Assembly (NCBI GenBank): GCA_009691915.1
Contig: SIAD01000001.1
Coordinates: 1-64,000, forward strand
DNA: 64,000 nucleotides
Source of the DNA: Phycisphaerales bacterium
GTDB taxonomy: Bacteria > Planctomycetota > Phycisphaerae > Phycisphaerales > SM1A02
Direction of reading: 5' to 3'
Positions 1 through 64,000 of the stretch are shown here, in pieces (position 1 is the first letter of the stretch; each line of letters begins with the position of its first letter). The position numbers were made by a program, and so were the translations under genes. Below the pieces are notes generated by a model. It did no database searches. It was not told the DNA's origin and saw only the letters and a program-made list of their open reading frames with translations.

Positions 1-159
1 ACCGCCCTTGTTGGAGCACTGTCCTACCCAAAGTGTGAATGCGCCGTGTGTGTATCGCTACAGGCTGTACACGAATTGCACGAAGCGAAACACCCTAAGG
101 GAACAACCGCGCTATGCTCAAGTGCGTTTGGGTGACTAAGGGAAGACTTTCAAATGACA

Positions 160-219
160 GCGGGTAGTTCAACTGCCCTTCCATGCCGAATGTCGAGGGT
201 TCGAATCCCTTCGCCCGCT
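160..219 (+). pseudogene. Degenerate tRNA-Gly(UCC)-like remnant
   Basis: The 3' part is a good tRNA end: a T-arm with loop TTCGAAT closed by GGG/CCC, then a 3' acceptor strand CGCCCGC with discriminator T, as in bacterial tRNA-Gly. The 5' end starts GCGGG and a CTTCCAT stretch resembles a UCC anticodon loop. The whole is only 60 nt: most of the D-arm and part of the anticodon stem are missing, so the anticodon stem cannot pair. It looks like a tRNA-Gly with internal deletions. A tmRNA 3' end was considered, but position 70 is C rather than the U that alanine charging needs. I recognise nothing else in bases 1-299. Confidence 0.4.
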
Positions 220-299
220 TTCCTCAGTGAACTCCCGTTCTAGGCAGAGACGCCTCTGTTGCGAGGTGTTTCTGCGGAGAACTCGAGAGATGCGCGCGC

Positions 300-701
300 C
301 TAGTAAATCGGGACCGACGGGTCGATGTCCGTCGACCAGAGTTGGATCCCACCCGCAAGACTGCGGACATCGTCGAACCCGGCCTGCCTTAGAAACTGCG
401 TCACCTGCAGGCTTCGCACCCCATGATGGCAGTGCACGACGACCCGGGATGTCTCGTACTTTCGGAGCGCGCTCAGCCGATCGGCCAGAGACTGCATGGG
501 GACATGGATCGATCCCTCGATGCGTGCAAGCTCGCGCTCAGCGAGGGTGCGGCAGTCGATGAGGACGAGGTCGGTGCCTGAGCGCCGCAACTGCTGGAAC
601 TCTCGGGGGGCGATCTCCCACTCCGGATTGAATGGGTAACCCGCCGGCAGCCCGATGGGCAACCCCTCGGGGCGGGGTGGTGTCTCTCGGGAGTTCGTCA
701 T
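300..701 (-). CDS. Rhodanese-like domain protein
   Basis: A 133-residue single-domain rhodanese. The N-terminal stretch reads as the entry to the fold (residues about 28-60, with LVLIDCRTLAE and the GSIHVPM segment). The active-site loop is present as VVVHCHHGVRSL near residue 88-99, so the catalytic cysteine is retained; a CHHGxRS loop is typical of small cytosolic rhodaneses that move sulfane sulfur. No signal peptide is visible. It is the last of four leftward genes (TPR protein, recX, lipoprotein, rhodanese), 27 bases after the lipoprotein stop. The sulfur donor and acceptor cannot be told from sequence. Confidence 0.88.
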   Translation of the reverse strand: MTNSRETPPRPEGLPIGLPAGYPFNPEWEIAPREFQQLRRSGTDLVLIDCRTLAERELARIEGSIHVPMQSLADRLSALRKYETSRVVVHCHHGVRSLQVTQFLRQAGFDDVRSLAGGIQLWSTDIDPSVPIY

Positions 702-728
702 CGCGTGAGCAATCGTAGTTCCGTGGTG

Positions 729-1319
729 TCAGCGTCCACTCTGGGACATGCCGAGAGCGGCCTCTGACGGCGCCGCAGCTGGTCGCTCGACCCATCTCCA
801 GTCGACGATGTTCACTGCGCCCGAGGGTACGACCTCGTACTTTCCCCGCGGTTCCAGTCGCGTCGACCATGGCCACGCGCCTTGAGCCATGTGAACTGGG
901 CTGCCCGCCAGCGAGATCGCAGCCCAGGCGGGCTGCAACGCCCCCTCGACAAACACCGACTCTGATAGCGACTGGCCTTGGAGCGCGGTCGCGGTAGTCG
1001 GGTAGATCCCCTCGGTGCGCGAGGTTCCCGAAGACAAGTGCAGATTGCCCCCGTAGGTCGGCTGGACTTCGATCTGTCCCCGGGGAACTTCGACAAGCAC
1101 TAGATCCCAGCCTCTGCGATCAAGGCCGACAAGCGACGGCGCGTCGACTTCGACCAAAGATGACGCGGGATCCGCCACAAGCGCAGGTATCGCGCCAGGT
1201 TCCAATCCGGTAATCCCGTTGGAGCGGTTGCGCGAGTCGGCACATCCGGCAATGCCGCACAGTGCGACGCAAAGTCCGACTGAGGAGAGGGCTGTCCGAA
1301 CTCTCTGAAACTCACTCAT
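729..1319 (-). CDS. Putative lipoprotein of unknown function
   Basis: Read from the ATG at 1319, which overlaps the recX stop by 8 bases and implies translational coupling; the frame stays open further upstream inside recX, but that extension looks like a shadow. The N-terminus is a lipoprotein signal: hydrophobic segment then lipobox GIAGC, cysteine near residue 25. The mature part (about 170 residues) has no motif I recognise; it is rich in short beta-type stretches and ends in a Pro/Ala/Ser-rich tail. Likely anchored in an envelope membrane. Function unknown. Confidence 0.7.
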   Translation of the reverse strand: MSEFQRVRTALSSVGLCVALCGIAGCADSRNRSNGITGLEPGAIPALVADPASSLVEVDAPSLVGLDRRGWDLVLVEVPRGQIEVQPTYGGNLHLSSGTSRTEGIYPTTATALQGQSLSESVFVEGALQPAWAAISLAGSPVHMAQGAWPWSTRLEPRGKYEVVPSGAVNIVDWRWVERPAAAPSEAALGMSQSGR

Positions 1320-1974
1320 CGATGGTGACTCCGTTGGCGGCGAGCGCGTCCCTGATGATCTCCTGATCGATTCCCCGCCTCGCGAGCGAACCAGCAATGC
1401 TGAGCGCGCTCCGAGTACCGCGTCGGAGGATCGTGCGCTTTGCCATCTCTAGTGCCGAGCGACGGGACACGGTGTCGTTGGCGATCCGCCGCGCCTCACG
1501 CGAGGCGCGTCGCGCGTCGATCCCGTCGGCTTCCAGGAGCCCGGCTGCGGCCTCTTCGCTTAGTCCCGGGCGGCGACGATTGAGACTCCGCGCGCGAGTC
1601 TCTGCGTGGGTGTCGTCGTCGAGCCATCCATCCAAGGAGAGTTCCGCCGCCGTCCTCTCGACGACTGACCTCTCAAATCCCAGAGTCTCGAGCTTCCGCA
1701 CCATCGTCGCCGTGTTGTGCGAACTCTTTGCCAGCAGCCCGAGCGCTGCCTCCCGCGCCTGCCGATGGGCGACGAATCCTCCGACTCGCTTCTGAACAGC
1801 AGCGGTCCACGCCCTTCCCTCGTCGATTCGCAACTCTGTCAATGACTCGCGGGGAAGCCGCGCCACGGCGCGCTTCGAGCCCTCCAGGATGACCTTGACC
1901 CATCGCGGGTCGCGCTCATCGGTGACCAACCTGGCGATGCGCCGCGCGGCCGAGGATGGTTTGGTACTGGTCAC
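1312..1974 (-). CDS. recX: RecX-family regulatory protein
   Basis: A 220-residue protein with the RecX layout of helical triplet repeats: a segment around ALGLLAKSSHNTATMVRKLE, then ELSLDGWLDDDTHAET, then a third repeat near the C-terminus around SLARRGIDQEIIRDAL. RecX binds RecA filaments and modulates recombination and SOS signalling. An N-terminal extension of about 60 residues precedes the repeats. Its ATG overlaps the stop of the upstream TPR gene by 4 bases and its stop overlaps the next start, so the three are probably co-translated. It is not next to recA, the commonest location of recX. Confidence 0.8.
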   Translation of the reverse strand: MTSTKPSSAARRIARLVTDERDPRWVKVILEGSKRAVARLPRESLTELRIDEGRAWTAAVQKRVGGFVAHRQAREAALGLLAKSSHNTATMVRKLETLGFERSVVERTAAELSLDGWLDDDTHAETRARSLNRRRPGLSEEAAAGLLEADGIDARRASREARRIANDTVSRRSALEMAKRTILRRGTRSALSIAGSLARRGIDQEIIRDALAANGVTIDE

Positions 1975-2285
1975 GAGAGCTGGTCGAGCATGGACTGGAT
2001 TTCCGAGACGGCGTGCGAGTCCCCCGTCGCTCGCGCTCGGGCGAGGCCAGCGTTCAGAACAGCGACCGCATCCTCGATCCGACCAGCCTGCTCAAGCGCG
2101 CGGGCCTTGTGGTAGTAGGCGTAGCAGTAGTCGCCGTCCGACTCGATGGTCCGATCAAACCACGCAAGCGCCTCGTCGATGTTGCCAGCCTTCAAGTACT
2201 CCTGCGCCATCCCGTACCGGCAGAACGCGTCCTTCGGATCCTCTTCGAGCATCTTCTGGAGCAGTTCGATCCGCCCTTGGCTCAT
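1971..2285 (-). CDS. Small TPR-repeat protein
   Basis: A 104-residue protein that is almost entirely tetratricopeptide repeats: about residues 6-36 (LQKMLEEDPKDAFCRYGMAQ), 37-70 (YLKAGNIDEALAWFDRTIES) and 71-100 (YYHKARALEQAGRIEDAVAV). No signal peptide, so probably a cytoplasmic adaptor. The ATG at 2285 was chosen because repeats start straight after it; the longer open frame upstream runs into the divergent lipoprotein gene. It is the first gene of the leftward run with recX. Partner unknown. Confidence 0.78.
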   Translation of the reverse strand: MSQGRIELLQKMLEEDPKDAFCRYGMAQEYLKAGNIDEALAWFDRTIESDGDYCYAYYHKARALEQAGRIEDAVAVLNAGLARARATGDSHAVSEIQSMLDQLS

Positions 2286-2321
2286 TGAACGAAAGAGTAC
2301 CACCGTCGGTAGGCTGCCCCA

Positions 2322-3827
2322 ATGGAATTTGTCAGGCGGTCGTGCGTCCGGGCGTTGCTGAGCGCGAGCGTCATCGCCATCGCGGGTTGCGTCAGTGACT
2401 ACAAGCCTATTGACCGGACGGACCAACGGCCTGAACGAATCGAAGTAACCCACTCGGTCGGTGGTGCCCATTGGCGCGTCCTCTTCGATGAGGATGTGGT
2501 GTACGAGGGTTACGGCCCCAGTCTGTTGGCGCTTGATCCCGAGAGCGGCGACACCATGGACGAACTGCGTTGTATGCCTCTGGGTTCCTCGGGAGCGATT
2601 GTGGATCTCGCGCGGTACCGCGATGACCTCGTTGCCGTCCTTGACCGATCGGCGGTCGTGCGTATTGATCGTTCCAATCCCAAGGTCCTCATGGTCACAG
2701 AGTCCATCTCAGAAATGGACCTCGGCATCCGCCCTGAGAGCATTTCGGTCGTGGATGGTGGGCTCTTTGTCAGCGGGCTCGGAGGAGTCGTGCGTCTTGA
2801 CACTGGTGAACGGTTCCTCGCAGGAAGCAAGGTGGTCGGCCGAGTTGCGCCTAGTGCTCACGGTCTTGTCGCAACGCGGCAGGGTGAAATCCTCCGCCTC
2901 TCCGACGGCGCCTCGCTAGGGCGAGCCAGCGACCTCCAGCCACTATCGACGGGCGCCGCTGGCACGGGCGCGCTCGCCTTCGTCCTGCAGGGCAGGGACG
3001 CCGCGCGGGTCGGCATGCTTGATGCGAACCTTGCGGAGATCTCGGGCGTGGTCGTTGCGGGCGAAGTCGCCCGTGTCCGCGAGATCGGTGACCGCCTGTA
3101 CGCAGTCACACCGGCGGAGCTCGTGTCGTGGCGGATCGCTTCGCAAGGACTTGATGACGAGCAACACATCCGCGTGAAGGGGGCGCTCGATGTCGATCTC
3201 GCCGCGCCCAACACACTCGCGGTCGCAGGGACCTTTGGCCGTGCGTACTACCGAGTTGCGACCGATGTTCGCGGCCCTGGCGACGAGTTCTTCGCTGCCC
3301 ACCGCGAGCCCGGTCGGCTCGAACGGGTGCTCTCAGACGGCCGCCGGATCATCGCCGGCAGCGACGAGGGCAACTGGCTTTACATGGTCGGGGGCACCTG
3401 CGAACCCAGCGACAAGGTGATCCAGAACATCAACCCCCCCAACTCGACCTCGGAGTTCGGGTTTGGCACGGCGACCATCGAGGGTGCGGACGCCGATCCG
3501 TACACGATTGAGAGCGCTGCGCGCGTCGTCGTGAAATCTCAGGGCCGTCAGCAGGTCGTACAGATGCCACAGGGAGCGCATGCACGGACACTTGCCAATG
3601 TCCGGGATGACCTCTGGGTCGGTCACGATGAAGGGATCGATGTCTGGCGGATGAAAAACGGGTCGCTTGAGCGGGTCGGGCGCATCCGGGTGCAGGGACC
3701 AGTCGTCAACATCTACCCGAGGCGTACCAACGACGGGGCGAGTTTCGTGAGCATCTTCGGCGGCATGGGGGTAGTGCTGTGGCGCAAGTACGACCCTGCG
3801 TCACCCTCGACTCCGGCCGCGCAGTGA
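2322..3827 (+). CDS. Putative lipoprotein with beta-propeller-like repeats
   Basis: A 501-residue protein with a lipoprotein signal (hydrophobic stretch then lipobox IAGC near residue 20). The rest is a series of short beta-rich units of about 40-45 residues, such as PSLLALDPESGD, ISVVDGGLFVSGLGGVVRLD and NVRDDLWVGHDEGIDVWRM, resembling WD40/PQQ-type propeller blades, though no signature motif is intact. It is divergent from the TPR gene with 36 bases between starts, so both promoters must be compact. Its 3' end overlaps the convergent nth gene by 27 bases. Function not assignable. Confidence 0.72.
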   Translation: MEFVRRSCVRALLSASVIAIAGCVSDYKPIDRTDQRPERIEVTHSVGGAHWRVLFDEDVVYEGYGPSLLALDPESGDTMDELRCMPLGSSGAIVDLARYRDDLVAVLDRSAVVRIDRSNPKVLMVTESISEMDLGIRPESISVVDGGLFVSGLGGVVRLDTGERFLAGSKVVGRVAPSAHGLVATRQGEILRLSDGASLGRASDLQPLSTGAAGTGALAFVLQGRDAARVGMLDANLAEISGVVVAGEVARVREIGDRLYAVTPAELVSWRIASQGLDDEQHIRVKGALDVDLAAPNTLAVAGTFGRAYYRVATDVRGPGDEFFAAHREPGRLERVLSDGRRIIAGSDEGNWLYMVGGTCEPSDKVIQNINPPNSTSEFGFGTATIEGADADPYTIESAARVVVKSQGRQQVVQMPQGAHARTLANVRDDLWVGHDEGIDVWRMKNGSLERVGRIRVQGPVVNIYPRRTNDGASFVSIFGGMGVVLWRKYDPASPSTPAAQ

Positions 3828-4490
3828 ACTCCCGCGGCGGGCCTCGCAGCAGAACTTCTTGCAGATCGAGTCTTCGGCGCACAGATGGCCGCGGGCCTTG
3901 CAGACGGCGCGGCCGTGGTCGATGAGTAGGTGGGAGAGCGCACACCACGAGCCGCGGGGGAACAGGGCCATCAGATCGCGCTCAATCTTTACTGGATCGC
4001 TGTGACGGGAGAGCCCCATCCGCCGCGACAGACGGCCGACATGGGTGTCGACGACAACGCCGAGGTTGATCCCGAACGCGTTGCCGAGGACGACATTGGC
4101 GGTCTTGCGCTGAACGCCACGCAGGGCGACAAGCCCTTCCATCGTGCGCGGGACCTCTCCCCCATGATCGCAGAGGACTGAGCGCATCGACTCGTGGATC
4201 GCCCGCGACTTCATCCGCCAGAAGTTGATCGTCTTCACGAATGGCCAGATCGCCTCCGGCGTGGACTGCGCGAACCGTTCGATGGTCGGATACGCCTCGA
4301 AGAGCGCCGGGGTTGCCCGATTGACGGCCACATCGGTGGCCTGCGCGGAGAGGATCGTCGCAATCAGAAGTTCATGTGGCGCGGTGAATGTGAGCGCGCA
4401 GTTTGAGTGTGGGTAGCGCCGTCTGAGCGCGCTGAGTAGCCGCCGCGCCCGTGCGATCTGCTCGGGAGTCTTCCTGAGAGTGCGCTCCAC
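3801..4490 (-). CDS. nth: Endonuclease III (DNA glycosylase/AP lyase)
   Basis: Base-excision repair enzyme that removes oxidised pyrimidines and cuts the abasic site. The helix-hairpin-helix segment LVALRGVQRKTANVVLGNAF carries the catalytic Lys, and VDTHVGRLSRR the catalytic Asp. A C-terminal four-cysteine cluster is present but spaced C-x6-C-x5-C-x3-C rather than the usual C-x6-C-x2-C-x5-C. The start is taken as the GTG opening VERTLRKTPEQ, giving 229 residues, close to family length; the frame runs further upstream but would overlap the divergent TIM-barrel gene. About 22 bases separate the two divergent starts. Confidence 0.9.
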   Translation of the reverse strand: MERTLRKTPEQIARARRLLSALRRRYPHSNCALTFTAPHELLIATILSAQATDVAVNRATPALFEAYPTIERFAQSTPEAIWPFVKTINFWRMKSRAIHESMRSVLCDHGGEVPRTMEGLVALRGVQRKTANVVLGNAFGINLGVVVDTHVGRLSRRMGLSRHSDPVKIERDLMALFPRGSWCALSHLLIDHGRAVCKARGHLCAEDSICKKFCCEARRGSSLRGRSRG

Positions 4491-4512
4491 GAGCCGAAGA
4501 TATCCTCCGAGA

Positions 4513-5298
4513 GTGCTGCGGCAGTTCGCGGTCAACCTCCCGCCCCTGGCCGCCACGATTGCGCCCTTGGGGCTTCCGCCTGTCGAGGCCATCGCGGTCA
4601 TTTCGCAGATGGGGTATCGCGCCGTGCAATGGTCCGCGACGCACGAAGGCATGCGACCGCGAGACATGGACCAGAGTGCTCGCCGGGGATTGGCCTCACA
4701 CCTGCGTCGCCTAGGCCTCTCGTGCAGCGGGATCGACCTCTTCATTCCATCTGCGCACTTCGCCTCCGCATCGACAGTCGACCGGGCAATGGACGCGGCG
4801 GCGCACGCGGCATCGCTGGCTGCGTCGTTGGGGCGGTGTTGCGTGAGCCTCGCCCTTCCAGAACCGACCGAGGAAATCGAAGAGCGGCTGGCGCAGGTGC
4901 GCCGGGGACTCAGCGAAGTCGCCGAACGCGAGGGAGTCAGCTTTGCCGACCACTCGCTTGCGGCGGTCTCTCAGGGATCGGCAAGCGCCTACGCCGTGAC
5001 GCTTGGTGTGGGGGTCGATCCACCGGCACTCCTGGGGGCCGGAGTCGATGTCATCGGCGCTGTTGGTCGTCTCGGCAGTGCGATCGGGTGTGCCCGTGTC
5101 AGCGATCTTCTCACGACTGGTCTTCGCGCACCGGCGGGAGACGCCCACGAGGCCCGCCTTGATGTGGATTCGTATGTGGCGGCCCTGGCGGTGATCCCGC
5201 TCAGGTCATCACCAGTCGCGGATGCGCGCCAGTGGGGAAACCCGCATGCCGGTCTCGAGTTCACATTGCGTTGCTGGCAGGAAGGAGCGGCGGCATGA
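4513..5298 (+). CDS. Sugar-phosphate isomerase/epimerase-like TIM-barrel protein
   Basis: A 261-residue protein resembling the AP-endonuclease 2/xylose isomerase-like TIM-barrel family: an N-terminal beta strand RQFAVNLPPL, then EAIAVISQMGYRAVQWSA, and alternating helix/strand units to the end (HAASLAASLGRCCVSLALPE, RLAQVRRGLSEVAEREGV). The usual metal-binding Glu/His set is hard to place, so the reaction is uncertain. A GTG start (VLRQF) is preferred; an earlier GTG would overlap nth. Its stop overlaps the acpS start (ATGA), so the pair is probably translationally coupled. Confidence 0.65.
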   Translation: MLRQFAVNLPPLAATIAPLGLPPVEAIAVISQMGYRAVQWSATHEGMRPRDMDQSARRGLASHLRRLGLSCSGIDLFIPSAHFASASTVDRAMDAAAHAASLAASLGRCCVSLALPEPTEEIEERLAQVRRGLSEVAEREGVSFADHSLAAVSQGSASAYAVTLGVGVDPPALLGAGVDVIGAVGRLGSAIGCARVSDLLTTGLRAPAGDAHEARLDVDSYVAALAVIPLRSSPVADARQWGNPHAGLEFTLRCWQEGAAA

Positions 5299-5687
5299 GT
5301 GTTGTCGGCCATGGCATCGACCTCGTTGAAGTTTCGCGAATCGAGCAGATGCTCAAGGATCACGGCGAGCGGTTTCTAGGGCGCGTCTTCACCCATCACG
5401 AACGGGAGTACGCGGCTTCCGGTGGGCGTCAGCAGGGCGAACGGCTCGCCGCTCGATTTGCCGCGAAGGAGGCGGTCTTGAAGGCGATCGGCTGCGGGAT
5501 GCGTGATGGCATCAACTGGACCGACATCGAAGTGCGCAGTCTGCCCTCGGGTCAACCAACGATCGTGCTCTCGGGCTTCGCAGCCGCGCGCGCGCTCGAG
5601 CGCGGAATCGGGGCATGGCATGTGTCGCTGACTCACGCCGGAGGGCGTGCGATGGCGAGTGTCATTGCAAGTTCTCTGCCCTCGTGA
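5295..5687 (+). CDS. acpS: Holo-[acyl-carrier-protein] synthase
   Basis: Transfers 4'-phosphopantetheine from CoA to a serine of acyl carrier protein, activating it for fatty-acid synthesis. The 130-residue size and both signatures fit: GIDLVEVSRIEQML near the N-terminus (metal-binding Asp) and RFAAKEAVLKAIG near residue 56 (metal-binding Glu and Lys). The C-terminus ends in SLTHAGGRAMASVI, as in the family. The ATG at 5295 has a GGAG upstream and overlaps the previous stop. The frame is open further upstream but that part is inside the neighbouring gene. Confidence 0.95.
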   Translation: MSVVGHGIDLVEVSRIEQMLKDHGERFLGRVFTHHEREYAASGGRQQGERLAARFAAKEAVLKAIGCGMRDGINWTDIEVRSLPSGQPTIVLSGFAAARALERGIGAWHVSLTHAGGRAMASVIASSLPS

Positions 5688-5706
5688 GTCAGGTACGATC
5701 GAAGCG

Positions 5707-6366
5707 ATGTCCAAGGACTCGATGACTCTGTATGAAGCCCGCCGGTCGAAGGGGAGTGCCTCCGCCACTTCGGTGCTGGCATCGCCAAGGTCACTCAGGT
5801 TGCCGGTCGGGATCGTCTTCGTTGCACTTCTGGCAATCGCGGCGATCGCACTGGGCGCGTACCTCGTTGGCCATCGCGCGGGTCAGGCCGAGGGTGAGCG
5901 GCGTGCCAGCGATGCGGAGCGTGCGCCCCGCCAAACGATTGACCCGATCGCGTCCCCGGGGCAGCCGCTCGTTGCCCCCCTCCAGCCGAGTCGTTCGCCC
6001 GTCGGTCCCGGGACCGCGTCTAGTGGTTCTCCTGGCAACTCTCCACTGGGGCCCCCTCCGACAGGGGATCCACGGCAGGTCGGGACCAATTACTTCGTAG
6101 TGGCTGGGGAAATCGCCACCGATCTAGCCGATGAGATGGTCTCCTTCTGTCGTGGCAAGGGGCTTGATGTTGTGGCGATTCCCAGCCATAATGCGCGGTC
6201 GCAGGTCATCGCCCTCCCCGGATTTGCCCGGGATGAGCGAGGGACCACTCCCGTGAAGGCACTGGAGGGAAAGATTCGGGCGGTCGGCGCGCAATGGAAG
6301 TCGCTCGGTCGCGGTAACGGTGACTTCCACGACTTCTACCCCAAACTCTTCAAAGGTCCGTCATGA
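5707..6366 (+). CDS. Single-pass membrane protein, Pro/Ser-rich linker
   Basis: A 219-residue protein from the ATG of MSKDSMTLYEA. A short cytoplasmic N-terminus is followed by one transmembrane helix (about residues 33-53, ending AIALGAYLVGH), a low-complexity Pro/Gly/Ser linker (about 75-118) and a compact C-terminal domain (about 120-219) containing NYFVVAGEIATDLADEMVSF. That domain looks like a small alpha/beta fold similar in plan to SPOR domains, but the match is weak. Its stop overlaps the start of the next gene. Probably an envelope protein; function unknown. Confidence 0.7.
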   Translation: MSKDSMTLYEARRSKGSASATSVLASPRSLRLPVGIVFVALLAIAAIALGAYLVGHRAGQAEGERRASDAERAPRQTIDPIASPGQPLVAPLQPSRSPVGPGTASSGSPGNSPLGPPPTGDPRQVGTNYFVVAGEIATDLADEMVSFCRGKGLDVVAIPSHNARSQVIALPGFARDERGTTPVKALEGKIRAVGAQWKSLGRGNGDFHDFYPKLFKGPS

Positions 6367-6668
6367 GCATCCACGCAAGTCTCAAGTCCAAGTCCGGCGC
6401 CCTCAACCAGCATCGCAATGTGCTGACCCGAACCGAGCGGATCGCAAAGTTGATGGAGATCGAGCGATTCAGTTCGAGCGCGAACTCGGCGCTTGGGTTG
6501 CCAAAGGTTCGTTCCATCAAGGCTGCCGTCGCGAAGAAGCCGAAGAAGGCTGATGCCGCCGCGACGGTTACTGACGCCGTTGCCGGCGCAGCCAAGCCTG
6601 ACGCGTCGAAATCTGCTGGTGCGAAGCCGGGCGCGGGCAAGGGCGCCGCAGGCGCCGGCAAGAAGTGA
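6363..6668 (+). CDS. PVC-type small basic protein with extended tail
   Basis: Residues 1-57 match the small basic protein family found across Planctomycetes, Verrucomicrobia and Chlamydiae: MSIHASLKSK, then QHRNVLTRTERIAKLMEIER and the GLPKVRSIK segment. The family has been proposed to bind nucleic acid or the ribosome; its role is not settled. Family members usually stop soon after the KVR segment. Here about 45 further residues of Lys/Ala/Pro/Gly low complexity follow, reminiscent of histone-H1-like tails. It overlaps the preceding stop by 4 bases and is 3 bases from the aminotransferase gene. Confidence 0.88.
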   Translation: MSIHASLKSKSGALNQHRNVLTRTERIAKLMEIERFSSSANSALGLPKVRSIKAAVAKKPKKADAAATVTDAVAGAAKPDASKSAGAKPGAGKGAAGAGKK

Positions 6669-6671
6669 TCG

Positions 6672-7844
6672 ATGGGTGTGACTGAGCGCGCCCGAGAGCT
6701 CGACTTCGATCGGCTCTTCGCCCGTCGTGCGCTTGCAATCGACGCATCGGGAATTCGCCGCGCGTTCGATCTCGGGGTCACGCTGAAGGATCCGATCAAT
6801 CTCTCCATTGGGCAGCCGGATTTCCCGGTCGATGAACGGGTGAAGGCGGCCGCCATCAGGGCCATCAAGGAGGACCGTGCCGGGTACTCGTTGACCCAAG
6901 GGCTCCCCGATCTTCGCAAGGCGATCTGGGATCACCTGGCGGGGGACATCGGATGGACTTCCGGCGGCGCCGAGGATCTCATCGTCACTGCGGGCACGAC
7001 CGGAGCTCTTGTGCTTGCGATCTTCTCCATGATCGAAGACGGCGACGAGGTCATCCTCCCCGACCCCTACTTCGTTGCGTATCCGCAGATTGTGAAGATG
7101 GCCGCAGGGCGACCGGTACTGTGCAATACCTATCCGGACTTCCGGATGACCGCGAAACGGATCGCACCGCTGATCACTCCGCGCACCAAGGTCGTGGTCA
7201 TCGACAGCCCGAGTAATCCGTGTGGAGTCGTGCTCTCAGCGCGGGAGCTGGCGGAGATCGTTCAACTCTGCGAAGAGCGGGGGATTCTTCTCATCTCCGA
7301 TGAGATCTACGACGCGTTCACATTCCCCGAGGCGCTCGAGGCGGGCCGCTGCCCTAGCCCGGCGCGTGCAACGAAGTCCCTGCTTCTCGTACGCGGATTC
7401 GGCAAGAGCTACGGCTGCACAGGATGGCGTCTCGGATACGGAGTCGGCCCGAGGGCGCTCATTCAGCGGATGGCGATCCTGCAGCAGTACCTCTTTGTCT
7501 GCGCCCCGACCCCGCTTCAGGCAGCCGCGGCCGAGTGCTTTCATGTCGATCTGTCGCCGATCATCGCCCGCTATGTCTGTCGCCGCGACATGGTGGTTGA
7601 TGGACTCGCCGGTGTCGCCCATGTGACTGCGCCTCAGGGAGCGTTCTATGCCTTCATCGAGATTCCCGCTCGGCTCGGTATGACCGGGACGCAGTTCGTC
7701 GAGCGCGCCGCCGAGCACAAATTGATCATCGTCCCCGGCGGCGTGTTCAGTTCGCGCGACACCCACTTCCGGCTGAGTTTCGCAGCACCCGAAGAGAAAA
7801 TCGCCGCCGGACTCGAAGTCCTACGGCGATTGATGTCATCCTGA
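6672..7844 (+). CDS. Class I/II pyridoxal-phosphate aminotransferase
   Basis: A 390-residue fold-type I aminotransferase. Visible landmarks are INLSIGQPDFPV near the N-terminus, GYSLTQGLPDLRKAI, the VTAGTTGAL cofactor loop, DSPSNPCGVV, the DEIYDAF Asp/Tyr pair, and the Schiff-base lysine in GFGKSYGCTGWRLGYG (around residue 247). The C-terminal FRLSFA supplies the carboxylate-binding Arg. This is the aspartate/aromatic aminotransferase-like subgroup; substrate cannot be fixed from sequence. It is the last gene of the acpS run. Confidence 0.88.
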   Translation: MGVTERARELDFDRLFARRALAIDASGIRRAFDLGVTLKDPINLSIGQPDFPVDERVKAAAIRAIKEDRAGYSLTQGLPDLRKAIWDHLAGDIGWTSGGAEDLIVTAGTTGALVLAIFSMIEDGDEVILPDPYFVAYPQIVKMAAGRPVLCNTYPDFRMTAKRIAPLITPRTKVVVIDSPSNPCGVVLSARELAEIVQLCEERGILLISDEIYDAFTFPEALEAGRCPSPARATKSLLLVRGFGKSYGCTGWRLGYGVGPRALIQRMAILQQYLFVCAPTPLQAAAAECFHVDLSPIIARYVCRRDMVVDGLAGVAHVTAPQGAFYAFIEIPARLGMTGTQFVERAAEHKLIIVPGGVFSSRDTHFRLSFAAPEEKIAAGLEVLRRLMSS

Positions 7845-7880
7845 CGCTTGATCCACCTGCGGCCGCACTGGCCGCACGAC

Positions 7881-8093
7881 TCACGGCTTCTTCTTTTTGG
7901 TAGCGGTCGGAGGGGCGTCGGTGGTCGAGGTCAGTTTCCGGTTTGCATTGAATGCATCGTCTGGACCGGGCACCTTTTCGGCTGCGGTCGGAGGCGGCTT
8001 CGGCTGGACCTTTGTTGTGCGCGATGAATTGTCGTCGCACGCTACGAGAAGCGAGAGCGAGCCGACGGCTGCGATGAGTGTGAGTATCTTCAT
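7881..8093 (-). CDS. Small lipoprotein
   Basis: A 70-residue protein beginning MKILTLIAAVGSLSLLVAC, a clear lipoprotein signal with the cysteine at about residue 19. The mature part is low complexity, rich in Pro, Thr and Lys, and ends in a run of lysines. A longer upstream frame exists but begins with non-signal residues, so the ATG at 8093 is preferred. No family recognised. It converges with the aminotransferase gene. Confidence 0.6.
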   Translation of the reverse strand: MKILTLIAAVGSLSLLVACDDNSSRTTKVQPKPPPTAAEKVPGPDDAFNANRKLTSTTDAPPTATKKKKP

Positions 8094-8189
8094 GCCAAGA
8101 GTGTAGTCCGCGGTGCCCCGTCCGCGCAGAGCTGCCCTTGGTCGGTGACACGCGCGTGACAGCCACATCCCCATGCATGGCTGCACGAC

Positions 8190-8225
8190 AAAAAACCCCC
8201 GCGACAAACCAATTGGTCGAGGGGG
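8190..8225 (-). terminator. Rho-independent terminator (leftward)
   Basis: CCCCC at 8196-8200 pairs with GGGGG at 8221-8225 and, inside, CGAC with GTCG, around a loop of about 10 bases. On the minus strand the hairpin is followed by six U (AAAAAA at 8190-8195). It is placed to end transcripts from the pyrF/solute-binding/DUF971 genes upstream on that strand. Confidence 0.75.
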
Positions 8226-8491
8226 CGGAGGGGAGAAAGATGTTCGAGGTGGTTCCGGGCCCGCGGCCCTTCTCCACGACAGGTACTTTCGGCAGTCTCT
8301 CAGCGAGATCCTCAGTTTTTTTAGACTAGGTGGCGATCCGCGAGGATCAGTGCGGCATCCGGGGGTTCTTCGCCTTGAGCGCGGAAGGACGGGAGGCGTC
8401 CTCAGAGTCCTCTAAGACACTAGCGCGCAACTAGTTCTGATTGGGGTGCGCGCAGTGGCTGGGGGGTACTTCAAGGGGGACTGAGCCCACC
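8226..8491. other. Intergenic, no gene recognised
   Basis: With the terminator this makes about 400 bases without a gene between the small lipoprotein and the DUF971 gene. It contains a T-rich stretch near 8318 and several short inverted repeats but no open frame with protein-like composition and no RNA family I recognise. The promoter of the small lipoprotein should lie at 8094-8190. Confidence 0.5.
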
Positions 8492-8890
8492 TCAGACCCG
8501 TCCACTGGCCGGGTCGATATCGCGGAGGTACTGCCACGAGTAGAGGCCCGTCGCGTGTCCGTCGCTGAAACGGATCCGTACCGCGTAATTTCCGATGAGT
8601 TCCGCATCGAGTGCCTCGAGCGCACCCATGTTCGTGCCCGCAGGGAGCACGGTCAGGGGATTTGATGCCAGGGCTTCCCGCAAGGCGCGGGCTTCGGCCG
8701 ACGGCGACATCCGCCTAAGGTGCGCTACCGAGTAGGAAGACCGTACACCGTCGCTCCACACGACAGTGAGGCCGTCCTGCCGATGCAGCTCGATGGTTGC
8801 CGGCCTGAGTGATTCGTCCACGCGGGCGATGCTAGAGGAGCGTAATGACCCAATCCCGCGCTCACTCCGGAGAGTCGATGATCGACTCAT
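8492..8890 (-). CDS. DUF971-domain protein
   Basis: A 132-residue protein whose residues about 30-128 form a DUF971 (gamma-butyrobetaine hydroxylase N-terminal-like) domain: IELHRQDGLTVVWSDG, YSVAHLRRMSPSAEAR, and the diagnostic end NYAVRIRFSDGHATGLYSW followed by QYLRDI. These domains occur alone or with Mrp/ApbC-type iron-sulfur carriers and 2-oxoglutarate oxygenases; a metal- or cluster-linked role is an inference. The start at 8890 overlaps the 3' end of the solute-binding gene by 29 bases; a later non-ATG start is possible. Confidence 0.82.
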   Translation of the reverse strand: MSRSSTLRSERGIGSLRSSSIARVDESLRPATIELHRQDGLTVVWSDGVRSSYSVAHLRRMSPSAEARALREALASNPLTVLPAGTNMGALEALDAELIGNYAVRIRFSDGHATGLYSWQYLRDIDPASGRV

Positions 8891-10424
8891 ACTGCTTCGA
8901 GAAGAACTCGCTGAATTGCCGTCGCATCAGCGTCATTGGCTCCTCGCGCAGTGACCAGAGTCCGCTTCTGGCGAAGCCACCGCGAAGCCATCCCGTGCGG
9001 ATCGCCCCAAGCTCGGCAGGATCGCTCAGTTGCAGCTCCTTGCCATCGGGCCCGGCGATTGAGGGCATAGCGTCGAAAGCCTCAAGCCACTTCTTGAGTT
9101 GTGGGTCGGTCACATCCGCGGCGGTGACGATGGCATCGGTGTGAGGGAATGCCGGGTGTGAGATGATCCGGTGCCATGCGCGGCGCAGGCGGTCGTCCTG
9201 ATTGATCGCCATAGAGACAAACACAGGCGAGACGAAGTCGCGAAAGTGCGGATTCGCCCCAATGGGCCACTGGTCTTCGAAGGGATTGACCTTGTCGATG
9301 AAGCACGATTCGCAGCACTCGTACGCAGCGCGGCGTGCGGGGAGCCGCCTCAGGGAGTACAGGTCAGGGCCGTCATGGCCGCACGCATCGGTGCTGCCCG
9401 CGGGAAGCTGCCAGAGCAGTTGGCCGTCCATGGAGAGACAGAACTCGACGAAGTGCTTAGCCATTTCGTAGTTCGGAGCGCCGCGAAGAATGCCTACAGG
9501 ATCGGCGTCGACCACGCTCTCGCCACGCGGGGTATCGAATGAGAGCCGTGCAATCGAGGGATCGCCGGTCGCGGCCGCCTCGTCCGCGAGCGACTGCACC
9601 TGGTACCTCCCGTAGAAGTCGATGGCGATTCCAGTCGCACTCTCGCCGCTACTCACGGTCGTCGGGATGCGGGAGCTCGCGGCGATAATCTGGTTGGAGT
9701 TGGCGGCGGCGCGGCGGAGGACTTGCCATCCCTTGGTCCACCCCAGTCGCTGGAGAATCGTCTCAAAGGCAGTGGCCACCGAACCGCTCTGTGAAGGATT
9801 CACCAGTGCAACGAATCCGAAGAGTGCCGGGTCGGCGAGGTCCGCCCAGCGAGTCGGTGGTTTAACCCCCAGCGTCCGACAGAGCGTCATGTCTGAGACG
9901 ATTCCGAATGTGCTCAGTGCTGCGCCGAACCAACGCTTGTCAGGATCGTAGATCGGCTGGCCATCGACCGAGTTCTCTCCATACCACTGAACCAGTTGCT
10001 CGTTGGAGAGCCAGTCGCACTCATCGAGAACGCGCGTTGAGGTCTCCGTCGTGCCGTCCTGATGCTTGACGAGTCGCGAGAGCGAATGAAACTCATAGGT
10101 TCCGCCGCCGAACAGCACATCCGCGTCGCCTCCGACGGGCGTGCCGTGCCTGAGGTCCGCCTTCGTCTGGGCGATCAGCATCCGTCGGATTTCACTTGTT
10201 CCGCCGGGTGTGCTCCACGCCACATGGACTTGGGTGCCGTACTCTCGCTCGTGCCACTTGGAGAACGCCCGGCCGAATTCATACCGGATCTGTTCGTTGT
10301 GGGGGGTGATGATGACCAGCGTGTTGGTCGCGGTGGTCGACGGGCTCCCCCGGTACGCGATCACGGGAGTCACAATCAGGACCACGATGGCGACGAGCGA
10401 CGCGATGACCGCCAGGCGGTTCAT
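8862..10424 (-). CDS. Extracellular solute-binding protein, iron(III)-transport-like
   Basis: A 520-residue protein with an N-terminal hydrophobic signal/anchor (about residues 5-23) and an ABC-type periplasmic binding fold of the Fe(III)/spermidine-binding class: TLVIITPHNEQIRYEFGRAF opens the first lobe, ADVLFGGGTYE is the hinge-side ligand loop, and GFVALVNPSQSGSVATAFE and DPVGILRGAPNYEMAKHFVE are typical of this class. It is longer than the usual 330-350 residues, mainly through C-terminal extension. No permease or ATPase gene is adjacent. Its start overlaps the pyrF stop by 4 bases. Confidence 0.82.
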   Translation of the reverse strand: MNRLAVIASLVAIVVLIVTPVIAYRGSPSTTATNTLVIITPHNEQIRYEFGRAFSKWHEREYGTQVHVAWSTPGGTSEIRRMLIAQTKADLRHGTPVGGDADVLFGGGTYEFHSLSRLVKHQDGTTETSTRVLDECDWLSNEQLVQWYGENSVDGQPIYDPDKRWFGAALSTFGIVSDMTLCRTLGVKPPTRWADLADPALFGFVALVNPSQSGSVATAFETILQRLGWTKGWQVLRRAAANSNQIIAASSRIPTTVSSGESATGIAIDFYGRYQVQSLADEAAATGDPSIARLSFDTPRGESVVDADPVGILRGAPNYEMAKHFVEFCLSMDGQLLWQLPAGSTDACGHDGPDLYSLRRLPARRAAYECCESCFIDKVNPFEDQWPIGANPHFRDFVSPVFVSMAINQDDRLRRAWHRIISHPAFPHTDAIVTAADVTDPQLKKWLEAFDAMPSIAGPDGKELQLSDPAELGAIRTGWLRGGFARSGLWSLREEPMTLMRRQFSEFFSKQYESIIDSPE

Positions 10425-11299
10425 GACGCCGCGTGTCCGTCGATCGCACTCGGCGCGACCCCGATGGAGATCTCTTGGGCAAAGCGTGCGGCAGCTCGTG
10501 AGACGAGGGTCATCCAGGGCTCTCCCGAACCCTCCGGATAGATCACGCTGCGGCTCGCTGTGATGATCGCCCCTCGGCCATCGGCATTGAAGCAGGGGAT
10601 CACATCGGCGAGCGAGCCGCCCTGAGCGCCGTAGCCGGGTACGAGGAAAATCTGCTGCGGCATCCGTCGGCGCAGTGCTGCCGCCTCGCGTGACTTGGTA
10701 GCACCGACAACTGCGCCGAGGCTGCTGTATCCCCGTGATCCGATGCGCGAAGCCCCCTCTCGCGCGACGAGATCGGCGACAAGTTCCGCGATCGTCGGAC
10801 CATCCCGTGTCGGTAGCGACTGGAGCGCGTCCGAGCCGGGGTTGGAAGTGCGCACCAGCGCGAACGCACCGGCGCGGACGAGCAGAGGAGCCACGCAGTC
10901 CATCCCCAGATATGGGCTCGCCGTTGTCCAGTCTGCGCCGTAATGGCCCACCAGCGCTGCCTCGTAGTGTTCCGCAGAGATTCCGATGTCCCCGCGCTTG
11001 GCGTCAAGGATGGTGATGAGCCCCGCATCGGTTGCGGCAGCCATCGACTGCTCGAGGACTCTCAGCCCGTCAGGACCGAATCGCTCGTAGCAAGCCGACT
11101 GAAACTTCACGCATGGGACGATCCCGCGGACCGCGGCCACGATGCCGAGGCTGAACGCTTCGATTGCCGCAACTGGCGAACCGGCCAGTTCCCCTGGGAG
11201 TTTGGTCAGCACTGGGTCGATCCCGACACACACCGGTGCGCCGACAGCATCTATCGCGTCGAGGAGCCTGTCAGCGGGGTGTGGCCGTTGCACGGTCAT
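10421..11299 (-). CDS. pyrF: Orotidine 5'-phosphate decarboxylase (type 2)
   Basis: Catalyses the last step of UMP synthesis, OMP to UMP plus CO2. The 292-residue length and motifs fit the PyrF subfamily 2: VCVGIDPVLTKLP near the N-terminus, VKFQSACYERFG, and the catalytic Asp-Lys signature ITILDAKRGDIG near residue 100. Later segments PYLGMDCVAPLL, VRTSNPGSDALQ and VPGYGAQGGS also match. It leads a leftward run with the solute-binding and DUF971 genes and is divergent from cinA, with 39 bases between starts. Confidence 0.94.
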   Translation of the reverse strand: MTVQRPHPADRLLDAIDAVGAPVCVGIDPVLTKLPGELAGSPVAAIEAFSLGIVAAVRGIVPCVKFQSACYERFGPDGLRVLEQSMAAATDAGLITILDAKRGDIGISAEHYEAALVGHYGADWTTASPYLGMDCVAPLLVRAGAFALVRTSNPGSDALQSLPTRDGPTIAELVADLVAREGASRIGSRGYSSLGAVVGATKSREAAALRRRMPQQIFLVPGYGAQGGSLADVIPCFNADGRGAIITASRSVIYPEGSGEPWMTLVSRAAARFAQEISIGVAPSAIDGHAAS

Positions 11300-11338
11300 T
11301 GCGAGTGATCCTAGCGACGGGAGATACCCTCAACCCCA

Positions 11339-12649
11339 ATGGGAGTGACGGCCGCAATCCTCTCCATCGGCGACGAACTCACGCTCGGACAGGTGGGTGA
11401 ACGCAACGCCCAGTGGATCGCCCAGGAGCTTCTTTCGCTCGGTGTGACCGTCGTCGAGCACCGCACGGTGGCCGACGATCGTGCCGCGATCGCTCGTGCG
11501 TTCAGAGAGCTCGCCTGCGGTCGATTCGTAGTCGTCTCCACGGGTGGGCTCGGTCCGACCGACGACGATCTCACGCGCGAGAGCCTCGCCGATGCCTTGG
11601 GGGACACGGCACTGGTGGAAGACCCGGAAGCGCGTTGTGCAATCGAGGCCCGTTTCGCGAAGCGGGTCCATCCCATGCCGGCGATCAATCTTCGACAGGC
11701 GCTACGCCCGCGGACGGCACGGACTCTCCTCAATGCCCACGGAACGGCCCCCGGATTGGCGGCGACACTCGGTGGAACGCTCATCTACTGCCTCCCGGGG
11801 CCTCCGTCGGAGATGTCACCCATGGTCTCTAAGCAGGTCCTTGCGGATATCACCGCTCGGCTTCCGCAGGCCCTTCGTGGAGGTGTGTGCTCGCGAACAA
11901 TTCACAGTTGCGGACTATCGGAGGCGCTCGCGGCGCAGCGGCTCGGGGGACTGATGGATCGAGGGTGCAACCCGCTCGTCGGGACGACGGCACAGTCCGC
12001 AGTGGTCAGCGCACGAGTGCGGGGCTGGGACGAACATGCACACGACGGCTCGGTCGAACGCGTGATCACCGAGATTCAGCGCGCCTGGCATCCGTATGTC
12101 TTCGGCGAGGGATCGACGACCTTGTCACAGTCGCTGGGCGATGCGCTCGTAGGTCGCGGTGAACGGATCGCTCTCGCCGAGAGCTGCACCGGCGGCGGTG
12201 TGGGCGAGTTTCTCACCAGCTCGCCAGGGGCAAGCAAGTGGTGTGTCGGCGGATGGATCGTCTACTCCAACTGGCTAAAGGAGTCGGCGCTGGGGGTGTC
12301 GGAAGAATTGCTAGTGCGCGACGGTGCAGTGAGCGAGTCGGTGGCATGCGCGATGGCCCTCGGCGCGGCAGACCGTGCGGGTGTTCGATACGGCCTCAGC
12401 ACGACTGGGATTGCGGGTCCGGATGGTGGAAGTCCGGAGAAGCCTGTCGGGACAGTGTGGATCGGTATCGCCGACATGGGAAGCGGAAGAGATCCCGCAG
12501 TGCGCGCGCGACGATTCCACTTTCCACAGGATCGCGCGGGCATTCGCGTCGCGACCCAGCGCATCGCCGTGCAATGGGCGAGGCTCTTCGTCGGGGGAAT
12601 CGCCGATGTTCCGCTCCTCTGGGAAGTTGGGGGACCGCCCAAGGCGTGA
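11339..12649 (+). CDS. cinA: CinA-family nicotinamide-nucleotide amidohydrolase
   Basis: A 436-residue two-domain protein. Residues about 5-175 form a MoCF-biosynthesis-like domain (AAILSIGDELTLGQVGERNA, VVSTGGLGPTDDDLTRE, YCLPGPPSEM). Residues about 270-425 form the PncC/CinA C-terminal domain (IALAESCTGGGVGEFLTS, YGLSTTGIAGPDGGSPEKP, VGTVWIGIAD), the NMN deamidase that returns NMN to NAD synthesis. Family members may also hydrolyse ADP-ribose with the N-terminal domain. It begins a rightward run with folK, a thioredoxin-like gene and polA. Confidence 0.94.
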   Translation: MGVTAAILSIGDELTLGQVGERNAQWIAQELLSLGVTVVEHRTVADDRAAIARAFRELACGRFVVVSTGGLGPTDDDLTRESLADALGDTALVEDPEARCAIEARFAKRVHPMPAINLRQALRPRTARTLLNAHGTAPGLAATLGGTLIYCLPGPPSEMSPMVSKQVLADITARLPQALRGGVCSRTIHSCGLSEALAAQRLGGLMDRGCNPLVGTTAQSAVVSARVRGWDEHAHDGSVERVITEIQRAWHPYVFGEGSTTLSQSLGDALVGRGERIALAESCTGGGVGEFLTSSPGASKWCVGGWIVYSNWLKESALGVSEELLVRDGAVSESVACAMALGAADRAGVRYGLSTTGIAGPDGGSPEKPVGTVWIGIADMGSGRDPAVRARRFHFPQDRAGIRVATQRIAVQWARLFVGGIADVPLLWEVGGPPKA

Positions 12650-12661
12650 CACGATGACGAC

Positions 12662-13183
12662 ATGAGCACCCGCACCTTCATTGCGCTCGGAGCGAACCTC
12701 GGCGACCGCGCGGCCACGATCGACGCAGCGGTTGCGTCACTGGCCGGATCCGACGGAGTGACCATCTCGCGGATGAGTTCGCTCTACGAGACCGAGCCGA
12801 TCGGTCCCGCCCAGCCCAGGTATCTCAACGCCGTGTGCGAGGCGATGACGACTCTTGACCCTCTCGGACTCCTTGGCCGCCTTCACGAAATCGAGCAGGG
12901 GCTTGGACGGCACCGCGAGCGCTCTCAGCGAAACGCGCCACGCACGATCGATCTCGACATTCTGCTCTTCGGAGACGCGTCCCTCGCACTTCCTGGTTTG
13001 ACAGTCCCCCATCCACGCATGTGTCAACGGGCATTTGTGCTCATTCCGCTGTTGGAAATCAGCCCGGACGAGATTGTCCCCGGGGATGGGATCCCGCTAG
13101 CATCGTTTCTTTCGGCCCTCGAAGGGAATCTCGGCGCAGGCGGCGTTGCCATGTGGCGCGCCCGAGCAGAGAGCCTTCGGTGA
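12662..13183 (+). CDS. folK: HPPK: 2-amino-4-hydroxy-6-hydroxymethyldihydropteridine diphosphokinase
   Basis: Transfers pyrophosphate from ATP to 6-hydroxymethyl-7,8-dihydropterin in folate synthesis. 173 residues, near family size. Key segments: FIALGANLGDR at the N-terminus, SSLYETEPIG, YLNAVCEAMTTL, IEQGLGRHRERS and the signature RTIDLDILLFGD with metal-binding aspartates, then PHPRMCQRAFVLIPL. It follows cinA by 12 bases. Confidence 0.95.
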   Translation: MSTRTFIALGANLGDRAATIDAAVASLAGSDGVTISRMSSLYETEPIGPAQPRYLNAVCEAMTTLDPLGLLGRLHEIEQGLGRHRERSQRNAPRTIDLDILLFGDASLALPGLTVPHPRMCQRAFVLIPLLEISPDEIVPGDGIPLASFLSALEGNLGAGGVAMWRARAESLR

Positions 13184-13201
13184 GCCACGATGGAGATTCG
13201 C

Positions 13202-14560
13202 ATGGACACTGTCATGGACACTTGGAAGTCGGCATGCATTGGTTCGGTCGCGGTCTCGATGATGCTCTCTGGTTCGATGGCCTTCGCCCAGGGCGATGGC
13301 AAGACCCCGGATGCGCCGTCGGCTACTGCGCCGCCGGCTCCCGCGGACGGCGAGGGGGCTCCGAACTTATTAGACATGCTCCCGAAGATGCCGCTCAATG
13401 CGGAGTCTTTCGATGCCGCGGACAAGTCCCCCGAGGCGATTACCAAGGGTATTAGTCTGATGGATCAAGTAGCCGCCGCGTACAAGGCCGCACCGCTGAT
13501 GACAGACACGGTCGCTTGGTCGCTCAATGTTCCCGGGGGTGGAGAGCAGAAGGATTCGTTGTCGGTGATCATCGGCGCAGGGCAGGATCTTGAAGTCACG
13601 ATGTTGGGAGCAAGGCTCGTCAGCGTTGGCGGCAAAGTTTACTTTGTGTCCCTAGACTCGGAGGACAAGTTCGTTGAGGTTCCCCTTGACGGCACCGTCG
13701 TCAACACACTTCGCAACCACTTCGACGGCCTTGAGTTGCCGTTGCCGCATCTTGACTACCGCGCCGGGATGGCGCCGGGGAAGGCCGCCGAGGCATTCAG
13801 TTTCGGCGGATCCCACGGTGGAACCGTGGTCGGGTACCGCCAGAAGGACGGGGTCGATCAGGTTCTCATCGGTGAGACCGCCAACGATCTGCTGCTCAAC
13901 ATCAATCCGGCGTCGAAGTTCGTTACATCCATGAAACTTGCGCTGTCCCTGCCGGGCATGCCGGAAGGAGTCCGATTCGCGGTCGATTTCACACTGGATC
14001 CCAGGGTGCCCGAGGCGCTCTCGACACCGATCGCCTTCGACCCCGGGACCCGCAAGGCGGTCAAGTCGCTGGATGAACTTGCAGCGGACCTCCCGCAGTC
14101 GATTCAGGCTGGTGCGGTGGCTCCCGCATTCTCACTACAGGATCTTGATGGCAAGACCGTGACGCTCGCAGAGTTCCAGGGCAAGGTTGTCGTCGTTGAC
14201 TTCTGGGCCACATGGTGCGGCCCATGCCGCAAAGGGCTCCCCGCGATCAATGACCTGGCGAAGTGGGTTGCCGAGACGAAGCAGCCGGCCGTTGTGCTGG
14301 GGATCAATGTCTGGGAGCGCGGCGAGAACCCGGCCGAGAAGTCGCGGGCGTATTGGACGAAGCAGGCATTCGTGTTCCCCACCCTTCTGGATCACTCGGG
14401 TGAAGTCGTCAAGCGCTACGGATTCGACGGGATTCCCGCGACCGTTGTCATTGGTCCTGACGGCATGGTGGCTACCGTCCACACGGGCTTTGACCCCCAG
14501 GGCAATCTGACCGAGGTCCTGAAGGCCGAGGTCCTGAAGGCGCTCGGTTCTAAGGGCTGA
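13202..14560 (+). CDS. Secreted TlpA-like thioredoxin-fold protein
   Basis: About 452 residues. A signal peptide (ending near SGSMAFAQ) precedes an acidic Pro/Ala-rich stretch, then a beta-rich domain of about 230 residues (VAWSLNVPGG to DFTLDPRVPEAL) resembling LolA-like outer-membrane lipid-carrier folds. The C-terminal 150 residues are a TlpA/ResA-type thioredoxin domain with active site FWATWCGPCRKGLP and the cis-Pro loop GIPATVVIG. Such proteins keep exported cysteines reduced or serve cytochrome c maturation; the specific substrate is unknown. The ATG at 13202 has GGAG 6 bases upstream; an ATG at 13190 is also in frame. The tail carries a small tandem repeat (EVLKAEVLKAL). Confidence 0.85.
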   Translation: MDTVMDTWKSACIGSVAVSMMLSGSMAFAQGDGKTPDAPSATAPPAPADGEGAPNLLDMLPKMPLNAESFDAADKSPEAITKGISLMDQVAAAYKAAPLMTDTVAWSLNVPGGGEQKDSLSVIIGAGQDLEVTMLGARLVSVGGKVYFVSLDSEDKFVEVPLDGTVVNTLRNHFDGLELPLPHLDYRAGMAPGKAAEAFSFGGSHGGTVVGYRQKDGVDQVLIGETANDLLLNINPASKFVTSMKLALSLPGMPEGVRFAVDFTLDPRVPEALSTPIAFDPGTRKAVKSLDELAADLPQSIQAGAVAPAFSLQDLDGKTVTLAEFQGKVVVVDFWATWCGPCRKGLPAINDLAKWVAETKQPAVVLGINVWERGENPAEKSRAYWTKQAFVFPTLLDHSGEVVKRYGFDGIPATVVIGPDGMVATVHTGFDPQGNLTEVLKAEVLKALGSKG

Positions 14561-14583
14561 GCGGTCCGCGCAACGCAAGTCAA

Positions 14584-17517
14584 GTGAGGCGCGTGACCGG
14601 AAGCGACGACACATTCTTCGTCGTTGACGGTCACGCGCAGTTTTTTCGTGCCTACTACGCCATCCGGGGAGGGATGACCAGTCCGACGACTAACGAGCCG
14701 ACGCAGATGGCATTCGGTTTCGTCGGAATGATGATCCGTCTGATCCGCGAGCGCCAACCGGCGCATCTTGTCCTCGTGATCGACCGCGCAGGCGACCGAG
14801 AGACATTTCGCTCCGACCTCTACCCCGAGTACAAGGCGCACCGCCCGCCCGCGCCGCTCGACTTCCATGGTCAGGTGGAACGGTGTCTCGAGTTCGTTCG
14901 GCTTCTGGGAATCCCGGTGTACGCCGTCGAGCGCGTGGAAGCGGACGATGTGATTGCCACGATTGCACGGCGAGTCCGCAGGGAGCGGCCCGAATTCAGG
15001 GTCCGAATCGTGTCGCGGGACAAGGATCTATCTCAGCTTGTCGATTCGCACACGACCCTCTTCGACCCCCAGACGGGAACCGATCTCGGTCCGGAAGAGC
15101 TCTTCGAGACCAAGGGGGTCCGTGCTGACCAGGTCGCGGACATGCTCGCGCTGATGGGGGATGCCGTCGACAATGTGCCCGGTGTTGCCGGAATCGGCCC
15201 CAAGACCGCCGCGCAGCTCATCACTACCTACGGCTCGCTCGATGGCGTTCTGGCGAATCTCGCGTCGCTTACTCCCAAGCGCCGGGAGGCCATCGAGGCG
15301 GCGCGGGGAACGCTGGCGATGTCACGCCAGCTCGTGGCGCTCAAGGAAGACTGCGAGATCGACCTCTCGTACGAAACAACCCGCGTTGACTTGTCGCGCG
15401 CCAAGCTCCCCGAACTTCTCGCGCTTCTGGCGACGCTCGGATTCGGGCGATTGCGAAGCGAGGTCGAAGCGGTCGTCCGCGGGACGCGGTCAAGGCCAGA
15501 AGTCGAAGTCTCTGGCGCGCGTGAGGGGAGTGCTCCTGTTCGCGCTCCTGTTCGCAAGCCGACACTACGCCATGACGACTTCGCCGACGCGCCGCTCTTT
15601 GCCCCTCGGCAAAGCGCGGACTCGATCGCCGTAGCGTCCGCGGCGATCGCGGCGTCCCATCCGGTTTTCGCCGCCAAGTACCAGTGCGTGAGGACTCCCG
15701 AGGCGATTGCGGCCCTACTCCTGGAGGCACGCGCGGCCGCATCCGCTGGAGCCCGGATCGCGTTTGACACTGAAACCGACTCCCTCAACACCGTCGTCGC
15801 ACGGCTGTGCGGCATCAGCTTCTCATGGGCAAAGGGCACCGGGGCCTACATCCCGGTACGCTCGCCCGAATCGGCGGCCCACTGCTCCATTGACGAGGTG
15901 CTCGGACTCCTGAGGCCCTTCTTCGAGGATGCCTCAGTCGCAAAGGTCGCGCACAACGCGAAATTCGACCTTCAGGTCCTCAGGCGACACGGAATCATGG
16001 TCTTGGGTCTTGTGGGGGATTCGATGATCGCTTCCTATGTTCACGACTCGACGCGGATCAGTCACTCGCTCGACTCGCTCGCGCAGTCACACCTCGGATA
16101 CACCCCAGTCCCGATCAAGGATCTCATAGGAACAGGCGACTTTCAGCGGACTTTCGACCAGGTGCCGCTCCGTGAGGCCTCGCTCTACGCCGCGGAAGAT
16201 GCGGACATCGCCCATCGCCTCGACGCGCTCCTCGGCGACATCGTTGATCAGGAGGGGCTCGGGACGCTCTACCACGAGATCGAAGTCCCGCTCATCGAAG
16301 TCCTCGCGGACATGGAGTTCAACGGGATTCTGGTCGATCGCCCTGAGCTCGAGTCGCAGTGTGCCCGGCTCAGTCGGGAGACCGATACCTACCGCAACGA
16401 ACTCGTCGCCAGTGCCCCGCATCCATTCAACCCCGATAGCCCTAAGCAACTCGCCGCCGTGCTGTTCAACTCGCCCGAGTCCAATCCGCCTGGCCTTGGC
16501 CTCAAGTCCCCACGGCGCGGTAGTTCGGCACCGAGCACGAATGTTGTGGTCCTCGAGCGGCTCGCGGCGGACCCCGCGACCACGACCGATATTCCGGCGA
16601 GGATGATCGAGTACCGACGGTTGCGGAAGCTGGTGGGTACTTACCTCGTGGCACTGCGTGAGGCGATCGAACCGACTACTCAGCGCATACACGCGTCCTT
16701 CCACCAGACGGGAACTGCGACCGGGCGACTTTCATCGAGCGACCCGAACATGCAGAACATCCCGATCCGCAGCGAGTTGGGACGGGAGATCCGCCGTGCC
16801 TTCATTGCGCCCCCGGGTTACCGGCTGGTGGCCTGCGATTACTCGCAGATAGAACTTCGGATCCTCGCCCACCTCGCCGATGATCCCGCGATGATCTCGG
16901 CCTTTCAGGCTGACATCGACATCCATACGGCGGTGGCCGCACAGGTCCACGGGATCGATCCGTCGCGCGTCACACCGGCGCAGCGCAGTGGCGCCAAGAT
17001 GGTCAACTTTGGAATCGTCTACGGGATCACGCCGTATGGTCTGGCGCAGAGGCTGGGGGCTGGCACGACACCTCAGCGAGCCAAGGAGATCATCGACTCG
17101 TATCGCGAGCGCTACTCGAAAATCGACGCGTTTCTTGCCCGCTGCGTCGCGCAGGCCAGAAACCATGGATTCGTTTCGACGATGATGGGTCGTCGCCGAA
17201 GTGTTCCGCAGATCAATTCGCCAAATCCTGGGGAGCGAGCACTGGGGGAGCGCATTGCGATCAACACGGTAGTGCAGGGGACTGCTGCCGACCTCATCAA
17301 GATGGCCATGATCGCCATCTACCGTGACATGCACGACGCCGTTCCGGGAATGCGCCTCCTCCTGCAGATCCACGACGAACTTGTCTTTGAAGTTCCCGAG
17401 GCGCTCGTGCCCGGTGCCACGGCCTGGATTCAGGCTCGCATGGCGGCGGTGGCGTGTCTCAAGGTTCCGCTCACTTCGCAGGCCGCAAGCGGTGCGAATT
17501 GGTACGACGCCAAGTGA
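14584..17517 (+). CDS. polA: DNA polymerase I
   Basis: A 977-residue three-domain repair and Okazaki-fragment polymerase. The 5' nuclease spans about residues 8-300 (FFVVDGHAQFFRAYYA, YPEYKAHRPP, GDAVDNVPGVAGIGPKTA). The 3'-5' exonuclease looks intact: FDTETDSL (Exo I), AHNAKFDLQV (Exo II) and YAAEDADIAHRLDAL (Exo III). The polymerase has motif A DYSQIELRILAHLADD, motif B RSGAKMVNFGIVYG and motif C QIHDELVFEVPE. The start is a GTG with no strong ribosome site, and another GTG lies three codons on. It is followed by tRNA-Asp. Confidence 0.97.
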   Translation: MRRVTGSDDTFFVVDGHAQFFRAYYAIRGGMTSPTTNEPTQMAFGFVGMMIRLIRERQPAHLVLVIDRAGDRETFRSDLYPEYKAHRPPAPLDFHGQVERCLEFVRLLGIPVYAVERVEADDVIATIARRVRRERPEFRVRIVSRDKDLSQLVDSHTTLFDPQTGTDLGPEELFETKGVRADQVADMLALMGDAVDNVPGVAGIGPKTAAQLITTYGSLDGVLANLASLTPKRREAIEAARGTLAMSRQLVALKEDCEIDLSYETTRVDLSRAKLPELLALLATLGFGRLRSEVEAVVRGTRSRPEVEVSGAREGSAPVRAPVRKPTLRHDDFADAPLFAPRQSADSIAVASAAIAASHPVFAAKYQCVRTPEAIAALLLEARAAASAGARIAFDTETDSLNTVVARLCGISFSWAKGTGAYIPVRSPESAAHCSIDEVLGLLRPFFEDASVAKVAHNAKFDLQVLRRHGIMVLGLVGDSMIASYVHDSTRISHSLDSLAQSHLGYTPVPIKDLIGTGDFQRTFDQVPLREASLYAAEDADIAHRLDALLGDIVDQEGLGTLYHEIEVPLIEVLADMEFNGILVDRPELESQCARLSRETDTYRNELVASAPHPFNPDSPKQLAAVLFNSPESNPPGLGLKSPRRGSSAPSTNVVVLERLAADPATTTDIPARMIEYRRLRKLVGTYLVALREAIEPTTQRIHASFHQTGTATGRLSSSDPNMQNIPIRSELGREIRRAFIAPPGYRLVACDYSQIELRILAHLADDPAMISAFQADIDIHTAVAAQVHGIDPSRVTPAQRSGAKMVNFGIVYGITPYGLAQRLGAGTTPQRAKEIIDSYRERYSKIDAFLARCVAQARNHGFVSTMMGRRRSVPQINSPNPGERALGERIAINTVVQGTAADLIKMAMIAIYRDMHDAVPGMRLLLQIHDELVFEVPEALVPGATAWIQARMAAVACLKVPLTSQAASGANWYDAK

Positions 17518-17600
17518 TCGTGATGGGTTGGTTGACGCGCGGCCGCGCTTCGCTACGATTCACCGCCCGAAACCGCAAAGCGGTCTCGGAACTGGCCTTT

Positions 17601-17674
17601 GGGGCGGTAGCTCAATTGGTTAGAGTACCGGCTTGTCACGCCGGTGGTTGCGGGTTCGATTCCCGTCCGCCTCG
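17601..17674 (+). tRNA. tRNA-Asp(GUC)
   Basis: 74 nt cloverleaf: acceptor GGGGCGG/CCGCCTC with one G-U pair, D-arm AGCTCAATTGGTTAGAGT, anticodon loop with GTC (CTTGTCA), T-loop TTCGATT, discriminator G as expected for Asp. CCA is not encoded. It is followed directly by a terminator. Confidence 0.95.
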
Positions 17675-17678
17675 TTCG

Positions 17679-17706
17679 ACCCTCGCGCAAGCGAGGGTTG
17701 TTTTTT
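17679..17706 (+). terminator. Rho-independent terminator after tRNA-Asp
   Basis: Perfect 8-bp stem ACCCTCGC/GCGAGGGT with GCAA tetraloop (17687-17690), followed by TGTTTTTT. It ends the polA/tRNA-Asp transcript. Confidence 0.9.
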
Positions 17707-17766
17707 GGGTGACTCAGGGTGATTCAGGGTGATTCATGGTGATTCATGGTGACTCAGGGTGACGAA
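17707..17766. repeat. Six-copy 10-bp tandem repeat (GGGTGAYTCA)
   Basis: Six head-to-tail 10-mers follow the terminator: GGGTGACTCA, GGGTGATTCA twice, TGGTGATTCA, TGGTGACTCA, and a diverged GGGTGACGAA. The last copies overlap the 3' end of the leftward redoxin gene and contain its stop codon. Each unit holds TGA on one strand and TCA on the other. Confidence 0.85.
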
Positions 17767-18317
17767 GCGCGCCACTTGATGTTGCACCCGATGGACGGCA
17801 ACTGCCGCGCCTGAGGCGCACGACCCGCCAGCACGGCATCAACGGCCGCCGAAAGGTCCGATCCCGTGACTGGGATTCCATTGCCGGGGCGGCTCGGGCA
17901 GAACTGCCCCCGATAGACGAGGTCGTGAGCGGCATCGTAGAGGAAGAAGTCCGGCGTGCAGGCCGCATCGAACGCTCGGGCTACCGACTGGTCGCTGTCA
18001 TGGAGGTACGGAAAAGTCCACCCCTGCGCCTTCGCTGTCCGCGCCATCGGCTCGGGCCCATCAGCCGGATGGGTTGTCGGGTCGTTCGAGCAGATCCCCA
18101 CGACCCCGACTCCTCGCTTGGCGAGGTCATCCGCGAGAGGCCCGAGCGCGCTCTGGATGTGAACGACATACGGGCAGTGGTTGCAGATGAACATGACGAG
18201 GAGAGGTTGTCCCGCGAAGTCGGCGAGACGAACCCGGCGCGATGAGACGACATCAACCAACGCAAAGGGCGGGCACCGTGTGCCCAGCGCGGTCATCATG
18301 GAAGGGGTCAAAGCCAT
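17754..18317 (-). CDS. Redoxin (AhpC/TSA-like thioredoxin-fold) family protein
   Basis: A 187-residue cytosolic protein of the peroxiredoxin-like redoxin family. N-terminal MTALGTRCPPFALVDV is the family opening. The active region is MFICNHCPYVVHI, in which two cysteines are separated by Asn-His rather than the classic thioredoxin Gly-Pro. PYLHDSDQSVARAFDAACTP and the end GCNIKWR are also typical of this subgroup. The start is taken as the ATG before ALTPSMM; the earlier open frame lacks family similarity. Probably a thiol oxidoreductase; partner unknown. The stop lies within the 10-bp repeats. Confidence 0.82.
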   Translation of the reverse strand: MALTPSMMTALGTRCPPFALVDVVSSRRVRLADFAGQPLLVMFICNHCPYVVHIQSALGPLADDLAKRGVGVVGICSNDPTTHPADGPEPMARTAKAQGWTFPYLHDSDQSVARAFDAACTPDFFLYDAAHDLVYRGQFCPSRPGNGIPVTGSDLSAAVDAVLAGRAPQARQLPSIGCNIKWRASSP

Positions 18318-18379
18318 GACAGGTTTCTTCGCGGGGCGTTGCGCATCCAACGAGCAGCGACGATGATGCATGGTATCCC

Positions 18380-18664
18380 ATGTCCGAACCACGCCACGAC
18401 GAGGAGGAACGCGACGAGGATCCCTCCGATGATGACATCGTGCGGTTCTCGCGGGCTTCCACTCGCCCGTGCCAGGAGTGTGGCCAGGATGTCTCGGAGG
18501 ACTCGGACATCTGCCCCAAGTGCCGCGCCTTCCAGTTGGACGAACACTCCGGTGATGCCCGCGCTCGAGGGTCCGCCACGCGCTCCCTTCGATTCGCCGT
18601 CGTGATTGCCGTGATCGCGACTGCCCTCGCGCTGAGCGGTCTCCTCATGGTGTTTGCCAGGTAG
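18380..18664 (+). CDS. Small zinc-ribbon membrane protein
   Basis: 94 residues. An acidic N-terminus is followed by a zinc ribbon (CQECGQDVSEDSDICPKC, residues about 31-48; two CxxC knuckles) and a C-terminal transmembrane helix (about 70-92). This is the layout of small membrane-tethered zinc-ribbon proteins of unknown role. It is divergent from the redoxin gene. Confidence 0.75.
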   Translation: MSEPRHDEEERDEDPSDDDIVRFSRASTRPCQECGQDVSEDSDICPKCRAFQLDEHSGDARARGSATRSLRFAVVIAVIATALALSGLLMVFAR

Positions 18665-18706
18665 CCGTGCTCCGCGCCCGCGCGGCCCTCGGGTTAGCAT
18701 TCGCGA

Positions 18707-19972
18707 ATGGACCGAGGATCATCCCGCCTGTTTTCAGCAAGCTGCCTCGCGCTCGTTGTCACGGCGATGAGTTTTGCGCTGCGTGGAGGCGCGACCGGGG
18801 CCTGGGTCAGCGAGTTCAGTCTCTCCAACGAACAGGTCGGGTGGATCAATGGCACCGCATTCTGGGGGTTTACCCTCGCGATGGTCTTCGGCGGTCCGCT
18901 GTGCGACACCCTTGGCCTCGGGAGGATCATCCGCTTCGCGTTCGTGGGCCATCTGGCGGGAATCCTGCTCACCATCTTCGCGTGGGACTATTGGAGCCTC
19001 TATGCCGGGACACTGCTGTTCGGGATCGCCAACGGCTCGGTCGAAGCAGCCTGCAATCCACTCGTCGCCGCTCTCTACCCACTAGACAAGACCACGCGGC
19101 TCAACAAGTTTCATGTTTGGTTTCCCGGCGGAATCGTCATCGGTGGTCTGGTGGCCTTCGGGCTGAGCAAGGCGGGATTCGGGTGGAAGATTCAGTTCGC
19201 CACCATGCTGATACCGCTGGCCGCGTACGCCATGCTGTTCTTCGGGCAGTCCTTTCCGCGCACTGAGCGGGTGACGATGGGTGTCTCGACCAGAGACATG
19301 TTCACCAACTGTCTCCATCCGCTCTTCCTCCTCATGGTCGGGTGCATGCTCCTGACCGCCGCCAGCGAGCTCGGGCCTGGTCAGTGGATCCCCAACATCC
19401 TTGAGAATGCCGGCGTTTCGGGAGTGCTGGTGCTGGTGTGGATCAATGGGCTCATGGCATTCGGGCGGATGTTCGCCGGTCCGTTCGTTCACCGGCTGAA
19501 GCCGATGGGGATGCTTCTGGCCAGCGCCGTGCTGAGTGCGGTAGGGCTCTTCTTGCTCAGCCGATCAAGTGGCGCAACACTCTTCGTTGCGGCCACCGTG
19601 TTCGCGTTCGGGGTCTGCTTCTTCTGGCCCACGATGCTCGGGTATGTGAATGAACGGTTCCCGAAGACGGGAGCGTTGGGACTCGCGGTGATGGGCGGTG
19701 CCGGAATGCTCAGCGTGAGTTTCGTCCTGCCCCTCATCGGCCGCAGTTATGACGCGGGAATTGCCGCGGGACTACCCGTAGGAGTGACTCGCGAAGTTCT
19801 GAGCACGGCACCAGCGGGGAGTGAATTCGCCTCCACTTGGATGGGGGTTCAGGCAACGGCTGGGCTCGGAGCGCTGGGCGAAGTCGCGTGGCTTCCCGTC
19901 ATCCTCGTCTTGATCTTTGCAGCGATGCTTGTGCTGGGAGGTCGGGGTGCGAACCCCGGCGCAGCGCGCTAG
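18707..19972 (+). CDS. MFS transporter (FucP-like)
   Basis: A 421-residue polytopic membrane protein with about 12 predicted helices in two halves. The first half carries GWINGTAFWGFTLAMVFGGP and a loop-2-like DTLGLGRIIR, as in the major facilitator superfamily. FGIANGSVEAACNPLVAALY and NKFHVWFPGG resemble the sugar:proton symporter FucP group. No linked sugar-catabolism genes are present, so the substrate is unknown. It lies 42 bases after the zinc-ribbon gene and is followed by tRNA-Lys on the other strand. Confidence 0.85.
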   Translation: MDRGSSRLFSASCLALVVTAMSFALRGGATGAWVSEFSLSNEQVGWINGTAFWGFTLAMVFGGPLCDTLGLGRIIRFAFVGHLAGILLTIFAWDYWSLYAGTLLFGIANGSVEAACNPLVAALYPLDKTTRLNKFHVWFPGGIVIGGLVAFGLSKAGFGWKIQFATMLIPLAAYAMLFFGQSFPRTERVTMGVSTRDMFTNCLHPLFLLMVGCMLLTAASELGPGQWIPNILENAGVSGVLVLVWINGLMAFGRMFAGPFVHRLKPMGMLLASAVLSAVGLFLLSRSSGATLFVAATVFAFGVCFFWPTMLGYVNERFPKTGALGLAVMGGAGMLSVSFVLPLIGRSYDAGIAAGLPVGVTREVLSTAPAGSEFASTWMGVQATAGLGALGEVAWLPVILVLIFAAMLVLGGRGANPGAAR

Positions 19973-20017
19973 TAGGCCTTGGCCTCGGCGCCCCCGGTCG
20001 CCGCACTCTACGGAAAA

Positions 20018-20090
<73 letters not shown>

Positions 20091-20136
20091 GGCTAAGGGC
20101 AGGGAGTATAGCGACGCAGTTGAGCGACGACCGGAT

Positions 20137-23100
20137 TCACTTCTTCCCACAGCACGCTTTGAACTTCTTGCCCGAGCCGCACGGACACGGTTCATTGCGG
20201 CCGACAGCCAAGCGTGTTCCTTCAGGCACCGAAGGCGTTCGAAGTTGACTCATCGCCGCCGCACCTGCCGCGACCGCCGCCGCTGCCACCCCCTGTGGAG
20301 CACCCGCGCGCTCGGCGATGGCGATGTCGAGGTCCTGCTCGGTTGCGGGGATTTGTGCGGCGATGGGTGTCGCAAGGGGGGCCACCGAAGAGTCGGTTGG
20401 GGATGCGGGAGCCTCCAAGCCTGCGGCAATTGCCTGTGTCGAAGTGGTCGTGACTGGGGGCGTCGCCCCTGGAGGCGGCCGCATCGGCTGCGGCGACAGC
20501 TTTCCCTTGAACACTAGATCTGTGACCCGTTCACTGACTCTCGAAAGCATTTCCGCAAAGTTGCGCGATGACTCCTTCTTGAACTCGATCCTCGGGTCCT
20601 TCTGGCTGAACGAGCGGAACGAGATCGAGTCTCTCGTCTGATCCATGGTGTGCAGGTGGTCCTTCCATGACTGGTCGAGGATCTGGAGGAGCACAAAGCG
20701 CTCGAATTGCTCAAGCTCCTCACGCATCACTCGGGGGAATCGTTGGTTGAGATACGCCTCGGGGTCGTCTCTGAGCAGAGTGCGCTCATCCGCAGCCGGG
20801 CGAAGGAACAGAGTGCGAAGAAGCCACTCTTCCAAGGCCGAAGCAAGCGCAGCCTTCGGATCCGACGGCGCCGGGGAGGCCTCCGCGACCTCGGTACGCA
20901 ACGAAGTCAGCAGTCGGGAGATGCGATCGGCGATGCGTGGCGCGTCCCAGCGGGAAGCTTCCTGGACGAGCAGGCGCCTGAGTTCCGCGGGGTCCGTCGC
21001 GGGGAGTGCGTTTGGCTGCCACTCCAACTCGTAGCGTCCTCGGGCCCATCCGCAGAACTGAGTCAGTGCCGCCTGGGGGTAGGTCTGAATGTTTGCGTTG
21101 GTGAACTCGATGGCGAAGTCGATCGGGTAGTGGATTTCCCGCTGGCGGTACGCGGCCCGGACTGCGGTCTGCAGCGTTGCCGTGGCGTCAGCGATTTCCC
21201 GTACCCCGTCGAGCGTCGCAGGGTCAAGCGGACGCCCAAGCATTCCACCCGCCCAATTGAGGAGGTCCTTGGCACCGTAGCCGGGTTCGAGGTACGGCTC
21301 GACGGGGAAGAGGTCGATCGCCTCAAACCGCGCCTGCGCTGCCGCCTCAATGCGGCGGATGACCCCCGTGCGCCCCTCGGAGTCGATGATCTCCGGTGTC
21401 ACAGTGGCACCGTACGAAGACTGCGCCCACGCGATGACACCATTTCGGTCCCAGTCGGACTCGTCACCATCTTCGGGCAGGTATTCGCCGATCGTGATGT
21501 TGATCTGAGCCGAGGCCTCTTCGACCGTATCGGTCGAGATCGTCTTCAGGATCTGCTCGCGGTCCTTGCCCTTGAATCGGTCGGCCTCGACCATCACGCC
21601 GAACGCTTCGAAGACCCACTGGGAGATGCATCCGGGCACATGCCCCGGAGAGAGATAGGTGTGCGCGGCATCGGCCACCGCATCGTCGATGTACCCAAGG
21701 ACAACCTCCTTGATGCCCTTGCCCTCAAGAATCGGCTGGCGCCGCCCGTAGAACGCCCGCCGCTGGACCTCCATCGGTTCGTCATACTCAAGGATCGTTT
21801 TGCGGATTTGGAAGTTCCGCTCCTCCACCTTGCGCTGGGCGCGCTCGACGGCGCGGCTGAGCATCGGCGCTTCGAGCGCATCTCCTTCCTTCATGCCCAT
21901 GGTGCTGAGCACATTGAGGGTCGTGCGTCCGGCGAACATCTTCATGAGATCGTCGTCGAGGGCGAGGTAGAAGCGCGAGTGGCCGCTGTCGCCTTGGCGA
22001 CCCGACCGCCCACGCAGCTGGTTGTCGATGCGGCGACTCTCGTGGCGTTCGGTTCCAACGACATGGAGGCCGCCGAGATCCTCGGTCGATTGGATGAACC
22101 GGAGGCGATGGACGCTCCAGCCGGCGCGGTCAAGCTCCGCTTCGATCTGAAGGTTGGATAGACCCTTGACCTTCTTCTCCGCGATGCCGCTCGCGTCCGA
22201 GACCCAGTGCTCGAGCAGCGCGCGCCGCACGGAGGCATCGTCCATCGAGTCAAGAGCTGCGCGATCCGTACCAAGAAAACGGGTGGCGAGATGGCGATGA
22301 ACCATCGCCATGCACTTCTCCTCGCCCAGGGCCGCGTCCGCCGCCTTGGGGGCGAGGTTTCGCCGTTTCCAGTGTTCGATGAGGTCTGTCGCCGATGTGC
22401 GCACGAGCTTGATGTCGGTTCCGCGGCCAGCCATGTTGGTTGCGATCATCACAGCGCCGAGTTGGCCCGCTCCCGCAATGATCTCTGCCTCCCGCTCGTG
22501 CTGTTTCGCGTTGAGCACTTCGTGCCTGATCCCGCTCTTCTCTGTCAGCAGCCGGCTGAGCATTTCGCTCTTCTCGACGCTTGTCGTGCCCACCAGCACC
22601 GGTGCCCCAGAGTCGTGGATTCGTGCGATTTCCTCGACGATTCGCTCCCACTTGTCCTTCTGGGAGATGAACACCAGGTCCTGCTGGTCGACTCGGATGG
22701 TCGCCACATTGGTTGGAATCGATACGACCGTCAGGCGGTAGATCTCGAAAAACTCCGTCGCCTCGGTGTCCGCGGTGCCGGTCATGCCAGCGAGGCGCTT
22801 ATACAGCTTGTAGAAGTTCTGAATGGTGATCGTCGCCATCGTCTGCGTCTCTTCCTTGATCCGCACCGCCTCCTTCGCCTCCACTGCCTGGTGGAGCCCG
22901 TCCGACCACTGTCGACCGACCATCTTGCGACCGGTGTTCTGGTCGACGATGACGACACCCATCTGGCCGTCGTCGTCGGGCGCAATGACATAGTCGCGGT
23001 CTCGCTGATAGACGGTGTGAGCGCGCACCGATTGTTCCAACAGATGGGGGAGGTCCATGTTCTCCCCGACATAGAACGATCCGATCTTCGCCTCCTTCTG

Positions 23101-24342
23101 TGACTCCTCGATGCCATCATGGGTAAGGGTCGCCCGCTTCTTGTCCATTTCCAACTCGAAGTACTGGGTGAACTTGTCGCGCTCGCGTTCAAGGGAGGGG
23201 AGTTTGCGGCGCGCCTCCTCGAGGCGCTGCTTGATGGCGGGAACTGCCGACTTTTCACGGGCGTTGCGGATGTCTCCTTCGGCACCGGCGATGGCCGCCC
23301 GACACTGCTGGAACCGATCGTCACCGGCTTGCCACTCCCTTTGGCGCCCGACAAGGTGGCGTGCAAGCCGATCGGCCAGTTCGTAGCGTGGCTGGCGGTT
23401 GTGCGCGGGTCCGGAGATGATCAACGGGGTCCTCGCCTCATCGATCAGCGTCGAGTCGACCTCGTCGACGATGGCGTAGTCCCGGCGCTTCTGGACCTGA
23501 TCCTGCGCGCGCAGCTTCATGTTGTCGCGGAGGTAGTCGAACCCGAATTCGCTAGTGGTTCCGTAGACGACATCGCACAGGTACGCGTTCACTTTGTCCG
23601 CGTGCGGCTGCATATGCATGGGATGGATGCATCCCACTCGGAGGCCGAGTGCGCGGTGGAACGGAAAGGTCCAGTCACGGTCGCGCTGCACGAGATAGTC
23701 GTTGACGGTCACGACATGAACCTGCTTGTTGTCGCAGGCGGCGAGGTAGCAGGCCAGCGGGGCCACGATGGTCTTGCCTTCGCCGGTCTTCATTTCCGCG
23801 ATGCGCCCCTCGCTGAGGACGATTCCGCCGATGAGCTGGACATCGAATGGGCGCGCGCGGAAGGGGGGCTTGCTCTGAGGAAGCAGCTCACGCACCGCGG
23901 CGTACACGGACACTGGAATGTCGACGAACTGCCAGGCTTCAATCGGACCGCGGCACCCCAGAAGTTCTCCCACTGGTTCGCGAGGGCTGGTCGCATCCAT
24001 GACCGCCTTCGTCTCGAGATACGCGGCCCGCGCGGCTTCAGGAAGCTCGTTCGGATCGAACCCCAGCGCAGGGTTGAAGGCGTTGCGAATCCCCACCCCA
24101 CGATCCATCGCCTCCCGCGCCACCGCGAAGATCTCGGGGATCATGTCATAGGGGCGTTCGCCATCAGCGATCCGCTTTCGGAACACCGGAGTCATCGCCA
24201 TGAGCTCGGGATCGGTCATGGCGGCGCACTTCGCCTCGAGGTCGTTGACCTTGTCAACGATTCGCAGGTAGCGACGGACCATTCGCTGGTTGTGTGTACC
24301 GAAGGTCTTGCGGACGAAAAAGTCGAGGACGGGAATGGGCAT
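20137..24342 (-). CDS. secA: Preprotein translocase ATPase SecA, enlarged
   Basis: The motor that drives proteins through SecYEG. About 1,400 residues from the ATG of MPIPVLDFFVRKTFG, against about 900 in E. coli. Conserved parts: Walker A EMKTGEGKT, YGTTSEFGFDYLRDNM, DEVDSTLIDEARTPLIISG, LAGMTGTADTEA, VLVGTTSVEKSE, NMAGRGTDIKL, GLHVVGTERHESRRIDNQLR and GRSGRQGD. The C-terminus is a SEC-C zinc motif (EPCPCGSGKKFKACCG). Extra sequence includes about 80 residues before FDVQLIGG, a coiled coil after the first ATPase motifs, and about 85 residues between GTDIKL and GLHVVG. A GTG 45 bases upstream is another possible start. Confidence 0.96.
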   Translation of the reverse strand: MPIPVLDFFVRKTFGTHNQRMVRRYLRIVDKVNDLEAKCAAMTDPELMAMTPVFRKRIADGERPYDMIPEIFAVAREAMDRGVGIRNAFNPALGFDPNELPEAARAAYLETKAVMDATSPREPVGELLGCRGPIEAWQFVDIPVSVYAAVRELLPQSKPPFRARPFDVQLIGGIVLSEGRIAEMKTGEGKTIVAPLACYLAACDNKQVHVVTVNDYLVQRDRDWTFPFHRALGLRVGCIHPMHMQPHADKVNAYLCDVVYGTTSEFGFDYLRDNMKLRAQDQVQKRRDYAIVDEVDSTLIDEARTPLIISGPAHNRQPRYELADRLARHLVGRQREWQAGDDRFQQCRAAIAGAEGDIRNAREKSAVPAIKQRLEEARRKLPSLERERDKFTQYFELEMDKKRATLTHDGIEESQKEAKIGSFYVGENMDLPHLLEQSVRAHTVYQRDRDYVIAPDDDGQMGVVIVDQNTGRKMVGRQWSDGLHQAVEAKEAVRIKEETQTMATITIQNFYKLYKRLAGMTGTADTEATEFFEIYRLTVVSIPTNVATIRVDQQDLVFISQKDKWERIVEEIARIHDSGAPVLVGTTSVEKSEMLSRLLTEKSGIRHEVLNAKQHEREAEIIAGAGQLGAVMIATNMAGRGTDIKLVRTSATDLIEHWKRRNLAPKAADAALGEEKCMAMVHRHLATRFLGTDRAALDSMDDASVRRALLEHWVSDASGIAEKKVKGLSNLQIEAELDRAGWSVHRLRFIQSTEDLGGLHVVGTERHESRRIDNQLRGRSGRQGDSGHSRFYLALDDDLMKMFAGRTTLNVLSTMGMKEGDALEAPMLSRAVERAQRKVEERNFQIRKTILEYDEPMEVQRRAFYGRRQPILEGKGIKEVVLGYIDDAVADAAHTYLSPGHVPGCISQWVFEAFGVMVEADRFKGKDREQILKTISTDTVEEASAQINITIGEYLPEDGDESDWDRNGVIAWAQSSYGATVTPEIIDSEGRTGVIRRIEAAAQARFEAIDLFPVEPYLEPGYGAKDLLNWAGGMLGRPLDPATLDGVREIADATATLQTAVRAAYRQREIHYPIDFAIEFTNANIQTYPQAALTQFCGWARGRYELEWQPNALPATDPAELRRLLVQEASRWDAPRIADRISRLLTSLRTEVAEASPAPSDPKAALASALEEWLLRTLFLRPAADERTLLRDDPEAYLNQRFPRVMREELEQFERFVLLQILDQSWKDHLHTMDQTRDSISFRSFSQKDPRIEFKKESSRNFAEMLSRVSERVTDLVFKGKLSPQPMRPPPGATPPVTTTSTQAIAAGLEAPASPTDSSVAPLATPIAAQIPATEQDLDIAIAERAGAPQGVAAAAVAAGAAAMSQLRTPSVPEGTRLAVGRNEPCPCGSGKKFKACCGKK

Positions 24343-24444
24343 TGGTTGCTTTCCGAGGAGGCGCGGCTCCTCAGGGGAGGCCGTCACGCGGGATTGTCTG
24401 CTGGGATCGACGCACTATCAACGCGCCCGAAGGGCGCGCGCGAT

Positions 24445-24738
24445 TCAGAGACGCGTCGATGGTGGAGGCGCGGCACCAAGGCAGAGTGTGATCGCGCGGA
24501 GATGCCACGCGAATCCTGCAGCACCACGGTCCGTCGGAATCGATCGGCCTGGTGAAGTCGCCCGGGCGCGTTGAGCAAGAATCGAACCATGCTCCGTCAC
24601 GAGTCCCCCGTAACTCGAACAGCCGTCAATGCAGACGCAGGCCTGAGTCGCGCCGAGGCGGCCACCCGCCGTGAACGCCAGCGGTGCGCAGAGCGCCGCG
24701 ACGGTGACGAGGAGGGTGACCAGCGTAGGTGGGAGCAT
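24445..24738 (-). CDS. Possible small secreted protein (uncertain)
   Basis: A 97-residue frame upstream of secA on the same strand. Its first 23 residues (MLPPTLVTLLVTVAALCAPL onward) read as a plausible signal peptide, followed by four clustered features QACVCIDGCSS. The rest is Arg/Ala/Pro-rich and could be non-coding shadow. No ribosome site is clear. The remaining sequence between secA and the CAU tRNA holds nothing else I recognise. Confidence 0.3.
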   Translation of the reverse strand: MLPPTLVTLLVTVAALCAPLAFTAGGRLGATQACVCIDGCSSYGGLVTEHGSILAQRARATSPGRSIPTDRGAAGFAWHLRAITLCLGAAPPPSTRL

Positions 24739-24812
24739 TGCGAGCAAGTCCGCTATTGTGGCACCCGTTTCGCCAGTGTGCAAGCGGACTCGGTAGGCTG
24801 CCCCTGCGCGCT

Positions 24813-24886
24813 GGGGCGGTAGCTCAGCGGTCCAGAGCCCCTGACTCATAATCGGCGAGACCCGGGTTCGAATCCCGGCCGCCCCA
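24813..24886 (+). tRNA. tRNA with CAU anticodon (Ile2 likely, or Met)
   Basis: 74 nt: acceptor GGGGCGG/CCGCCCC, D-arm AGCTCAGCGGTCCAGAGC, anticodon loop CTCATAA (CAU), T-loop TTCGAAT in a GC-rich stem, discriminator A. The C at loop position 32 and the acceptor resemble tRNA-Ile2, whose wobble C is modified to lysidine, more than elongator Met. The lower anticodon stem has one mismatch. Confidence 0.88.
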
Positions 24887-24919
24887 CTGCGCGTTCACTG
24901 CCTGAGTACCCTCACGACC

Positions 24920-25729
24920 ATGCCCGATCGGATCACGCGCGCGCTGGCGATGCTTCGCCATCGGCGACAGAAGGGGCTGATTCCGTTCATCACTGGGGGA
25001 TTCCCGACGCTTTCGGTCACCACCGACGCCATCGTCGCTATCGCCGAGGCCGGGGCGACGGCCATCGAAGTTGGCATCCCATTCAGTGATCCGATCGCCG
25101 ATGGACCGGTCATCGCCCAGAGCATGCACCACGCACTCGTGGCAGGGGTCGACACGGCGGCCGTTCTCGACGCAGTGCGCGCAGCGAGAAAGCGAACCGA
25201 AGTTCCCATGGCGGCAATGGTGAGCTCGTCGATCGTGTGGAGGGTCGGTCCGGACAACTTCCTTGCGAGCATCGCCGCAGCGGGCTTTGACGGTCTCGTG
25301 GTCCCGGACATCGACCTTGCCCAGGCACCGAGCCTCGCCGCACTCTGTGATGCGCGCTCTCTGGCCCTCGGACTTCTGGTGGCACAGACCACGCCGGCAG
25401 CGCGGATCGCGGAGATCACTCGGTCCTGCCGCGGATTCGTGTACCTCCTCGCACGGGCTGGACTCACGGGCGAACGCGACGGACTTCCTGAGATTCCTGA
25501 GATCGCCGAGGCGGTGGCGCGAGTTCGCCAGTGCACTCAACTGCCCGTCGCCGCTGGCTTCGGACTCGCCTCGGCCGCGCAGGTCGCGGCTGTGGCGGCC
25601 CATGCCGACGCAGCCATCGTGGGAAGCGCGTATGTGCGGCGGATGGCTCTCGCGCGGCCGGTTGAGGAAGCGGCCGAGTTCACACGCCTGCTCGTCGGTG
25701 TGCTGGCTGAACTCAATACCGGCGCATGA
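24920..25729 (+). CDS. trpA: Tryptophan synthase alpha chain
   Basis: Splits indole-3-glycerol phosphate to indole and glyceraldehyde 3-phosphate. 269 residues, family length. The catalytic Glu and Asp are in AIEVGIPFSDPIADGP; GLIPFITGGFPT, GFDGLVVPDID and VAAGFGLASAAQV are standard TIM-barrel segments. VPDID replaces the usual VPDLP. No trpB or other trp gene is adjacent. Its last 17 bases overlap the convergent lexA stop region. Confidence 0.94.
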   Translation: MPDRITRALAMLRHRRQKGLIPFITGGFPTLSVTTDAIVAIAEAGATAIEVGIPFSDPIADGPVIAQSMHHALVAGVDTAAVLDAVRAARKRTEVPMAAMVSSSIVWRVGPDNFLASIAAAGFDGLVVPDIDLAQAPSLAALCDARSLALGLLVAQTTPAARIAEITRSCRGFVYLLARAGLTGERDGLPEIPEIAEAVARVRQCTQLPVAAGFGLASAAQVAAVAAHADAAIVGSAYVRRMALARPVEEAAEFTRLLVGVLAELNTGA

Positions 25730-26333
25730 CACCGATGACGACTCCCTGAATCGTGCACTCTGTCACGATGATCGGTTCAAATTCAGGATTCGCCGGTTGC
25801 AGGCGAATGGTGCCGTTCTTCTGAAGAAAGTAGGTCTTTAGAGTCGTCTCACCGTCGGCGAGAAGCGCGACGACCCGTTCGCCATTGCGCGCCGTTTGCC
25901 GTCTCTCCACAATCACATAGTCGCCGCTCAAGATCCCCTCGTCACGCATCGACTCTCCCTCGACCTGCAACGCAAACATGTCCCCGCGCCGCGCGGTCGT
26001 CCGACCGCCGAAGATCTCCTCCAGCCGGAGTTTCTCGTCCTGCGCACACTTCTCGATAGGCATCCCGGCGGCAATTCGCCCGAGCAGCGGGAGGACGAGT
26101 CCAGTTCCCTCATCGGGGCGGACGGCGTCCTCAACCTCCGACAAAGAGCGAGCCTTCTTCGGATTGCGCCTCAGTGCGCCCTTTTCGACGAGGGCTTCGA
26201 CATGCTCGAAGACGGTCACTTTGCTCACCTCGAGCGCGTCGGCGATCTCCTGCATCGTGGGCGAGTAGCCGTGCGCCACTCGAAACTTGCGTACATAATC
26301 GAAGATCCGCATTTGCTTGGGTGTCAGGTTCAT
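25713..26333 (-). CDS. lexA: LexA repressor
   Basis: SOS repressor, 206 residues from the ATG of MNLTPKQMRIFDYVRKF. Residues about 1-65 are the winged helix (HGYSPTMQEIADALEVSKVT, HVEALVEKGALRR). The Ala-Gly self-cleavage site is in LLGRIAAGMPI, the catalytic Ser in QVEGESMRDEGI and the Lys in TTLKTYFLQ. RecA filaments trigger cleavage at the Ala-Gly bond. The frame is open far upstream but without homology. Candidate operators lie at 26694-26725, about 360 bases upstream; a weaker GTTC-n6-GTTC sits at 26371-26384, near the start. Confidence 0.95.
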   Translation of the reverse strand: MNLTPKQMRIFDYVRKFRVAHGYSPTMQEIADALEVSKVTVFEHVEALVEKGALRRNPKKARSLSEVEDAVRPDEGTGLVLPLLGRIAAGMPIEKCAQDEKLRLEEIFGGRTTARRGDMFALQVEGESMRDEGILSGDYVIVERRQTARNGERVVALLADGETTLKTYFLQKNGTIRLQPANPEFEPIIVTECTIQGVVIGVMRRY

Positions 26334-26652
26334 AGTGTGAGTCGCTCCGTGGAAGTGTGAGTGGGTGGTTGTTCGATCTCGTTCTGGCTCTCTTGCGATG
26401 CGCCAGCGCGGCGGCAGGAGTGACCGCGCGGATGCCACGCGGCTCCTGCACGGTGTGCCCGACGAGGCGCGCTCCGATCCCGATGGCGCGTTCGATCCAG
26501 TCGATCGGTTCGGGGAAGTGCGGGCACGGGTCGGTTGAGGAGCCGGCGAGCAGGACGAGCGTTCCGCTGGAATCCGCAACGATCCGAGAGACGAAATCAC
26601 CTCCAGGACCGAGATGCACGAGCGGTTCGCAGGCTGTTGATCGGATGGTCAT
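26131..26652 (-). CDS. Possible SOS-linked ORF overlapping lexA (uncertain)
   Basis: A 173-residue frame that starts 42 bases downstream of the candidate operator and reads toward lexA. Its first about 75 residues look protein-like (FVSRIVADSSGTLVLLAGSS, EPIDWIERAIGIGARLVG) while the last about 67 lie inside lexA in another frame and have shadow composition (Arg/Ala/Gly/Ser-rich). It may be a real small gene that lost its stop or suffered a frameshift, or a long leader of lexA. No family recognised. Confidence 0.33.
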   Translation of the reverse strand: MTIRSTACEPLVHLGPGGDFVSRIVADSSGTLVLLAGSSTDPCPHFPEPIDWIERAIGIGARLVGHTVQEPRGIRAVTPAAALAHRKRARTRSNNHPLTLPRSDSHYEPDTQANADLRLCTQVSSGARLLAHDAGDRRRARGEQSDRLRACRSPRRKGRTEAQSEEGSLFVGG

Positions 26653-26693
26653 GGGGGTTCTTTCGGCAGTTGGGGTCGCTAGCGGGTAGTTTT

Positions 26694-26709
26694 GTTCGGT
26701 GAATGTTAG
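26694..26709 (+). promoter_or_regulatory. Candidate LexA operator GTTCGGTGAATGTTAG
   Basis: The form is GTTC-n7-GTTA, close to the alphaproteobacterial LexA box GTTC-n7-GTTC. A near-identical 16-mer occurs in reverse orientation at 53544-53559, directly upstream of the SOS-type imuA-imuB-dnaE2 cassette; 13 of 16 positions are identical. It sits between the leftward lexA-side ORF and the rightward aminotransferase gene. Confidence 0.5.
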
Positions 26710-26725
26710 CCGTACAGGTGTACGG
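26710..26725. promoter_or_regulatory. Palindrome CCGTACAGGTGTACGG
   Basis: Two perfect 6-base arms CCGTAC/GTACGG around AGGT, abutting the GTTC-type motif. Size and symmetry suit a dimeric repressor such as LexA. I found no second copy upstream of the mutagenesis cassette, so its owner is unknown. Confidence 0.4.
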
Positions 26726-26764
26726 TGTCAAGCCGATTGGGGCAGTTCTCTACGATTGCTTCCA

Positions 26765-27952
26765 ATGTCCGACGCCTGTCTGCCGCACACCGCCCCTGCG
26801 AGCCTTGGAACGCGTGTTCGGGAAGCGTTTCAGCTCGACTGGACCTACCGCTTTCTGAATCACGGGTCATTTGGAGCCGTACCGAGAATCGTTGAGGAGG
26901 CAGCGTGCCAGTGGAGACAGCGGCTCGAAGCGCGGCCGATCGCGATGGTCGGGAGGGAGATGGCTGGGCTCCTTGGCGAAGTCAGGGGGCGTATCGGGGG
27001 CTATCTCGGATGCGCTCCGGAGCGAATCGGTCTCGTGACCAATGCGACCTCCGGGGTCGGCTCAGTCCTTGCGAGCATCCAGTGGGCACCCGGGGATCGG
27101 ATTCTCCTCACAAATCACGGCTACAACGCGGTGCGGCAGGCGGTTCATCGGGCCAGCGAGCGATGGGGAGTCGAGTGTTCGATCACCGACATCCCGCTCT
27201 CCATCGGTGGCGACGGCGATGTCGCGGATGCGATCATCCGCGCGATCGACCCACGAACCCGGCTGGTCATCGTCGACCATGTCACCAGTCCGACGGCACT
27301 AGTTTTTCCCGTGGCCGCGATCGCCGCCGAGTGTCGTCGGCGGGGGATCCTGTGCCTAGTCGACGGCGCGCACGCCCCGGGGATGCTGCCTCTTCAGATC
27401 GACGCTATCGACGCCGACTGGTACACGGGGAACCTGCACAAATGGGTCTGCGCTCCCAAGGGATCGGGCGTGCTGGTGGCGTCTGAGCGGACCAGCGTGT
27501 GGACCCATCCTGAGACCACGAGCCACTTCCATGGCAGCGGATTCGTTGATGAGTTTGCTTGGCAGGGGACGCGGGATTTCGCCAGCTGGCTGGCGATTCC
27601 TGCAGCAATCGACTTTGTCGAAGGAGTGGTTCCCGGTGGTGCGATGAGCCACAATCGAGCACTCGCGCTGTGGGCGTCAGCGCGCATGGCGGACGCATTC
27701 GGTTCAGAGGTCATCGGACCGGGTGATGGCTCGATGACGGGTTCGATGGCGAGCATTCCACTGCCCCGTGTGCTGGAGGACCGTTGGCCCTCGGCTCAGG
27801 AGTTTCAGGCCAGACTGTACGACCAACACAGGATCGAAGTCCCGATCATCGAATTCGGCGGACGGTGGCATGTGCGCATTTCAGCGCAGGTCTACAACCT
27901 AGCGGAGGACTACTTGGCGCTGGAGGCGGCGGTGTTGGCGGAAGCGAGCTGA
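26765..27952 (+). CDS. Class V aminotransferase (isopenicillin N epimerase-like)
   Basis: A 395-residue pyridoxal-phosphate enzyme from the ATG of MSDACLPHT. Landmarks: FLNHGSFGAVPRIVEE, which is the isopenicillin N epimerase-like opening; GLVTNATSGVGSVL cofactor loop; CLVDGAHAPGMLPL with the cofactor-binding Asp; and the Schiff-base lysine in YTGNLHKWVCAPKG. Later FHGSGFVDEFAWQGTRDF and WHVRISAQVYN match the family. The substrate is unknown; desulfurase, epimerase and lyase activities all occur in this fold. The 3' end overlaps the convergent gene by 43 bases. Confidence 0.85.
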   Translation: MSDACLPHTAPASLGTRVREAFQLDWTYRFLNHGSFGAVPRIVEEAACQWRQRLEARPIAMVGREMAGLLGEVRGRIGGYLGCAPERIGLVTNATSGVGSVLASIQWAPGDRILLTNHGYNAVRQAVHRASERWGVECSITDIPLSIGGDGDVADAIIRAIDPRTRLVIVDHVTSPTALVFPVAAIAAECRRRGILCLVDGAHAPGMLPLQIDAIDADWYTGNLHKWVCAPKGSGVLVASERTSVWTHPETTSHFHGSGFVDEFAWQGTRDFASWLAIPAAIDFVEGVVPGGAMSHNRALALWASARMADAFGSEVIGPGDGSMTGSMASIPLPRVLEDRWPSAQEFQARLYDQHRIEVPIIEFGGRWHVRISAQVYNLAEDYLALEAAVLAEAS

Positions 27953-28845
27953 GCCTGCTTGAACGGCACATACTCGCCGTTGAACCACTCCCACCACTTC
28001 TTCATGTCCCAACCCATATCCGCAGTGGACTGCCCCCAGTCGCGCGATGTAAGCGCCACGAGCGATTGGTGCGCGTCGGTACGGTAGGTGTACACGGTCG
28101 CGTCCTGCACGCGCATGAGCACCCCGGTCTGCAGACTCCCCATGACCGGCTGGAACGCTCCCGCGCCGTCGCCGACAACCGCGACGACATTGGCGATGTA
28201 GTTCGTGCGAGTGCCTTGGGCGATCCACGCCAGGTCGCCGGTGTCCTTCTTCTCATCCGCCGTGACCTGCGCGAAGATGAGTGAGGGGATGACCGCGAAC
28301 GCATCGACCTTTCCGGCGAGAATTCCCGCCTGATTGACAACGACATGCCGACTGTCGCGCAGGCCGAGTTCGATCATGGCGATCACCTCATCGCAGACAG
28401 GGCGTGCGATTCGCCGCGACGCCTCGTGGCGCATCGTCGGCTCGCTACTGCGGATGGAGATCTTGGCGAGCATCGCCTGACCCAGTGGACCTTGGGTCGC
28501 CAGATGATCGAGCATCGCCAGTCGGATATCGTCCTTCTCGTCCTCCATCGCATCCCAGAGAGGCTGCCACGATGCAGGATCTTGCCAGCGGGAAATCATT
28601 CCGATGTTGTCGCGGCGGACAGTTCCCCTTCGAACGCCGAAGTGCGAACGCACGAAGTCGGTGGTGCTTCGTTCGTACCCGCTCTGCGAAGCGCCCGCAG
28701 GCGATTGGCTCTGAAGGATGGACGGATCGACGGCATAGGGGATGCCGCCGGTGGCGGGGATCGGCGTGACAAGAGAGGTCGGGATGGTTCCACCGGCCTG
28801 CACGGCTGCAGTAATCAGCATCGAGGCTACGAGCCGAAGGATCAT
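27910..28845 (-). CDS. Exported protein, HEAT-like, unknown function
   Basis: A 311-residue protein starting MILRLVASMLITAAVQAGG, a signal peptide. The mature part has helical stretches that may be degenerate HEAT-type repeats (QPLWDAMEDEKDDIRLAMLD, LGQAMLAKISI, CDEVIAMIELGLRDSRHVVV) and an aromatic C-terminal block (DWGQSTADMGWDMKKWWEW). No enzyme motif is visible. The longer upstream frame overlaps the divergent haemoglobin gene and is rejected. Confidence 0.65.
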   Translation of the reverse strand: MILRLVASMLITAAVQAGGTIPTSLVTPIPATGGIPYAVDPSILQSQSPAGASQSGYERSTTDFVRSHFGVRRGTVRRDNIGMISRWQDPASWQPLWDAMEDEKDDIRLAMLDHLATQGPLGQAMLAKISIRSSEPTMRHEASRRIARPVCDEVIAMIELGLRDSRHVVVNQAGILAGKVDAFAVIPSLIFAQVTADEKKDTGDLAWIAQGTRTNYIANVVAVVGDGAGAFQPVMGSLQTGVLMRVQDATVYTYRTDAHQSLVALTSRDWGQSTADMGWDMKKWWEWFNGEYVPFKQAQLASANTAASSAK

Positions 28846-28863
28846 CCCTCTACGATAGCCGCC

Positions 28864-29280
28864 ATGGATGGCAGTTCTCCTCCCGCCCCGGCCGATTCCC
28901 TCCCCGAACCACGCGAGATCCACGCTCGATTGGGTACGGAGGCGTTTTGGCGGATCGCTCGGGCCTTTTACAGCAGAATCGAGCGGGACCAACTCCTGAG
29001 ACCGATCTTTCCGGCGAGTCTTGAGGAGCCAATCCGCAATCAGGCGGAGTTTCTGATCCAGTACTTCGGAGGACCCGAGTACTACTCCCAGCGGCAGGGG
29101 CACCCACGGTTGCGGATGCGCCACGCGAAGTTTGTAATCGGCGTGGCCCAGCGCAACGCCTGGGTTGACTGCATGCGCGGCGCGCTCATGGACGCGGAGA
29201 TTCCGGTTCAGGAGCGCACGGTCATGGAGCGATACTTTGCGAACACCGCGACTTTCCTCATGAACTCCGACGGCGAGTGA
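28864..29280 (+). CDS. Truncated haemoglobin (group II)
   Basis: 138 residues from the ATG of MDGSSPPAPADS. The globin core begins at about residue 20: FWRIARAFYSRIERDQLLRP includes the B10 tyrosine, then FPASLEEPIRNQAEFLIQYF, and the proximal histidine is in GHPRLRMRHAKFVIG, with NAWVDCM after it. This matches group II (TrHbO) proteins, which bind O2 or NO and are linked with respiration or NO detoxification. It is divergent from the HEAT-like gene. Confidence 0.93.
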   Translation: MDGSSPPAPADSLPEPREIHARLGTEAFWRIARAFYSRIERDQLLRPIFPASLEEPIRNQAEFLIQYFGGPEYYSQRQGHPRLRMRHAKFVIGVAQRNAWVDCMRGALMDAEIPVQERTVMERYFANTATFLMNSDGE

Positions 29281-29283
29281 GTG

Positions 29284-30129
29284 TCACTTCCCGGGAACAG
29301 TGGCGCCGACCATCAAGTCCTTCCGACCGATCGAGGCCATCACCTTTTCAGCCTCGACGCGCGTCGGCCAGGCGCCGATTCGAACGGCAAAGAGTTTCTC
29401 CCCCTTGGCGGTTGATATCTCATCGATGTGCGCCTCGGGCGCATGTGATCGTGCGAGATCGGTTGTGAGTGCGGTGGCGCGCTTCTGGGCCGCGGCAAGG
29501 GTCGTGTAGCTCCCCGCTCTCACTGTAAATGACTTGCCGGAAGGTTGCGGCGATGCGCGCGCGGCCACCTCTGACCGTGGAACGCTCTTTGAGGGCGGTG
29601 TCTGTGTCGGTTGGGCCACGGCAGCAGGAGAGGGTGTTCTTGCGAGCGCGACCGCGCGTGCACGCTCGGCGTAACGCGTCGCCGACGCAGCATCGTCTGG
29701 ACTCTTGGCCCGCGAAAACGCCTCGGCGGCGGCGTCGAACTCTTTCGCGGCTTCACTCGCTGAGCCGCGCGCGAGCATCACATCTCCGAGGATGACAAGC
29801 CCCTGCGCGCGCAGTTGAGGATCTGTGGAATCCGCTGCGGCACGGGCGAAGGCCTGCGCCCGGTCCAGGCGGCCGAGCCGATACGAGCTCATCGCGGCCA
29901 GTACTTCGGCCTTGTCAGTGGCGAGCGGTCCTGCTTCGCGCATCGCGGCTTCGCTGTCGGTGAGTGCGCGTTCGTACTTCCCCTCCTCGTAGCGCGAAAT
30001 GGCACTCGACAGATCGCTCGCCTTGGGCGCACCTTGACACGACGAGATGAGCGGAATCGTCGCGACTACGAGCCACCAACACTTTGAGGGCAAACTGCCG
30101 CGCGAGAATCTCCCGATGCATCCTTGCAT
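29284..30129 (-). CDS. SPOR-domain lipoprotein with TPR-like repeats
   Basis: 281 residues. A signal with lipobox LISSC (cysteine near residue 32) is followed by TPR-like helices (ISRYEEGKYERALTDSEAAM, SSYRLGRLDRAQAFARAAAD, GDVMLARGSASEAAKEFDAA), a Pro/Ala linker and a C-terminal SPOR domain (about 205-278; FTVRAGSYTTLAAAQKRATA, LFAVRIGAWPTRVEAEKVMA). SPOR domains bind denuded peptidoglycan glycan strands at division or remodelling sites. The first residues before MQGCIG are open but lack a signal. Confidence 0.82.
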   Translation of the reverse strand: MQGCIGRFSRGSLPSKCWWLVVATIPLISSCQGAPKASDLSSAISRYEEGKYERALTDSEAAMREAGPLATDKAEVLAAMSSYRLGRLDRAQAFARAAADSTDPQLRAQGLVILGDVMLARGSASEAAKEFDAAAEAFSRAKSPDDAASATRYAERARAVALARTPSPAAVAQPTQTPPSKSVPRSEVAARASPQPSGKSFTVRAGSYTTLAAAQKRATALTTDLARSHAPEAHIDEISTAKGEKLFAVRIGAWPTRVEAEKVMASIGRKDLMVGATVPGK

Positions 30130-30168
30130 GCGGCTATCGTAATGGTTCGGCGTTCCCGACGGCAGTCC

Positions 30169-31659
30169 ATGAAGCTCCTCACCACGATTCAGCGCCGCAT
30201 TCTCTTGAGACCATGGCGCACCGCGGTCATCGATGACCAGCGATCGTGGCGGGCCATTGAGATTCAGATCGTCGCCTGGCACCTCGCCCGTGAGATCGAG
30301 GCGACTTCACAGGCACAGCACATCGGGATCATGCTGCCAACCTCCGGTCTGTTTCCGGCCGCCGCGATCGCCGGATGGATGCTCGGACGCACCATCGTCC
30401 CATTGAACTACCTGCTCTCCAAGACGGACCTCTCCTATGTCTGTCGGGATGCCGGTCTCGACGCTTGCGTGACCGTTGGTCCGATGCTCGAATTCACCGG
30501 AGGTCTGCCGGAATTCGTGCGACCGATCCGGATGGACTCCATGAAATTCTCGGGGATTCCGCCGATTCGTCGTTCCCAGCGCCGCGCGGAGAGCGACCTT
30601 GCAGTACTCCTGTACACCTCCGGGACGAGCGGGAAGCCCAAGGGAGTGATGCTCACCGCAGGCAATCTCAGGGCGAACATTGAGCAGGTCGTCGATCGGG
30701 CGAGGTTTTCTCGAGCCGACACGATGCTCGGCGTACTTCCTCAGTTCCACTCCTTCGGTCTCACCGTCCTCACTCTGCTCCCACTGGCCGTCGGATGCAA
30801 GGTCGTTTACACGGCGCGGTTTGTCCCTCGCAGGATCGTGGCACTGGCCCGCCAGCACCGCCCGACTGTGCTGGTCGCAATCCCGTCGATGTACGGCGCC
30901 CTCCGGCTCGTCAAGGAGGCCTCGGCTGAGGACCTCGCCAGTCTGCGGTTTGTCGTCAGCGGCGGGGAGCCGCTGCCCCAAGCGGTCTCGGATGGTTTCC
31001 ATGAGCGTTTCGGACTCAGAATCAGCGAGGGATATGGGCTCACGGAGACTGCTCCGGCCACGAACTGGTGCCTCCCTGGCGAGTGGCGTCGCGGAAGCGT
31101 CGGACGCGCGCTGATTGGCATCGACGAGCGCATCGTCGCCCCCGACGGGCGCGACTTGCCACAGGGCGAAGACGGGGAGATCCGCATCACGGGCCCCAAT
31201 GTGATGTCGGGCTACTGGAACCTTCCCGATGAGTCTCGCGCTGCGTTCGATGAACGCGGATACTTTCGAACTGGGGACATGGGTCGTTTCGACCACGATG
31301 GCCATCTCTTCATCACCGGGCGCATCAAAGAGATGCTCATCATCGGCGGAGAGAATGTGTTTCCACGGGAAATCGAAGAAGTCCTTGATCGCCACGAGAT
31401 CGTGAAGGCCAGCGCAGTGATCGGTGTGCACGACGAGTCGCGCGGGGAGCTCCCGGTGGCGTTCGTGGAACTCAAGGAGGGATGCGTCTTCGATGAGCGG
31501 GCGCTGCGTTCGTGGTGTCGGGATCATCTTGCGCAGTTCAAGGTCCCGCGCGAGATTCGTCTCTGTGAGGCGCTGCCGCGAAACCCGACCGGGAAAATTC
31601 TTCGCAGGGCGCTGGCCGAAGAGCTCGCGGCAAAGAGCGCGAGCGACCGTCCCTCCTAG
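30169..31659 (+). CDS. AMP-forming acyl-CoA/acyl-acid synthetase
   Basis: About 496 residues of the ANL superfamily. Core motifs: LLYTSGTSGKPKGVMLTAGN (P-loop-like A3), VVSGGEPLPQA, GYGLTETAPATNW (A5), YFRTGDMGRFDHDGHLFITG (A7/A8) and PRNPTGKILRRAL with the catalytic Lys (A10). It activates a carboxylic acid with ATP and passes it to CoA or another thiol; chain length cannot be told. The start is uncertain between 30142 and 30169. Its TAG stop overlaps the convergent gene's stop by 4 bases at CTAG. Confidence 0.88.
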   Translation: MKLLTTIQRRILLRPWRTAVIDDQRSWRAIEIQIVAWHLAREIEATSQAQHIGIMLPTSGLFPAAAIAGWMLGRTIVPLNYLLSKTDLSYVCRDAGLDACVTVGPMLEFTGGLPEFVRPIRMDSMKFSGIPPIRRSQRRAESDLAVLLYTSGTSGKPKGVMLTAGNLRANIEQVVDRARFSRADTMLGVLPQFHSFGLTVLTLLPLAVGCKVVYTARFVPRRIVALARQHRPTVLVAIPSMYGALRLVKEASAEDLASLRFVVSGGEPLPQAVSDGFHERFGLRISEGYGLTETAPATNWCLPGEWRRGSVGRALIGIDERIVAPDGRDLPQGEDGEIRITGPNVMSGYWNLPDESRAAFDERGYFRTGDMGRFDHDGHLFITGRIKEMLIIGGENVFPREIEEVLDRHEIVKASAVIGVHDESRGELPVAFVELKEGCVFDERALRSWCRDHLAQFKVPREIRLCEALPRNPTGKILRRALAEELAAKSASDRPS

Positions 31660-33308
31660 GGGCAGTCACCCCATCCGGAGAGGATCGCCGTCAGGTCGAA
31701 ACCATCGACCATTCCGCTCCCGTCGATGTCACCCTGGCCGGGAAGTCCCCAGCCAGAGAGGACGACCGAAAGATCGATCCCATCAACCGTCTCGTCCAGA
31801 TTGAGGTCGGCGAGACATGGCGGGCATGGGGGAAGAGTCGACGACACAAGGAGCGCTCCCGAACCTGCCTGGGATCCTGCAGATGCCACACGGATGAGGT
31901 ATCTCGTCCCACAGACGGCGGGGAACGAGATGGTCGACGAGTTGCTGTTTGCCGAACACTGTGGATTGTCGTCGTCGCACGCCACCGGCGCGCTGTCACA
32001 GAGAGTCTCGTAGGCGAGAAGCACGGTGTCGATCGATCCAGGCGCGCAGGTGGAGACGGTGATCGTTCCCTCGACTTCTGAGAGAGCGAACCAGACATCG
32101 GCTCCGACCGAGGTCCCCCCGAGAGTCAGGCACCCCGATGGCACTGCTTGAGTGGACGGGGTTGCCCCAGCAAGCGAGTAACTTTGGCTGCCAAGCCCGA
32201 TCGGGCGCGGTGTCTGACAGGAGTCGTTCAGAGGAGGAGTCGGATTGCACAGGGTGAGCGCCCTCTCGACGCAGAGTTCATCCCACGACTTCTCGCAGCA
32301 CAATGGGTCGACGGCGCAGACCTGGCTGCAGCATGCCGGAGTGTCGCAGCCCGGCTCAAGGTGAGGCCCGTAGCAATCGCCGCCGGTTCCGCACGGGTCG
32401 GTGCACTGGTCGTTCCATGAAACCTGCAGCACATAGCGTTGAAACGATCCACACTGTTCGGGGAACTCCTCAGGAGTCGGAAATGTCCCGCGCGCAACGA
32501 TCGCGTACCACGCTCCCGGTTGGACGCAGAGGGTCTGCACGGACGGAACGCACCCGTCGATCTGGGCGTGGATGGGTGCGCTTGCAAGCGGCGCGCATGG
32601 ATCGGTGACCAGTGCCAAGAATGCCGGGGCCTTGGCGGCGAAACTCAGTGTGACCCGTGCGAGAAGGTCGTCGTTGGGGTCGGTGACCACGACTCGGTAG
32701 GCATCGATGTCGAGTGTCTCGGGGTTTACCCACTGGAGTTTCCCGCAGAGGATCGAGCCGTTGCCCAAAGACTGGAGCGCCGGATTCGGCACGCCCGCGA
32801 GGCAGGGGGGATTGGCCTGTTCGCCACACAATTCGGACTCCGCCAGAGAACTCGAGGGACAGACGGGATCGCACTGCGAGGAGCAGCCATTGGCCGCAAG
32901 AGTCACGCACTGGGTATCCCAGCCAACGCTGCAGCAGGTCGGGATCGCCGTGCAGACATACTCGCAGCATGTGGCATCGGAGCAGGATGGGGTCGCATGA
33001 ACCTGATCGCACGGCCCCGACGATGGCTGTCCACAGGGGACAGGGGGTGGTGTCGTGCACAGCGACGGGGCGATCACATACGCGCAGTAGGCATCCCAGT
33101 TGGCGATGCAGCAGAACGCGTCGAAGGCACAGACGAGCTCGCAGCAGGTCGCGTCGGCGCACCCGGGGGTTGAGTGCGGCAAGGTGCAGGATCCAGTTGC
33201 GCCATCCGGGCACAACGGCGGCGTCTGGCCCTGCGCGGCATCAGCGGCCACCAAGATGGTTGTGGCGAGCAGGACACAACGGATGGTTCTGAAGATGGGG
33301 GAATACAT
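31656..33308 (-). CDS. Secreted cysteine-rich protein with dockerin-like C-terminus
   Basis: 550 residues. A signal peptide ends near AADAAQGQ. Three copies of a cysteine-rich module follow, each with the pattern CC-x2-VC-x5-CC-x3-WD-x2-C: two near the N-terminus and one in the middle. Beta-rich segments lie between, including one of pre-peptidase C-terminal (PPC) type (LIRVASAGSQAGSG). The C-terminus has paired calcium-loop repeats, DLNLDETVDGIDLSVVLSGW and DIDGSGMVDGFDLTAILSGW, ending GDCP. Dockerin-like pairs of this kind may anchor or sort exported proteins. It lies 125 bases downstream of a larger relative. Confidence 0.85.
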   Translation of the reverse strand: MYSPIFRTIRCVLLATTILVAADAAQGQTPPLCPDGATGSCTLPHSTPGCADATCCELVCAFDAFCCIANWDAYCAYVIAPSLCTTPPPVPCGQPSSGPCDQVHATPSCSDATCCEYVCTAIPTCCSVGWDTQCVTLAANGCSSQCDPVCPSSSLAESELCGEQANPPCLAGVPNPALQSLGNGSILCGKLQWVNPETLDIDAYRVVVTDPNDDLLARVTLSFAAKAPAFLALVTDPCAPLASAPIHAQIDGCVPSVQTLCVQPGAWYAIVARGTFPTPEEFPEQCGSFQRYVLQVSWNDQCTDPCGTGGDCYGPHLEPGCDTPACCSQVCAVDPLCCEKSWDELCVERALTLCNPTPPLNDSCQTPRPIGLGSQSYSLAGATPSTQAVPSGCLTLGGTSVGADVWFALSEVEGTITVSTCAPGSIDTVLLAYETLCDSAPVACDDDNPQCSANSNSSTISFPAVCGTRYLIRVASAGSQAGSGALLVSSTLPPCPPCLADLNLDETVDGIDLSVVLSGWGLPGQGDIDGSGMVDGFDLTAILSGWGDCP

Positions 33309-33369
33309 GGGGACTCGACTAACCGTACGAACTGGGACGAAGGAGGTTACGGGCAGTCGGCCCAGTTTC

Positions 33370-33403
33370 AAAAAGAAAACCCCCCGACCTTGCGGCCGGG
33401 GGG
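33370..33403 (-). terminator. Rho-independent terminator (leftward)
   Basis: CCCCCC (33380-33385) pairs with GGGGGG (33398-33403), with a GRCC/GGCC-type inner stem around a short loop. On the minus strand it is followed by TTTTCTTTTTG. It ends the transcript of the large secreted protein gene at 33434-36115. Confidence 0.85.
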
Positions 33404-33433
33404 TGCAATCACCAGATCAATACTCGGTCGGGA

Positions 33434-36115
33434 TTATGGGCAGGCGCCCCAACCCGACAGGAGGACGGTCATATCGAGACCGTCTGTCGTGCCGTCATCA
33501 TTGACATCGCCGCCGGCGCCGCCCCAGTTGGAGAGGATCACCGTCATGTCGAGACCGTCGCGGAAGCCGTCGTTGTTGAAGTCGGCCGCGCAGGCAGGAG
33601 CGCAGGGGCTCCCACCGACGACGGAGACATTCAGCGTGCCGGCCCCGAGTGGGGTCCCAGCGACATAGCCACCGATGGCGAGGATGTAACTCTGATCGCA
33701 GACCAGGTCCGCCTCCATGATGGAGGTGTAGGAACTGCAACCAGCTCCGTCATCGTTGCACGCCACGACGCTCGTCACTTCGCAGGTGGTCTGCAGTGAC
33801 AGGCGGGTGTCGTGGGTTGCGGCGTTACAGGTCGAGAAGACATAGTGTCCGCTCTCTGCCGGCGTGAAGGAGTAGAAGACGCAGTTCCAGTTCGTGTCGC
33901 TTCCGAACGGGCCCATGTCGCAGAGTCCGGCGTAATCGAGATCAACTGTCGCGCCAGCGCGGCTGAAGGCGTTGCTGCCGACAACCAACGGGAGCGGGTT
34001 GGCGCAGACTAGACCACTGCCACCACCACCGCCGCCGCCGGCGACCGAGATGGTCATGGTGCCTGTGCCGAAGTTGCCGGCTCCGTAGCCGCCGAGACGG
34101 ATCGTGTAGGCCGTGCCCGAGGTGCACGCAAGCGTGGTCTCGGACGCGAGGCCGCAGGCACCCGAGGCGGCGTCATCATTGCAGGCCAGTGGCACGAATT
34201 CGCCGCAGGCAGAGTAGATGTCGATGCGGGTATCCCAGGTCGCCGAGCAGAGCGAGAAGAGATAACTCTGTGTCGCTGGCGCGGTGAAGGTGTACCAGAC
34301 ATCGTTGTAGAACCCGGCTCCGAAGGTACCGCACGAGGCGTCCGTCGGATTTGGTCCGTCGGTCGTCGAATTTGCGGTGTCGAACGGATTGTTGCCCACG
34401 ACCGCGACGCCTGCATTGGCGCAGTCATCGTTCTCGGGACCCTGAGGAGCGCCCTGAGTGATATTCAACTCGGTCGCGCCAGTCGCACCGTTGAATCCGC
34501 CGACGCGGATGATGTAGGTGAACCCGTCGAACAAGTCAGCCGCTAGGAACGAGGTAAATGCCGGACAGCCTGGGCCGTCGTCGTTGCAGAAGAGCATGAC
34601 GCCGCCCGCATCCGGGCAGCCGTCCCAGACTTCGATGCCCGTATCAAACGGTGCGCTCGAATCGCAGGTCTGGAGTGTGTAGCCGTCGGCCACAGTTGGT
34701 GTGAAGCTGAAGAAGACATCCTTGCTGAATGTCACTCCGCCGAACCCGCAGGTGGCCTCGCCATAGCTCGTATTCGCGTTCGTGTTGTCGAACGAGTTGG
34801 AGCCAAGGTTGGCGACTACAGCCTCGGCACATGTGTCGCCCGCAGGGGGGACAAAGGCGCAGGGGATCGACGAGATGGTCAGCGTGTATTCGCCTCCGAG
34901 TGTGCCGCCGCAGGGGAACTCGGCGAACATGCTCGGGAGAGCGACCACATAGTAGCTACCAGGCCCGAGGCAGTACGGGGCAGCGACGCTCGGGCAGGTG
35001 CCCGCGCTCGCTGTACCGAGTATTGTGCAGGAGACCGCATCCACGAGCGCGCAGAACGACGGGATGTAGCTGTGCAGGGTAAGAGACACTTCAGTGCCTT
35101 CCGTGGTCGTGAAGCCGTACCAATCGGTATCGCGCATCGCGGTGGAGGCCCAGAAGGTTCCGCCGATGGTGTTGTTGGTCGTCGTCGGCTCGTTGAGTCC
35201 GCCGCCATTGCACCCACCGTTGGAGTCTCCGCCGCAGAGCTCGAGCTCTGCCTGAGCGAAACTGGGGAGTGTGCACTGACCAGCACCGCAGGATGCGCAC
35301 GTTGCGACAGCTAGGTCAGCGCAGAGCTGATCCCACTCGGTTTCGCAGCAGTACGTGTCGCTCGCACACACCGTCGTGCAGCACTCCGTATCCATGCAGC
35401 CCACCGTGTCTGGATTGGCAACGCAGCAGTCGCCACCAGCACCGCATCCGCCGCCGCCGCCACCGCAGATGCCGCACATCGTGCCCGCTTGGTTAGCGCA
35501 GAGTTGATCCCACTCGGTCGCGCAGCAGTAGGGATCCGCAGCGCACACCGTGTCGCAGCAGGCCTGATCGTTGCAGCACACGGTGTTGGGGTTGGCAACG
35601 CAGCAATCGCCGCCGCCGCCGCCACCGCCACCACCGCCTACGGAGATGTTGAAGGTTCCTGGTCCGCCGACGGTGGTCGCGCTGTACACGCCGACGGCGA
35701 TTTTGTAGGTCGTCCCGGCAGTCGCCGAGAAGGTCATGATGCTTGAGAACGCGGCGCATCCCGCGGCGTCATCGTTGCATGCGACGACCGACGCTACCGT
35801 GCAGTTCGTCTGCGCGGAGAGGCGCGAGTCAACGCCGCCAGCCGTGTTGCAGGTCGAGACTGTGTAGGTGTCGGTGGTTCCCGCTGTCCAAGTGAACCAG
35901 ACCGCTTTGTAGTTGATGTCAGTTCCGAATGGCCCCATGTCGCAGAGACCTGTGTAGTTCGGCGAATCGGTCGCGCCGGCATTGTTGTAGGCATTGACGC
36001 CATCAAAGGCGGCGACGGCGGACGCGCAGGTAGCGCCTCCCTGGGCAAAGGCGCCCATACTGGTACAGGCCGCGAGCACTCCGCCCGCGACGAATTTGAT
36101 AGTGTCAAGACGCAT
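33434..36115 (-). CDS. Large secreted cysteine-rich, PPC-type and dockerin-like protein
   Basis: 893 residues from MRLDTIKFVAGG, preceded by AGGAG. A signal peptide ends near SMGAFAQ. Four beta domains of about 120 residues recur (for example DMGPFGTDINYKAVWFTW to VACNDDAAGC), resembling PPC domains that often sit beside secreted catalytic domains. Two cysteine-rich modules (PYCCATEWDQLC; TYCCETEWDQLC) follow a run of about ten glycines and a second Gly-rich linker. The end carries dockerin-like loops DFNNDGFRDGLDMTVILSNW and DVNDDGTTDGLDMTVLLSGW, then GACP. No catalytic domain is evident; a structural or adhesive role is an inference. Confidence 0.85.
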   Translation of the reverse strand: MRLDTIKFVAGGVLAACTSMGAFAQGGATCASAVAAFDGVNAYNNAGATDSPNYTGLCDMGPFGTDINYKAVWFTWTAGTTDTYTVSTCNTAGGVDSRLSAQTNCTVASVVACNDDAAGCAAFSSIMTFSATAGTTYKIAVGVYSATTVGGPGTFNISVGGGGGGGGGGDCCVANPNTVCCNDQACCDTVCAADPYCCATEWDQLCANQAGTMCGICGGGGGGCGAGGDCCVANPDTVGCMDTECCTTVCASDTYCCETEWDQLCADLAVATCASCGAGQCTLPSFAQAELELCGGDSNGGCNGGGLNEPTTTNNTIGGTFWASTAMRDTDWYGFTTTEGTEVSLTLHSYIPSFCALVDAVSCTILGTASAGTCPSVAAPYCLGPGSYYVVALPSMFAEFPCGGTLGGEYTLTISSIPCAFVPPAGDTCAEAVVANLGSNSFDNTNANTSYGEATCGFGGVTFSKDVFFSFTPTVADGYTLQTCDSSAPFDTGIEVWDGCPDAGGVMLFCNDDGPGCPAFTSFLAADLFDGFTYIIRVGGFNGATGATELNITQGAPQGPENDDCANAGVAVVGNNPFDTANSTTDGPNPTDASCGTFGAGFYNDVWYTFTAPATQSYLFSLCSATWDTRIDIYSACGEFVPLACNDDAASGACGLASETTLACTSGTAYTIRLGGYGAGNFGTGTMTISVAGGGGGGGSGLVCANPLPLVVGSNAFSRAGATVDLDYAGLCDMGPFGSDTNWNCVFYSFTPAESGHYVFSTCNAATHDTRLSLQTTCEVTSVVACNDDGAGCSSYTSIMEADLVCDQSYILAIGGYVAGTPLGAGTLNVSVVGGSPCAPACAADFNNDGFRDGLDMTVILSNWGGAGGDVNDDGTTDGLDMTVLLSGWGACP

Positions 36116-36329
36116 CAGTTTCTCCTTGAAGAATCGGTGGTGATTGCAATCGCCGTCGAGCCTGGTCGTCTCCTGTTTCGGTTCTCTGTGCATCATGCTT
36201 CAGTGAATCGAGAGAGATCGCCGCCTGCTCGGAGCAGACAATGCGCCGAGCTAGTGGAACATAACGCTTATTCCCATTTGTTCAACCAGAAAACAAATTT
36301 TGGGTTGCTTGTTAAAGAGTCGTGCGCGG
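36116..36329 (-). promoter_or_regulatory. AT-rich promoter region of the large secreted gene
   Basis: 214 bases between the CvpA-like gene and the secreted-protein gene, both leftward. The stretch 36256-36312 is markedly AT-rich for this DNA (TTGAACAAATGGGAATAAGC on the minus strand), consistent with a strong promoter; exact -35/-10 boxes cannot be fixed. The leader to the start is about 150 bases long. Confidence 0.45.
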
Positions 36330-37991
36330 TCAATCGGTGCTGCTGCCCTCTAGCACGACGGTAGAACACCGTCCAATAATAGTCTTGCCTATTCGCAATC
36401 CTGTTAGTTCTACTCCTGTTGGCACGACAAAGATGACTCGAAGCTTGTGCTCCCCCGACGAAGGCTGACTGGGTAGGTCGGAGAGCCTCGAGATTGGGCG
36501 GCTTGGATCGAAGGCGAGTTCGACATCTCCCGGGCGATCCAACACCCAGCCGATCGGTTTGTAAGCCTTCCCCCTCGAGTCCACGAGTTCGAGGGGTTGG
36601 TCGCGGCCGATCGCTTTGTACGCGGCTAGGCCATCACCATAAATGTCGATGCCACCGAGGCGTCGCGAAGCATCGAGAAGCACGATCTCGGTGCCCGGCG
36701 TGTGGTGGAAGCCGCGGATTCGCTGAGAGCGCGACACGCTCATAGTCGCGCCCTTCTTGTAGGTCCCCTTGCCACCGCTGACGAAGTGGGCACCATCCCG
36801 GTTGGTCGTGTGGGTCATCGGCGGAAGGATGTTTGTATTGAGCTGCGCCGGCATAATTGAATTCTTGACCATGACGAAGTTCGAGATATCAGCGACAAAT
36901 CCGCCTTCGGGAGCGGTGTCGTCCTGGGGAGCGCTGCCGACCTCTTCGGCTTCGCCGAGAATGCTCCCGATGTCTCCCTGAACGCTTGTGGGCAGTGCAA
37001 ACCGTACGCCCTTCAGCTGGAGAAACCTCGGGGCCCCACCGTTGGCGAATGCGGGGAACACCAGCACGATGCGTGCGTCCTGTTCGCCGGGAACACTGCT
37101 GGCGTAATTGCTCATGTCGTCGAACTTGTAGGTTGCCCGTTCACCATTGGGGTTTGGCTGATTGAACTGCGTCGGGAAAGCAACTTCCGGGCGCTTGCCA
37201 TCGGATAGAAGCCGCGCCTGGGCGGCCGAGAGAATGAACTGCTCGCCACCATCGAATGCGCCGGAGTCGACGGAGAACTCGATGGCGAATGCCCCCTTCG
37301 ATCCGTCCTTCGCGCTGAAGTTGGCATCCGTAGTAAGTACGCCGACAGTAACTGACTCGGGCGAAACTGCCGACTGTCCGTCCCCGTCGAAGAATGTGTC
37401 GCGGTGAAGGCTGAGGGCAGTGCCGGCCAATTGGGGGTAATACTCGGCGAGCGGCGTCGGACGAAACGGAGAGAGCGCGCCGCGCGACAAGGTCGCGTAG
37501 AACCCTTCGGTGATCTCTGCGGCGGGAATCCAGAGTTTCATGACCTCAGAGGGAAGTCCGTAGTTCTGACCCGTGCGAGCCCAGCCGACGAACCCCATGA
37601 TCTCGACGGGTGCCTGAATGAACCCGCAGGCGATCATGGTCATTCCCATCGTCAGCACACCTGCCCACAGACCGACCAGGCCACCCAGGATATTGTTCAC
37701 AATCTCGGGGAACTTGACATTGTTGGGAGCGAGCCGGTCGGTGATCAGCCGCAGGATGAACAGTGAACCGACGAACAGAAGACCCAGTGTCAAACCCCAG
37801 CTGTAGTTGTCGAACTTGTTTCCCTTGAGCAGGAATCCGGTGACCAGAGGCTCCCAGAATGCCAACGCTATCGCGCCAGCCGCGATGACACACAGACAGT
37901 GAAGAATGCTGCTGAACAGTCCTTGGTTGGCCCACCAATAGCCGATCAAGAGGATCAGGCCGATGACGATTATGTTGAGGACTGATTCCAT
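36330..37991 (-). CDS. CvpA-like membrane protein with large C-terminal domain
   Basis: 553 residues from MESVLNIIVIGLILLIGYWW. Four N-terminal transmembrane helices (to about residue 150) with GLFSSILHCLCVIAAGAIAL, APNNVKFPEIVNNILGGLVG and TMIACGFIQAPVE resemble the CvpA family. About 400 further residues form a soluble, beta-rich part with no motif I recognise (TVGVLTTDANFSAKDGSKGA; FHHTPGTEIVLLDASRRLGG). Canonical CvpA is about 160 residues, so this is an extended form. It is the last of three genes with the pilus-type ATPases. The upstream open frame lacks similarity and is excluded. Confidence 0.72.
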   Translation of the reverse strand: MESVLNIIVIGLILLIGYWWANQGLFSSILHCLCVIAAGAIALAFWEPLVTGFLLKGNKFDNYSWGLTLGLLFVGSLFILRLITDRLAPNNVKFPEIVNNILGGLVGLWAGVLTMGMTMIACGFIQAPVEIMGFVGWARTGQNYGLPSEVMKLWIPAAEITEGFYATLSRGALSPFRPTPLAEYYPQLAGTALSLHRDTFFDGDGQSAVSPESVTVGVLTTDANFSAKDGSKGAFAIEFSVDSGAFDGGEQFILSAAQARLLSDGKRPEVAFPTQFNQPNPNGERATYKFDDMSNYASSVPGEQDARIVLVFPAFANGGAPRFLQLKGVRFALPTSVQGDIGSILGEAEEVGSAPQDDTAPEGGFVADISNFVMVKNSIMPAQLNTNILPPMTHTTNRDGAHFVSGGKGTYKKGATMSVSRSQRIRGFHHTPGTEIVLLDASRRLGGIDIYGDGLAAYKAIGRDQPLELVDSRGKAYKPIGWVLDRPGDVELAFDPSRPISRLSDLPSQPSSGEHKLRVIFVVPTGVELTGLRIGKTIIGRCSTVVLEGSSTD

Positions 37992-38010
37992 GGAGGTCAG
38001 CGAGAGGAGA

Positions 38011-39759
38011 TCATGCGTTCTTGGGGCGCGGCGGCGAGGACGGGGTGCTGGGAGCCGCGGGTTTCGCACTCGTAGACGGCGCCTTCGCGGCGGTCTTCGG
38101 CGCGAACACCCGGGCAACCTCTTCGAGGCTCGTCTCTCCCGAGCGCACCTTGACGAGGCCGCAGTCCTGGGCTGACGGAGCCCGGAAGGCACGGCGCATT
38201 GCGGTGTACGCGCCCGCGACATCGCCGGCCGCGAGGATCTCAGCGCAGCGCGCGTCCACGCGAAGCACTTCGAACAGCCCGGTCGCTCCCGAGAAGCCGC
38301 TTCCCTGACACGCCGAGCAGTCAACGACTTCGTTCTTGAACTGCACCTTTCCGCTGGCTCGAAAGAGCTGCAGCGGCTTGCCGTCGGACACTCCAAGCCG
38401 CTTTGCCTGGTCGGGTGTCGCCTGATAGGGCTGTCGGCACTCTGTGCAGAGCGTACGGGCGAGTCGCTGTGAGACAACCAAACGAAGCCGTGATGCCGCT
38501 GCCTTCGGATCTCCGACCGCCTTCAAATAGGTCGCCAAGGCCGCCTGGGCGCTGTCCGTGGCGATCAGTCCGTAGAACAGCGCTCCGGCGTTGTTGGGGT
38601 TTACGAGAACCTCGCCCGTGCCGGGATCAGTGATCTCCGAAGACATCACGATGTCGGGTCCCCGGCGCACCACTGTCTGGAGTTTGCCCGCGAAATCGGC
38701 TGAAGGCTCCGCAGGATCCCACTCGAGGTGATCGACTCCTTCGAGCTTCCGCTCGACGACGCGCTCGAGCGTCTTGATGTTGTTGGTGTACGAGTCGTGA
38801 CGACTGAGCAGCGTGTATCCGAGGGTTGTCAGGCCATTCCCAGGCGCAGCAGCCACGAGAACGACTCCATCGCGCACATCGGTGAGCCCCTGCGTGATGG
38901 CCTCGACTTGCTGTGGCAAGAGTCCGAGCTTGTCAACGGTGCGCGTGAGCTGGCGATCTCGTTCAATCTCCAAGCGCAGGAACTGGCCGGCACTTGCCCC
39001 CCACGCAGTCAGAGTCAGATTCACCTTGCCTCCGCCGACATCCATGCGGATCGGGGCACGGCCCTTCTTGCGGCGGTCCTTGGTGTCGAGACCAGCGGCG
39101 CTCTTGAGATAGTCGATCATTCGAGCAGCGAGTTCCGCACCTACGACCGCCCGGGGCACCCTGACCGAATCAATGATCATGGCGCTGGCGTGGCCAGTCG
39201 GGCCTGGCGCAAGGTCGATGCGCGACGCACGGCGCGGAAGCGCGGAGAGGATCAACTGTTCGCACGCCAGATGAACATCGAAGAGCGGGTTGTCCTTCCC
39301 CGGCGGAGTCTGTCGGTTTCCCTTGGCATCAGCAAACGAGGCCGTCACCTCGCCGAAGGCTTTGGCGGCTCGCTTCTGCGCGGTGTAGGCGGCCCACTTC
39401 CCGGCGAAGAGATCAAACCGCTTTCCCTCGGGGACTTTCGGGTCGCGGTACTTCCAGTACCCGTAGGCAACCCCCATGTAAAGAAGCACCATCAGTGGCC
39501 AGCCAACCCAGAACAGGGGAATGAAGAAAACAGTGGCCAGCCCAAGAATGAGCGCGCCAACCGTCGCCGCGTTCCACGCCTTCTCGTTGAGGTGGTAGTA
39601 GCGGACATCCTTGTCGATCACTGACGAAATGAGCCACGCGTAGGGGGCGGCGGTCAGGACGATGAGGAAGGGCTTGTAGAACGAGAGAAGGTGGACCGCC
39701 ACAGCGTTGTCGGCGAGGAATGAACCCGCGGGGGCGAACATCTCGATTGCGCTGGCCAT
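38011..39759 (-). CDS. Membrane-anchored PilB/GspE-like protein, ATPase motifs degenerate
   Basis: 582 residues. Two membrane segments (about 22-47 and 63-103) replace the usual soluble N-terminus. The secretion-ATPase fold follows, but the Walker A is APGNGLTT (residues 305-312) with Leu310 where the catalytic Lys should be. The Asp-box is changed (TLERVVERK for TIEDPVE), Walker B is weak (GPDIVMSSEI) and the His-box is lost. The C-terminal zinc knuckles CTEC (438-441) and CSAC (481-484) are kept, as in GspE. It is probably non-catalytic and may scaffold or regulate the PilT-like ATPase encoded 6 bases upstream. The tail is Ala/Pro/Ser-rich. Confidence 0.82.
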   Translation of the reverse strand: MASAIEMFAPAGSFLADNAVAVHLLSFYKPFLIVLTAAPYAWLISSVIDKDVRYYHLNEKAWNAATVGALILGLATVFFIPLFWVGWPLMVLLYMGVAYGYWKYRDPKVPEGKRFDLFAGKWAAYTAQKRAAKAFGEVTASFADAKGNRQTPPGKDNPLFDVHLACEQLILSALPRRASRIDLAPGPTGHASAMIIDSVRVPRAVVGAELAARMIDYLKSAAGLDTKDRRKKGRAPIRMDVGGGKVNLTLTAWGASAGQFLRLEIERDRQLTRTVDKLGLLPQQVEAITQGLTDVRDGVVLVAAAPGNGLTTLGYTLLSRHDSYTNNIKTLERVVERKLEGVDHLEWDPAEPSADFAGKLQTVVRRGPDIVMSSEITDPGTGEVLVNPNNAGALFYGLIATDSAQAALATYLKAVGDPKAAASRLRLVVSQRLARTLCTECRQPYQATPDQAKRLGVSDGKPLQLFRASGKVQFKNEVVDCSACQGSGFSGATGLFEVLRVDARCAEILAAGDVAGAYTAMRRAFRAPSAQDCGLVKVRSGETSLEEVARVFAPKTAAKAPSTSAKPAAPSTPSSPPRPKNA

Positions 39760-39765
39760 CGCTGC

Positions 39766-40905
39766 TCAGGTGATGCCCTTGAGGCGCATCTTGAGCTCTT
39801 CCGGGCGCGGGGTTGCTTCGATGGCGACGCGCTGGTGCACCATTTCGCTCTCGACGAGTTCGACGAGCGCGGAGGTGAAGTCGAGCATGCCCTCGTCCTT
39901 GCTGCCCTTGATGACCTCGAGCAGATCCCCCTCGCGCCCGTCGAGGATGTACTTCTGGACGGCCGGAGTGTTGAGAAGGATCTCAAGTGCGGGCACGCGC
40001 GCGATCTCCGGCTTCAGGGTAGGGAGGAGTTTCTGATAGATGATCCCACGCAAGTTGTACGCCAGCAACTTGCGGATCTGGTCGCGCTCGTTTTGTGGGA
40101 AGAGGTCATAGATTCGGCCAAAGGTCTGCCACGCACTGGAGGCGTGAATGGTGCCGAACACAAGGTGACCGGTCTCGGCCGCGCGCACGGCGGCCTCGAA
40201 GGTTTCGTAGTCGCGCATCTCGCCCACGAGGCAGATGTCGGGGTTCTCCCGCACCAGAGCGCGCAACGCATCATTGAAGTTCGTGCAGTCGATGCCGATC
40301 TCCCGCTGGTTGATCGTCGCCTTGACATCCGTGAAGATGTATTCGATCGGGTCCTCGATCGTGACGATGTGCACCTTCTTGCGCTCATTGACATACTGAA
40401 TCATGGCGGCGATCGATGTCGACTTGCCGCTACCGGTGACGCCGGAGAAGAGAATGAGCCCCTGTGCCATCATGGCGATGTCCCCGAGGCTTTGGCGGAG
40501 CCCGAGTTCCTCGAAGGTCTTGATCTTGCTGGTGATCAGTCTCGCCGCGACCGCTGGGCGGCCTCTGGCCATGAAGAGATTGACGCGGAACCGTCGTCCG
40601 TGGTCGAAGTCAAAGGCGAAGTCCATCGAGCCGTTGCGCCGAAAGTGGTCGAGCTGGTTGGGGTCGAGGATGTCCTTGGCCACCTGGAACATCAGTTCCT
40701 CAGAGATCGGCGGGGTCGCCAAGTCCCTGAGTGCCCCTCGATGGCGCACCCTGGGCGGAAGGCCGGACTTCACGATGAGATCGCTTCCCTCAATCTTGAT
40801 GATGGCCGCCAGCCACGAGTTCCACGCCTTGCGCCCATCTCCGGGTTGGGTGCCGCGTGTGTCCGTGGCGACGGGAGTCAGGAGTTCGCTGCGTATTTCG
40901 CTCAA
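39766..40905 (-). CDS. PilT/PilU-like type IV pilus retraction ATPase
   Basis: 379 residues with a full set of secretion-ATPase motifs: Walker A GVTGSGKSTSIAAMI (about residue 152-166), Asp box VTIEDPIEYIFTD, Walker B DICLVGEMRDYETFEAA and His box TGHLVFGTIHASSA. PilT-type features include the N-terminal SDLIVKSGLPPRVRHRG. Such ATPases depolymerise pili in twitching motility. No pilin, PilC or secretin gene is in the window, and its partners here are a degenerate PilB-like protein and a CvpA-like protein. Confidence 0.9.
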   Translation of the reverse strand: MSEIRSELLTPVATDTRGTQPGDGRKAWNSWLAAIIKIEGSDLIVKSGLPPRVRHRGALRDLATPPISEELMFQVAKDILDPNQLDHFRRNGSMDFAFDFDHGRRFRVNLFMARGRPAVAARLITSKIKTFEELGLRQSLGDIAMMAQGLILFSGVTGSGKSTSIAAMIQYVNERKKVHIVTIEDPIEYIFTDVKATINQREIGIDCTNFNDALRALVRENPDICLVGEMRDYETFEAAVRAAETGHLVFGTIHASSAWQTFGRIYDLFPQNERDQIRKLLAYNLRGIIYQKLLPTLKPEIARVPALEILLNTPAVQKYILDGREGDLLEVIKGSKDEGMLDFTSALVELVESEMVHQRVAIEATPRPEELKMRLKGIT

Positions 40906-41014
40906 GAATGGGTCCTGCCGCGGGTCGCGTGGGAGATTTGGGAGGCTAGCACGGAGCGGGGAGGATCGGGGCGGGTGATTTGACGGAAACGCCGTGCGGA
41001 AGGATCATCCCCCA

Positions 41015-42490
41015 ATGGAACACAAGTTCGCACGCGAGGGTGTCACATTCGACGATGTCCTCCTCCTTCCGAGGATGAGTTCGATTGTCCCGGACCTCGC
41101 CGACACCGCCACGAAGCTGACTCGGACGATCTCCATCGGCCTGCCGCTGGTCTCGGCCCCCATGGACACGGTGACCGAGTCGACTCTCGCGCGGGCGCTC
41201 GCTCAGGAGGGGGGTATCGGCATCATCCACAAGAACATGACCCCGCAGCAGCAGGCGAGCGAGGTCGCCAAGGTCAAGCGAAGCGAGAACGGGATCATCG
41301 TCGATCCTGTCACGCTGAGCCCTCATGATTCCATCGACCGCGCCCTCGCCATGATGGCCGAGCAGGGTGTCAGCGGTTTCCCGGTCACCGATGACGGGTC
41401 GCGGCGGGGGCGACTCGTCGGGATCCTCACTCGTCGAGACATGAAGTTCGTCGCGAAGGCGAAGGGGCTCACGAAAGTCGGTGATGCCATGACCAGCCGG
41501 AACCTCGTGACGGGGAAGATTCAGACATCGCTCGCGGATGCGGAAGCGACGATGATCGGGGCTCGTGTCGAAAAGCTTCCGCTGATCGATGAACACGGGT
41601 GCCTTGCCGGGCTCGTGACGATGCGCGACATCGACAACACGCGGCGTTTTCCGCGCGCTTGCCGGGACTCGCGAGGGAGGCTGCGGGTGGGGGCTTCCGT
41701 CGGGGTCGCCCAGTACGAGAGGATCGAGGCGCTGATCGCCGCCGAAGTCGATGTGATCGTCATCGACACCGCCCACGGCCACAGCCAGAATGTGCTCGAG
41801 ACGCTCGCACAGGTAAAGAAGCGCTACGCAATCCAGGTGATCGCCGGGAACGTGGGGACCGCCGATGGGGCGAAGGCGCTTATCGATGCGGGGGCGGACG
41901 CGATCAAGGTCGGGATCGGACCGGGATCGATCTGCACGACACGGGTCGTCACCGGCGTCGGAGTTCCGCAGGTCACAGCGATCATGCAGGCGGTCGAGGA
42001 GGGCGAGAAGGCAGGGATCCCGGTCATCGCCGACGGCGGGATCCGGCTCTCGGGCGACATCGCCAAGGCCATTGCCGCAGGGGCCCACTGTGTCATGCTC
42101 GGCGGCCTCTTCGCCGGGCTCGACGAGAGCCCTGGGGAACTGGTGCTGCACAGCAATCGCCGCTTCAAGGCCTACCGGGGAATGGGAAGCGAAGGGGCTA
42201 TGGTTGCCGGAAGCGCCGACCGCTACGGTCAGGGTGGATCGCTAAAGTTTGTGCCCGAAGGCGTCGAGGGGCGAGTGCCATACCGGGGATCGCTTGCGGA
42301 CTTTGTCTATCAGATGATCGGCGGCCTCAAGAGCGCGATGGGCTACTGCGGGTGCGCAACCATCGAAGAGTTCAGGCGCGAATCACGGTTCATTCGGGTG
42401 ACCGCGGCGACGGTTGTCGAGAACCATCCTCACAACATCCAGATTACGAAAGAGAGTCCGAATTACTCGCGGGGGCCTGTCGGAGAGTGA
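41015..42490 (+). CDS. guaB: Inosine-5'-monophosphate dehydrogenase
   Basis: Oxidises IMP to XMP with NAD, the committed step to GMP. 491 residues from [17 protein letters not shown]. The catalytic Cys loop is [20 protein letters not shown] (near residue 307); two CBS domains lie between about 95 and 210 ([40 protein letters not shown]); GMGSEGAM and the flap [20 protein letters not shown] are present. Divergent from the pilT-like gene with 109 bases between. Confidence 0.97.
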
Positions 42491-42520
42491 GGGCGGTCCC
42501 CGGCGACACCAGGCGCCAAG

Positions 42521-42606
42521 TGCCGGCGACAGGAATCGAACCTGCACGAGGTGTGAGCCCCAATGGATTTTGAGTCCATCGCGTCTGCCAGTTCCGCCAC
42601 GCCGGC
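42521..42606 (-). tRNA. tRNA-Leu(CAA)
   Basis: 86 nt on the minus strand: acceptor GCCGGCG, D-arm GGCGGAACTGGCAGACGC, anticodon stem ATGGA/TCCAT around CTCAAAA (anticodon CAA), long variable arm, T-loop TTCGATT, discriminator A. The 5' end is only 34 bases from the coxB start. Confidence 0.95.
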
Positions 42607-42640
42607 GTGAACCAGCCAAGGGTATCACCCCTGGGGTATC

Positions 42641-43717
42641 GTGCCCTCGTTGCACACCTCGCTTGAATGCGCCACCAGGGTGGCACTGGTCGTACTGATC
42701 GCGGCGAGTACAGCCGTGGCGTTGGGAGCCACCGATGCCAGCCCGCTCTGCGTTCCAGGCGCGGGCGCACCCAACGGCGGGGACCTGTCGATGTTCCACC
42801 CAGCGAGTCCACCGGCGGCAGAGATCCGGGAGGTGGCGTGGCTCGTCCTAGGGATCTGTGCGGGAATTCTGGTGATTGTTGAGGGTGCGCTCATCTGGTC
42901 GGTGTGCAAGTACCGCAGGCGCGCGGGAGTCGAGGGAGAGCCGCGGCAGGTGTTCGGCAGCAATCCAATCGAGATCGCATGGACGGTCATTCCCATCATC
43001 ATCGTCTTTGTGCTGGCGCTGACAACCGTCAGAACGATCGGCGAAGTGCAGCTGACCAAGCCTCCCGAGGGGGCGCTTGAAGTCGATGTGATCGGCCATC
43101 AGTGGTGGTGGGAGTACCGGCTCAAGAACCACCACCGCGAAGGGTCGATTGTCACAGCCAACGAGCTGGTCGTGCCCATGGGGCGGCCCGTCTGGCTGCG
43201 GCTTGAGTCGGCCGATGTGATTCACTCGTGGTGGGTGCCACGGCTCAACGGAAAGACCGATGTGATTCCGGGTCACACCGGGGCCACCTGGTTTCGAGCC
43301 GACGAGCAAGGCACCTTTCTGGGGCAGTGCGCGGAGTACTGCGGGACGCAGCACGCAAACATGCTGCTGCGAGTGACGGCGGTCGATCCACAAGCGTTTG
43401 ATGCGTGGTGCGCTGTGCAAGGGAGCGCTCCTGTGAATGATCCATCGGTCGCCCAGGGACGCGACATCTTTCTCGGGCTGGCCTGCGCCAACTGTCACGC
43501 GATTGACGGGCTCTGCGACGGCGCCTTTGGTCCGAACCTCACTCACCTCATGACGCGTGAGACGCTCGGTGCGGGAGTGGCCCCGATGGATGCGCGAAGC
43601 CTTCGAGCGTGGGTCGCTGATCCCCAGACTCTCAAGCCCGGGTGCAACATGCCGAGTCTGAAGCTCGACGATTCACAACTCGACCATGTGGTCGCGTTCC
43701 TGACAACACTCAAGTGA
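42641..43717 (+). CDS. coxB: Cytochrome c oxidase subunit II with fused cytochrome c
   Basis: 358 residues of the caa3 type. Two transmembrane helices near the N-terminus, then the CuA domain with ligands in IHSWWVPRLNGKTDVIPG and GQCAEYCGTQHANM. A C-terminal cytochrome c domain (about 265-358) has the haem site CANCH and a late methionine (GCNMPSL) as axial ligand. It takes electrons to CuA, here via a tethered haem. The start is a GTG at 42641, but a GTG 13 codons later (RVALVVLIAA) is also plausible given the short gap to tRNA-Leu. First gene of the respiratory operon. Confidence 0.93.
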   Translation: MPSLHTSLECATRVALVVLIAASTAVALGATDASPLCVPGAGAPNGGDLSMFHPASPPAAEIREVAWLVLGICAGILVIVEGALIWSVCKYRRRAGVEGEPRQVFGSNPIEIAWTVIPIIIVFVLALTTVRTIGEVQLTKPPEGALEVDVIGHQWWWEYRLKNHHREGSIVTANELVVPMGRPVWLRLESADVIHSWWVPRLNGKTDVIPGHTGATWFRADEQGTFLGQCAEYCGTQHANMLLRVTAVDPQAFDAWCAVQGSAPVNDPSVAQGRDIFLGLACANCHAIDGLCDGAFGPNLTHLMTRETLGAGVAPMDARSLRAWVADPQTLKPGCNMPSLKLDDSQLDHVVAFLTTLK

Positions 43718-43721
43718 TCCC

Positions 43722-45404
43722 ATGACGACGGCTCCGAACTCCCATCCGCACGCATCGAACGGCTCATCTCCGTGGACAGCCGTCCTGCACGAGTGGGCGG
43801 TCACGGTCGACCACAAGCGCCTCGCGATCATGTACATCGCCTTTGGTCTCATCTTCTTTTTGGTAGCGGGGGTCGAGGCCGCGCTCATGCGCGCGCAGCT
43901 GGCGCAGGCGGCGGGAACCGTCATCGATCCCGACACTTTCAATCAGCTGTTCACCATGCACGGCACGACGATGGTCTTCCTCGTGGGTATGCCGATCCTG
44001 CTGGGATTCGGCAACTATCTCATTCCCCTGATGGTGGGAGCGCGGGACATGGCGTTCCCGCGGCTCAACGCGTTCGGACTCTGGCTCTTCGTGTTCGGCG
44101 CCCTGCTCCTCTACTACTCGTACATCGGCGCCCAGGGGCTGTATGGCGAATCGTTCGCCCCGGATGTGGGGTGGTTCGCCTACGCGCCATTGACAAGCAA
44201 GACTTTCTCGCCGGGCAATTCGACCGACTATTGGATCCTCGGCATCATGGTCAGTGGCTTCGGGTCGATCATGACGGCTATCAATCTCGTGGCCACGATT
44301 CTGTGCATGCGCTGTCCCGGAATGACGCTTATGCGGCTGCCATTGATGTGCTGGATGATGCTGGTGGTCGCCATCCTGGTGCTGGTCGCGGTTCCGGTGC
44401 TTACCGCAGCGCAGGCAATGCTCCTTCTGGATCGATTCCTGGGGGCGCATTTCTTCGACACGCAGGGGGGAGGTTCGGCCATTCTCTGGCAGCATGTCTT
44501 CTGGTTCTTCGGGCACCCCGAGGTTTACATACTCGTGTTGCCGGCGTTCGGATTCCTGAACGAGATCATTCCGGTGTTCAGCCGCAAGGTGGTGTTCGGA
44601 TACGCGCTCATGGTGGCGGCGACGGTGGCGATCGCGTTCATCTCGTTGAGCGTGTGGGCGCACCACATGTTCGCGCTCGGGCTGGCGCCGGAAGTGAACT
44701 CATTCTTTGCGGCGATGACATTCGTCATCGCTGTGCCGACCGGGATCAAGATCTTCACCTGGCTGGGCACGATGGTCGGCGGGCAGATCCACCTCGTGAC
44801 CGCGATGCGATTCTCAATCGCCTTCATCGCACTGTTCACATTTGGAGGGCTGACTGGGATCATGCTTGCGGTCGTTCCCTTTGACTGGCAACTCTCCGAC
44901 AGTTACTTCGTCGTGGGCCACTTCCACTTCGTGCTCTTCGGCGGGACGGTCTTCGGGATCTTCGCGGCGATCTTTTACTGGTTCCCCAAGGTGACGGGAC
45001 GGATGCTCGACGAACGCCTCGGAGTTTGGTTCTTCTGGCTCATCGTTGCCGGGTTCTTTCTGACCTTCTTCCCCATGCACATCTCCGGAATCCTCGGCAT
45101 GCCCCGCAGGATCTACATGTACCAGCCCGGGCGAGGACTCGAACTCTGGAACATGCTCTCGTCGGCGGGGGTCATCCTGCAGGCACTGGGCATGCTCGTC
45201 TTTGTGTGGAATGTGATCCGCTCGCTGCGCTGGGGCGAGCGAGCCTCGAACAATCCTTGGAACGCATGGACTCTCGAGTGGGCGACGACGAGCCCTCCGC
45301 CGCCTTGGAACTTCGACCAGGTCCCGACGGTCGGTTCGGCGCGCCCCCTGTGGGACGCAGCCAACCCGCACGACCCCGACTCCGAGCATGAGGAGCATGC
45401 ATGA
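43722..45404 (+). CDS. coxA: Cytochrome c oxidase subunit I
   Basis: 560 residues, 12 transmembrane helices. Haem/CuB histidines are in TMHGTTMVFLVGMP, FWFFGHPEVYILVLPAFG (with cross-linked Tyr and D-channel Glu), WAHHMFALG and YFVVGHFHFVLFGG. The GHPEVY form indicates an A1-type haem-copper oxidase. Reduces O2 to water and pumps protons. Follows coxB by 4 bases and overlaps coxC by 4. Confidence 0.97.
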   Translation: MTTAPNSHPHASNGSSPWTAVLHEWAVTVDHKRLAIMYIAFGLIFFLVAGVEAALMRAQLAQAAGTVIDPDTFNQLFTMHGTTMVFLVGMPILLGFGNYLIPLMVGARDMAFPRLNAFGLWLFVFGALLLYYSYIGAQGLYGESFAPDVGWFAYAPLTSKTFSPGNSTDYWILGIMVSGFGSIMTAINLVATILCMRCPGMTLMRLPLMCWMMLVVAILVLVAVPVLTAAQAMLLLDRFLGAHFFDTQGGGSAILWQHVFWFFGHPEVYILVLPAFGFLNEIIPVFSRKVVFGYALMVAATVAIAFISLSVWAHHMFALGLAPEVNSFFAAMTFVIAVPTGIKIFTWLGTMVGGQIHLVTAMRFSIAFIALFTFGGLTGIMLAVVPFDWQLSDSYFVVGHFHFVLFGGTVFGIFAAIFYWFPKVTGRMLDERLGVWFFWLIVAGFFLTFFPMHISGILGMPRRIYMYQPGRGLELWNMLSSAGVILQALGMLVFVWNVIRSLRWGERASNNPWNAWTLEWATTSPPPPWNFDQVPTVGSARPLWDAANPHDPDSEHEEHA

Positions 45405-46006
45405 GCAGCGCGCCTCACACAACGGTGGCGACGGGCGGGGACGGAGTCTGGCGGCCCGCGCGCGGGTCAGTGGGGATGCTCTGCCTCATCGCCGCGGAGT
45501 CATGCATCTTTCTAACCTTCGTCGTCGCCTACCTCTTCTACATCGGCCAGAGCGCAACAGGGCCGCAGCCACGGGAGGTGTTGGAACTTCCGATGGTGAT
45601 CGTCAATTCGATCGCGCTCATTTCGAGTTCGATCACGGTGGTGGCGAGCGTGAGGGCCCTTGAGGCGGGGCGCATGCCGCAGTTCAAGGGGTGGCTCCTG
45701 GCAACCATAGCTCTGGGCGGATGGTTCGTCGTCGGGACCGGCCTTGAATGGAGTTCGCTCATGGCGAGCGATCACCTTTACATCGGGACCAACCTATTCG
45801 GCACGACCTTCTACTCGCTGGTGGGGCTGCATCTCCTTCATGTGATCGTGGGGCTCGCGCTGCTCGGGAGTGTTCTGGTGTGTGGTGTGCGCGGCAAGGT
45901 GGGACGATCACACGCCCACGCCTTCGACATGATCTCCTGGTACTGGCACTTCGTGGACGCGGTATGGGTCATTGTGTTCACGACTGTCTATGTGGTGGGT
46001 CGTTGA
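45401..46006 (+). CDS. coxC: Cytochrome c oxidase subunit III
   Basis: 201 residues, about five transmembrane helices. GMLCLIAAESCIFLTFVVAY is the characteristic Glu-containing helix; GTTFYSLVGLHLLHVIVG and YWHFVDAVWVIVFTTVYVV end the protein. Short bacterial COX3 form. Overlaps coxA (ATGA). Confidence 0.93.
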   Translation: MSSAPHTTVATGGDGVWRPARGSVGMLCLIAAESCIFLTFVVAYLFYIGQSATGPQPREVLELPMVIVNSIALISSSITVVASVRALEAGRMPQFKGWLLATIALGGWFVVGTGLEWSSLMASDHLYIGTNLFGTTFYSLVGLHLLHVIVGLALLGSVLVCGVRGKVGRSHAHAFDMISWYWHFVDAVWVIVFTTVYVVGR

Positions 46007-46016
46007 GGCGCGTGCA

Positions 46017-46811
46017 ATGAGCGAAGTTCCCTACCAGAGCGGGATTCCCGAACCGACCTCCGGGCCGCTGGTGACGGCACTGGGCACGGCGCTCCTTGCC
46101 GCCGGACTTGTGACGAATCTCTGGGTGATGATGGGGGGCGCTGTAATCGGCGTCTGCGGTCTCGTAGTGTGGTTCCGTGGGGTCTTCCCCTACGAACAGC
46201 TGGAGGAGATTCCGAAGGAGATCCGCTCGAAGGTTGCGCCGAACTACGCGATGGCTCGTCCGGGGGCGGCCGCGCCGCGAAGCGTCTATCCCGAGGCGGT
46301 GCCGCCGTACAGTTCGGGAATCATCGGCGGCCTGCTCGGGGGCATCGCGATGGCAGCGGTCGCGAGCGCTTGGGGTCTCGTGATGCACGGCAGCGTCTGG
46401 CTTCCGATCAATCTTCTGGCTGGCGCGGTGATGCCAAGCGTCGGAGAGGCGAGCGAAGCGTCGCTGTCGCTCTTCAACCCCGAGTGGTTCGCGACGGCCT
46501 GCATGATCCATGTCGTTCTCTCCGTGTCAGTAGGGACGCTCTACACGATCACGCTTCCCATCGTGCCCAGGTGGCCGATTACCGCAGGCGCGGTCATGGT
46601 GCCCATCATTGCGACAGGGCTGGTCTGGGCGTGCCTGTCGATTGTGAATCCGGCGCTCGACCGTCACATCTCGTGGTGGTGGTTCGTCGCCAGCCAGTTC
46701 GCATTCGGTGTTGTGTGCGGCTGGTGGGTCGGTGGTCGAACCCCCGTGTCCGTGCGTGCTGGCGGATCGCTCGCGGATAGGCTCCACATCCACCGAGGAG
46801 GCCCGCGATGA
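46017..46811 (+). CDS. Oxidase-associated polytopic membrane protein
   Basis: 264 residues. The first about 65 residues carry two close helices (TALGTALLAAGLVTNLWVMM, GAVIGVCGLVVWFRGVF), like the small caa3 accessory subunit. The rest has about four more helices, including GIIGGLLGGIAMAAVASAWG and IVPRWPITAGAVMVPIIATG. Chosen ATG is 10 bases after coxC. Its stop overlaps the next gene by 4 bases. Probably an assembly or stabilising subunit; no cofactor ligand motif is evident. Confidence 0.7.
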   Translation: MSEVPYQSGIPEPTSGPLVTALGTALLAAGLVTNLWVMMGGAVIGVCGLVVWFRGVFPYEQLEEIPKEIRSKVAPNYAMARPGAAAPRSVYPEAVPPYSSGIIGGLLGGIAMAAVASAWGLVMHGSVWLPINLLAGAVMPSVGEASEASLSLFNPEWFATACMIHVVLSVSVGTLYTITLPIVPRWPITAGAVMVPIIATGLVWACLSIVNPALDRHISWWWFVASQFAFGVVCGWWVGGRTPVSVRAGGSLADRLHIHRGGPR

Positions 46812-47506
46812 CCCCCTTGTTCAGCGCGCTCAGCTCGGTCATCGCACGACGGTGGCTGGCATCGGTTGCGCTGCTCGTCTCCGGCGTCGCATGCGATCGG
46901 CTTCCTGGGGCGCCGAGTTCGTCGAGCGCGCCACCCAGGGGATCCCCTCAGTGGACTCTTGCGACCTTCGACACTCACTGCCGCGGATGCCACTCCATGG
47001 CCGACGAGGGAGCGTCGATTCCATTGATGGATCGCTCGTACTGGACCTTTGCGTCTGACGCGCATGTGATCGACGCGACGACGAATGGTCAGGGTGGCTT
47101 GATGCCGGCATTCCTCGACGAGAATGGAGGGCCTTTCACCGCCGACGAAATCGCCGCTCTCGCGCGCGGCATGCGCACGCAGTGGGGGGGCTCGGTTGCA
47201 GGGTCGATTGCGGCGACCTACACGGCTGGGAATGCCGTCGCAGGCGGCCTAGTGTTTGCCCAGAGTTGCGGGAGTTGTCACGGCCCAACTGGCACTGCGG
47301 GGAGCCTTCTGGATCCGAGTTATCTGAGACTCGTGAGCGACCAGGGTCTCTGGGCATCGACGCTTGCGGGACGCAAGGCACTCGGGATGCCAGCGTGGAA
47401 TGAGCCGATGCCGGGACGGCCAAGTGGCCTAACTCCCGGCGAGGCAGCCGATGTAGTCTCGTGGATCGCGTCGCAGCGGCCCGGGGGTAGAGGAGGCGCG
47501 CCATGA
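46808..47506 (+). CDS. Dihaem cytochrome c lipoprotein
   Basis: 232 residues. N-terminal signal with VSGVAC lipobox. Two haem-c sites, CRGCH (about residue 58) and CGSCH (about 157), each in a small cytochrome c fold; axial Met candidates are in GLMPAF and LGMPAWNEPM. Placed between oxidase and bc-complex genes, it likely carries electrons between them while membrane-anchored. Overlaps neighbours by 4 bases on both sides. Confidence 0.9.
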   Translation: MTPLFSALSSVIARRWLASVALLVSGVACDRLPGAPSSSSAPPRGSPQWTLATFDTHCRGCHSMADEGASIPLMDRSYWTFASDAHVIDATTNGQGGLMPAFLDENGGPFTADEIAALARGMRTQWGGSVAGSIAATYTAGNAVAGGLVFAQSCGSCHGPTGTAGSLLDPSYLRLVSDQGLWASTLAGRKALGMPAWNEPMPGRPSGLTPGEAADVVSWIASQRPGGRGGAP

Positions 47507-48063
47507 GTGAAGGACCAGGCCACACAGGATGCGAGGGGTGTGGCTGCACTGGCGGCGGTTCTTCTGGGAATCGGCGCGCGGCGCGTAGAGGTTTCATGTT
47601 CAAACTTGGCGGCGGCCTCATGGGTGTGGGCGCGCTGCTGTCGGCACTACCCGTCATCGGCTTCGTGCTGGGACCGGTGAGACGCACGCAGAAGAATCAG
47701 TGGGTGGCACTTGGAGCGCTCGCGAAGTTTCCACCGGGAGCGACGAGGTTTGCAACCTACATGAATCCGATCCAGCAACCCACCGACGGTGAGTCCATCA
47801 AGACCGCGTGCTGGGTCAGGTGCATTTCAGAGGGTAAGTATCAGGTGTTTGCCATCAACTGCGCGCATCTTGGGTGCCCGGTGAGATGGTTCGAGCAGTC
47901 GAAGCTCTTCCTCTGTCCCTGCCATGGCGGGGCGTACTACGAGGATGGGTCGAGAGCCGCAGGTCCGCCGCCGCGCGGCCTCTTCGAGTACGAGTGGAAG
48001 GTCGAGCAAGGCGCACTCCTCATCGATGCCGGCCGTCTCCCCGGCATGGAGGATTCGACATGA
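47503..48063 (+). CDS. Rieske iron-sulfur protein
   Basis: 186 residues. A Cys/Gly-rich N-terminus (GCEGCGCTGGG) precedes a transmembrane helix (about 32-55), then the Rieske domain with cluster motifs CAHLGC and CPCHGG. Transfers electrons from quinol to cytochrome c in the bc complex. The extra cysteines before the helix are unusual for the family. Overlaps both neighbours by 4 bases. Confidence 0.95.
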   Translation: MSEGPGHTGCEGCGCTGGGSSGNRRAARRGFMFKLGGGLMGVGALLSALPVIGFVLGPVRRTQKNQWVALGALAKFPPGATRFATYMNPIQQPTDGESIKTACWVRCISEGKYQVFAINCAHLGCPVRWFEQSKLFLCPCHGGAYYEDGSRAAGPPPRGLFEYEWKVEQGALLIDAGRLPGMEDST

Positions 48064-49538
48064 GATTCCTCGCGGGCGCTCTCGCCTGGCTCGAGTCGAG
48101 GTCGGGACTCGGCGCCTTCATCAAGCCACTCATGTCTCACCATGTTCCTCGCAGTGCGACATGGTGGTATGTCTTTGGCAGTGCGACGCTGATGTTCTTT
48201 GTCATTCAGGTCGTGACTGGGGTGTGTCTCGGAACGATGTATGCGCCCAGCGCGGCCGAGGCGTGGCAAAGTCTCAGATACATCGACAAGGAAGTGCCTG
48301 CAGGATGGATGATCCGTGCACTCCACGGATGGTCGAGCAACGCGATGGTCGTCATGATGGCGATCCACATGCTGCAGGTCTTTCTGCACGCGTCCTACAA
48401 GTATCCCCGTGAACTCAACTGGATCACCGGCGTCTGCCTGCTGCTGGTGGTTCTCGCGCTTGCCTTCACTGGTCAAGTCATGCGCTGGGATCAGGATGCG
48501 TACTGGGGACTCGGGATCGGCGCGTCGATCACCGACCGGATTCCGGTCTTCGGCAGTCAGATCCGCGACCTCCTTCTGGGTGGACCGATCATTGGTGGAG
48601 AGACGCTCAATCGTTTCTACGCGCTCCATGTGTTCATTCTTCCAGGTGCCGCCATCGCTCTCGTCGGGCTGCACATGGCGCTCATCATGCGTCACGGGAT
48701 CAGCGAGATGCCGCGTCCCGGGGCTCCGGTCCGGCCTGCTTCCTACAAGAAGGAGTACGAGGAGCGCATGGCACGCGACGGCGTTCCATTCCATCCCGAT
48801 GCCTCGCAACGGGACATGATCTTCTGCGGCGTGTGCTTGATCGCCTTGGTCGTTGTCGCAGCCATCTACGGCCCGTTTGGACCGGGGGGCGAGCCGGACC
48901 CGACGCTCATCGACACGAATCCGAGACCGGACTACCCGTTCATGTGGCTCTTCGGAGCGGTCAGCCTCCTGCCGCCCGCGTCGGAGACTTTCGTGATGCT
49001 CGTCACGCCGGGGGTCATCGTGCTCGCGCTCTTCCTGGTGCCGTTCCTCGGAAACGCCGGAGAGCGTGCGCCGAGCAGGCGTCCGGTGATGGTGCTCGCG
49101 GCGGCGTTCGCGGTGATTGCGATTGCCTCGCTGACATGGGAGGGACTCGCGAGTCGATGGTCGCCTGTAATGAACGGCTGGTCGGCGCTACCGACCCCCG
49201 CGCAGTTTGTCCGGGGGCGGACCCCACTTGAGATGCAGGGTGCTGTTGTGTTTCAGTTTGCCCAATGCCGGAATTGCCACGCCCTCGGGGGCTCGGGCGG
49301 GCAGCGCGGACCGGCACTCGACGATGTGGCAACACGGTTCACCCCGGAGCAGCTCACGCGGCAGGTTCAGCAGGGGGGTGGCAACATGCCGGCCTACGGC
49401 AAGAACCTTTCCCGCGCGCAGATGGATGCGATCGTCGGGTTCCTCTCAACTCTCACTCCCTCGTACGAAACACCAGCAGCTATTCCGGGTGCGATGCTGC
49501 CTCTCCCGATCAGCTCGGCCGAACCCGCGCCGCGGTAG
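48060..49538 (+). CDS. Cytochrome b with fused C-terminal cytochrome c
   Basis: 492 residues from MRFLAGALAWLE. The b-type part has haem-ligand histidines in RALHGWSSNAMVVMMAIHML and NRFYALHVFILPGAAIALVG, and GPIIGGETLNRF plus YPFMWLFG near the Qo site. After the transmembrane part, about residues 385-475 are a cytochrome c domain with CRNCH and Met in GGNMPAYG. Thus the bc complex carries its own haem c instead of a separate c1. The longer upstream frame overlaps the Rieske gene and is rejected. Confidence 0.94.
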   Translation: MRFLAGALAWLESRSGLGAFIKPLMSHHVPRSATWWYVFGSATLMFFVIQVVTGVCLGTMYAPSAAEAWQSLRYIDKEVPAGWMIRALHGWSSNAMVVMMAIHMLQVFLHASYKYPRELNWITGVCLLLVVLALAFTGQVMRWDQDAYWGLGIGASITDRIPVFGSQIRDLLLGGPIIGGETLNRFYALHVFILPGAAIALVGLHMALIMRHGISEMPRPGAPVRPASYKKEYEERMARDGVPFHPDASQRDMIFCGVCLIALVVVAAIYGPFGPGGEPDPTLIDTNPRPDYPFMWLFGAVSLLPPASETFVMLVTPGVIVLALFLVPFLGNAGERAPSRRPVMVLAAAFAVIAIASLTWEGLASRWSPVMNGWSALPTPAQFVRGRTPLEMQGAVVFQFAQCRNCHALGGSGGQRGPALDDVATRFTPEQLTRQVQQGGGNMPAYGKNLSRAQMDAIVGFLSTLTPSYETPAAIPGAMLPLPISSAEPAPR

Positions 49539-49550
49539 AGCAGGCTCACC

Positions 49551-51836
49551 ATGTTTGACGCCTGGTCATTCGACCCGTGGCTTCTCGGGGGCGTCGCGGC
49601 CATTGCGTTCATCTACGCCCGCGGGGCGAGGCGATTCGTCGGGAGGGTCTCGGGGTTCCCATGGTGGCGACCTTGGTGTTTCGGGGCGGGAATTGTGGTG
49701 CTCGTCGTCGCGCTGGCGTCGCCGCTCGATGCCCTTGGGCATCTCCTTCTCTATGTGCACATGGCGCAGCACTGGCTACTCATCATGGTGGTGGCACCGC
49801 TGATTCTCTTGGGAGCTCCGGGGATTCCGGTCCTGCGTGGACTGCCCGAGGTCATTCGGCGCGATGCACTCGGACCGTTTCTCGCGAGCCGCAAGGTGCG
49901 CCGAGTCTTTGCGGGGCTCGTCCATCCTGTCACCGGATGGACCGCGATGGCGCTGGCGACCTGGCTCTGGCACTGGCCCCCGCTCTATGGCGCGGCCCTT
50001 GAGTCTCCTGCGATTCATCGTCTTGAACACGCCAGTTTCCTCGTCGGTGCGATGCTGTTCTGGTGGCCAGTCATTTCTCCCTGGCCTTGGAGGAGACGAT
50101 GGCCCAGGATCGCGCTCGTCGGCTACCTCCTCGCCGCCGATGTGCAGAACACGATCTTCTGCGCCATCCTGACTTTCTCGGGCAGTGTGCTCTACCCGAG
50201 CTACGCCGCGACGAGTCCCGCCATGGGGTGGGACGCGCTCAGGGACCAGCATGTTGCGGGGGCGCTCATGTGGACTGCCGGGCAGGTGGTGGTGCTTCCG
50301 ACTGCGATGTGGCTGGTGATCGGCGCACTCAAGGGGGAGAGGCGATCAGCGAGACGAGAGCGCGGCGTGTACGCGGGATTTCGAGTCCGGGTACCGCGGG
50401 CGCGCAGGCACTTCGACCTCCTTCGTGTCCTGTTGATTGGCCGCGCGCTGCGCAATCGAACCGTTCGTGGATCTATTCGATGGATTCTGGTCGCGTGCGC
50501 AGCGATCGTTGTCGTCGACGGGTGTCTCGGTCCCGTCGATGCGCCGTCAAACATTGCCGGGACGATTCCGTGGACCCACTGGCGCGGTGTGATCGTCGTC
50601 GCACTTCTCCTTGGGGGGAACTTTCTGTGCATGTCATGCCCCTTGATGGCGCCGAGAAATCTGCTGCGCCGATGGATCACGCCGCGATGGCAGTGGCCTC
50701 AGAAGCTGCGCAACAAATGGCTCGTCGCCGGTCTCGTCGTCGTCTGGCTCGTGACATACGAGGCGTTCGACCTCTGGTCGAGCCCGTTGGCGACGGCCTG
50801 GATCATCATCGGATACTTCGTGGCCGCCGCCCTTGTCGATTCGATTTTCCGGGGGGCGAGCTTCTGCAAGTGGGTCTGTCCGATCGGGCAGTTGCACATG
50901 TCCATGAGCCTCGTCTCGCCACTTTCGGTGTCAGTCAAGCAACCGGGAGTTTGCGCCAGTTGCACCACCCACGAGTGCATCAAGGGAGTGGAACTCCGTG
51001 TAAACGGGTCCGTGCCTAGCCCAGGGCGCATGGCCATCCCGGGATGCGAGTTGGATCTCTACCAACCGGCGAAGCGGGGGAACATGGACTGCACCTTCTG
51101 CCTCGACTGCGTCGATGCCTGCCCTCATGGCAATGTCGGGATCGTCACCCAGAAGCTGCGACGCGGCCTCGCGTCGCGCCAGTGGGGATCGTCGATCGGG
51201 CGGATCGTGTCGCGCACCGACGCCAGCACACTCCTGGCGATTCTGACATTCGGCGCCTTCGCCAATGCGCTTGGCATGACGGCTCCATGGCTGGGTCTAG
51301 CCGACTCGATTGCCGCAGACGGACATTCGCTCTGGTTCGTCGAGACTGTACTGTCGCTTCTGGCGATCATCGTGGCCCCAGCCGCTCTGATGCTGGCGGC
51401 ATCGATCGCGAGCATGCGTGTCGGCGGCGCGGTGATGCGCGAAGCGTTCTGCACGGGGGCGCACGGGCTTGTTCCGCTGGGAGCGGCCATGTGGGCGTCG
51501 CACTGGATCTTCCACCTCTCTTCAGGGTGGGCTACGGCACTCCCCGCAGTGCAGCGCGCTGCTGGCGATCTCGGCGTCTTGTGGCTCGGTGAACCAGACT
51601 GGGCGGCGTCCTGTTGCGGGCCTCTTCCACCGTGGCTTCAACCGATCGAATTGATGGTGCTGCAGGCGGGGCTTCTTGTGTCGTGCTGGATGCTCTGGCG
51701 CAGCGCTCTTGGAAGCGGTCGCGCAGGCAGCATCCGGCGGGTCGTGCCATGGTGGATCCTCGCAACTGGTCTCTTCGCGCTGGGAACATGGATCGTGCTC
51801 CAACCCATGCAGATGAGAGGCACGGCGATGCCATGA
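49551..51836 (+). CDS. Fusion: CtaG-like oxidase assembly domain and polyferredoxin membrane domain
   Basis: 761 residues. About 1-265 match CtaG-type caa3 assembly proteins: LASPLDALGHLLLYVHMAQH, LLGAPGIPVLRGLP and TWLWHWPPLYGAAL, with repeated membrane histidines. About 320-760 resemble NapH/CcoG/NosR-type membrane ferredoxins: cysteine pairs in FLCMSCPLMAPRN, CKWVCPIGQLH, CASCTTHEC and a 4Fe-4S motif CTFCLDCVDACPHG (about 513-526), between several helices. A copper-delivery and redox role in oxidase assembly is inferred. Overlaps the next gene (ATGA). Confidence 0.85.
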   Translation: MFDAWSFDPWLLGGVAAIAFIYARGARRFVGRVSGFPWWRPWCFGAGIVVLVVALASPLDALGHLLLYVHMAQHWLLIMVVAPLILLGAPGIPVLRGLPEVIRRDALGPFLASRKVRRVFAGLVHPVTGWTAMALATWLWHWPPLYGAALESPAIHRLEHASFLVGAMLFWWPVISPWPWRRRWPRIALVGYLLAADVQNTIFCAILTFSGSVLYPSYAATSPAMGWDALRDQHVAGALMWTAGQVVVLPTAMWLVIGALKGERRSARRERGVYAGFRVRVPRARRHFDLLRVLLIGRALRNRTVRGSIRWILVACAAIVVVDGCLGPVDAPSNIAGTIPWTHWRGVIVVALLLGGNFLCMSCPLMAPRNLLRRWITPRWQWPQKLRNKWLVAGLVVVWLVTYEAFDLWSSPLATAWIIIGYFVAAALVDSIFRGASFCKWVCPIGQLHMSMSLVSPLSVSVKQPGVCASCTTHECIKGVELRVNGSVPSPGRMAIPGCELDLYQPAKRGNMDCTFCLDCVDACPHGNVGIVTQKLRRGLASRQWGSSIGRIVSRTDASTLLAILTFGAFANALGMTAPWLGLADSIAADGHSLWFVETVLSLLAIIVAPAALMLAASIASMRVGGAVMREAFCTGAHGLVPLGAAMWASHWIFHLSSGWATALPAVQRAAGDLGVLWLGEPDWAASCCGPLPPWLQPIELMVLQAGLLVSCWMLWRSALGSGRAGSIRRVVPWWILATGLFALGTWIVLQPMQMRGTAMP

Positions 51837-52357
51837 TGTCCATGCTCGTTCGGATCGCAATCGCGGCTGCGCTCTCGCTTGGCGCCTTCGCGGCTCAAGC
51901 GAGCGGCGACGGTGGGGCGGTCGTGTGCCGAAGCCGTGTGGGCGAGTGCGAGGTCGTCGTACTCGTCAGTCCCGTTCCCCCTTCGGCGGGCCCTGTGACC
52001 CTTTCATTTCTTGTGACGCGCGACGGCCGCGTTGACGACTCAACTCCGATTGTGGTGACTGCGACTGGTCCGCTTGGCGAGTCTCGCGTCGTTGAAGTCG
52101 GCGCTCCCGGCGACGGCGATCGGTTCTCCCGATCTGCGGTCATGGCGATGAGCAGTGAGGGTCTATGGCGCGTCCAAGCAACCCTTGGTGGAGGGAAGGA
52201 AGGGGCAATCGGGTTTGAGATTCTCGTCGCGCGCGCCCCGCCGCCGTGGCACTCGCTCCTGCCGTGGATGTTTCTCTGGATTCCCATCGGCATCGTGATC
52301 ATCCTTCGCGAGCGGCTTGTGCTTCACCGGGTGCAAACACCTAGGCTGGGCGCGTGA
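51833..52357 (+). CDS. Exported single-TM protein, YtkA/FixH-like
   Basis: 174 residues. Signal peptide (ending near GAFAAQASG), a beta-sandwich region (about 30-135; GPVTLSFLVTRDGRVDDSTP, SEGLWRVQATLGGG) and a C-terminal transmembrane helix (LLPWMFLWIPIGIVIIL). The layout recalls YtkA/FixH-type proteins in oxidase clusters, but identity is weak. The ATG at 51833 overlaps the fusion gene stop; two more ATGs follow closely. Confidence 0.6.
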   Translation: MMSMLVRIAIAAALSLGAFAAQASGDGGAVVCRSRVGECEVVVLVSPVPPSAGPVTLSFLVTRDGRVDDSTPIVVTATGPLGESRVVEVGAPGDGDRFSRSAVMAMSSEGLWRVQATLGGGKEGAIGFEILVARAPPPWHSLLPWMFLWIPIGIVIILRERLVLHRVQTPRLGA

Positions 52358-53481
52358 CTACGGGCTCCCAGAAGACACAGGCCGATCTCACGCGCGATGA
52401 ACTCGCGGCGCTGTACCGGATCGACGAGTTCGAGTCGCTGGCGAAGTCCCGCCTGAGCGAGATGGCCTATGCATACTTTGCCGGCGGCTCGGGGCGCGAA
52501 CGAACGCTCACCCGTAATCAAGAGGCCTGGGAAGCGATCTCAGTCTGGTATCGCGTGATGGTCGATGTGTCGTCGCGTTCGATGGCAACAACGCTCTTCA
52601 ATGAACCATTGCGGGTGCCACTTCTGGCCGCACCGACGGCACTGCACAAGATGGCGCATCCCGAGGGTGAGTGTGCGACGAGGCGCGCGTGCTCGACTGC
52701 GGGCATAGGTATGGTGCTCTCCAGCCTCTCGACGACCTCGGTGGAAGAAGTATGCGCCGCGGCGACAGGGCCGGTCTATCTTCAGCTCTACCTCGGACGC
52801 GATCGGGGACTCCTGAAGGAACTAGTGCTGCGTGCCCAGAATGCAGGCTGCGTCGGGTTTCAGTTGACCGTCGACTCGCCGATCTGGGGGCTGCGCTCGC
52901 GCGAGATGAGGACGGGATTCAGGATCCCGGAAGGGCTTGAGATCGCGAATCTCAAGCGCCCGGGCGCCGAGGTGGATCGCGATCACTCTGGCGTCGGAAT
53001 CTGCAGTGCGCTGGGGTGGACGATTTCGCCGAGTGTGTCGTGGAAGGATCTCGAGTGGCTTTGTGAACAGACACCGCTGCCGGTGCTCGCCAAGGGAGTG
53101 TGCCGGGCCGATGACGCGCTGACTGCGCTTCGAGCCGGTGCTCGCGGGATCGTCGTCAGCAATCACGGCGGTCGGCAACTTGATGGTGCACCGCCGACTG
53201 CCGAGGTACTCCCGCGCATCGCGGAGGCGGTGGCGCATCGCGTTCCCGTGATCGTCGATGGCGGCATCCGCAGCGGGGTCGACATCTTCCGAGCACTGGC
53301 ACTGGGGGCGACCGCGGTGCAAGTCGGTCGGCCGATCCTGTGGGGGCTTTCGGTGGCGGGGGAGGCGGGAGTCGCGCGGGTCATCGAGATCCTCGCCGGT
53401 GATCTCGACCGAACGATGGCGCTTTCGGGATGCCCGTCGGTTAGTGCCATCACGAGGGATCTCCTCGGACCGGGTCGATAG
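52354..53481 (+). CDS. FMN-dependent alpha-hydroxy-acid dehydrogenase/oxidase
   Basis: 375 residues, TIM-barrel family of lactate dehydrogenase LldD, glycolate oxidase and lactate monooxygenase. Markers: YAYFAGGSGRERT, LLAAPTALHKMAHPEGE, PVYLQLYL, GFQLTVDSP, LAKGVC, and the active-site SNHGGRQLDGAPPT with His and Arg, then VIVDGGIRSGVDIFRALALG. The GTG start overlaps the previous stop. As the last gene of the respiratory operon it could feed electrons from a 2-hydroxy acid; the substrate is unknown. Confidence 0.9.
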   Translation: MTTGSQKTQADLTRDELAALYRIDEFESLAKSRLSEMAYAYFAGGSGRERTLTRNQEAWEAISVWYRVMVDVSSRSMATTLFNEPLRVPLLAAPTALHKMAHPEGECATRRACSTAGIGMVLSSLSTTSVEEVCAAATGPVYLQLYLGRDRGLLKELVLRAQNAGCVGFQLTVDSPIWGLRSREMRTGFRIPEGLEIANLKRPGAEVDRDHSGVGICSALGWTISPSVSWKDLEWLCEQTPLPVLAKGVCRADDALTALRAGARGIVVSNHGGRQLDGAPPTAEVLPRIAEAVAHRVPVIVDGGIRSGVDIFRALALGATAVQVGRPILWGLSVAGEAGVARVIEILAGDLDRTMALSGCPSVSAITRDLLGPGR

Positions 53482-53516
53482 GGCGTTGCCTCGCCATGTG
53501 TGTGTGGAAGGGGATC

Positions 53517-53559
53517 TTGCAAAAATTGCCTCGTGCGAATACCCTAACAAAGACCGAAC
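53517..53559 (+). promoter_or_regulatory. Candidate SOS promoter and operator of the imu cassette
   Basis: TTGCAA (53517-53522) and TACCCT (53540-53545), 17 bases apart, form a plausible -35/-10 pair. The sequence 53544-53559, read on the minus strand as GTTCGGTCTTTGTTAG, overlaps the -10 end and expected start and matches the lexA-side motif at 26694-26709. Only 9 bases separate it from the imuA ATG, so the mRNA leader would be very short. Confidence 0.5.
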
Positions 53560-53568
53560 ACACTGACC

Positions 53569-54351
53569 ATGCGCTGTATTCCAGACGAACTCAGAGAGCG
53601 TGTTGCCGCGCTTGCGGCTCCGCATGCGGAGATGCGTGTGCGTGGTGTCGGCGGCACTGCGGATGGATCCATTGCACACCTCGGTCTCGGTGCCGTTCAT
53701 GAATGGCTTGCAGTCGATGATGGCGAAACGCCAATTCCACGCGACCTCTGGCTCGTGCCGCATGGATTTCTCGTTGCGCTTGTCTGGGAGATGTTCCTGG
53801 CGCACGCTGCGCATCCGCCGTCGCCTCTAGGTGTGTCACATGCGCCAGGTGCGCCAGACACTCGTGTTGCATGGATCGGTCGGCGTGTCTGGCCCGCCCC
53901 GCGCGCGATGCTCGACGAGTCTGGTTCGCGCGCGCTCCTAGCGCGGTCGCTCTTCATCGATGCGCGCCCACAGACTTGCGAACGAAAGCATCGTCTCTGG
54001 GCCGCTGAACAGGCGCTCGCCTGCGATGGGGTGTCGGCAGTCATCTGGGATGCAGAGGGGTTCGACATGGTCGCGAGTCGGCGTACACAACTGGCCGCCG
54101 CGCGATCGCGCGATCGCCCTGCGGTGCTCGCGCTCGCCGTGCGTCCGTGGCGCGAACGCGCGACGCTGACGGCCGCAGCTTCGCGGTGGGCGGTCCATCC
54201 CTGTGCAGGCGTGTGCGATGGCGGGAACGCCCACGGGATGTCAGGCGATGCACCAGCATGGCGCGCGGAACTCCTGCGCGGGCGCGGCGCGGCACTGGCT
54301 GGATCTGCGCACATGGTGCGCCGCGCGACATGGTCGTGGAGTGCAGGATGA
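53569..54351 (+). CDS. imuA: ImuA-like SOS mutagenesis protein
   Basis: 260 residues. LGLGAVHEWL near residue 37 and RLWAAEQALACDGVSAVIWD near residue 143 match the ImuA family, distant RecA/SulA relatives without full ATPase function; the Walker A is not recognisable. In other bacteria ImuA joins ImuB and DnaE2 in a damage-induced translesion complex. Identification leans partly on cassette order. The stop overlaps imuB (ATGA). Confidence 0.82.
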   Translation: MRCIPDELRERVAALAAPHAEMRVRGVGGTADGSIAHLGLGAVHEWLAVDDGETPIPRDLWLVPHGFLVALVWEMFLAHAAHPPSPLGVSHAPGAPDTRVAWIGRRVWPAPRAMLDESGSRALLARSLFIDARPQTCERKHRLWAAEQALACDGVSAVIWDAEGFDMVASRRTQLAAARSRDRPAVLALAVRPWRERATLTAAASRWAVHPCAGVCDGGNAHGMSGDAPAWRAELLRGRGAALAGSAHMVRRATWSWSAG

Positions 54352-55958
54352 ACGGCGGCATGCAAGGCATGCGATTCATGCGATGCACGCAATTCATGGC
54401 CATCTGTCTGCCTCGATGGAGCGCAGACTGTGCGCGGCGCGACGCGATCCGCGCCGGACGCCGCCTGCCTCAATCTGCGGCGACGCTCGGCAGCCTTGTC
54501 ATCATCATCATCCGCCTCGAGCGCGGGATGCGCATCGTTGCGGCATGCTGCCCGAACGCATCGCGCGCCGGAGTGCGTCCGGGACTCTCGCTCGTGCACG
54601 CCCGCGCCCTCTGCCCGGGGCCGAAGCTCGAGGTCGAGGAGCGCCCCGAACACGAGCGTGCGCTCCTTCAGGCGTGTGCGATCTGGTGCCAGCGGTACTC
54701 ACCGATCACCGCCATCGAGTCGACGCCAGATTCGACGCTAGGTTCGACGCTAGGTTCGACGCTAGGTTCGACGCTAGGTTCGACGCTAGGGCCGCCTGTG
54801 ATCGTCGTCGACATTTCAGGATGCCAGCGGATCTATCCATGCGATGCGACCCTGCGCGCACGCGTGGTTGACGAGCTGGCGCGGCTCGGTTTCGTCGCGC
54901 GCGTGGCGAGTGCGATGACCGCAGCGGGCGCGGTGGCCCTCGCCTGCGACGGCTCCCGCCGCGGCGACCCTAGGCAGACGAGAAGTGAATCCGCCGCGCT
55001 TGCCGCCTGCTCGCTGCGCGCTCTGCGCATCGCCCCCGAGGCTATCGACGCGCTCGCGCTCGTCAATGTTCACACGATCGGCGAGCTCGCAGCACTCCCG
55101 CGCGCCAGCGTTGTCTCGCGTTATGGCGAGAGGACGCTGCGCCGCCTGGGCGAAGCACTCGGCGAGGTCGCAGAGTTCATTGTCCCCATCCGCACGCTGC
55201 CCCCTCCCTCATGCGAGCGCGTTTTCGACGGGCCGGTCACCAATCTCGAGTCGATTCGTCTGGCGGTCGAGGGACTCGTCGAAGACCTCTGCGCGCAGCT
55301 CGACGAGCGCGACCGGGGCGGACGCGAGTTCGAACTGACCGCCATCTGCGCCGACGCGGAGTCGCAGGTCCATCGCTTGACACTTGGGTCGCCGAGCGCC
55401 CGCGCACGCCACATCGTCGCCATGCTCGCGCCACGCCTCGAACGCCTCCCGATGGGCATGGGCGTTGAGTCGATCCGTCTCGCGGTCCTGCGCATGGGTC
55501 GCCTCGGGCCCAGCGAAGGACTCTCCGAGTGGGCCGATACGGTGATCGCGCGTCTGGGCCCGGCCAGCGTCATGCGCGCCGGATTTGCCGAGAACCACCA
55601 CCCCGACCGTGCCGTGACGTGGCTCACGGTCGCGCGGTGCGGGCTCGTTCCGAGGAGAGTCTTGCGGCAGGCGTCCGCCCGCGGGATCTTGAACGCCCCC
55701 CGCGCCGTGTGTGCCTGGCGCCCCTCATCGATGATCGACGGCGCCGAGTGCGTAGTCGTCGACGCGCCGCATGCGTCGTCTATCCGCTGGCGATCGCGCG
55801 AGATAGCCATCGCTTCATGGAGCGGTCCGGAGCGGATCGCTTCGCCGTGGGATCGCGCCGCAAGCACCGACTACTGGCGTGTGTGCACGGCAACGGGGCG
55901 CTGGCTCTGGCTGCGCCGCCGCGGCGACGAGTGGTCGGTCGCGGGCATCTGGAGCTGA
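54348..55958 (+). CDS. imuB: ImuB, Y-family polymerase-like adaptor
   Basis: 536 residues from MNGGMQGMRFMRCTQ. Y-family features are degenerate: the first catalytic site is absent, as in ImuB generally; GLSLVHARALCPG, YSPITAIEST and VIVVDISGCQRIYP are recognisable; an HhH-like segment LALVNVHTIGELAALPRASV follows. ImuB links the cassette polymerase to the beta clamp. A (Ser-Thr-Leu-Gly)5 insertion from a 12-bp repeat sits at about residues 128-147, just before VIVVDISGC. A clamp-binding motif was not clearly seen. Confidence 0.9.
   Translation: MNGGMQGMRFMRCTQFMAICLPRWSADCARRDAIRAGRRLPQSAATLGSLVIIIIRLERGMRIVAACCPNASRAGVRPGLSLVHARALCPGPKLEVEERPEHERALLQACAIWCQRYSPITAIESTPDSTLGSTLGSTLGSTLGSTLGPPVIVVDISGCQRIYPCDATLRARVVDELARLGFVARVASAMTAAGAVALACDGSRRGDPRQTRSESAALAACSLRALRIAPEAIDALALVNVHTIGELAALPRASVVSRYGERTLRRLGEALGEVAEFIVPIRTLPPPSCERVFDGPVTNLESIRLAVEGLVEDLCAQLDERDRGGREFELTAICADAESQVHRLTLGSPSARARHIVAMLAPRLERLPMGMGVESIRLAVLRMGRLGPSEGLSEWADTVIARLGPASVMRAGFAENHHPDRAVTWLTVARCGLVPRRVLRQASARGILNAPRAVCAWRPSSMIDGAECVVVDAPHASSIRWRSREIAIASWSGPERIASPWDRAASTDYWRVCTATGRWLWLRRRGDEWSVAGIWS
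54731..54790. repeat. Five-copy 12-bp tandem repeat (TTCGACGCTAGG) in imuB
   Basis: Five perfect head-to-tail copies with a diverged one at 54719-54730. Each adds four residues (Ser-Thr-Leu-Gly) in frame, so copy-number change alters ImuB length without frameshift. Confidence 0.95.
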
Positions 55959-55961
55959 GCG

Positions 55962-58900
55962 GTGCCGATGACGCACGAACCGAACTCTCCCGCCTACGCA
56001 GAGCTCGATGCGATGAGCAATTTCTCCTTCCTCGAGGGTGGAAGCCATCCCGAGGAGATCGTTGAGCGCGCAGCGGATCTCGGTCTGACCGCGATCGGGT
56101 TGGCTGATCGGGGGACGATGTCGGGGATGGTCCGCGCCCATGGCGCGGCGAAGGAGCGGGGGATCCCACTCCTGGTCGGAGGGAGGCTGGATCTTCTTCT
56201 CGACCCATCCGGGCGTGTCGGCGCGAAGGACACGGAGTGTGACGCGCTCGACTCCATCGAAGTGATCGCCTACGCGACCGACCGCGCCTCCTATGGGAAC
56301 CTCTGTCGCGCGATCACCCAGGGGAGGATGCGCACCGAGGCGCACGACACCGATGGCATCGCCGAGCGCACCCAGTGGCATCTCCCGCTGCACGACTTCC
56401 TCGCGCTCTCGGGTGGTCTTGAACTTCTTGTCGTTGCTCCCCGGGGAGCGCGTCTCCTCTCGCCGAGGCTTGTCGAAGTGCTCACGGGGATCGCCCGACG
56501 CGCCCCCGGGCGTACCTGGCTCGTTGTCGCACGCGTGGGTGAGGCCGAGGAGAACCTGTTCATCGCCCAGTGCGGATGGCTCTCGCGCGAGTGTGGTGTC
56601 CCGCTGGTCGCCGCGCAGGGGGTCCGCTTCCACGATCCCGCGCGGCGCCGTCTCCATGATGTCCTGACCGCGATCCGCTGCGGAACAACTGTCGCTGCCG
56701 TCGGGTTCGCCGCACTTCCCAACGCCGAGCGCCATCTCCGCGATGGCACCGCTATGCACGCGCGATGGCGCGAATACCCCGAGGCACTCGCGCACACGCT
56801 GGAGATCGCTCGGCGCTGCTCGGGCTTCTCTCTGTCGCAGCTGCGCTACCGCTATCCGAGGGAGAGTGCCACCGAGGGGATCCCCGCTATCGCATCGCTG
56901 CGCCTTCGCGCGCTCGCAGGCGCCGCCGAGCGATATCCATCGGGGGTCCCCGATGGTGTCCGCGCGCAGCTCGAAGGTGAACTCGCCATCATCAAGGAAC
57001 TTGAGTATGAGCCATATTTCCTCACCGTCCACGACATCGTCCGCTTCGCGCGTTCCCGTGGAATTCTCTGTCAGGGGCGTGGCGCCGCTGCCAACAGCGT
57101 CGTGTGTTACTGCCTGGGCGTAACCGCGGTCGATCCCGCGCGGTTCAATCTTCTCTTCGAGCGGTTCGTCAGCCGAGAGCGGCAGGAGCCTCCCGACATC
57201 GACATCGACTTCGAGCATGAGCGGCGCGAAGAGGTAATCCAGTTCATCTACGAGCGGTACGGTCGCCACCGGGCGGCGATCTGCGCTGCAGTGATCTGCT
57301 TCCGCAGACGGCTGGCCGTGCGCGAAACGGCGAAGGCGCTCGGGTTCTCGCTGGACGCGGTCGACCGCCTAGCCCACGGTCTCTCGTCGCATCCCTGCGA
57401 CGACGAGGTGCGCGGTCTGGGCTTCGATCCCGCCAGTCCGGTGATGCGTGCTCTCCTCGAACTCTCCCAGGAGATTGAGGGATTTCCCCGCCACCTCTCG
57501 CAGCACACGGGAGGGTTCGTCGTCACCGAGGATCCGCTGTGCGAGATGGTGCCCATCCGCGATGCCTCGATGGATGGCCGCACGATGATCGAGTGGGACA
57601 AGGACGACATCGACGCGATCGGGATGCTGAAGATCGACATCCTCGCCCTCGGGATGCTCACCTGCATCCGCAAGGCGCTCGATCTGGCGGGCATGTCGGC
57701 TGTACCCGGCGGCGGGTCGCTGACCCGCGAACTCGCGCTGCACACGATTCCTGCGGAGGATCCGGCGACCTACGAGATGGTCTGCGCCGCCGACACGGTC
57801 GGGGTATTTCAGATCGAGAGCCGCGCGCAGATGGCGATGCTGCCGAGGCTTCGCCCGAAGAACTTCTACGACCTCGTCATCGAGGTGGCTCTCGTACGGC
57901 CAGGACCGATCCAGGGGGATATGGTCCATCCCTACCTGCGCCGCCGCGCGGGGGAGGAGGAGGTCGAGTACCCCAACGAGGCGGTGCGCCGGATCCTTGA
58001 ACGGACCCTAGGCATCCCGCTGTTCCAGGAGCAGGCGATGTCCGTGGCGATGGTCGCCGCCGGATTTTCGGCGGGGGAGGCGGATCAGTTGCGCCGCTCA
58101 ATCGCCTCATGGAAGCGCAGCGGCAAACTCGTCGAGTCCTTCCGCGAGCGGCTCGAACAGGGGATGCTCTCGCGCGGCTACTCGCTCACTTTCGCGCAAC
58201 AGGTCTTCCGGCAACTCCACGGCTTCGCCAGTTATGGCTTCCCCGAGAGTCACGCGGCGAGCTTCGCGCTTCTGGTGTACGCCTCCGCGTGGCTCAAGCG
58301 CCATCGTCCCGCCGCGTTCACGGCGGCTCTTCTCAACAGCCAGCCGATGGGCTTCTATGGTCCCTCGCAGTTGGTGCAGGATGCAACCCGGCACGGAGTG
58401 GAAGTGCGCGGCATCGATGTCAGTGCGAGCCGGTGGGACTGCACCCTGGAGGGGCCACCAGACGCCCTCGCGCTGCGTCTGGGCATGCGCATGGTGCGCG
58501 GACTCACCAAAGAGGACGCGCAGGCGATCGTCGCGGCGATGGTGCGTCGTGGTCGGTGCGACTCGGTCGAGGATCTGTGGCGCGAGAGTGGCGCATCGAT
58601 CGCGGGGATCCGTCGCCTTGCCTGCGCGGACGCGTTCCAGTCGATGGGTCTCAAGAGGCAGGGAGCGATCTGGCAGGCGCAGCGGCTTCGCAGTGTCGTG
58701 GTGCGCGGTCGTGTCGCGGAGGATGCGCCGCTGTTTACGGCACCCGGTCTCCCGGACACGACCGACCGGCTCCCGCCCATGAGCCACTGCGCGCAGGTCG
58801 AGGCGGACTACCACCACAACGGTCTTTCCCTCAAGGGTCATCCGATGGAGTTCGTCAGGCAGAGCCTTGCACGGCAGGGGATCGCCCGCTGCGGAGAGAT

Positions 58901-59186
58901 CGCCGACGATGGAGCATTCGTTCAGGGGGCGCGAACGGCGGTAGCGGGAATCGTCCTCCTGAGGCAGCGGCCATCGACGGCGAAGGGGATCGTCTTCATC
59001 ACGCTTGAGGACGAGTCGGGCACGGCCAACCTGATCGTGCGTCCGAAGGTGTGGGAGCGCAACCGGGCAGTCGGGCGAACCGCGTCAGCGCTTGTGGCCC
59101 ACGGCACCGTCCAGCGCCGACACGAGTCGACACATCTCATCGTGGGTCGCCTTGCGCGTCTTTCCCTCGCGGGGGCGGCGGGCTAG
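55962..59186 (+). CDS. dnaE2: Error-prone DNA polymerase III alpha-type subunit DnaE2
   Basis: 1,074 residues, C-family polymerase. N-terminal PHP domain opens AELDAMSNFSFLEGGSHPEE; the palm carries PDIDIDFEHERREEVIQF with catalytic Asp pair and IGMLKIDILALGML with the third; GRGAAANSVVCYCLGVT and FASYGFPESHAASFALLVY are typical of the family; an OB fold ends the protein (IVFITLEDESGTANLIV). The translesion polymerase of the imu cassette, distinct from replicative DnaE. The GTG at 55962 or ATG at 55968 could start it. Confidence 0.95.
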   Translation: MPMTHEPNSPAYAELDAMSNFSFLEGGSHPEEIVERAADLGLTAIGLADRGTMSGMVRAHGAAKERGIPLLVGGRLDLLLDPSGRVGAKDTECDALDSIEVIAYATDRASYGNLCRAITQGRMRTEAHDTDGIAERTQWHLPLHDFLALSGGLELLVVAPRGARLLSPRLVEVLTGIARRAPGRTWLVVARVGEAEENLFIAQCGWLSRECGVPLVAAQGVRFHDPARRRLHDVLTAIRCGTTVAAVGFAALPNAERHLRDGTAMHARWREYPEALAHTLEIARRCSGFSLSQLRYRYPRESATEGIPAIASLRLRALAGAAERYPSGVPDGVRAQLEGELAIIKELEYEPYFLTVHDIVRFARSRGILCQGRGAAANSVVCYCLGVTAVDPARFNLLFERFVSRERQEPPDIDIDFEHERREEVIQFIYERYGRHRAAICAAVICFRRRLAVRETAKALGFSLDAVDRLAHGLSSHPCDDEVRGLGFDPASPVMRALLELSQEIEGFPRHLSQHTGGFVVTEDPLCEMVPIRDASMDGRTMIEWDKDDIDAIGMLKIDILALGMLTCIRKALDLAGMSAVPGGGSLTRELALHTIPAEDPATYEMVCAADTVGVFQIESRAQMAMLPRLRPKNFYDLVIEVALVRPGPIQGDMVHPYLRRRAGEEEVEYPNEAVRRILERTLGIPLFQEQAMSVAMVAAGFSAGEADQLRRSIASWKRSGKLVESFRERLEQGMLSRGYSLTFAQQVFRQLHGFASYGFPESHAASFALLVYASAWLKRHRPAAFTAALLNSQPMGFYGPSQLVQDATRHGVEVRGIDVSASRWDCTLEGPPDALALRLGMRMVRGLTKEDAQAIVAAMVRRGRCDSVEDLWRESGASIAGIRRLACADAFQSMGLKRQGAIWQAQRLRSVVVRGRVAEDAPLFTAPGLPDTTDRLPPMSHCAQVEADYHHNGLSLKGHPMEFVRQSLARQGIARCGEIADDGAFVQGARTAVAGIVLLRQRPSTAKGIVFITLEDESGTANLIVRPKVWERNRAVGRTASALVAHGTVQRRHESTHLIVGRLARLSLAGAAG

Positions 59187-60364
59187 TTCCCGCCGCGGCC
59201 GCGGTTGAGAAGGGTCGTCTTGACGAGAATGTCCGTCGGTCCCTGCCCCGGCTGATCGAGCCGGGTCTGAAGCCGGCAGAGCGCCGCGTACGACGCAGTC
59301 CGTCCAGCATCGGCCGCACTGGGCGAGTAGATCATGAGCTCGTGCGTGATCGGCACACGGTCCTTGAAGTCGTGGTCGGTCCCGAATCCCTTCCATGGTC
59401 TTGTGACCTGGGTCTGCGGCGAGATGCCGCCTCTGATTTCCTGAGGGTCGAAGGGAACCCAACCGATGTCCGGCAGAAACACCTCGCCCCACATCGACAG
59501 CTCGTGGGAGGCATTGGGCTGCCCGGAGTGGCCCGAGCGGGAGAGGCCGATGGTCGGGCGCGCAGGAAAACCGGCGGCGCGTAGGTACGCCAGACACAGA
59601 CAGGTGAGATCGGCGGGGCCTCCCACCTGAGAGGCGAGTGCTCGCCCAGCTCCCCACACGAAGATGCCGCGCTTGAGCACACCGGTCATTCCTCCCTCTT
59701 CGTGGTCGGCGTTGCGCAGTGCTCGCGTCGCAATGCGGATCACTTCCTTGGCCGCGTAGACAGGAGCAATGTCGGCCGGGAGACTCGCTCTCAGCCGTTC
59801 CACAGGCTGAACAATCTCGGGGATTGCTGACTCGATCCCCTGCGATGGCGTACGCCAACGCTCGACTTCTGCGGGCCACGCTGCAGGCCACGGGATCGTT
59901 GCCGCAGCCGGCTCATCGAGTTCACACGACCAGGACTCGACCGTCCACACGAGTTCCGCCTGGACTCGCTCCTCGATCTTCGTGGCCAAGGGGATCACCG
60001 CCCGCGAGTCCCCGGCACGATTCTGAGCGACGGTGAGCCCCTCCTTCGCGGGAGGAAACGGGGCCATGTCGACGAGCGCCTGTGCACGGAATGACTGCGG
60101 GTCGACGATTGACCAGGTGTCGAGGAGGGTCACCGGAATCAGCAGCGCCTCAGCCGAGTCGTCGGGCTTTGCGATTGCTGGCAGATGGAGCTGGAGGGCG
60201 ATTTCCCATCGCCTCGACGAGAGCCGCCTCAGTGGCGCCACTGGAGGCCGCCCTTCAGGAGGAGGCGCGACTCCAGTCTCCACGATCGACTGCGCCTGTG
60301 CGCTTGCGCTGAGCGATGCGGTCGCGAGGGCAACCACCACGATCACGAGACCCGCACGGATCAC
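59183..60364 (-). CDS. Transglutaminase-like exported protein, catalytic residues missing
   Basis: 393 residues from a GTG overlapping the MlaE gene stop (GTGA). A signal peptide ends near SLSASAQAQ. The C-terminal half has the transglutaminase-like core: GGPADLTCLCLAYLRAAGFP and ELSMWGEVFLPDIGWVPFDP. Aligned with the family, the nucleophile Cys is Pro250 and the catalytic His is Ser290, while Asp306 is kept; two cysteines 5 and 7 residues on do not fit. It is likely non-catalytic. Its role beside an MlaE permease is unknown. The upstream extension of the frame lies inside mlaE and is rejected. Confidence 0.8.
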   Translation of the reverse strand: MIRAGLVIVVVALATASLSASAQAQSIVETGVAPPPEGRPPVAPLRRLSSRRWEIALQLHLPAIAKPDDSAEALLIPVTLLDTWSIVDPQSFRAQALVDMAPFPPAKEGLTVAQNRAGDSRAVIPLATKIEERVQAELVWTVESWSCELDEPAAATIPWPAAWPAEVERWRTPSQGIESAIPEIVQPVERLRASLPADIAPVYAAKEVIRIATRALRNADHEEGGMTGVLKRGIFVWGAGRALASQVGGPADLTCLCLAYLRAAGFPARPTIGLSRSGHSGQPNASHELSMWGEVFLPDIGWVPFDPQEIRGGISPQTQVTRPWKGFGTDHDFKDRVPITHELMIYSPSAADAGRTASYAALCRLQTRLDQPGQGPTDILVKTTLLNRGRGGN

Positions 60365-61194
60365 TGCAGGAGATCCAGCGGCTTGGCAGTAAACATCGTG
60401 TAAAGGGTTCCGAAGAACTCCGCGAGAACGAGGTTGAGGAGGATGATCGCCAGGAAGCTGGCCACGAACGCGTTGGTCGCGGCGCGTCCGACTCCGGCCG
60501 CTCCCGCTGAACAGGTAAACCCCTTGTAGCAGGAGATGAATCCGATCGCTCCGCCAAACGCGACTGACTTGAGCAGGCCTGAGATCGGATCCCACCAGTC
60601 GACGACATGGGCCGTGAAGTACCAGTAGTCGACGCTGGCGACGCCGTAGATCCGCACGGTGACAAACCACGCTCCCCACGCGCCCAATAGATCCGAGTAA
60701 ATCGTCAGAAGCGGCGTCATCACAATGCAAGCGACCACCCTGGGTGCAACGAGAATTCGCAGCGGGTCCGCGTCCATCGCGCGCATCGCATCGAGCTGCT
60801 CGGTGACCGCCATCGTGCCCAGCTCCGCCGCAAGCGCCCCCCCGACTCGTCCCGCCACCATCACGGCGGCGAGCACGGGACCGATCTGCTTTGTCACCGA
60901 GATATTGATGATGCCGCCGAGCCTCGACTCCTGGCCGAGCGCGGCGAACTGGTCGTACCCCTCGAGGGCGAGGATCATCCCGATGAACGCCCCCGTGATC
61001 GCGACGACGGGAATCGAAGCCACACCGATGGAATAGAACTGCGGCCCCAGAAGCGACCACTTGAGACACCGCATGGGGTGGGTGGCGAATCGCGTCAGCA
61101 CAGCGAGAAGGAAGGTCACAAACCTTCCAAAACCCGAGACATTCTCATAGACCAGCCACCCGACTCGGGCGACCAGCGGGAGCGCAGCGGTCAC
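60361..61194 (-). CDS. MlaE-family ABC transporter permease
   Basis: 277 residues, about five to six helices. Family landmarks: FYSIGVASIPVVAITGAFIG, ALEGYDQFAALGQESRLGG, VAGRVGGALAAELGTMAVTE (the MlaE core), QLDAMRAMDADPLRILVAPR and FISCYKGFTCSAGAAGVGRA. Such permeases move phospholipids or similar lipids across the inner membrane with MlaF and MlaD partners, whose genes are not in the window. The start is 37 bases from the end of the convergent-side secreted gene. Confidence 0.92.
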   Translation of the reverse strand: MTAALPLVARVGWLVYENVSGFGRFVTFLLAVLTRFATHPMRCLKWSLLGPQFYSIGVASIPVVAITGAFIGMILALEGYDQFAALGQESRLGGIINISVTKQIGPVLAAVMVAGRVGGALAAELGTMAVTEQLDAMRAMDADPLRILVAPRVVACIVMTPLLTIYSDLLGAWGAWFVTVRIYGVASVDYWYFTAHVVDWWDPISGLLKSVAFGGAIGFISCYKGFTCSAGAAGVGRAATNAFVASFLAIILLNLVLAEFFGTLYTMFTAKPLDLLQ

Positions 61195-61231
61195 TTCATT
61201 ACGGTATCAGGCGGATGCCGAAGGGGGGGAT

Positions 61232-63448
61232 TCAGTCGCAGGGACCCCAGTTGGCGAGGACATATGTGAGGTCGAGGCCGTCGACACTTCCATCGACATT
61301 GATGTCCGGACCGCTTGCGGCGGTGCCCCAGGCGGCGAGGATCGCCGTGAGGTCGACGCCATCGACGAAGGAGTTGAAGTCGAGGTCGCCCAAGCAGGGG
61401 ACCGCGCAGTGGTGGTTGGCAACGCCAGGCGTGTCGTCATGCGCGGCAACGAGATCGAACGGTCCGATGTTCCAGCAGCCGGTGTTTTCGCACCGCCAGA
61501 TATGCCCTGGGACATAGGTGCCGTCGGGACCGATCGTGTTGGTCCCGTAGAACCACTCGGTTCCAGTCGGAGGAATTGTGGTGGTCTTGATTAGGGCGAT
61601 CGAATCGAGAAGTTCGGTCCACGGCGTGGCATCCAAGGTGCCGTTGTTGTCAATGTCAAGATCCAAGGCATCGGCGCCGGTGAACCCGCGCACCAGCATG
61701 AAGGTGACATTGTCGGAGTTCTCGAAGTTGAGGGGATTCGTCCCTCCAAGGACGAGATCGATGTTCGCGAGCCCCTGGGTGAAGGTCGCCTCGGAGACGG
61801 AGAAGTGGCCGTCGGCGGGGACCGTTTGCCCCGCGAGGCTCACGACCGCCTCAATGACGCCGCTGGCTGCCGCGCCGTCTCCGATCACGAAGACAGTCAA
61901 GTCGGCGAGTGAAGTTCCGGGGGTTCCCAGCAGTTCGAACCACTCGTCGGTGTCGGTGCCGGTGTGATCGATGCGGATCTCGCTGAAGCTGACGACGCCG
62001 CGATTGCAGGAGGAACTACCAGTATGGTTGCACTGGGCAACGGCGGCGGCAACACACTCCGCATCCCACCCGATCGAGCAGCAGATCGGGTCGGTAGTAC
62101 AGATCAGCGCGCAGCAGATCGAGTCGGAGCAGTAGGGGTTGGCATGTGCCTCGGTGCAGGCACCGGCGGTCGCTTCGCCGCACTCAAGCACCGGACCGGA
62201 ATTGCATGCACGGTTGTCCGCGCCCGGCGTGTCACTCCCCGCATGCTGATCAAACCCGCCGATTTCCCATACACCGCTAGGTACGCAGCGGTAGACCATT
62301 CCCGGGGTGTAAACGGTGTCCGGGCCGACCGTCGAGGCGTAGGTGCAGGTCGTATCGAGGCCAATGATGGTCACAGAATCAACGACCGAAGCCCACGGAG
62401 CAGGAGCGTCGAATGTGCAGTCGTTGTCGGCATCGACATCGCCTCCCTGAAGACCGGTGAATCCGGTCACCAGCATGTGGGTGACATTGTCACTGTTTTC
62501 GAAGCCCAGGGGATCGGTTCCCGTGATGATGTAGTCGGGAACTGAGAGCGAGTAGGTCAGCTCGGCGATCACAACATAACCGGATGCTCCGATGACGACG
62601 CCTGTGAGCGGGACCACACACTCGATCTCGCCCGCGACATCCGGCGTAGCAACCGAACTGTCGTCGCCGATGACGATGTAGGTGTAGCCGCTGAGATCAG
62701 TGCCGGGAATTCCCTGAAGTTCGAAGTACTCGTCAGAATCGTTGCCGGGCATGTCGATGCGGATTTCGGAGAGTCGGACCGACGAGCCGCTACCGCATGT
62801 GGGGTTGTCGGTACCGGGCGTGTCACCACCAGCAGCGGGGTCGGAGTTTCCTAAGCGCCACCCAGCCGAGTCCGCGCACCGCCACGCATGGGAGGGGCTC
62901 GTTGCACCATCTGGACCAACCGTACTCGTTGAGTAGACAAAGTCTGCCGTCACTCCATCGGGAGCCGCAGTGGCGATGAGCGCGACCGAGCTCAGTACCG
63001 AACTCCAAGGACTCGAGTCAAGAGCGCCGTCATCATTCGTGTCGAGATCCATCCCGTCGCTACCGGTGAATCCAGCGACGAGGAGAATCGTCACATTGTC
63101 GGTGTTCTCGAGATTGATCGCCGCGATCTGATCGGGGACGCCCATCGAATACGAAGCCTCCGCTACGACAAAGATTCCCGACGCGCCGATCGACCCTTCG
63201 AGTGCCACTACCGCTTCGATCATCCCGTTCTGTGCTGGCGGTGCCGCAGCGTCATCGTCGCCGATCACAACCAGGAATAGCCCGGCCAGCGGTGTCCCCG
63301 CAGCTCCACGGATCTCCACATACTCGTTGAGATCAACGCCAGGCTGGTCGACGCGGACTTCATTGACGGCAACCTGAGCCTGCGCGGCCACGCTTAGAAT
63401 GACCGCAGCGCCGAGAGTGTGGAACGGCCGAATCATTCGGTCAGACAT
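61232..63448 (-). CDS. Secreted lamin-tail-like and dockerin-like protein
   Basis: 738 residues. Signal peptide (SDRMIRPFHTLGAAVILSVA). Three repeats of about 200 residues start with lamin-tail-like strands: VAVNEVRVDQPGVDLNEYVE, VRLSEIRIDMPGNDSDEYFE and VSFSEIRIDHTGTDTDEWFE, each followed by a GDD/GDG loop and a DNVT-x-LV strand. One cysteine-rich module (ICCALICTTDPICCSIGWD) lies between repeats two and three. C-terminal dockerin-like loops are DLDFNSFVDGVDLTAILAAW and DINVDGSVDGLDLTYVLANW. Surface or extracellular structural role is inferred. Confidence 0.86.
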   Translation of the reverse strand: MSDRMIRPFHTLGAAVILSVAAQAQVAVNEVRVDQPGVDLNEYVEIRGAAGTPLAGLFLVVIGDDDAAAPPAQNGMIEAVVALEGSIGASGIFVVAEASYSMGVPDQIAAINLENTDNVTILLVAGFTGSDGMDLDTNDDGALDSSPWSSVLSSVALIATAAPDGVTADFVYSTSTVGPDGATSPSHAWRCADSAGWRLGNSDPAAGGDTPGTDNPTCGSGSSVRLSEIRIDMPGNDSDEYFELQGIPGTDLSGYTYIVIGDDSSVATPDVAGEIECVVPLTGVVIGASGYVVIAELTYSLSVPDYIITGTDPLGFENSDNVTHMLVTGFTGLQGGDVDADNDCTFDAPAPWASVVDSVTIIGLDTTCTYASTVGPDTVYTPGMVYRCVPSGVWEIGGFDQHAGSDTPGADNRACNSGPVLECGEATAGACTEAHANPYCSDSICCALICTTDPICCSIGWDAECVAAAVAQCNHTGSSSCNRGVVSFSEIRIDHTGTDTDEWFELLGTPGTSLADLTVFVIGDGAAASGVIEAVVSLAGQTVPADGHFSVSEATFTQGLANIDLVLGGTNPLNFENSDNVTFMLVRGFTGADALDLDIDNNGTLDATPWTELLDSIALIKTTTIPPTGTEWFYGTNTIGPDGTYVPGHIWRCENTGCWNIGPFDLVAAHDDTPGVANHHCAVPCLGDLDFNSFVDGVDLTAILAAWGTAASGPDINVDGSVDGLDLTYVLANWGPCD

Positions 63449-63510
63449 TGCTTTCTCCTATTGGAAACTTCGACGCTGAAGCCGCAGAGCGCGGCGTATC
63501 CCAAAGGTAA

Positions 63511-63549
63511 CCCCACGGAGGCTGTTTTCAAGCCTCACGCGGGTTTTTT
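63511..63549 (-). terminator. Candidate terminator between OmpA-like and secreted-protein genes
   Basis: A stem GAGGCT/AGCCTC with outer CCC/GGG and loop GTTTTCA. On the minus strand it follows the OmpA-family gene but has a weak U-tract; on the plus strand it is followed by TTTTTT (63544-63549). It may work in both directions. Confidence 0.5.
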
Positions 63550-63608
63550 GGTGGATAAGGCCTAATTTCACATCCCCTGAACGATCCGCGGAAGCCGGAT
63601 CGGCAGGG

Positions 63609-64000
63609 TCACTTCGTCGGTTCGTTGTCGAGGACCTTTGCTCCTGCGGCAGGGGTAAGTGCCGCGGGGACGATCAAGGTCTCGGAAACACCAGCCGTCG
63701 CAGGAGAAAGAGCGCCTCTGGGGATGAAGTACCTGGTCAGGTACATCTCGACGCGGCGATTCTGCGCTGAACCACTGGCACCATTGTCGACAACCGGGCG
63801 GAACTCGCCATATCCGGCGACCATGAATCGGTTCGCATCGACGCCATCGCGCACGAGGGCATCGCGGACACCGATGGCCCGGTGTGCCGAGAGGTGCATG
63901 TTGCTCGGATGCTGAGCAGCCGATCGATTGATCGGCACATTGTCGGTGTGCCCGACGACCACGACCTCAAGGTCCGACGCTGCAGCGGAGTCGAGGATCG
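63609..64000 (-). CDS. OmpA/MotB-family peptidoglycan-binding protein (5' end outside window)
   Basis: The C-terminal part of a protein, read in frame from the window edge: SDLEVVVVGHTDNVPI, then SAHRAIGVRDALVRDGVDAN, RFMVAGYGEFRPV and NRRVEMYL, which is the OmpA/MotB C-terminal domain that binds peptidoglycan. A tail of about 45 residues follows. The N-terminal part is missing, so an outer-membrane barrel, a MotB-like helix or a lipoprotein anchor cannot be told apart. The upstream frame continues through 64000 without a stop. Confidence 0.88.
   Translation of the reverse strand, partial: ILDSAAASDLEVVVVGHTDNVPINRSAAQHPSNMHLSAHRAIGVRDALVRDGVDANRFMVAGYGEFRPVVDNGASGSAQNRRVEMYLTRYFIPRGALSPATAGVSETLIVPAALTPAAGAKVLDNEPTK

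Follow-up and report, generated by a model that had tools for sequence, protein, structure and literature searches.

LexA is the SOS repressor, and proteins of its family undergo RecA-driven self-cleavage after DNA damage. The alphaproteobacterial LexA box reads GTTC-N7-GTTC (PMC8565304, PMC3323433), and the conserved core of alpha- and betaproteobacterial regulons includes lexA, recA and imuA-imuB-dnaE2, the last of which is reported to be persistently LexA-regulated where present (PMC3323433). The LexA motif of Balneolaeota, TTACACATATTTTWTACATA, has a direct-repeat structure; in the view of the authors who described it, operators built in this way seem to have arisen independently several times (PMC7739468). 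According to one study, planctomycete LexA fails to recognise the conventional E. coli motif (PMC3108266). The literature that we searched, which left most subscription papers outside its scope, contained no planctomycete LexA motif and no paper on a reading frame overlapping lexA.

Here, we analyse a window (the whole stretch of DNA studied, 64,000 nucleotides, corresponding to contig C18:1-64000 of a genome placed in Phycisphaerales from named relatives) that carries two related 16-mers, one before the lexA unit and one before imuA. Both are very likely LexA operator sites in this lineage, a reading for which there are no binding or expression data. A resemblance to the alphaproteobacterial box had been suggested by a first-pass annotation of the window; it holds in form, as a direct repeat with an 11-bp period, and not letter for letter.

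Two 16-mers beside lexA and imuA

The first-pass annotation had placed the two 16-mers on opposite strands and found them to agree at 13 of 16 positions; coordinates, strands and agreement were all confirmed. The two sites and the features around them are as follows.

26694-26709, plus strand (opposite to the lexA operon): LexA-box candidate 1, GTTCGGTGAATGTTAG, covering the putative -10 element of the operon promoter
26703-26731, minus strand: putative sigma-70-type promoter of the hidden ORF-lexA operon, read by eye, with TTGACA (26726-26731), a 17-bp spacer and TAACAT (26703-26708)
26131-26652, minus strand: hidden ORF, 173 aa, N-terminal LGPGGDF, C-terminus ...EEGSLFVGG, overlapping lexA
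26131-26333, minus strand: overlap of the hidden ORF with lexA, 203 nt, in frame +2 of the codons for the LexA DNA-binding domain
25713-26333, minus strand: lexA, 206 aa, TIGR00498 at 152.6 bits against a cut-off of 110.95, with PF00717 and PF01726
53544-53559, minus strand: LexA-box candidate 2, GTTCGGTCTTTGTTAG, 9 nt before the imuA ATG and overlapping a putative -10 element, TACCCT (53540-53545)
53569-54351, plus strand: imuA-like gene, a weak match to NF033429 (ImuA_translesion) at 28.5 bits, E 1.2e-6, below the cut-off of 150
54147-55958, plus strand: imuB-like Y-family polymerase homologue, matching IMS_C only; the longest ORF is given and the true start is uncertain
55962-59186, plus strand: dnaE2, error-prone DNA polymerase, PRK05672 at 1300.9 bits against a cut-off of 939

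At both sites the strand reading GTTCGG...GTTAG is the one opposite to the gene that it precedes. The earlier statement that the first site lies upstream of lexA held with a refinement: a distance of 360 bp separates the box from the start codon of LexA because a hidden ORF, unseen in that annotation, lies between them, and only 41 bp separate the box from the ATG of this ORF. The statement that the second site overlaps a plausible promoter of the cassette held as well, the overlap being with the putative -10 element before imuA. On the far side of the first box begins an aminotransferase class V gene (26765-27952, plus strand), so the box sits in a divergent promoter region. Elsewhere in the window, a SecA-like ORF (20137-24387, minus strand) encodes 1416 aa, exceeds the family models, is matched only piecewise and ends in a C-terminal SEC-C motif.

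The lexA product carries S24 peptidase and LexA DNA-binding domains. Alignment of LexA from 16 of 30 lexA loci showed A89-G90, Ser128 and Lys166, which we take to be residues with catalytic roles, to be invariant in all 16. Compared with LexA of E. coli, this group's profile has one residue fewer before what we take to be the recognition helix, and differs within that helix. Judged from sequence alone, these differences could be in keeping with a specificity other than that of E. coli LexA. The imuA-like gene has no Pfam match, and its position adjoining the box is conserved in relatives.

Within the window, the resemblance of the two words could be an accident. The consensus GTTCGGTNNNTGTTAG is expected 0.60 times (sd 0.79) at two or fewer mismatches, and 15 of 100 shuffled windows gave at least two such matches, so that on the window alone the agreement is not decisive against chance. 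Beyond the window, chance is all but excluded as an explanation by the genome-wide placement of the word, by recA as the sole one-mismatch site, and by the way the word is conserved across 80 named loci and 19 genomes of the genus.

Form and distribution of the site

The whole genome (2,272,911 bases in 34 contigs) contains the core GTTCGGTN4GTTAG exactly twice, at the two sites in the window, and a reversed control pattern not at all. The only site with one mismatch to GTTCGGTNNNTGTTAG genome-wide lies at C18:357223-357238, upstream of recA (PF00154, 442.5 bits). Allowing two or fewer mismatches yields 16 sites for the word and 50 for the reversed control; since the control exceeds the loose sites, their number alone is no evidence, and it is the placement of the best sites that counts. 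One of the 13 two-mismatch sites is directly upstream of an ORF at C32:23661-24449. No known repair gene appeared among the few ORFs run against Pfam near eight of the other 12. Outside the genus, the exact core was seen once each at G022:C11:200395 and G037:C18:507284 (loci L006 and L003).

Alignment of 29 of the 30 listed sites gave GT[TA]NGG, five bases, and then mostly GT[TA][AC]GG, which is a tandem direct repeat with an 11-bp period. The consensus of these 29 sites is TTGTTCGGTNTTTGTTAGG, and the operator form may be written GTTNGG-N5-GTTNGG. Position 4 of the half-site is C in 15 of 29 first halves and 9 of 29 second halves; at both window sites the second half reads GTTA, and a criterion of GTTC in both half-sites is unmet.

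A first rival reading holds that the shared word is merely a conserved core-promoter element, namely a -10 TAACAT with its downstream bases, and no operator at all. In its favour, TAACAT on the lexA side is found 17 bp after TTGACA, part of the site doubles as the -10 element there, and the base giving the last T of TAACNT is conserved. On the imuA side, however, CTAACA begins inside a different putative -10 element, TACCCT, and CTAACA...CC directly follows TACC at 13 of 15 imuA loci inspected (of 26), these promoters being read by eye. The word thus stands in a different phase to the promoter at lexA and at imuA, and is not merely a promoter element. Moreover, the second halves of the downstream recA sites and of most fourth-gene sites read GTACGG or GTTCGG and so contain no TAACA, and an element of this kind would recur at many genes, whereas the exact core occurs at only two places in the genome. 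We regard this rival as very unlikely. The lexA-side site of several other loci (L117-L153) has GATAG for GTTAG, a change that would improve the overlapping -10 (TATCNT).

Relatives were found among 61 genomes, with LexA in 57, RecA in 57 and imuA-like genes in 26. In addition, 80 named lexA loci were examined, about 52 of which have titles naming Phycisphaer-, with most of the others naming Planctomycetota and a few bearing odd labels. With a matrix built from 14 sites, the 1 kb preceding lexA contained a site of at least 10 bits at 46 of the 80 named loci, and 42 of these sites had one orientation, compared with one of 79 downstream stretches; a few of the named records are the same contigs as genomes that supplied seed sites for the matrix. 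With a refitted 20-bp motif at 8 bits or more, 64 of 80 loci had a site upstream, 62 of them in identical orientation, against two of 77 downstream controls. This motif was fitted on the same loci and its fit is circular; the orientation and the downstream control are not. The remaining downstream stretches (one for the matrix, three for the motif) were too short to use. No site of at least 8 bits with the 20-bp motif was present in 16 of the 80 named lexA loci.

The pattern GTWYGGTNNNTGTWMG had 34 matches in 19 genomes of the genus, 32 of which are at lexA, recA or imuA by coordinates; its reversed control gave 35 matches, whose placement is not given. A sequence model, R1, built from the 29 sites and applied at E<=1 to the same 19 genomes, placed 48 of its 49 matches at the lexA operon, recA, imuA or the fourth gene. 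Both GTWYGGTNNNTGTWMG and R1 were designed after part of the sites was known, so these tallies are partly circular. Single-site E-values of R1 are weak (0.02 to 0.97), and at most 150 candidates were scored per genome, so that further targets may have been missed. Exact core matches in G008 and G011 are directly upstream of imuA. Matches to GTWYGGTNNNTGTWMG at G000:C33:166121 and G015:C7:56006, and to R1 at G004:C166:5632, fall within long open frames and were taken as chance. One genus member (G001) has two lexA matches, on C12 and C29, 81 and 83% identical to that of the window and each preceded by the same box.

The recA and fourth-gene sites lie outside the window and were absent from the first-pass annotation. 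In the window genome, the recA one-mismatch site lies some 117 bp ahead of the ATG, and another repeat, GTTTGGAGTTTGTACG, stands between the two. The recA scan covered 30 loci (one unplaced) from the 57 genomes with RecA, plus that of the window genome. In all 12 genus loci scanned, the two best sites share an orientation and lie 46-48 bp from each other, the second, weaker site often being poor; outside the genus the loci are mixed, and some best sites have the opposite orientation.

The fourth gene is the repair-like ORF at C32:23661-24449 (G000; L073, L213), with the box just upstream. A site just upstream is found in all six genus genomes having the gene, weakly so in G018; homologues in G021 and G024 are without it, and those of G014 and G018 contain an internal stop. 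The gene product has no Pfam or NCBIfam match at E<=10 and no PADLOC match at E<=1. Among PHROGs it matches seven families at E<=1, the best being phrog_631 (6.5e-15, unknown function), and phrog_5429 (5e-7, 'DNA repair protein') is matched too. A D...ECK motif in this protein looks PD-(D/E)XK-like by eye.

A second rival reading assigns the word to a DNA-damage regulator other than LexA. It draws on three draft genomes of the genus without a lexA match (G004, G014 and G017, 95, 85 and 83% complete), two of which, G004 and G017, nevertheless keep the imuA box, and on the lack of binding data. Against it, the word precedes the lexA unit itself in most loci, as autoregulation predicts, and LexA is intact. 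This alternative, too, seems very unlikely to us.

Beyond the order, 24 Planctomycetota loci (L231-L254) gave 12 tandem-repeat matches in 10 loci, within 250 bp upstream of lexA, compared with two in their downstream control stretches. As the upstream DNA may be richer in T, this excess is only a lead. Several of these tandem GTT repeats, of 11-bp period, are located near -65 and are oriented the other way.

For the boxes themselves, position, near-exclusive placement, conserved orientation and conservation across genomes are shown, as are the intact family signatures of LexA. That LexA is the protein which binds them, and that binding amounts to repression, is inferred. Three features expected of an SOS box are present: the site is in the promoter region of the lexA unit, is common to imuA, recA and the repair-like gene, and is largely absent elsewhere, with the partial circularity noted above. 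The first-pass annotation had proposed that the motif is the SOS box of this lineage and that it should be enriched in relatives upstream of SOS genes. The enrichment check was run and passed for lexA, recA and imuA, and the proposal is supported, LexA binding remaining an inference.

A second reading frame across the start of lexA

The first operator probably drives a unit whose first gene is the hidden ORF, which shares about 200 nt with lexA in a different frame; this is a claim separate from the operator reading, with support of its own. Over 81 loci (the 80 named ones and the window), frame +2 runs open for 250 nt or more upstream of lexA in 80, compared with 21 and 22 for the other two frames. 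It remains open through lexA nt 190 in 79 of 81, where 16.5 would be expected with synonymous codons reshuffled per gene. It then meets a stop between lexA nt 194 and 221 in 78 of 81, at a single shared position in 55, and the stop codon is TGA in 75 of the 81 loci.

Synonymous diversity in lexA relative to expectation is 1.08 at codons 2-20, 0.68 at 21-40, 0.81 at 41-60 and 0.57 at 61-66, and returns to 0.91-0.97 beyond codon 66; the overlap differs from the rest of lexA with a permutation p of 0.0026 (76 genomes). The ratio of 1.08 means that there is no synonymous constraint in the first 20 codons. The strongest sign of the hidden ORF is the codon choice at LexA Ser63 and Leu64. Ser63 is TCT in 70 of 73 loci, compared with nine of 339 Ser codons after codon 70, and Leu64 is TTG or TTA in 70 of 74 loci, compared with 75 of 866 elsewhere. 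In frame +2, these rare codons spell Leu-Phe.

The Leu-Phe pair belongs to a tail, Q-x-x-L-F, that was recognised by script in 64 of 74 loci (26 QGSLF, 21 QGTLF); L088 has it as well, its Q having been cut off by the script, and nine of 74 lack it. Relatives mostly carry QG[STA]LF, and the window copy reads EGSLF, with E replacing Q. At the other end of the ORF, 67 of 76 loci have the motif xGPGGx[FY] in frame +2 in the 1 kb preceding lexA, compared with one and none in frames 0 and 1. A regular-expression count for the hidden ORF gave 66 of 80, including at least one false match (L120). The first Gly codon of the motif is used almost evenly (GGC 18, GGA 18, GGT 17, GGG 16), and the other two Gly codons are more skewed. 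The near-duplicates L091, L092, L094, L122 and L143 were left out of the synonymous-diversity, tail, Ser63 and GPGG counts and kept in the counts of lexA sites and of open frames and stops; L101 and L116 were left out of the Ser63 and tail counts as the KARSL anchor was not found in them.

Five further loci of the same order all have the GPGG motif in frame +2 and the open frame. Four end near +200, three with QGTLF and one with QGSLF; L229 ends at 224 without such a tail. Among the 24 Planctomycetota loci outside the order, none has the GPGG motif upstream of lexA, and only two (L237 and L245) have frame +2 open for 250 nt upstream, neither ending near +200. The aligned Ser, where recognised outside the order (16 of 24 loci), is TCT in one of 13, and no Q-x-x-L-F is seen there.

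A rival explanation is that frame +2 is kept open by a constraint at the nucleotide level, such as an RNA or DNA element within lexA, and that no protein is made. No proteomic evidence speaks against this, the predicted model of the protein is mostly of low confidence, lexA codons 2-20 are synonymously unconstrained, and nine of 74 loci have no Q-x-x-L-F tail. On the other side, the changes that persist in the tail (aligned for 32 of the 80 named loci and the window) are conservative in frame +2 (S/T/A, G/S, V/I), with L-F and the stop kept; the GPGG motif upstream of lexA is conserved while its codons vary; and the arrangement is missing in all 24 loci outside the order. We therefore consider the nucleotide-level explanation unlikely and retain the hidden ORF as the preferred reading.

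No match for the hidden ORF was found in Pfam or NCBIfam (E<=10), PADLOC (E<=1) or PHROGs. An AlphaFold model has a mean pLDDT of 61.6 and a pTM of 0.31, and only blocks of residues 11-40 average above 80. This low-confidence prediction is compatible with a protein that may be mostly disordered, with a small ordered N-terminus. Its tail can be compared with the sliding-clamp-binding consensus QL[S/D]LF, more generally QxxLF (PMC12309361), which it resembles in having Q-x-x-L-F close to the C-terminus; it differs in that position 2 is usually G, not L, and in that the window copy has E at position 1. A clamp-binding function for the hidden protein is inferred from this tail, without binding data. 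The clamp-peptide pattern Q..[LMI][FWL] is absent from imuA and imuB; dnaE2 has two internal instances, neither ending in LF.

The putative operator among known systems

Within the operator reading, the regulon detected in this genome is small, comprising recA, imuA-imuB-dnaE2, the repair-like gene at C32:23661-24449 and, by autoregulation, the hidden ORF-lexA operon itself; there are no expression data. LexA bound to the tandem repeat over the -10/+1 region would block RNA polymerase and so close the promoters of the hidden ORF-lexA operon, recA and imuA-imuB-dnaE2. Upon DNA damage, self-cleavage of LexA stimulated by RecA would release it from these operators, and error-prone synthesis through ImuA-ImuB-DnaE2 would follow. 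The hidden protein, made from the same transcript as lexA, may act at the clamp, where it would slow replication or help polymerase exchange. Alternatively, it may be a division inhibitor.

Returning to the clamp reading, a bolder proposal may be formulated. The half of lexA encoding the DNA-binding domain would be dual-coding throughout the order, and the second product would be an SOS-controlled, clamp-tailed protein that acts at the replication fork as a brake or switch induced by damage, expressed from the same operator-controlled transcript and hard-wired to the repressor by the 200-nt overlap. Taken jointly, these elements fall a little short of what we would call probable.

With this finding, an order of Planctomycetota gains a LexA operator that can be put to the test, along with a small SOS regulon; if confirmed, the finding would add one more phylum with direct-repeat LexA operators. 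The hidden ORF, which is easily missed because it overlaps lexA, would be a long same-strand gene overlap that is linked to a master repressor and conserved throughout the order. Its tail suggests, by inference, a clamp-directed SOS function.

Small genes near lexA are familiar from other bacteria. The lexA neighbours sulA (pseudomonads) and yneA (Bacillus) encode a damage-induced inhibitor of cell division, and the hidden ORF would resemble them in being a small SOS gene with its expression driven from the promoter region of lexA. It differs from both in having no family match in four libraries, in overlapping lexA by about 200 nt, and in its tail resembling a clamp motif.

As for the operator, the LexA-binding motif of Verrucomicrobia (Erill 2016, PMC4951493) is comparable as a LexA operator from another PVC phylum. 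The Balneolaeota motif shares the direct-repeat arrangement with the Phycisphaerales box and is unrelated to it in sequence. For the alphaproteobacterial box, a plasmid search with LexA provided no comparison set, nearly all of the 60 listed of 3734 records being umuD. The published form of that box has in common with the Phycisphaerales site the direct repeat, the 11-bp period and the GTT half-sites. In contrast to it, the half-site in this order of the phylum Planctomycetota is extended to GTTNGG, with a fixed GG and a tolerant fourth base, and its two halves are often unlike (GTTCGG / GTTAGG).
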